A stretch of 20,199 nucleotides of DNA. It comes from a virus. The notes under the pieces are model-generated. The model ran no database searches, was not told the origin of the DNA, and saw only the letters and a list, made by a program, of their open reading frames with translations. Below, piece by piece: positions 1 to 20,199 of this stretch. The position numbers and the translations under genes are program-made. Where the stretch lies: the IMG/VR virus record IMGVR_UViG_3300020410_001089, positions 1-20,199 of that record; one strand, written 5' to 3'. Each line of letters starts with the position of its first letter. Position 1 is the stretch's first letter.

Positions 1-43
1 CGCTACCTGTTACCTTTGGGTTTGGCTTATAGAACTGTATCAT
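1..43 (-). CDS. Start of a gene that runs off the left edge (unknown, partial)
   Basis: An ATG at 43-41 opens a reading frame that stays open to the window edge and gives 14 residues, MIQFYKPNPKVTGS. It is the first plausible start after the polymerase core gene and lies 24 nt downstream of the intergenic element at 85-56, the same relative position taken by the genes that follow the other two copies. No clear Shine-Dalgarno sequence precedes it. Fourteen residues are too few to name a family. Its place after the polymerase would suit another replication protein such as a single-strand binding protein, but that is only inference. Confidence 0.45.
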   Translation of the reverse strand, partial: MIQFYKPNPKVTGS

Positions 44-55
44 ATCAAAGAGTCA

Positions 56-85
56 ATTTTTACATAGCCTTGCAGCCATGTCAAG
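56..85 (-). promoter_or_regulatory. Intergenic hairpin/promoter-like element, copy 1
   Basis: Read on the minus strand this is CTTGAC-ATGGCT-GCAAGG followed by CTATGTAAAAAT. It shares CTTGAC-N6-GCAAGG exactly with the copies at 5135-5106 and 10619-10590. As RNA it can fold as CUUG, bulged A, CA, loop UGGC, UG, CAAG. As DNA it reads as a TTGACA -35 box, a 17-bp spacer and AAAAAT as a weak -10 with a TG one base upstream. The polymerase stop codon (83-81) lies inside the TTGACA box. It sits at the end of the polymerase block and before the next gene. Promoter, operator or RNA hairpin function is inference; the repeat itself is directly visible. Confidence 0.6.
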
Positions 86-2627
86 CAGTTTTATCTGATT
101 TTAGGTCAGAAAGTTTTGTATAAATCTTATTTGTTTGGACAGCTATCAAGTCCGCAAAGACCGCTTCGTCAACTTTAGTTCCTTTAACGATAACGATATT
201 CTTTTCTTTGGGTAAGCCGTCGTTCATATTTTTACATTGCTCTAATTTATCTTTAAAGATGAGAGCTTTCATAAAGCCTGTTTCGTCAGAAATAAGCATC
301 CGACAGTATTTATTGCCGTTCTTCGAGCTTCCGGAGTAGGGCTTCTCTTCAACTATACCTATAAACTCTACTCTTCTGCCTTTATTGGATTCTTCTATCT
401 CTTTAATGCTAGTTAATCCCGGCCTTTTATCCTTAAAGATGTCTCTCAGCTCTCTGCCGTGGGTATATCCTAATAAATGTTTTTCGTAATACCAGTTAGC
501 AAAGCTTTCTGATTTTCTATTTTGGCTATAAATGTCTTTATAAGGGGCGCACTTCTTTTTGATTGTTTGTATTCTGGATTCCCTAATTAAAGGCTTGCCC
601 TTGTCGTCCTTTTTCTCGCTCAAGGCTTTTACTAGAGCTACTAGATCGTAGTCAGAGCCTTCGCTATACTTCATGCACAGCAATTTCTCTTTCTCAGTAA
701 GTATATTCCATAACTGAGCTTCGTATACAACCTTAGTTCTGCTCTGCTTGAACCCCTCTAGTGCTCCGGCTTGTATCAAGGCACATAGAGTCCCTATGTT
801 CAAAAGAGCTTCTTTGGCTGACTGAAATATTTCGTATTTGTTTGCGTACTCGTTTTTAAAGTTATTCAGTCGGTCGATAGATTTATCGGATATACCTCTA
901 ATGGACAATAAGCCAAATCTGATATTATCGCCTTCGATACTAAAGTCTAATTGAGACTTAGTTATATGTGGGGCAAGCAACTTAATATTAAAGTAGCTTA
1001 GCTCTTTTTCTATTTTAGATATTTCTTTGATTGGGTCTGGCTCGTGACGAGTCATCTTCAATAAAGACAAGAAAAACTCCTTCGGGTGTTTGAACTTGAG
1101 GTAAATGGTAGCAGCAGCTAGAGAAGCGTAAGCAATAGAGTGCGACTTATTAAAAGAGTAGTTAGCCGAATCTTCTAAAACACTCCAGAGCACGTCGCTG
1201 ACTTCGGGCGCTAAATTGTTTTCTTTAACTTTAGCTACGATTTTCTTCTTCCACTTTTTGACTTCTGCTACTTTCTTTTTACCTACGATACGACGCAAGA
1301 TTTCCGCTTCATCAAGTGTGAAGCCGATCTTGTGCGCCATTTGCATCATCTGTTCTTGATATAAACAAACACCGCCAGTAGTAGAAAGGATATCATCAAA
1401 AACGGGATGGATAGCTTCATAAACATCATTGTTAGAAAAGTTTGAGTATTGATCTACGAACGACAAAGCCCCCGGCCTACCTAGGGCGAGTACAGCGCTG
1501 AGTTGTTCTAAATTTTTTGGTTTTACTTTTTGACAGACTCTATAGTTTGTGTCCGCCTCAATTTGAAATAGTCCATGAGGAGTTTTAAGGTCTTGCAGCT
1601 TTTGGTATATAAATACATCCTCTAGGTCTATGTCGGTTACTTTTATGCCTATCTCTTTGCAGGCTTGGTCTACGACCGAAACACTTCTAAGTCCAAGTAT
1701 GTCGAGCTTCACATTATACAAGGATACCCAGTTCATATCGTAAGACGATACTATGTCCTTATCTGAAGTAAGCTCTGTTGGGCAAGAGTTCTCTATGTCG
1801 TCGTATGATAATAAAATGCCAGACGGGTGAGAGCCTTTGTTCTTGATTAAGTTTCTAAGGCGTAAGGCTATATTATAAGTCTCAAGATTGTCTGCGCACC
1901 AAGAGTCAAATGGCTCTGATTCTTCTCTGGCCTCTTCAATGTCTTTAACTTTGCCAAAAACTTTAGGTATGTGTGACGAAACGACATTCATCTCCGTTTC
2001 ATCTTTTTCAGCTACTATCTTGCCACACTCTTTCATAAGCAGTTTGCCACTCAATGTGTTAAGAGTTAAGATTTTGCCAGTCTTGCCTTTGAACTTGGTC
2101 TCAAGAAATTCTAGGACTTTACCTCTATTGTAGTAGCATACGTCGATATCAACATCGCACATCAGCTCTCCGTCAAGGTAAGTGATACCGTCTACTATTT
2201 TCTTTTTCGCCCTAGTCTTAGAAATAAATCTCTCAAAGAACAATCCATATTTAATTGGGTCGACATCAGTAACTCCAATTAAGTACAAGACTAAGCTGCC
2301 AGCAGCAGAACCTCTTCCTAGCCCAACTGGTATATCTTCTTTACGGCAGTAGTTAAGTACATCCCAAACAAGCAATATATAATCAACAAAGCCTAAATCT
2401 TTTAATGTCTCTAATTCGTATTTAGTCCTGTCTGCATACTCTTCAGCTTTAGAGGGGTCTAACTGAGAAAGCTTCATCCTTCTCTCGTAACCTTCATAAC
2501 AAATAGAAGTCAAAAAGGTTAGGTTATCTACGTTAGCTTTGTTTTCTTCTACCGAGAACTCGGGGAGCCTTACCCCGTGCATATCTATTTTTATTGGCCT
2601 AAAATCTTTTACGAAAGTTTCACTCAT
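81..2627 (-). CDS. dnaE: DNA polymerase III alpha catalytic core (DnaE-like, PHP domain absent)
   Basis: This is the replicative DNA polymerase of the C family, lacking the N-terminal PHP domain that normally precedes it. The 848 residues align with DnaE from just after the PHP domain: LPEF and the SICYEGYERR helix near 21-50, GLGRGSAAGS at 102-111, catalytic aspartates D158 and D160 in CDVDIDV, the third catalytic aspartate D309 in VKLDILGLRS, the HPSGILLS motif at 267-274, a fingers segment YQEQMMQMAHKIGF followed by LRRIVGKKK, and an OB fold near 735-835. About 17 extra residues lie just before CDVDIDV (141-157) compared with bacterial DnaE. A GAAGG about 8 nt before the ATG is a good ribosome site, and the gene overlaps the 67-aa gene upstream by 8 nt. 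The PHP half is at 5099-4335. No intein-like end is seen. The family call is secure. Confidence 0.95.
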   Translation of the reverse strand: MSETFVKDFRPIKIDMHGVRLPEFSVEENKANVDNLTFLTSICYEGYERRMKLSQLDPSKAEEYADRTKYELETLKDLGFVDYILLVWDVLNYCRKEDIPVGLGRGSAAGSLVLYLIGVTDVDPIKYGLFFERFISKTRAKKKIVDGITYLDGELMCDVDIDVCYYNRGKVLEFLETKFKGKTGKILTLNTLSGKLLMKECGKIVAEKDETEMNVVSSHIPKVFGKVKDIEEAREESEPFDSWCADNLETYNIALRLRNLIKNKGSHPSGILLSYDDIENSCPTELTSDKDIVSSYDMNWVSLYNVKLDILGLRSVSVVDQACKEIGIKVTDIDLEDVFIYQKLQDLKTPHGLFQIEADTNYRVCQKVKPKNLEQLSAVLALGRPGALSFVDQYSNFSNNDVYEAIHPVFDDILSTTGGVCLYQEQMMQMAHKIGFTLDEAEILRRIVGKKKVAEVKKWKKKIVAKVKENNLAPEVSDVLWSVLEDSANYSFNKSHSIAYASLAAATIYLKFKHPKEFFLSLLKMTRHEPDPIKEISKIEKELSYFNIKLLAPHITKSQLDFSIEGDNIRFGLLSIRGISDKSIDRLNNFKNEYANKYEIFQSAKEALLNIGTLCALIQAGALEGFKQSRTKVVYEAQLWNILTEKEKLLCMKYSEGSDYDLVALVKALSEKKDDKGKPLIRESRIQTIKKKCAPYKDIYSQNRKSESFANWYYEKHLLGYTHGRELRDIFKDKRPGLTSIKEIEESNKGRRVEFIGIVEEKPYSGSSKNGNKYCRMLISDETGFMKALIFKDKLEQCKNMNDGLPKEKNIVIVKGTKVDEAVFADLIAVQTNKIYTKLSDLKSDKTA

Positions 2628-2823
2628 TCCTTTTACCTTCTTTTAAACCTATCCTGTCTAATACGTTTTTAAGTGACTCTACTGAGTCGTTATCGGAGAG
2701 GCGATAGAATACATTCGATTTATCACAAGAATTATCTTCTGATTTTTTTATAGATACTATGAAGTAATCGTAGCCACCGTTTTCTAGTTTATCTTTTAAG
2801 TCGTAAACAAAATCAAGAGACAT
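2620..2823 (-). CDS. Small unknown protein, 67 aa, coupled to the polymerase core
   Basis: No family is recognised. The protein is small and charged. The segment YDYFIVSIKK...NVFYRL looks like a beta hairpin and DSVESLKNVLDRIGLKEG like an amphipathic helix. This layout faintly resembles the 84-aa protein at 8738-8484 (GGFVLFTSDGEGSVSCYS followed by a helix). Its ATG overlaps the exonuclease stop by one base (TAATG), and its end overlaps the polymerase start by 8 nt, so it is probably translated with both. Being wedged between exonuclease and polymerase suggests an accessory role in the replication complex, which is inference only. It is judged real from its tight overlaps and lack of a better competing frame. 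Confidence 0.7.
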   Translation of the reverse strand: MSLDFVYDLKDKLENGGYDYFIVSIKKSEDNSCDKSNVFYRLSDNDSVESLKNVLDRIGLKEGKRNE

Positions 2824-3464
2824 TATATTTCAATCCTCCATTTTAACTTATCCCAAACTTTTATGTTTAACTCTAAATCAACTAATGCGTCGTGCAGTTT
2901 GTCGTAGTTGTGCTCTATATCATTCTCTTTGCCTAGGGCAGCTAGGTTAGCTCTAACGCCTTTTTTGAATGTGTGACACATTTTATACTGATATTCAATA
3001 AGAGAGCATTCTTCCTTCTTGTATGGTATGCCGAATTTAATACCTTTAGCTAAAGATAGAGTGTCAATTATTTTGTCTACTAAATGTTTATAACATCTCC
3101 CCATTTTATTATAATAGCTTTTTAACAAGTATAGGTCAAAGCCAAGTAAGTTGTGGCCAGCTACAAAATCGCATGAGTCAAGCTGCTCTGAAATAATACT
3201 AAATGCTTGTGCGTGGTCTATAGCTTTTCGTTCGTGATCTTTTTTATTGAACCTAGTTATCCTTGCGGCTTCCTCTCCGATCTCTAGATTCGTGTCCCAC
3301 TTTATATTTATATCCCAGCTTTTTATTATCTTGTTGCCCTTGTATCTTATCATAGCTATTTGCCAAGGCAGGTTGTGACATTCATTCAGGCAGAGATTGA
3401 AGGTCTCGCAATCTATAAATAGAAATTCCTTATCTTTATTGTATCTTAAAAGTTCTTCGTGCAT
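2823..3464 (-). CDS. DEDDh 3'-5' exonuclease (DnaQ-like proofreading subunit)
   Basis: This is a 213-aa exonuclease of the DnaQ/RNase T type, expected to remove mismatched 3' ends. The metal-binding acidic residues are visible: D18 and E20 in FIDCET, D110 in AGHNLLGFDLYLL, and H190/D195 in LHDALVDLEL, the HxxxxD pattern of the DEDDh subgroup. The whole protein is essentially the exonuclease domain, with no long C-terminal tail like that through which E. coli epsilon binds alpha. It lies between the two halves of the polymerase, and the PHP domain there seems to have lost its metal ligands, so this is the best candidate for the proofreader. A 12-nt gap (3476-3465) separates it from the gene upstream, with no strong ribosome site. 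A nuclease acting in recombination is the main alternative. Confidence 0.88.
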   Translation of the reverse strand: MHEELLRYNKDKEFLFIDCETFNLCLNECHNLPWQIAMIRYKGNKIIKSWDINIKWDTNLEIGEEAARITRFNKKDHERKAIDHAQAFSIISEQLDSCDFVAGHNLLGFDLYLLKSYYNKMGRCYKHLVDKIIDTLSLAKGIKFGIPYKKEECSLIEYQYKMCHTFKKGVRANLAALGKENDIEHNYDKLHDALVDLELNIKVWDKLKWRIEI

Positions 3465-3476
3465 GTAGAAAAGTTT

Positions 3477-3869
3477 TTATCCGCATCTTAGCTCTTTTGG
3501 CAGTAGTTTACTATTACCATTAGTTTGTCCATCAAAAAAATTACTAGGCAGCTCAACAAAATCTTTTTTATTAGGCATCCAAACTGCATAAATATTTGGT
3601 TTTTTTAAAACTTTTATTTTATAAGGATTACTTGGAGAGTTTCTTCTAATAATGTTGGCATTAATCGCCCAAGAGTTTGGTCTGTTCTTGTCCTTTAGTC
3701 CAGCTAATTTGACGTTTACTGTTTTGAACTTTCCATCTTTTTCTATAACTAAGTCATAATGAAGAGCTAAGTTGTTAGGTTTGGATACATTGTACCCTTT
3801 AGCCATATAATAAGCCTCTGCTAACGGTTCAGCCGAGCGAGCATCTATATTTTTAAGCTGGTCTATCAT
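3477..3869 (-). CDS. Small PD-(D/E)XK-type endonuclease (possible)
   Basis: The 130-aa protein has the layout of small restriction-fold nucleases: an acidic residue in the first helix (E14 or E18 in AEPLAEAYYMAKGYNV), then HYDLVIEKDGKFKTVNVK, giving D39 and an N52-V53-K54 third motif. The third motif is often ExK or QxK in this superfamily, including some resolvases and PD-(D/E)XK homing endonucleases; here the first position is Asn. The ATG overlaps the stop of the preceding nuclease gene as ATGA. It sits between the two polymerase halves. A role in junction resolution, repair or intronless homing is possible. Asn in place of Glu/Gln leaves catalysis uncertain. Confidence 0.6.
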   Translation of the reverse strand: MIDQLKNIDARSAEPLAEAYYMAKGYNVSKPNNLALHYDLVIEKDGKFKTVNVKLAGLKDKNRPNSWAINANIIRRNSPSNPYKIKVLKKPNIYAVWMPNKKDFVELPSNFFDGQTNGNSKLLPKELRCG

Positions 3870-4357
3870 GTTAGCTCTCTAATAGGAATGTTGTAACAAT
3901 CCGCTCTGAAGTAAAAATTTTTGCTTCGAGGGGACTCGGGGTCTAAATCGCCCTCCTTATAGAACTTTGCCCTTTCGTAGAAATCCTGCTTGCTAATTTT
4001 TCCTAGATACCAAGCATAGCTATAATCATTCAAGACGCTTATAAAGGCATATTCGTCGCATTTTTGTTTCGTGTTAAAGTCTGCAACAGTGCAGTTGTAA
4101 TTTAATCTAGGCTCTACGGTTCTTTCTTTGGTTTTAACATCGACCGTAAATTTACCAGAACAGGGGTTATGATAGACTAAGTCGTAGTCGTAGGTGTCCT
4201 CTATCTCTCCACCTAGAACAGCCTTCGCAACTTCTTCGCCTATATACGCAACTAGAGAACCTTCTCCTTTGCGTATAGAGTTATTTAAAAGCGGTAGCTT
4301 GGCGGCTCTGGCTTTAGCTCTGTCTAGAGCGGTGTCAGTTATTTTGAATTTTCTCAT
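3866..4357 (-). CDS. PD-(D/E)XK nuclease-like protein
   Basis: A 163-aa protein with a recognisable restriction-fold core: E41/E42 in the helix VAYIGEEVAKAVLGG, D59 in YDYDLVYHN, and D73/K75 in FTVDVKTKERT, followed by VEPRLNYNCTVADF and an FISVLNDYSYAWYLG strand pair. The order helix, D, DxK, strand pair is typical of PD-(D/E)XK enzymes, including many of unknown substrate in phages. The start overlaps the end of the PHP gene by 23 nt, and its stop overlaps the next start as ATGA. It is the first gene inserted between the polymerase halves. Substrate and biological role cannot be read from the sequence. Confidence 0.68.
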   Translation of the reverse strand: MRKFKITDTALDRAKARAAKLPLLNNSIRKGEGSLVAYIGEEVAKAVLGGEIEDTYDYDLVYHNPCSGKFTVDVKTKERTVEPRLNYNCTVADFNTKQKCDEYAFISVLNDYSYAWYLGKISKQDFYERAKFYKEGDLDPESPRSKNFYFRADCYNIPIRELT

Positions 4358-5099
4358 CTAGGCTTTCTACGCTAAATTCGTCAGAGCACATATGGTCTAA
4401 ATTTGGTTTACTCAAAGTTGTCCTCTTGCTAATGCATCTAAAGGTAAGATACGTCTTAAAGTCGGCTTTATTCTTATAGTAAATGCTTTTTGTTTTTACT
4501 ACCTCGCCTCTGCCCTTTGCGAAATCTTTAACTTTTGATTCAAGTATATGATCGAAGGGTAGGTTATTGTCCTCGACAAAAAATGTAAGAGGTATTGAGT
4601 TAGTGTCAGGGACACATAAGGATGTAGTCAAGTTATTATAATATAAAAACGAATCATAAAATGGAACACATAGCTTTAAGTGCTTCTTATCCCATAGTGA
4701 TTTGATTGTATTATAGTCTAGTCTAGGCTCATAGTAAAAACCTTCTTTAGCCGCTATGCTGTAGAGTTTTATTAAAAGTCTATATCCGTGAGTATTTCTG
4801 GCAAATATTACAAACTTACAAGCTTTAGTTAAAGATTCTGGAGTCTTGTCTGAAATATCATTGCATACAGTAATTCTGAGTCCATAATGCAAGCCTATCT
4901 TAGAAGACTTTAGGTTTGAGTAGGCTTCAAGGAAGCCGCTCATACCGTCTTCGACCGAAAATACTCTTTCCATACCCCTAGACTTAGCAATGTCGACAAT
5001 AGAGTCTGGCTCATTGTCTTTAGATGCGTCCTCAGCCTTGTATGTTAGCACAGACTTGCCGATGCTGTAGTGAGATTTGAATAGCGGAACCAAATCCAT
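4335..5099 (-). CDS. dnaE: Stand-alone PHP domain of DNA polymerase III alpha (split DnaE, N-terminal part)
   Basis: The 254 residues match the N-terminal PHP domain of DnaE along its length: KSHYSIGKSVL in place of HSEYSLLDG, RGMERVFSVEDGMSGFLEAY in place of GMPALALTDHGNMYGAVEFY, NTHGYRLLIKLYSIAAKEGFYYEPRLD (residues 102-128), and a C-terminal segment whose KTYLTFRCISKRTTLS and SDEFSVESLDE correspond to the 'LLCIQTGKTL' and 'SDEFYLKSPEEM' segments. The protein ends there, while the polymerase core gene at 2627-81 resumes about where DnaE would continue. The usual HxH and TDH metal ligands are replaced (F6/K8 region, V49-D51), as is the later DxH (KSI, 204-206), so it is probably inactive as a nuclease and structural. 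AGGG 7 nt before the ATG is a plausible ribosome site. It is the first gene of the polymerase block. Confidence 0.85.
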   Translation of the reverse strand: MDLVPLFKSHYSIGKSVLTYKAEDASKDNEPDSIVDIAKSRGMERVFSVEDGMSGFLEAYSNLKSSKIGLHYGLRITVCNDISDKTPESLTKACKFVIFARNTHGYRLLIKLYSIAAKEGFYYEPRLDYNTIKSLWDKKHLKLCVPFYDSFLYYNNLTTSLCVPDTNSIPLTFFVEDNNLPFDHILESKVKDFAKGRGEVVKTKSIYYKNKADFKTYLTFRCISKRTTLSKPNLDHMCSDEFSVESLDEKIQNN

Positions 5100-5105
5100 A
5101 TGAAT

Positions 5106-5135
5106 ACCCTAACCCAGCCTTGCTTGATAGTCAAG
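5106..5135 (-). promoter_or_regulatory. Intergenic hairpin/promoter-like element, copy 3 (before the PHP gene)
   Basis: Read on the minus strand: CTTGAC-TATCAA-GCAAGG followed by CTGGGTTAGGGT. The fold is CUUG, bulged A, CU, loop AUCA, AG, CAAG. A TTGACT box stands 17 bp before TAGGGT, a poor -10, and the same AGGG is a good ribosome site for the PHP gene (ATG at 5099). If TAGGGT were the -10, transcription would begin about at the ATG, so the promoter reading and the ribosome-site reading compete here. It fills the only sizeable gap between 6115 and 81 and marks the junction between the recombination/helicase block and the polymerase block. Confidence 0.6.
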
Positions 5136-5137
5136 AC

Positions 5138-6115
5138 TTAAAAGTCGAAAAAGTCTTTTATTTCTTCTTGCTGTTTTTGAGTGGGCCAAGCTGGGCAACC
5201 TTCGTACTTTAATTTCTCTAAAGTCTCATCTTCTTTAGGTGTCAAATCATTCTTAAATGATGATCTAACCACTTTTCCGTCTTTGTTTTTTATTGCGTAG
5301 TAGTCAAACGGGTCAATGTATGGGCATCTCCAAGTCCTGCCAGCTTTACATAACCACTGATAGCCATCTTTATCTTTTGCGTAATTACTTTTAGCATCTT
5401 CTTCTGTGAAGTTGTTTATCATTTCGTAAACATGAGCTAAATAATGCTCCAAGCCAGTAAGCTCTTCATCCGTAAACTCTAGCTCTTGAGATGGGGACTT
5501 GGGAAAACGTAAAAACAAAAACTCTACTTTAGGTTTATACTCTGGCCAAAATTTTCTAGAAGCCAACGAATAAATCATTGCTTGTAAATTTCCGTCCAAT
5601 TCACTTTTTGAGAATTTCTTTTTACTGGATTTGTAGTCGACTATCTTGATACTGCCGTCTTCATATCTAATAGGTTTATCGATGAATCCTCTTACTTTGT
5701 ACCTAGGGTTTTCGTTGTCGATAAGGAATTCGTATTCTGGTTCGATAACTTTGCCGCCTTTACCAAAGAAGTCATACTTTAGGCCAACCACGATCATTTT
5801 GTTTATCAAGTCGTAGTTATCTTGATTAGTCATTGGTAGGTCGTACTTTTCTTCAAATTGCTTACATAGCTTTTTAACTAAGGTATCGACCGCTAAGCTG
5901 GCTGATATCTCAAATTTGCTATCTATTGCTTTGAAATGCTTTAAGTGCCTAGGCTTTAGGAGAAGTTCGAATACCAGATGGACTATAGTCCCCCTTAGAG
6001 CGCCCTCATTTTGCTTCTGAGGCAGTTTTAAATGGTAGTTGCACCAATACGTCCAACTACATGTTTCGAGCGTCTTAGCTCTTGAGGCTGAAATTATTTT
6101 ATCTTCGCTTGCCAT
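5138..6115 (-). CDS. RecB/Cas4-like PD-(D/E)XK exonuclease with possible Fe-S cluster
   Basis: A 325-aa nuclease of the PD-(D/E)XK family related to the RecB/AddB/Cas4 nuclease domains. Visible core motifs are H46 in RGTIVHLVFELLL, D145 in VRGFIDKPI, D160/K162 in IVDYKSSKKK, and the QAMIYSLA helix (Q178). One cysteine near the N terminus (C19 in ETCSWTYWC) and a late set (C256, C264 and C307) match the one-plus-three pattern of Cas4/AddB enzymes that hold a 4Fe-4S cluster; cluster binding is inferred. It probably resects DNA ends for recombination with the RecA-like protein of the same block. It overlaps the primase gene by 22 nt, and an AAGAGA lies just before its ATG. It is the last gene of its block. 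Confidence 0.82.
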   Translation of the reverse strand: MASEDKIISASRAKTLETCSWTYWCNYHLKLPQKQNEGALRGTIVHLVFELLLKPRHLKHFKAIDSKFEISASLAVDTLVKKLCKQFEEKYDLPMTNQDNYDLINKMIVVGLKYDFFGKGGKVIEPEYEFLIDNENPRYKVRGFIDKPIRYEDGSIKIVDYKSSKKKFSKSELDGNLQAMIYSLASRKFWPEYKPKVEFLFLRFPKSPSQELEFTDEELTGLEHYLAHVYEMINNFTEEDAKSNYAKDKDGYQWLCKAGRTWRCPYIDPFDYYAIKNKDGKVVRSSFKNDLTPKEDETLEKLKYEGCPAWPTQKQQEEIKDFFDF

Positions 6116-7005
6116 TCTCTTATTTCCGATGAGTTCATCTCTCCAAAATCGTTTTTGGAGGGCAGGTGAGTTTGTATTTGATTTAAATCAAAGTGATTAG
6201 ATAGCCTTTTATGGGCTTTGCTAGATGCTAGATTACCAGCAGAGTTTTTATTATCGTCATTATTTAGCGATATTACTATTTTATTTGGGTCTAACCTAAT
6301 AAGTAGACTCATCAAGTTGGAATTTAAATCTAAACCAAATGTCACTACAGTATTTCTTACACCGGCATCCCAAAGAGAAAGCATATCCCCGATGCTTTCT
6401 ATTAAGATAACTTGCTTTTGATCTCTTAAAATTTTATGATTAACGGATAGTGGATACCTCCATTTCGATTTGTCTCCTATGTGTTTCCACTTTGGTCTCC
6501 AGTTATTCTCTCTATCGACTAAATCTCTACCAGTGAAGCCGATAATTTCTTTCGTGTAGTTGAATACGGGAAACACATATCTACCATTCATAGCTCCTTG
6601 AGAGGAAACGCCGCCGCCGAACAGTTTTATAGTTTCTTCTGACACACCTCTCCTAAGCCAATAAGAGTGATCTTTGGTTAGGTTAAGAAGTAGTTTTTCT
6701 GAGTATTTTTTAGAGGATCTTATTAAGGGTTTTTGTTTTATTATTTCTACTGAGCTAGAAGTGTATTTGTTTGATATCCATTTCGTAGCGTCAGCAAGGG
6801 TTTTTAAGCCCATGGATATTTTAACAAGCTCATTGAAAGACCCTTTTATGTTTTGCCCGTAATCTACAAAAAAGCCAGTAGATTTATCTATTGACAAAGA
6901 TGTATTATTAGAGGACTCTCTGTATATTGGCCTAGTTCTATAATCCCTAGACGTTTCAGAGATATTGGAGTAACCCATTTCTATCAGCGCCTCTTTATAG
7001 TTCAC
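6094..7005 (-). CDS. dnaG: DnaG-like primase (Toprim) with cysteine-less N-terminal domain
   Basis: A 303-aa primase expected to lay down RNA primers with the helicase encoded just upstream. The central region matches DnaG: GRYVFPVFNYTKEIIGFTGR (141-160) is the 'gRltFPi...G.iigFggR' segment. The Toprim motifs are E203 in VILIESIGDMLSLWDAG and D250/D251 in SLNNDDNKNSAGNLA. Residues 20-63 (DYRTRPIYRE...TGFFVDYGQNIKGSFNELV) follow the outline of the DnaG zinc ribbon, but none of the cysteine/histidine ligands remain. It lacks the C-terminal helicase-binding domain of bacterial DnaG (about 580 aa). It starts with GTG, which forms a GTGA overlap with the helicase stop. Confidence 0.85.
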   Translation of the reverse strand: MNYKEALIEMGYSNISETSRDYRTRPIYRESSNNTSLSIDKSTGFFVDYGQNIKGSFNELVKISMGLKTLADATKWISNKYTSSSVEIIKQKPLIRSSKKYSEKLLLNLTKDHSYWLRRGVSEETIKLFGGGVSSQGAMNGRYVFPVFNYTKEIIGFTGRDLVDRENNWRPKWKHIGDKSKWRYPLSVNHKILRDQKQVILIESIGDMLSLWDAGVRNTVVTFGLDLNSNLMSLLIRLDPNKIVISLNNDDNKNSAGNLASSKAHKRLSNHFDLNQIQTHLPSKNDFGEMNSSEIREWQAKIK

Positions 7006-8483
7006 AGTAGTTCTCCGTCGTTTTGTCTTTGGTCGTTAAGTTCGTATTGTTCACTTGCTGCTTCTACTACGTCAACCAGTGATCCGTGCTCTAATATAGA
7101 AAAGTTATTAACTGAAAAATTTAAATAATTATTTACATATTTTTCCGAACCGTCTTCAAAAGTCCTCTTAACTAAATCATGGTGACCTGCCGCATCCTTG
7201 CCTTGGAATCTAGTCTTTAAAGGTATGAGTTTATGCGAGCCAAATCTTTCACCATCCAAAGCCATCTCATCAATAGTCTTTCTCCTAAATATAGCTACGA
7301 ATGCAGCAAACCATTGAAGTCGATCAGAAAGTGCAATAGCGGAACTGTCGTCTGTAATATCTGAGCCTCTTCTATTATGAGTTTCTCCAGACCTGTTCAT
7401 TTGCATAGCTGTAATTATAGGGGCGTTAACTTCTTCTGCTAGTTTCTTAAGTTTGTCTATCTTCTCGCCAATGGCTTGGTGCTCTGCCCAGTTCCTGTCA
7501 ACCTTTTCTCCGGTTAGCTTAACATAGTCATAAGCTATGATACATCTATTGCCTCGACCGACTTTGGAGTAATACCATCTTCTAACTATAGAACATATTT
7601 GATCTATGTTTTTATTCCCGACATGATAATGCATATAGTTATAGTCCTTCATTTTATCTAAGGCTTCTCTAACTTTGTCTACCATGTCTTTGTTTTTTCT
7701 CCAGTTACCAGTTTCTATATACCACATGGGAACTCCAGATATCGAAGATGCCATTCTAAACTGCATCTCTTCCCTGCTCATTTCGGTATCTAGAATTAAA
7801 GCGGGTATATCATGTTTGAGGGCGGTCTTAAAGCATATGTCATTTATCCAAGTCGTTTTACCTTGTGCTGGTCTAGATACGATAGCATAAATATTGCCCT
7901 CTCTAAGTCCGCCGTACATCCTGTTGAACTCTGGATAAGTGGTAGAGATGCCACTTTCACTGTCTGGCTCATTACCTCTTGCTTCTACTAAGTCATCTAT
8001 GCCATCAAATAAATTTTCCGGTCGGTCATTAAGTTCGTAGGAAGATATCTTTTCTCCGTATATCCTGTCGGACTCCGATATTATGGAGTCTATATCTTCG
8101 TTGGAGCTTGTTGCAGCAAACCTCTTTAGTTTCTCTGAGGTTCCTTCTATTTCTCTAAGTATCCTTAGCTTAACCAGCTCTTTAGCAGATTCGATTATTC
8201 CCTGCTTATTTATCTGCGTGTGAGATATGCTTTCGATATAGTCAAAAACATTTATGTCATCTTTAAATGATACGCCTAGGTTTTTGATTTTTTGAGATAG
8301 TAGGACTACATCTATCTTTTCTTTTCCTAGTACGCTATCTCTTATTACGCAGAATATTGTTTGGTGAATAGAATTGTAAAAATCATTTTCATTTACAAAT
8401 TGGTCTACGTCAGGAAATACGTAAGGGTGTTTTATTAAGCCGCCTAGAAGGTGCTTTTCTACTTGCAGTGAATATATTGCCAT
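7002..8483 (-). CDS. dnaB: Replicative DNA helicase (DnaB family)
   Basis: A 493-aa hexameric 5'-3' fork helicase. The N-terminal domain begins SLQVEKHLLGGLIKHP, the usual 'EaE..vLGall' start of DnaB. The RecA-like domain starts near 180 with GISTTYPEFNRMYGGLREGNIYAIVSRPAQGKTTW, whose RPAQGKTT (204-211) is the Walker A loop. LILDTEMSREEMQFRM is the H1a region carrying the catalytic Glu, and CIIAYDYVKLT is Walker B. ITAMQMNRSGETHNRRGSDITDDSSAIALSD contains the H3 Gln motif and the usual 'DLReSGaIeqdaD' region. Length is close to bacterial DnaB (about 470). Its ATG directly follows the stop of the 84-aa gene (TAAATG), and its stop overlaps the primase start, so helicase and primase are translationally linked. 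No helicase loader is recognised nearby. Confidence 0.95.
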   Translation of the reverse strand: MAIYSLQVEKHLLGGLIKHPYVFPDVDQFVNENDFYNSIHQTIFCVIRDSVLGKEKIDVVLLSQKIKNLGVSFKDDINVFDYIESISHTQINKQGIIESAKELVKLRILREIEGTSEKLKRFAATSSNEDIDSIISESDRIYGEKISSYELNDRPENLFDGIDDLVEARGNEPDSESGISTTYPEFNRMYGGLREGNIYAIVSRPAQGKTTWINDICFKTALKHDIPALILDTEMSREEMQFRMASSISGVPMWYIETGNWRKNKDMVDKVREALDKMKDYNYMHYHVGNKNIDQICSIVRRWYYSKVGRGNRCIIAYDYVKLTGEKVDRNWAEHQAIGEKIDKLKKLAEEVNAPIITAMQMNRSGETHNRRGSDITDDSSAIALSDRLQWFAAFVAIFRRKTIDEMALDGERFGSHKLIPLKTRFQGKDAAGHHDLVKRTFEDGSEKYVNNYLNFSVNNFSILEHGSLVDVVEAASEQYELNDQRQNDGELL

Positions 8484-8738
8484 TTACTCTTTTATGTCGT
8501 CTTCTTCGTCTGGATCTATCTTTTCAGTTATCGATGCTATTAAATTGTCTACAGAAACCTGCTCTATTGCTTCCGACCAGTTCTTGATATAAGAGGCTAA
8601 TGCTAGTGCATATAAGTTAGTATCAAAATGAGAGTAACACGATACCGAGCCTTCTCCGTCACTTGTGAAAAGTACAAACCCCCCGCTAGAGTGCTCGTTG
8701 AGTTGAGTTATTATTGATTTAGGGAGTTTGTTCGACAT
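8484..8738 (-). CDS. Small acidic unknown protein, 84 aa
   Basis: No family is recognised. I chose the ATG at 8738 (MSNKLPKS) over an in-frame TTG two codons earlier. The chain has a beta-hairpin-like stretch (GGFVLFTSDGEGSVSCYS), a helix (NLYALALASYIKNWSEAIEQV) and a very acidic C-terminal tail (DPDEEDDIKE). The hairpin-plus-helix outline loosely resembles the 67-aa protein at 2823-2620. It abuts the helicase gene with no gap, so translation is likely coupled. A small acidic partner of the helicase or recombinase is conceivable, but that is inference from position. Confidence 0.72.
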   Translation of the reverse strand: MSNKLPKSIITQLNEHSSGGFVLFTSDGEGSVSCYSHFDTNLYALALASYIKNWSEAIEQVSVDNLIASITEKIDPDEEDDIKE

Positions 8739-8747
8739 ATACAAAAA

Positions 8748-9167
8748 TTACACTAATGTTATACCGTACTTATCCAAAAAGAACTGCTCATCTAAAGTTG
8801 GGACTTCGTCTTGCATTATCTCTACAACTGTAAAATCGTTTTTTTCAAGCCACTGACTCTTTTTTACGTCTCTTTTTATAGATTGTAAATATTTAAGTCT
8901 AGAATTAGAATGAAAGTGTTTATTGAATTGTTCATGTTGTTTGCCCTGAACTTCTATTGCTATTTTGTTACTGGCGTTTAGCAAGTCAACTTTTAGCCTA
9001 GTGCCGTATACTGGGAACTCTTCGTAGACTATATGATTCTCCCAATACTGCCTTAGAAAAGTTTTTACTTTAAACTGTATCTTCGATCGACAAGAGGCTT
9101 CCCAGTCGACTCTGTACTTTTCTACGTTCTTGTACTGGAGTCGGCCATATATATTTAGTAGCCTCAT
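8748..9167 (-). CDS. Small PD-(D/E)XK endonuclease-like protein (Vsr/DUF559-like fold)
   Basis: A 139-aa protein with a clear restriction-fold core: E49/E50 in IVYEEFPVYGTRLKVDLL, D61, and then E72-V-Q74 in IAIEVQGKQHEQF. The 'D...iaIEvdGxqH' layout is shared with Vsr-type and DUF559-like single-strand or nicking nucleases, where the usual Lys/Asp of the third motif may be replaced, here by Gln. Residues 1-35 form a short basic lead segment. It is joined to the RecA-like gene by an ATGA overlap, which suggests a role in recombination or repair such as junction cleavage. The substrate is unknown. Confidence 0.7.
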   Translation of the reverse strand: MRLLNIYGRLQYKNVEKYRVDWEASCRSKIQFKVKTFLRQYWENHIVYEEFPVYGTRLKVDLLNASNKIAIEVQGKQHEQFNKHFHSNSRLKYLQSIKRDVKKSQWLEKNDFTVVEIMQDEVPTLDEQFFLDKYGITLV

Positions 9168-10237
9168 ATAAGCGACCTAAACTTCTTCTCAAAGAATTCG
9201 GTTAGTTTGGGGTCTTGCTCGAACAGCTCAACGACTTTCTTTTCGCCTTGTATTTTTTGAGGTATCTCTATCTTTTTAGATTTTAACTCCTCAATTACGT
9301 CATCTGAAAACTCATGCCAGCCAGCACCTTTTACAGATAGGAATTCCCAAGCTATCGCTAGGTCGTAAACTTCCCTTTCCTTCCAAATATGCGCTCCGTT
9401 GACTTTGTCGTATTTAATTGGGATAGCTACCTCTTGGCCGGTTTTTTCGTTACGAGTCTTAGTGAAACGCATAACGCAATAATGACCTATCTTTTTGCCT
9501 TTTTCTTTTATTGTGCCTGCCGATGGGTTCTCCCAGATATAGAGGTCTGTCCAAAGCCTTTGTATTTCCGCTATCGTAGAACTGTAATACCCCAAGGCTT
9601 TACCTCCGGATTGAGTGTTGCCCGCTATGCCTGTTTGGGTGTTCATTTTAGTTCTATTTTGGGATAAGATAATCAAGCTATGGCCAAATCTAGATATTGG
9701 TAAGCTGAGAGCTTTACCTGCTACCGAGAATACAGATGCTCCACCAGCTATCTTTTGAGGCCCATTGAATCCTTTTTTAGATAAACTGTCTTCGTCGTCT
9801 TTACGGATGAGAGCGTCACTAGAATCCATTATAAAAAGATATTTCTTTTCGTCTTTATTATTAGTGCATAGTTCTCTAATTAACCCTAACGCTCCTTCTA
9901 GGTAATTGCTATCAAAGCAAAACCATCTCTTTTCAGAGGTGTCCACCCCTATCCTGTCAAGCATTTCTGGAGTGACTCTTCCTTCTGCATTTATGTAAAC
10001 GACAAAAGAATTTTCGACCGTAGTTTGAAATATTTTAGCAAGATTGATAGCAAAGCTAGTTTTGCCAGACTCAAATTCTCCAGATATTCTAAATATGCCG
10101 GGTCTGTTGCCTCCGTCCATAAACATATCAAGGCTTATACTCCCCGTCCCACTTGTCCAATCATGCCTCTCTCCCTTATTGTAATGAAGGTCTTTTAACT
10201 TACCCTTCTCCAGTAGTTCTTTTATTTGCTTATCCAT
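9164..10237 (-). CDS. recA: RecA/UvsX-like recombinase
   Basis: A 357-aa strand-exchange ATPase. Walker A is GEFESGKT (53-60). INAEGRVTPEMLDRIGVD (82-99) matches the 'DaE.a.dp.ya..lGvd' segment, with the likely catalytic Glu at 85. KKYLFIMDSSDAL (131-142) is Walker B. LIILSQNRTKMNTQTGIAGNTQSGGKALGYYSS corresponds to loops L1/L2 and the 'GG.AlkfyaS' region. It lacks the long acidic C terminus of bacterial RecA but has a lysine-rich tail. It overlaps the 117-aa gene upstream by 8 nt and shares ATGA with the nuclease downstream. It probably drives recombination-dependent replication and repair. Whether it is closer to UvsX or RecA cannot be settled by eye. Confidence 0.93.
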   Translation of the reverse strand: MDKQIKELLEKGKLKDLHYNKGERHDWTSGTGSISLDMFMDGGNRPGIFRISGEFESGKTSFAINLAKIFQTTVENSFVVYINAEGRVTPEMLDRIGVDTSEKRWFCFDSNYLEGALGLIRELCTNNKDEKKYLFIMDSSDALIRKDDEDSLSKKGFNGPQKIAGGASVFSVAGKALSLPISRFGHSLIILSQNRTKMNTQTGIAGNTQSGGKALGYYSSTIAEIQRLWTDLYIWENPSAGTIKEKGKKIGHYCVMRFTKTRNEKTGQEVAIPIKYDKVNGAHIWKEREVYDLAIAWEFLSVKGAGWHEFSDDVIEELKSKKIEIPQKIQGEKKVVELFEQDPKLTEFFEKKFRSLI

Positions 10238-10583
10238 TTCTCAAAAAATCTAATAAGTTTCGCGGCTTTCTTTTTACTTGTTTATCCTCGCCCTGCTTCT
10301 CTTCTTCAATCTCTATCTTGTCATTCTTTTTGATAGAGAACTCTTTAACTGATTTTAATTCTTTTAAATATTTGATTTTGTCTGGCTTTAAATAGTGAAC
10401 GAGCGTATATACTTTGTATTCACTTTCGTTTCTAACTATCCACTTCCAGAAAGAGGGGTCAGGGAACAGCGCGTAAAGCTTTTTAGCCTGCTTTAGCTGA
10501 TGAATGTAAGTTACTTTTTGTGGGTCTACGCAGAAGTTTGCGATAATAAACTTACATGTTTCATGCTCGATATTGCCACTCAA
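10230..10583 (-). CDS. Unknown 117-aa protein before recA (TTG start)
   Basis: No family is recognised. The frame opens with TTG at 10583-10581 (SGNIEHETCKF follows). There is no methionine codon in the frame, so TTG or another non-ATG start is required. The N-terminal half is rich in aromatic and helical residues (FIIANFCVDPQKVTYIHQLKQAKKLYALFPDPSFWKWIV in two helices), followed by a charged lysine/glutamate linker (KKNDKIEIEEEKQGEDKQVKRK) and a short conserved-looking end, PRNLLDFLRNG, that could be a peptide docking on a partner. It heads the recombination/helicase block, directly after the element at 10619-10590, and overlaps recA by 8 nt. A recombination mediator or loader is one guess from position only. 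Confidence 0.7.
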   Translation of the reverse strand: MSGNIEHETCKFIIANFCVDPQKVTYIHQLKQAKKLYALFPDPSFWKWIVRNESEYKVYTLVHYLKPDKIKYLKELKSVKEFSIKKNDKIEIEEEKQGEDKQVKRKPRNLLDFLRNG

Positions 10584-10589
10584 GAAATC

Positions 10590-10619
10590 ATTGTTACATA
10601 ACCTTGCTAGCTAGTCAAG
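10590..10619 (-). promoter_or_regulatory. Intergenic hairpin/promoter-like element, copy 2 (before the recA block)
   Basis: Read on the minus strand: CTTGAC-TAGCTA-GCAAGG followed by TTATGTAACAAT. Apart from the bulged A, CTTG-CTAGCTAG-CAAG is a perfect 16-nt palindrome. A TTGACT box stands 17 bp before AACAAT, which also has TG one base upstream. The GDP-mannose dehydratase stop codon (10613-10611) lies inside the element. The first start codon (TTG, 10583) lies 18 nt after GCAAGG, the same distance as at copy 3. It is the boundary between the sugar island and the replication block. Confidence 0.62.
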
Positions 10620-11642
10620 AAGTTTTATGTCATTGTCGACCATTCTGCTTACTAACTGAGCAAAGGATATCTCAGGGCTCCACCCGAGTTCTTCTCTTGC
10701 TGGTGTTGAATCTCCATAGAGTAGGTTTATTTCTGCCGGTCGATAGAATTCTTGACTGATTTCGGCTAAAGTAGTGTTTTCTTGGAATAGTCTAAATTTC
10801 TCGTCCATACCTTCTCCGCTCCAAAGGCCCGGTATTGAGGCTGCGTTAAAGGCTCTCTCCACAAACTCTTTTACTGAATAAGTTTCATTGCTTGATAGAA
10901 TATATTCTTTAGGCTCTTCTTGGTTCAGCATAAGCCATACTCCCTTTACAAAGTCTTCTGAATCAGACCAATCTCTTTTAGAGTGTATATTTCCCAGTTG
11001 GAGAGGCTCGAACGGCAACTTGTTATCGAGAGCGCGTTTTATTTGTGCTACTTTTTTTGTAATTTTCCTAGTAACAAACTCTTCCCCTCTCTTTTTGCCT
11101 TCATGGTTAAATAAGATACTATGAATCGCGAATAAGTCATAAGATTCTCTGTATACTTTTACTATGTGCCGTGCCGCGGCCTTGGATGCTCCATAAGGGC
11201 TACGCGGCTTTATAGGGTGCTTTAAGTCTTGCGGGCTATAGTCTACGTCTCCTAGCTCCTCAGAGCTTCCTGCGCTATAAAAACGGCAACTGCGTTTATG
11301 CTTTTTAATAGCTTCTAAACATCTAATTACCCCTAATGTATTTACGTCAAATACTTGCAAGGGCATATCCCAGCTGCATCCTACGAAAGAGTTAGCGCCA
11401 AAATTAATAAAATAATCAGGCATAATATCTGAGAATACCTTATCTATAGATATTCCATCGCTTAAGTCTCCGTCTACAAGCTCAAATCTTCCATAGTCTT
11501 CAAAATCTTTTATATTGAAATAGTTAGGTGACCCAGACCGACGAATCATTCCGTAAACATGTATGTCGTCCAGACTGAGAAGATACTCGGCCATATTTGC
11601 TCCGTCTTGCCCTAGGATTCCTGTTATTAGTACTTTTTTCAT
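10611..11642 (-). CDS. gmd: GDP-mannose 4,6-dehydratase
   Basis: A 343-aa short-chain dehydrogenase that converts GDP-D-mannose to GDP-4-keto-6-deoxymannose, the precursor of GDP-fucose, GDP-rhamnose and perosamine. Diagnostic segments are KKVLITGILGQDGANMAEYL (NAD loop), GMIRRSGSPN, SAGSSEELGD (catalytic Ser/Glu, 126-128), SPYGASKAAA (Y150, K154), FNHEGKKRGEEFVTRKITKKV (179-199) and LGNIHSKRDWSDSEDFVKG, all hallmarks of Gmd rather than other epimerases. Length is near the family's 345-375. The start overlaps the epimerase stop as ATGA. No GDP-fucose synthase or perosamine synthetase is visible in this window, so the next step would need another phage or host enzyme. Confidence 0.92.
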   Translation of the reverse strand: MKKVLITGILGQDGANMAEYLLSLDDIHVYGMIRRSGSPNYFNIKDFEDYGRFELVDGDLSDGISIDKVFSDIMPDYFINFGANSFVGCSWDMPLQVFDVNTLGVIRCLEAIKKHKRSCRFYSAGSSEELGDVDYSPQDLKHPIKPRSPYGASKAAARHIVKVYRESYDLFAIHSILFNHEGKKRGEEFVTRKITKKVAQIKRALDNKLPFEPLQLGNIHSKRDWSDSEDFVKGVWLMLNQEEPKEYILSSNETYSVKEFVERAFNAASIPGLWSGEGMDEKFRLFQENTTLAEISQEFYRPAEINLLYGDSTPAREELGWSPEISFAQLVSRMVDNDIKLLD

Positions 11643-12547
11643 TTTTGTTCGCTATAGCCTATTTCTAAAAGATGGTTTTCTAGCCACTCTATTACATCCC
11701 CGCTGGGTTTCCATCCTAAAAGTTTTTTAGCTTTTGAATTATCAGCTAGAGTTACTTTCGGCTCTATCCTTGGCTCTAGGTAATCTATAGTTTTTCTAAA
11801 AGGCTCTGCTATTTGATTTATGCTTCTATTATCGCCGTTGCCTATATTAAATGCTTCTCCTGATATTCCTTCTGCGGTTGAGGCTAGAATATTAGCCTGT
11901 ACAACATCCTGTACATATGTGAAGTCTCTTCTTTGCTCGCCGTCTCCGTATATAGTAAGGTTTTTGCCCTCTCTTGTTTGCTGAATGAACTTACCCATAA
12001 CTAAGCAATAAGCTCCTTCAGTTGGAGCTCCTTCTCCGTAAACATTAAAATATCTTAAACTAACAGTTTCTAACCCATGAATAGTAGAATATAATTCGCA
12101 ATATTGTTCTCCTATGAGTTTCTGCAAGCCATATGGGCTCAAAGGTTTTTTAGGCGCTGTTTCGGGAGTGGGGAAAGTTTCAGTATCTCCATATATAGAA
12201 GAAGATGAGCTAAATACAAACCTTCTGACATTTTGGTGTCTGCACATTTCTAAAAGTGCTAAAGTTCCTTCTACGTTAGTTTGATTAAATTTTACAGGAT
12301 ATTCGATCGAAGGCTGTACTCTAGCTTTAGCTGCAAGATGAAAGACTGTGTCTACTCCATCCATAGCTTCCATTATTTTATGGTTAAAGTTCCCTCCCGC
12401 TATATTGCCGTAAACAAACTCGTATTCAAATTTAGGAGGAAAGTCTCCTTCTAGGTCTACTACTACAACTTCGTGCCCTTCGCTAACTAGCTTAGCTACT
12501 AAGTGCCTACCTATAAATCCATGCCCGCCTGTTACTAGATATTTCAT
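11639..12547 (-). CDS. NAD-dependent sugar-nucleotide epimerase (GalE/UDP-glucuronate epimerase-like)
   Basis: A 302-aa extended short-chain dehydrogenase. I chose the ATG at 12547 because it gives the canonical start MKYLVTGGHGFIGRHLV and an ATGA overlap with the dehydrogenase stop; the frame is open further upstream but that lies inside the dehydrogenase gene. Motifs: GGHGFIG (7-13), DLEGD after strand 2, HLAAKARV (70-77), FSSSSSIYGD with catalytic Ser, SPYGLQKLIGEQY (Y139, K143), and RYFNVYGEGAP plus YGDGEQRRDFTYVQDV typical of UDP-sugar 4-epimerases. Its pairing with a UDP-sugar 6-dehydrogenase suggests a uronic acid epimerisation such as UDP-GlcA to UDP-GalA. Substrate is inference. Confidence 0.87.
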   Translation of the reverse strand: MKYLVTGGHGFIGRHLVAKLVSEGHEVVVVDLEGDFPPKFEYEFVYGNIAGGNFNHKIMEAMDGVDTVFHLAAKARVQPSIEYPVKFNQTNVEGTLALLEMCRHQNVRRFVFSSSSSIYGDTETFPTPETAPKKPLSPYGLQKLIGEQYCELYSTIHGLETVSLRYFNVYGEGAPTEGAYCLVMGKFIQQTREGKNLTIYGDGEQRRDFTYVQDVVQANILASTAEGISGEAFNIGNGDNRSINQIAEPFRKTIDYLEPRIEPKVTLADNSKAKKLLGWKPSGDVIEWLENHLLEIGYSEQK

Positions 12548-13329
12548 AATTCTCTTAAAGTCTTGTTTCTTTCCCAAGCTGCTTGCATTACCATCGGGTC
12601 TATATCGTTTCTCTTGTATAGCTCTATAAGGGCGTTTATATCTTTCGGAAAACATTTCCCGCCGAACCCAAGTTTTCCATCTGGCCCGGGAACATCTATA
12701 TGAGAGTCTCCTATTCTTGAGTCACTAGTAAAGCCTTCTATCAACTGTTGCCAGTTAGCACCTATTTTATCTGATAGCATTTTAAGCTCATTCATGAAGG
12801 AAACTTTAGTTGCGAAAAAAGAATTTAAAGTATATTTTATAAGCTCTGAAGTAACCGTGTCTGTTAAAGTATACTTCATGGAATTAAATCTTGTTTCATA
12901 CAGTTCTTTTATCTTCTGAGAGCTGGATGGGTTATCTGACCCTATCAGGATCTGAGCAGCATTTATAAAATCCCACTTAGCTCTTCTTTCTGTTAGAAAC
13001 TCTGGGTTGGAAGAAACTTTTAAATTATATTTTTCACTCATCCTCCTGCATGTTCCGGGGAGAACTGTAGACTTTATGATTACTTCTTGGTCGGAGGATG
13101 GGAGGCGTTCAAATATACTCTCTACTATAGATAGATCTGTGGTCCAGTCGTCTTTTGGTGGAGTAGGTACACATATAAATAAGAAGTCAGATTTTATGGT
13201 ATCTTCAAATGAGTGGGTAGAGCTTTTGGGGTCTTTATCGTATATTTTTACGTTGGCTACCGGCCTAAACCCCCAAGCTGTAGCCGAGCCCACGAAACCT
13301 CCTCCTACTATTCCTATTGAAGATTCCAT
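12544..13329 (-). CDS. UDP-glucose/GDP-mannose 6-dehydrogenase, short form lacking the C-terminal domain
   Basis: An NAD-dependent enzyme that oxidises the C6 hydroxyl of a nucleotide sugar to a uronic acid in two steps. Motifs: Rossmann loop IGIVGGGFVGSA (5-16), FICVPTPP (51-58), IIKSTVLPGT (84-93), SSNPEFLTE (107-114, usually NPEFLRE), the long central helix SELIKYTLNSFFATKVSFMNEL, and the active-site FGGKCFPKD with C226 and K229. The gene ends at 261 residues with KTLREL, about where the central domain finishes. The usual C-terminal sugar-nucleotide domain (family length about 390-450) is missing, although no broken remnant is visible downstream. Start and stop overlap neighbours by TAATG and ATGA. 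Confidence 0.88.
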   Translation of the reverse strand: MESSIGIVGGGFVGSATAWGFRPVANVKIYDKDPKSSTHSFEDTIKSDFLFICVPTPPKDDWTTDLSIVESIFERLPSSDQEVIIKSTVLPGTCRRMSEKYNLKVSSNPEFLTERRAKWDFINAAQILIGSDNPSSSQKIKELYETRFNSMKYTLTDTVTSELIKYTLNSFFATKVSFMNELKMLSDKIGANWQQLIEGFTSDSRIGDSHIDVPGPDGKLGFGGKCFPKDINALIELYKRNDIDPMVMQAAWERNKTLREL

Positions 13330-13958
13330 TAAATTAAAAATGTGTTACAAGATTTGGGAATTTGCCTAGACCAAGTCCACCCGTTTTTTTTCATATATTC
13401 GTGCTTGCAATATTCTAGTAATTCTTGGTCCATTTCGTGGTATTCTTGTTTGTTTTTATAAAATATACTTTTTGTTTTGCCGCTTACTCTGTCTTCTTTA
13501 GACCAATTAGAGGCTAAGCATATATCAGTTATTATTATATCTTTTTGAGCGTTTTTCAAAATTATGTCAAATAGAAGCCTGTGATCCATATGGCCGTATT
13601 CTCCGTATGGGTTATGGGTCATTATACGGTCGCAGTCTGATCCGAAGTCTTCTATGGTTTCGATAATATGATCGCAAGCTTTTCTAAGGGGCGCTGTGTT
13701 ATCTTTTCCACTAATCTCTGACCTTGATCCTAATTGGCGATAAAAGCTAGAAGGATAATCTAGGCATTCGCATTCGACTTCCATTTTTTTGCATATCGTA
13801 AATAAAGCTTCTTTCCTGTATTTGCAGAACTCTCTGTCTTTGTTGTAAAAATCGGAGGTGCATATCAAAACTTTTTTCTCTATTTCGGAATTTTGAAAGA
13901 CAGGCCAACCCCAGATTATTTCATCGTCTGGGTGCGCCATGACTATTAATGTTTTCAT
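13329..13958 (-). CDS. PIG-L family deacetylase
   Basis: A 209-aa zinc-dependent N-acetyl hydrolase related to GlcNAc-PI, MshB and BshB deacetylases. The AHPDDE motif is at 8-13 (H9, D12 as likely zinc ligands, D11 as likely base) and the second metal motif is GHMDH at 122-126 (H126 zinc ligand, H123 catalytic). THNPYGEYGH is typical. Within this sugar cluster it probably removes an acetyl group from an N-acetylated sugar or glycan, exposing an amine that the ATP-grasp or transferase genes could then modify; that link is inference. No signal peptide, so it acts in the cytoplasm. It shares ATGA with the HAD gene upstream and TAATG with the dehydrogenase downstream. Confidence 0.87.
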   Translation of the reverse strand: MKTLIVMAHPDDEIIWGWPVFQNSEIEKKVLICTSDFYNKDREFCKYRKEALFTICKKMEVECECLDYPSSFYRQLGSRSEISGKDNTAPLRKACDHIIETIEDFGSDCDRIMTHNPYGEYGHMDHRLLFDIILKNAQKDIIITDICLASNWSKEDRVSGKTKSIFYKNKQEYHEMDQELLEYCKHEYMKKNGWTWSRQIPKSCNTFLI

Positions 13959-14437
13959 TCTATTTTTTTCATCACTTCATTCCAGTCTCCCTTAAATATT
14001 ATATAAGGAATACCTATACTATTTATTTGTGAAATTACATCCTCATATAAATTAACATAAGAAGGAGAGTACTCTTGCCCTCCTGAAAAGTCGTCTATGA
14101 ATAAGTCGCAGTTTTTATTTGCAAGGAACCCCGGCTTGTCGTAGGCTCTATTTACTATATTTATTGAATCGTAAGGAATTCCTTCTCTGTCTAGCCAGTC
14201 TTTAGTAATGGAGTAGGCGTCGTAAAAATTTCTAGCTGATAAAAAATGTATATCCCAGTTTTCGCTAAGCTTTAAGAGAGATTCTTTAGCGTTGGGAAGC
14301 ACTTCGTCTTTCATAATTTCTTCCCTTGTAAAAGCTTTTGAATCTATTTGCCCGGGGAATGGGTTAGTATTCCTTTTTATTCTAACCCAGTGATTGTTTA
14401 TAGTACTGTCTATGTCGCAATATAGTTGTTTTTTCAT
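13955..14437 (-). CDS. HAD-superfamily phosphatase
   Basis: A small 160-aa hydrolase. I chose the ATG at 14437 because it puts the HAD motif at the usual place, MKKQLYCDIDST (nucleophile D8, acid D10, T12), and forms an ATGA overlap with the aminotransferase stop; the frame is open 22 codons further but lies inside the aminotransferase gene. Motif II is S67 in IHFLSARN, the Lys motif is probably K101 in AYDKPGF, and motif IV is DLFIDDF (D115/D116). There is little cap domain, as in NT5C-like, sugar-phosphate and polynucleotide phosphatases. Its neighbours point to a sugar phosphate or nucleotide-sugar intermediate as substrate. A nucleotidase role cannot be excluded. Confidence 0.78.
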   Translation of the reverse strand: MKKQLYCDIDSTINNHWVRIKRNTNPFPGQIDSKAFTREEIMKDEVLPNAKESLLKLSENWDIHFLSARNFYDAYSITKDWLDREGIPYDSINIVNRAYDKPGFLANKNCDLFIDDFSGGQEYSPSYVNLYEDVISQINSIGIPYIIFKGDWNEVMKKIE

Positions 14438-15276
14438 GATTTTAAATCTTTGCATAATTTGGAGTAGTCTTCGTCTTTTTCGGAGTAAGTGAAAATATGC
14501 CAATTATCTCCTCCGTCATATAGTTCATATTTTTCTTGTATCGTCGATCGAATATTTTTCTTAGGTATAGTAATCACTGGGCATACATATTCGCCTATTA
14601 CATTTTCTCTGCCTATTGAATCGCATATTAAGTTGGAGTTTGTCTCTATCTTAGATTGCAGCTTGTTTGGATCATGTTTTCTAATGCAGTCATACAAATC
14701 CTTCCACGCGGCTTCGGACGCAGTGGTCAAGGTTTGGTTCTTGTCCGCTGCTTGAAGATGCATAAATAAATTTAGATAAGAAAAGCTATTGTCTATTTGT
14801 ATTAAGGATAAGTCTTTAATACATACTATAGATAATCCAGATACGGAGCCTAAAAGCTTATTCGATGAAGTTACGAATATGCTAGCCTCCTTGGGTATGG
14901 GCTTAAAAGGGAAGGCGCTTACCGCATCCACTACTAAGCTTCCTTTTTCAAAGAATTTAGAGACCGAGGTCTCAAGCAAGCAAGATATCGATTCTTTTCT
15001 AGGCCTGTTTTTCTTATAGAGATCGCACAGTTGTTGCCACCTGCTTTTAAATCTTCCTTCATGGCCTATTGTTTCTAAATCAAAGACAGTAGAACGGATT
15101 ACGCTTTCTATTCCGACCGTTCCGCTGCCATTTATAAATAAGACGTGATACCCTTTTAAGTTAAAAGCCTCTTTAAATGCTTGGGTTAGGTCCTTGTAAA
15201 GAGATTGGAATTCGTCAGACCTGTGAGAGGAGCTTATGTTTTGATTTATTATTCTTTTAGAGTTAGGCCCAAACAT
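14434..15276 (-). CDS. Class V PLP-dependent aminotransferase, short form
   Basis: A 280-aa fold-type I aminotransferase most like the alanine-glyoxylate, serine-pyruvate and 2-aminoethylphosphonate group. It opens with FGPNSKRIINQ...SHRSDEFQSLYKDL, the family's 'GPtplsprV...HRs.eF..l' start. NGSGTVGIE (49-57) binds the cofactor phosphate, GHEGRFKSRW (71-80) matches 'nGkFGeRw', ETS is at 102-104, D117 in VVDAVSAF contacts the pyridine ring, and K140 in TSSNKLLGSVSG is the likely Schiff-base lysine. The family usually has 350-390 residues, so the small domain is reduced. The start overlaps the ATP-grasp gene by 28 nt. It may make an amino sugar or an amino-acid-like donor for the ligases; the substrate is unknown. 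Confidence 0.78.
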   Translation of the reverse strand: MFGPNSKRIINQNISSSHRSDEFQSLYKDLTQAFKEAFNLKGYHVLFINGSGTVGIESVIRSTVFDLETIGHEGRFKSRWQQLCDLYKKNRPRKESISCLLETSVSKFFEKGSLVVDAVSAFPFKPIPKEASIFVTSSNKLLGSVSGLSIVCIKDLSLIQIDNSFSYLNLFMHLQAADKNQTLTTASEAAWKDLYDCIRKHDPNKLQSKIETNSNLICDSIGRENVIGEYVCPVITIPKKNIRSTIQEKYELYDGGDNWHIFTYSEKDEDYSKLCKDLKS

Positions 15277-16283
15277 CTTTTAAGCTCTTTGAATGCTTTG
15301 TCGAAATGGATTTCTTTATCTAGCCAGTCATTATAATACAAAGGAAGTTTTCTTTCTAAACTCTCTTTATTATCTAATAGGTATTGAACCATGTCTTTTT
15401 TAGACGGGTGATAGAAAGGGCCGGGGCTGTCTGAGTAGCCGGTCTGGTATCCCGGTTGGACCTCTATAAAGTATATTTTGCCAAAAGGGTCTCTTATTAT
15501 ATCTAATCCAACGTGGTGGTTATTGGTTAGCTTGATAGCTTCGACTATGTCTTTTTCATAAGTAGACATTATTTCGTGGCAAAGCTCATTGTATCTAATA
15601 AAGTCTTTAGAAAATTTATTAAAATCATGACTAAAAGTAGAGGTTGTTACATTCCAGTGATCTCCTTGGTTAACTCTTGCGTATCCAGTAATAACTTTTT
15701 CTCCAGCCACAATAATTCTGTAGGAGCTATTTCTGCCTCTAGCATCTTTAGTATCTATAAATTCTACGCATATTTTTTTAGTGCCCCTGTTCTTGTCTTT
15801 GTTGTTGTTAAAATCTCTTTCTAGTTCTAAGAAACAGCTTTCTAGTTCCTCTTTATTTTTGACCAAATAACTACCGTCGCCTCCAGATAAATTATTTAAT
15901 CTTATTAAATGAGGGTAATTGTTATTTATTTTTTGTCTAAGGTCGTCTAAGTCCTCGAATTCAAAGTGGTTAGGGCATGAAATGCCATTATCTTCCCATA
16001 TCTTAAAACAGGCTTCTTTAGCATGACAGTTTAACCAGCCGCTTGGGGGGTTAATATGGTGGTTGTTATTTACTCTGGATTCGAAATTTAAACAAGCCTC
16101 TAGCTCTTCTGATGTGGTATCCTCGGTGCTTAGTTTCCAAAATATTACTCCATCTTCTATATTGCTTGATTCTAAGTCAAAAGGATGGAGGTCTTGTATT
16201 TTCCCGAAATTGTTTTCAATTCCTTCTTTTTCAAAGACTCTCCATCTTACACCTTGGTTAAGTACTCTGTAAGCTTTGTTCAT
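15249..16283 (-). CDS. ATP-grasp ligase, tandem paralogue B
   Basis: A 344-aa protein with a RimK-like ATP-grasp fold, predicted to join a carboxylate to an amine, thiol or hydroxyl through an acyl phosphate. Visible parts: HLIRLNNLSGGDGSYLV (125-141) with a glycine-rich ATP loop, KKICVEFIDTKD (169-180), the strand RIIVAGEKVITGYARV (189-204), and GLDIIRDPFGKIYFIEVQP (259-277) with D261, E274 and Q276 where the family usually has ExN. It aligns end to end with the neighbouring gene at 17244-16258, including WRVFEKE at the N terminus and YYNDWLDKEIHFDKAF near the C terminus. The two genes overlap by 26 nt. A role in attaching an acid to a sugar or peptide is inference. Confidence 0.8.
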   Translation of the reverse strand: MNKAYRVLNQGVRWRVFEKEGIENNFGKIQDLHPFDLESSNIEDGVIFWKLSTEDTTSEELEACLNFESRVNNNHHINPPSGWLNCHAKEACFKIWEDNGISCPNHFEFEDLDDLRQKINNNYPHLIRLNNLSGGDGSYLVKNKEELESCFLELERDFNNNKDKNRGTKKICVEFIDTKDARGRNSSYRIIVAGEKVITGYARVNQGDHWNVTTSTFSHDFNKFSKDFIRYNELCHEIMSTYEKDIVEAIKLTNNHHVGLDIIRDPFGKIYFIEVQPGYQTGYSDSPGPFYHPSKKDMVQYLLDNKESLERKLPLYYNDWLDKEIHFDKAFKELKRCLGLTLKE

Positions 16284-17244
16284 CTGTAAATTTTTTTAAA
16301 GAATAGTAGGCGTTATCAAAATGGTTTTTCTTATCAAGCCACAAATCATAATAATTTGGAATTTGGCTATATAATTCATTTTTATCATTCGCTAACCAGT
16401 CTACTAAAAGTTTAGGTTTATAGGGGTTCCAGAATGGGGGTAAGGTGTTATTTTCTCCGTGGTTTCTTCCGGAAAAATAAAACGGCTGCATTTCTAAGAA
16501 GTATATATTATTATTTCTGTCGGCTATAATATCTAAGCCTTGGTGGTGCAGACCCAGCTTAATAACACTGTCTATGATTAGTTGTTTATTGTTTTTTATT
16601 ATCTTATTTACCCTGATATTTTGTTCGACCCAATCTTCCTTCATGGACTCTTCGAACTTTCCGGTTATAGCAAGCCAGCTTTTGCTTAACCGTCCGTATC
16701 CAGATATTACTGAATTACCAGCAACATGAATTCTAAAAGATGTATGAAAGTCTTTTACTTTAGTGTCTATGAACTGCACGCATATTTTTTTAGTATTAAT
16801 TCTTTGTAAGTTTTTGTGGGCCTCTTCTAGGATACGGAACTTTTGATTAAATTCTGTTTCATCATTTATTAAGTACGTATATTCTCCGGTCGCAAAATCA
16901 TTAAGCCTTATTAGGAAGGGGTAATCTATTCTTTTATTTTCGAAGTCTTCTCGATCTTTATACTCGAAAAATTTCGGAACAGGTATTCCGATTCTTTCCC
17001 AAGCTAAGAAACATTCTTCTTTATTGTTAGTATATTTAAAGTGCTTAGTTGGGTTTATTATATGTCCTTTAAATCCTTTTTCAATTTCTAAGGCGTGATT
17101 GTAATAATTTTGACTTATTGATTCTGTGTTAAATCTAGTAAATAGGTAATTAGAGCTCTCTATAGGCTCTGGCTTACCGAAGTATTTTTCCAAAGACTCC
17201 TGTTCGTAGGGTCTCCAATAAGCATTTCCGTGATAATAATACAT
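16258..17244 (-). CDS. ATP-grasp ligase, tandem paralogue A
   Basis: A 328-aa ATP-grasp-type protein, paralogous to the next gene. Matching blocks are YWRPYEQESLEKYFGK (9-24), FLIRLNDFATGEYTYLI (110-126), KKICVQFIDTK (152-162), RIHVAGNSVISGYGRLSK (171-188), GLDIIADRNNNIYFLEMQP (236-254) with D238, E251 and Q253, and YYDLWLDKKNHFDNAY near the C terminus. The loop FATGEY has fewer glycines than LSGGDG in the paralogue. Both carry ExQ in place of the usual ExN metal motif. The sequence is very rich in Lys/Asn/Ile. A 6-nt gap separates it from the upstream glycosyltransferase. Substrate unknown; the two copies may form a heterodimer or act on two substrates. Confidence 0.78.
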   Translation of the reverse strand: MYYYHGNAYWRPYEQESLEKYFGKPEPIESSNYLFTRFNTESISQNYYNHALEIEKGFKGHIINPTKHFKYTNNKEECFLAWERIGIPVPKFFEYKDREDFENKRIDYPFLIRLNDFATGEYTYLINDETEFNQKFRILEEAHKNLQRINTKKICVQFIDTKVKDFHTSFRIHVAGNSVISGYGRLSKSWLAITGKFEESMKEDWVEQNIRVNKIIKNNKQLIIDSVIKLGLHHQGLDIIADRNNNIYFLEMQPFYFSGRNHGENNTLPPFWNPYKPKLLVDWLANDKNELYSQIPNYYDLWLDKKNHFDNAYYSLKKFTDEQSLQST

Positions 17245-17250
17245 TTTTAG

Positions 17251-18012
17251 TTATATCACGCCTTTCTGAGCTATTAAGGGTTCTTTATCGAATGATTCTT
17301 TCCACCAATCATATATATTTTTGTGACCGACATGCAGGGCTAACGGTCTTTCTATGCCTTTGTGTTTTTTGCAGACAAGCCAATTAATTGGAAGCGTGTA
17401 GGGTTGGGTTTTAGTTTTCCATATTGCTCTAGCTAAAGAAGCTTGTCCCCTTGATGGGTATTCCAGTTGTTGCGCTAACACCTCCTTTATAAAAGGCTCT
17501 GATTTTTTATTGTAAAATATAACGCCCATATTCAAAGATGTCATATATTTTGGCATATCTTTTATAAATGTCTTGTCGTGAAGTTGCACGTCTGCGCCTA
17601 TGTCGATGTCTCCTATGTCTTGTTCGTAGGTAGAAATAAACATTCTAGGGTTTTGAACCATGCTTACCCCGTAATTTTCTGATATATTAAATCCTTCAAA
17701 AAATCCTTTATGGACAACGTATACATCATTATCTATATACAAAGTATTTTCAAAAGGAGATTCGAGTAGAGCTTTTAGTCTCCAAGTGCTGCTGTTTCTA
17801 TTTTCTTCTCTTGTGGGATATTTAAGCCTTTCAAAAAGCTTAAAAGTTATATTGCTTAAATGTTTAGATATTAAATCTATTTGTTTTTGGCTTTCTAGGT
17901 AGACTATGACCGGTATACTCGGAGAAAAGTTTCTGAGTAGCTTTATAGATTGGGATAGGTGGTCAATATCTCTATTACCTACTAACACATAAGTTGCTCC
18001 TATATTATCCAT
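17251..18012 (-). CDS. GT-A-fold glycosyltransferase (DND motif)
   Basis: A 253-aa protein with the outline of a nucleotide-sugar-dependent transferase. An N-terminal Rossmann-like start (YVLVGNRDIDHLSQSIKLLRNFS) leads to STWRLKALLESPFENTLYIDNDVYVV, where D94-N-D96 is the metal-binding DxD. SLNMGVIFYNKKSEPFIKEVL resembles the acceptor-side 'fNsGvmv' segment of GT8-like enzymes, and ALHVGHKNIYDWW near the end supplies a late His-x-Gly, as in the metal-binding 'HfxG' of GT8. The sugar and acceptor cannot be told. It shares TAATG with the transferase upstream. No membrane segment is visible. Confidence 0.75.
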   Translation of the reverse strand: MDNIGATYVLVGNRDIDHLSQSIKLLRNFSPSIPVIVYLESQKQIDLISKHLSNITFKLFERLKYPTREENRNSSTWRLKALLESPFENTLYIDNDVYVVHKGFFEGFNISENYGVSMVQNPRMFISTYEQDIGDIDIGADVQLHDKTFIKDMPKYMTSLNMGVIFYNKKSEPFIKEVLAQQLEYPSRGQASLARAIWKTKTQPYTLPINWLVCKKHKGIERPLALHVGHKNIYDWWKESFDKEPLIAQKGVI

Positions 18013-18731
18013 TAAATATAATCGCTAGGGTTTATTAAAGAAGCTATTCTTTTTGTTCTATGTTCAAAGGTAGAGTTGTAGCCTGTACCTTCTGCTTTTA
18101 AGTGCACAATTTTAGATTGATCCGTTAGATTGTTACTAGAGACGACGTCTTGATCTAAATGTTGAATAGTTAATAGGTCTGATACTTTAGGTATTAGTTC
18201 GCATAAAGCGGGAGTCTCTACGTGGTTGTCGTCCATAGTTAACATTTTCTCTATCCACATATTTAAAAAATCTAAGCCTTTATCGTTGTTGTTAACGCAA
18301 AAGAAGGAGGCTATGTGAGTCATCATTATTGGGTATCTAAAAACAGCGGGATTTTTCCTTTTGCATACATTTATATCTGCTTCAAAATTTATTTCATCAA
18401 TAAAATTTTCTTTGAAGAAGCAGTCTATATCTATCATACAGATAGGACTTTCTCCTGCTTCAACTAAAGAGGCTAGGCCTTTTACTTTAGTGGCTACTAT
18501 TTCTCTCCAGTCTTCAGTATTATGAGAGGTTTTTGCGTGACTTACTTCGCTGTCGATGAACCATATTCGGTCGTAGCTCGAGAGAAACTCTGCTTTAGTC
18601 TCTTCTTCTATTCCTGTGTCTATAACATATATCTTTTCTATTTTGTTATAGTCTGAAAGCTTAGAGAGGGAGCTAAAGAATATTCTCCCGTAGGAGCTGT
18701 AGTCTTCGTTCATTACGGTTAAGATATTCAT
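18012..18731 (-). CDS. GT-A-fold glycosyltransferase-like protein (DID motif)
   Basis: A 239-aa predicted nucleotide-diphospho-sugar transferase. MNILTVMNEDYSSYGRIFFSSLSK is a typical GT8-like start, IEKIYVIDTGI the second strand, and KVKGLASLVEAGESPICMIDIDCFF leads to the metal motif D101-I-D103. Later segments (FRYPIMMTHIASFFCVNNND, HLDQDVVSS, IVHLKAEGTGYNS) fit the acceptor side, including DQDV, similar to 'DQd..N' of GT8 enzymes. It differs clearly from its neighbour, so the three transferases are not recent copies. One base separates it from the upstream gene. Donor and acceptor unknown. Confidence 0.7.
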   Translation of the reverse strand: MNILTVMNEDYSSYGRIFFSSLSKLSDYNKIEKIYVIDTGIEEETKAEFLSSYDRIWFIDSEVSHAKTSHNTEDWREIVATKVKGLASLVEAGESPICMIDIDCFFKENFIDEINFEADINVCKRKNPAVFRYPIMMTHIASFFCVNNNDKGLDFLNMWIEKMLTMDDNHVETPALCELIPKVSDLLTIQHLDQDVVSSNNLTDQSKIVHLKAEGTGYNSTFEHRTKRIASLINPSDYI

Positions 18732-18732
18732 A

Positions 18733-19380
18733 TTATTCTCCTAAAAAGTTTTGAGCTTTATCTCCTTCGTCTTGTCCTGTGCTATGTACTCCGTGTACTC
18801 CTATGTGGTCAGCGTAGCTGTCTTTAGTGCAAAGCATTTTTAGTTTTTGTTCTTGAGCTATTTTTGTGAACGTCCAATCCCAAGAAGGTTGATTAGATGG
18901 TATCTGGTCAAACAGGTCTCTGCTAATAGCTAAAGCGAATCCTCCTAAGGATTGTTTTTCTACAAGGTGTTCGTTGTACTCTTTTATTATTGGATGAGCT
19001 GGTGTGTTGAAGGTTGATACTCCTGCTATTTTTTCTTTAATTTCTAAAGTCCTTTTCTTTAGGTTATTGTACCACTCTGGATTGTATATCGCGTCGCTAT
19101 CGGTTGTGATGACAAAGTTTTCTTCTGTATTTTTAAAAGCTTCTTTTATAGATAAAAGCATATTAGGGTCACAGCCTATATTCTTTTTATTAAATATCAG
19201 ATTAACTTCTAGATTATCTTTGCTTCCTAAAGACTCTAACAATTTCTTAACTTTAGGATCTTCACTGTTGTCATCAAATAAATATAACTTAGTTGGCTCA
19301 TCAAAATTAGAGTTGAAAAGTGATTTAATAGATCTTAATAGGTAAGAATACCTATTGTAACATGTCATAGCTATATTCAT
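18733..19380 (-). CDS. Family 2-like glycosyltransferase
   Basis: A 215-aa protein with the classic GT2 start: MNIAMTCYNRYSYLLRSIKSLFNSN, then LYLFDDNSEDP (D36/D37), NIGCDPNMLLSIKEAF, and the metal-binding DSDAIYNPEWY (94-104) after FVITT. It is about the size of the catalytic domain alone, with a short C-terminal end rich in His/Gly (YADHIGVHGVHSTGQ). GGFALAISRDLF matches the usual post-DxD 'gg...~~r..f' segment. It lacks membrane anchors, so it would work on a soluble or peripheral acceptor. TAATG overlap with the methyltransferase upstream. Donor sugar unknown. Confidence 0.84.
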   Translation of the reverse strand: MNIAMTCYNRYSYLLRSIKSLFNSNFDEPTKLYLFDDNSEDPKVKKLLESLGSKDNLEVNLIFNKKNIGCDPNMLLSIKEAFKNTEENFVITTDSDAIYNPEWYNNLKKRTLEIKEKIAGVSTFNTPAHPIIKEYNEHLVEKQSLGGFALAISRDLFDQIPSNQPSWDWTFTKIAQEQKLKMLCTKDSYADHIGVHGVHSTGQDEGDKAQNFLGE

Positions 19381-20054
19381 TATCCAAATTTTCTGGTTAT
19401 AACCCCCTGTTGTTTCTCTAGGAATTCGTGCTCCTTCTTCACAAAGGCAAAGTCTACTTGTAGATCAAAAAAGCCAGCTTCATATTCTTCCAAACGGTGT
19501 CTTTGTACAATTTCTAAAGGTGCATATCCAATATGATCCATATATGAAACATATTCGCTAAATTGAGGCGCGCCTTCGTTGTACTGGCCAGCGAAAGGCA
19601 TTTCCATAATAATTATCTCATTGTTTTGTAATATTTTTCGCCCGCCTTTTAAAATAGATATCTCTGATCCTTGAGTATCTATTTTGATTAACTCTGGGCC
19701 TGAGTCAAAGTAATTTTCAAATTCTGTATCTAAAGTTGTGCTTTGTTTTTTTACGGGGCCAATATTTTTGTAGGCCAGTGTTCTTTCTTTAAATATAGAG
19801 TCTCCAGTGTTTCTGCCAGAATACCAATCTCTAACTTGGGGTCTTTCGTCGAGTAGTACGTTTATATAAGAAAAGTTTTCGTTATCGTCGAACCTGCTTA
19901 AGTCAGGATACCCTATAGGCTCGACCATGGTCACCTTGCTGGAGGGAAAAACTGAATGAATCCATTCTCCCCAAAATCCACGGTATGCGCCTATGTCTAA
20001 TATGTTAGTAGGGTTAAAGCCTAAGTTCTTTATTCTTTCTACAAATTCATGCAT
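19380..20054 (-). CDS. FkbM-family methyltransferase
   Basis: A 224-aa SAM-dependent O-methyltransferase of the FkbM type, a group frequent in polysaccharide clusters. NILDIGAYRGFWGEWI (17-32) is the SAM-binding motif I, VTMVEPIG (41-48) carries the acidic residue after strand 2, and LIKIDTQGSEISILKGGRKIL (122-141) is the family's hallmark 'lKiDvqGaEl.vLkGa...L' segment, with D126, Q128 and G129. IIIMEMPFAGQY follows as expected. It likely methylates a sugar hydroxyl of the glycan made by the following transferases. The ATG overlaps the stop of the preceding gene (TAATG). Confidence 0.88.
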   Translation of the reverse strand: MHEFVERIKNLGFNPTNILDIGAYRGFWGEWIHSVFPSSKVTMVEPIGYPDLSRFDDNENFSYINVLLDERPQVRDWYSGRNTGDSIFKERTLAYKNIGPVKKQSTTLDTEFENYFDSGPELIKIDTQGSEISILKGGRKILQNNEIIIMEMPFAGQYNEGAPQFSEYVSYMDHIGYAPLEIVQRHRLEEYEAGFFDLQVDFAFVKKEHEFLEKQQGVITRKFG

Positions 20055-20199
20055 TAATCTGGAAGTATTTTAATAAGTTGATCGTTCATTCTGGCTATAC
20101 CTTCTGGTGGGGCAGACCCTTTGAACTTGATTTGTATTTTAGCTTTGTTTTTGTGATGGTTTTCAGAACCTATTCTGGCTCTTATTTTTTTACCGTCTG
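20054..20199 (-). CDS. C-terminal end of an unknown gene (partial, runs off the right edge)
   Basis: The minus-strand frame is open from the window edge to a TAA at 20056-20054 that overlaps the methyltransferase start. The visible 47 residues end in IARMNDQLIKILPD and are rich in Lys, Ile and Gln, with KAKIQIKFKG looking like a beta strand. No family is recognised. The tight TAATG overlap and lack of a competing frame support a real gene co-transcribed with the sugar island. Function cannot be judged from this fragment. Confidence 0.65.
   Translation of the reverse strand, partial: DGKKIRARIGSENHHKNKAKIQIKFKGSAPPEGIARMNDQLIKILPD

Follow-up and report, generated by a model that had tools for sequence, protein, structure and literature searches.

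The window analysed here, the whole stretch of 20,199 bases, is an entire viral record and carries tightly packed genes, nearly all of them on the minus strand. In the list of open reading frames, the only gaps longer than 12 nt lie between positions 5099 and 5138 (38 nt), between 10583 and 10611 (27 nt) and below position 81. The sequence CTTGAC-N6-GCAAGG occurs in exactly three copies, all on the minus strand (copy 1, 10619-10602; copy 2, 5135-5118; copy 3, 85-68), each located in or at one of these gaps. The preliminary description of this DNA had reported both the three exact copies and their placement at the only sizeable gaps between minus-strand genes, and both observations hold: none of 100 dinucleotide shuffles contained the exact sequence. 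Degenerate copies with up to three mismatches show no excess in the window (17 found, 11.0 ± 3.9 expected). In copies 1 and 3, the stop codon of the upstream gene overlaps the repeat in different frames, so the conservation is at the DNA level rather than the protein level.

All three copies display features of the sigma-70 type, namely, a TTGACA-like -35 hexamer, a 17-nt spacer (within the 16-18 range) and a -10 hexamer. The features of the three promoters, P1 to P3, and of the genes that they precede or follow are these:

10590-10618, minus strand: promoter P1, with -35 TTGACT (10618-10613), 17-nt spacer (10612-10596), -10 AACAAT (10595-10590) and TGn (10598-10596)
10602-10607, minus strand: spacer element GCAAGG of P1, at -24 to -19
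10230-10583, minus strand: 117-aa protein, function unassigned, first gene of the recombination/helicase operon
5106-5134, minus strand: promoter P2, with -35 TTGACT (5134-5129), spacer (5128-5112) and -10 TAGGGT (5111-5106); ATG at 5099
5118-5123, minus strand: spacer element GCAAGG of P2
4335-5099, minus strand: first polymerase-operon gene, encoding the PHP domain of DNA polymerase III alpha, which is split in this phage (PF02811, 6.7e-10; phrog_405, 1.6e-15)
81-2627, minus strand: core of DNA polymerase III alpha, encoded by the gene that closes the polymerase operon (PF07733, 5.6e-53; phrog_405, 3.7e-157)
56-84, minus strand: promoter P3, with -35 TTGACA (84-79), spacer (78-62) and -10 AAAAAT (61-56) with TGn; ATG at 43-41
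68-73, minus strand: spacer element GCAAGG of P3
1-43, minus strand: start of the first gene of the next operon, MIQFYKPNPKVTGS..., whose orthologous product (189 aa) combines a Whirly-like fold with an acidic tail

The -10 boxes of the window (AACAAT, TAGGGT and AAAAAT) are weak, with 3-4 of the six positions matching, and better -10 boxes are found at the orthologous places in relatives. A TGn triplet precedes the -10 box in copies 1 and 3, which have YTATGTAAMAAT in common where copy 2 has CTGGGTTAGGGT; the pattern YTATGTAA-MAAT, previously noted in two copies, is indeed shared by these two and is reinterpreted here as an extended -10. A simple promoter scan finds copies 1 and 3 unaided, P1 scoring 9 of 12 with the TG. 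From the end of the -10 box, the start codon is 6 nt away in P1 (TTG, as in the relative G004) and in P2 (ATG), and 12 nt away in P3 (ATG).

The 117-aa protein encoded next to P1 has no Pfam or PHROG match; the genes that follow it in the operon encode RecA-, nuclease-, DnaB-, primase- and PD-(D/E)XK-like proteins. In the polymerase operon, an exonuclease gene and small genes separate the PHP gene from the polymerase core, and the DNA polymerase III alpha is split in almost all relatives. The orthologue of the gene after P3 (L045:7970-8539) encodes a protein with a predicted Whirly fold (model pLDDT 86.5) and an acidic tail, for which the best PDB matches of the model in Foldseek are plant WHY proteins (E 9e-6, TM 0.55). 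Judging by this structural model, the protein after P3 is a probable ssDNA-binding protein, that is, a phage SSB of unusual fold.

Given that the window is the entire viral record, further copies were sought in relatives. Searches with DnaE and RecA yielded about 40 related viral loci with shared gene order, and a search with the PHP protein yielded 51 loci, most of them new. In our own tally, 25 of 32 relatives have TTGAC upstream of the PHP gene, usually with a -10 box and an ATG at the same distance; under a stricter promoter test, 23 of 46 members of a second set of relatives have a promoter at this place. Where gene order is kept, TTGAC often also appears after dnaE. GCAAGG is retained only in the nearest relative, L199, at P2, where 0 of 36 bases differ from the window, compared to 41 of 464 in the upstream flanks and 33 of 762 in the PHP gene. 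The orthologues of the three promoters in G004 (DnaE about 82% identical) contain CAAAA, CAGAA and CAGAA in place of GCAAGG; the P1 orthologue (L045:19362) has the same architecture, and the P3 orthologue (L045:8580) likewise has a 12-nt leader. The preliminary description had named disappearance of the motif from these junctions in near relatives as evidence against a signal; this applies to GCAAGG, whereas the promoter is kept.

The pattern that includes TATGTAA has no match in any of the viral contigs. A single contig, L198, matches the full leaderless pattern, and, with no family gene detected nearby, this match is probably due to chance. The genome collection contains one true member of the phage family, L118, a 14-kb contig in a metagenome-assembled genome of an uncultured Flavobacteriaceae bacterium. 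L118 is a distant member (51% DnaE identity) and too weak a lead to name a host; its binning may hint at the host or be an error. To our knowledge, TTGACA/TATAAT is not the Bacteroidota promoter.

We scanned the window together with 19 contigs (20 contigs, 1.33 Mb) for TTGAC, a 16-18-nt spacer and a -10 box followed, 3-14 nt on, by an ATG-started open reading frame of at least 45 codons. The scan detected 251 promoters compared to a mean of 13.1 for ten scrambled -35 words, counts that are not all independent because G011 and G018 are among overlapping contigs. The leader is exactly 6 nt long in 126 of the 251 promoters, against 1.1 for the scrambled words and 4 in the same scan of 1.32 Mb of bacterial contigs, in which longer leaders are about equally common. 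Shine-Dalgarno sequences occur at close to the shuffled frequency in the window and in several of the relatives; some are present in G021, G018, G020 and G023. With the start codon 6 nt past the -10 box, the first genes are predicted to be translated from leaderless or near-leaderless mRNA. Phage transcripts are reportedly often leaderless (PMC5312081).

A different motif, GTGTAAT, is located 7-8 nt before start codons throughout the family (26 occurrences versus 4.0 in the control for G018, and 24 versus 3.0 for G023). In the window it lies at 8753-8747 on the minus strand, with an ATG at 8738, and it was also found in L067-L077, L108-L117, L050-L053 and others. This motif has no -35, is constant between genomes and sometimes precedes very large genes; it is probably a late promoter read by a conserved phage sigma factor. 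Two kinds of phage sigma factors are encoded in the family, one at L046:16484-17095 and L057:4558-5157 and the other at L057:14939-15670, each with orthologues. At least nine genomes contain one of these kinds; a DUF736-like gene often follows it, and in several genomes this DUF736-like gene has a TTGAC promoter of its own. The genes of the 203-kb relative also include one for a tmRNA (L072:8618-9001) and 17 for tRNAs.

Across the family, the position occupied by GCAAGG in the window holds a word that differs from genome to genome: TAAAGC in G020, GAAA in G018 (outside the early region), CCCC or CCCG in G026, AAGGT in G009, AAGT in G013 and CAGAA in G004. All seven 17-nt spacers of G020 contain TAAAG, six of them TAAAGC, and at least 10 of the 13 TTGAC-N5-7-TAAAG sites of this genome are promoters, the element rarely being found apart from promoters. 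The information content exceeds that of within-spacer shuffles in G018 (z 19.9), G020 (z 10.0) and G026 (z 5.6), and more weakly in G004 (z 3.6) and G013 (z 2.8). G018, the 203-kb genome, has a second type of spacer in an early array of small genes, which suggests that the GAAA type belongs to a middle class.

In a leave-one-out analysis of 92 spacers, with the window excluded and near-duplicate spacers removed, the six columns at -24 to -18 assigned 51-53 spacers to their own genome, compared to 10.8 (maximum 26) with shuffled genome labels. The six columns adjoining the -10 box assigned 12-14 and those adjoining the -35 box 19. A first version that included the window gave 60 of 93 from the element columns versus 26 of 93 from all other columns. 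G023 has little or no element, with only 2-3 of its 17 spacers assigned. The genome-specificity of the element rests on the relatives, as the three window promoters alone cannot show it.

We consider it quite likely that the three copies are middle-type promoters of replication operons, of the sigma-70/sigma-A type, that contain a lineage-specific candidate site for a phage-coded protein. Under this model, P1 would start the operon of the 117-aa protein, RecA, helicase, primase and nuclease, P2 the operon from PHP to DnaE, and P3 the operon of the SSB-like protein. The host sigma-70 would recognise TTGAC and the -10 box, and RNA would start about 7 nt past the -10 box, that is, at the start codon in P1 and P2 and 6 nt before it in P3. 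The layout of the promoters, their distance to the start codon and the place and genome-specificity of the element are observed directly, whereas we infer the use of the host RNA polymerase and the leaderless state of the actual RNA. The phage-specific control signal previously suggested is thereby narrowed: control of transcription, on one strand and in the gaps between blocks, stands, and the specific part is GCAAGG, whereas CTTGAC is an ordinary -35 of the sigma-70 type. Likewise, the copies divide the genome into blocks as operon starts, not as boundary marks as such.

GCAAGG is this lineage's version of an element whose position is shared by relatives and whose sequence differs per genome. 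Most likely, a phage-coded protein binds the element, contacting the spacer beside sigma region 4, and switches the middle-type promoters. The centres of the element and the -35 box are about 11 bp apart, one turn of the DNA, and on the same face. We know of no base-specific contact of sigma-70 at -24 to -19 that differs between close relatives, and a phage-coded spacer binder would therefore be the simplest cause of words that change in concert. The private spacer tags thus suggest a fast-changing phage regulator, more likely an activator than a repressor given the poor -10 boxes of the window. Taken alone, the existence and the sign of such a regulator are, as far as the sequences go, close to an even call.

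Neither an examination of those G004 and G020 proteins that are conserved or lack annotation nor a family scan over the genomes identified a DNA-binding protein that reads the element. The conserved phage sigma factor was rejected as the reader, its recognition helix being almost invariant while the word varies. Nor did these scans, in which the window phage is represented by an incomplete genome, reveal a CI-like repressor: the protein that the PHROGs label as such is a type I signal peptidase (S26), present in three phages (L057:10566-11030, L098:1661-2161 and L062:11938-12489).

That the sites are instead asymmetric operators, in which TTGAC and the variable core bind an immunity or timing repressor like those of cluster A mycobacteriophages, with a specificity that varies by lineage and each phage silencing its own kind alone, appears rather unlikely to us. 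The sites are oriented with transcription, lie in short gaps, carry lineage-specific words and could be contacted in two regions spaced by roughly one helical turn; phage L5 and its relatives have 20-30 such sites with a distinct consensus in each subcluster (PMC6550527; structure in PMC9283540). However, cluster A sites are mostly without promoters, whereas nearly all sites here come with a correctly spaced -10 box and start codon, and, apart from a few in G020, there are no free-standing sites of the stoperator kind. Furthermore, the CI-like matches are the signal peptidases, and no integrase, which was not sought by name, turned up in the parts scanned. It is also improbable that these are ordinary host-type promoters only, the shared GCAAGG being a functionless by-product of promoter copying within the genome. 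TTGAC and the -10 box are of the host type, and near-copy promoters do occur in one early array (G021, L060), but in G020, G018, G026 and G009 the bases on either side differ around a preserved core, and the leave-one-out signal is strongest at -24 to -18 and is lost beside it even with near-duplicates removed.

Recognition by the phage's own sigma factor seems quite improbable: the family does encode the two kinds of sigma-like proteins, but the recognition helix of the family-wide sigma, STQTAINLHEKG, hardly varies while the core differs per genome, the -35 and -10 boxes are classical sigma-70 sequences, and the family-wide, -10-only GTGTAAT promoter suits this sigma better. A terminator or RNA element at block ends, built on a CTTG/CAAG hairpin, is extremely unlikely. 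The 3' ends of genes coincide with the copies, CTTG-N9-CAAG pairing is possible, and copy 3 has a somewhat more favourable fold than its shuffles (z -2.6); yet copies 1 and 2 do not (z -0.3 and -0.6), a G+C-rich hairpin with a T run is absent from the three sites, and relatives keep TTGAC and the -10 box but not the pairing. A general palindrome, CTTG-N9-CAAG, would account for the window and some relatives but not for G018, G026 or G004. Two further readings were dismissed: an ATG-TAA minigene after AAGG in copies 1 and 3, which is missing from copy 2 and from relatives, and GCAAGG as a Shine-Dalgarno sequence, for which 18-25 nt from the start codon is too far.

Returning to sigma-70-type middle promoters with a phage-specific site, we tentatively extend this reading to the family as a whole, a generalisation that we judge somewhat more prone to fail than to hold. 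The phages of this large split-DnaE family would use leaderless middle promoters with a 6-bp tag at -24 to -19 that is particular to each lineage, has changed in concert across the genome and is read by a fast-evolving phage-coded factor, marking the phage's own promoters against those of relatives and the host. Between the window phage and G004, the -35 and -10 boxes are kept and the six intervening bases have all changed together, so that any reader of the element must have shifted its specificity on this time scale. The system thus offers a testable case of co-evolution, with one regulator and dozens of sites. More broadly, sequence alone yields a promoter map of an uncultivated phage family with genomes of up to 203 kb, with true start codons predicted.

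A search limited to open papers did not find the same combination of promoter features described. The promoters resemble the extended -10 promoters of sigma-70/sigma-A in TTGAC(A/T), the 16-18-nt spacer, TAnnnT and, in copies 1 and 3, TGn; what sets them apart is that a further hexamer, conserved but lineage-specific, occupies -24 to -19 and that the start codon falls at about +1. In T4 middle promoters, the MotA box, (a/t)3TGCTTtA, is centred at -30, 12 ± 1 bp from the -10 box, and replaces the -35, and an excellent -10 is needed (PMC2988021). As in the MotA/AsiA system, the promoters serve replication, recombination and nucleotide genes and combine a host -10 with an element specific to the phage (PMC2988021), but here the -35 is intact, the element is centred at about -21.5 and has other sequences, and many -10 boxes are poor. 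Partial scans of relatives' proteins detected no MotA or AsiA family member; the window promoters are not of the MotA type but may work similarly. The operators and stoperators of cluster A mycobacteriophages share the orientation with transcription, the short gaps and the lineage-differing word (PMC6550527, PMC9283540), although theirs are mostly outside promoters, whereas the family sites here are promoters with a -10 box and a start codon. Leaderless starts with a -10 box next to the open reading frame are common in Deinococcus-Thermus, where TANNNT lies 6-7 bp before the start codon without a ribosome-binding site (PMC12340547), a layout that the promoters here would share; in those bacteria, however, the pattern is host-wide and centred on the -10, whereas the promoters in the present case belong to phages, keep a strict -35 and contain a private spacer element.
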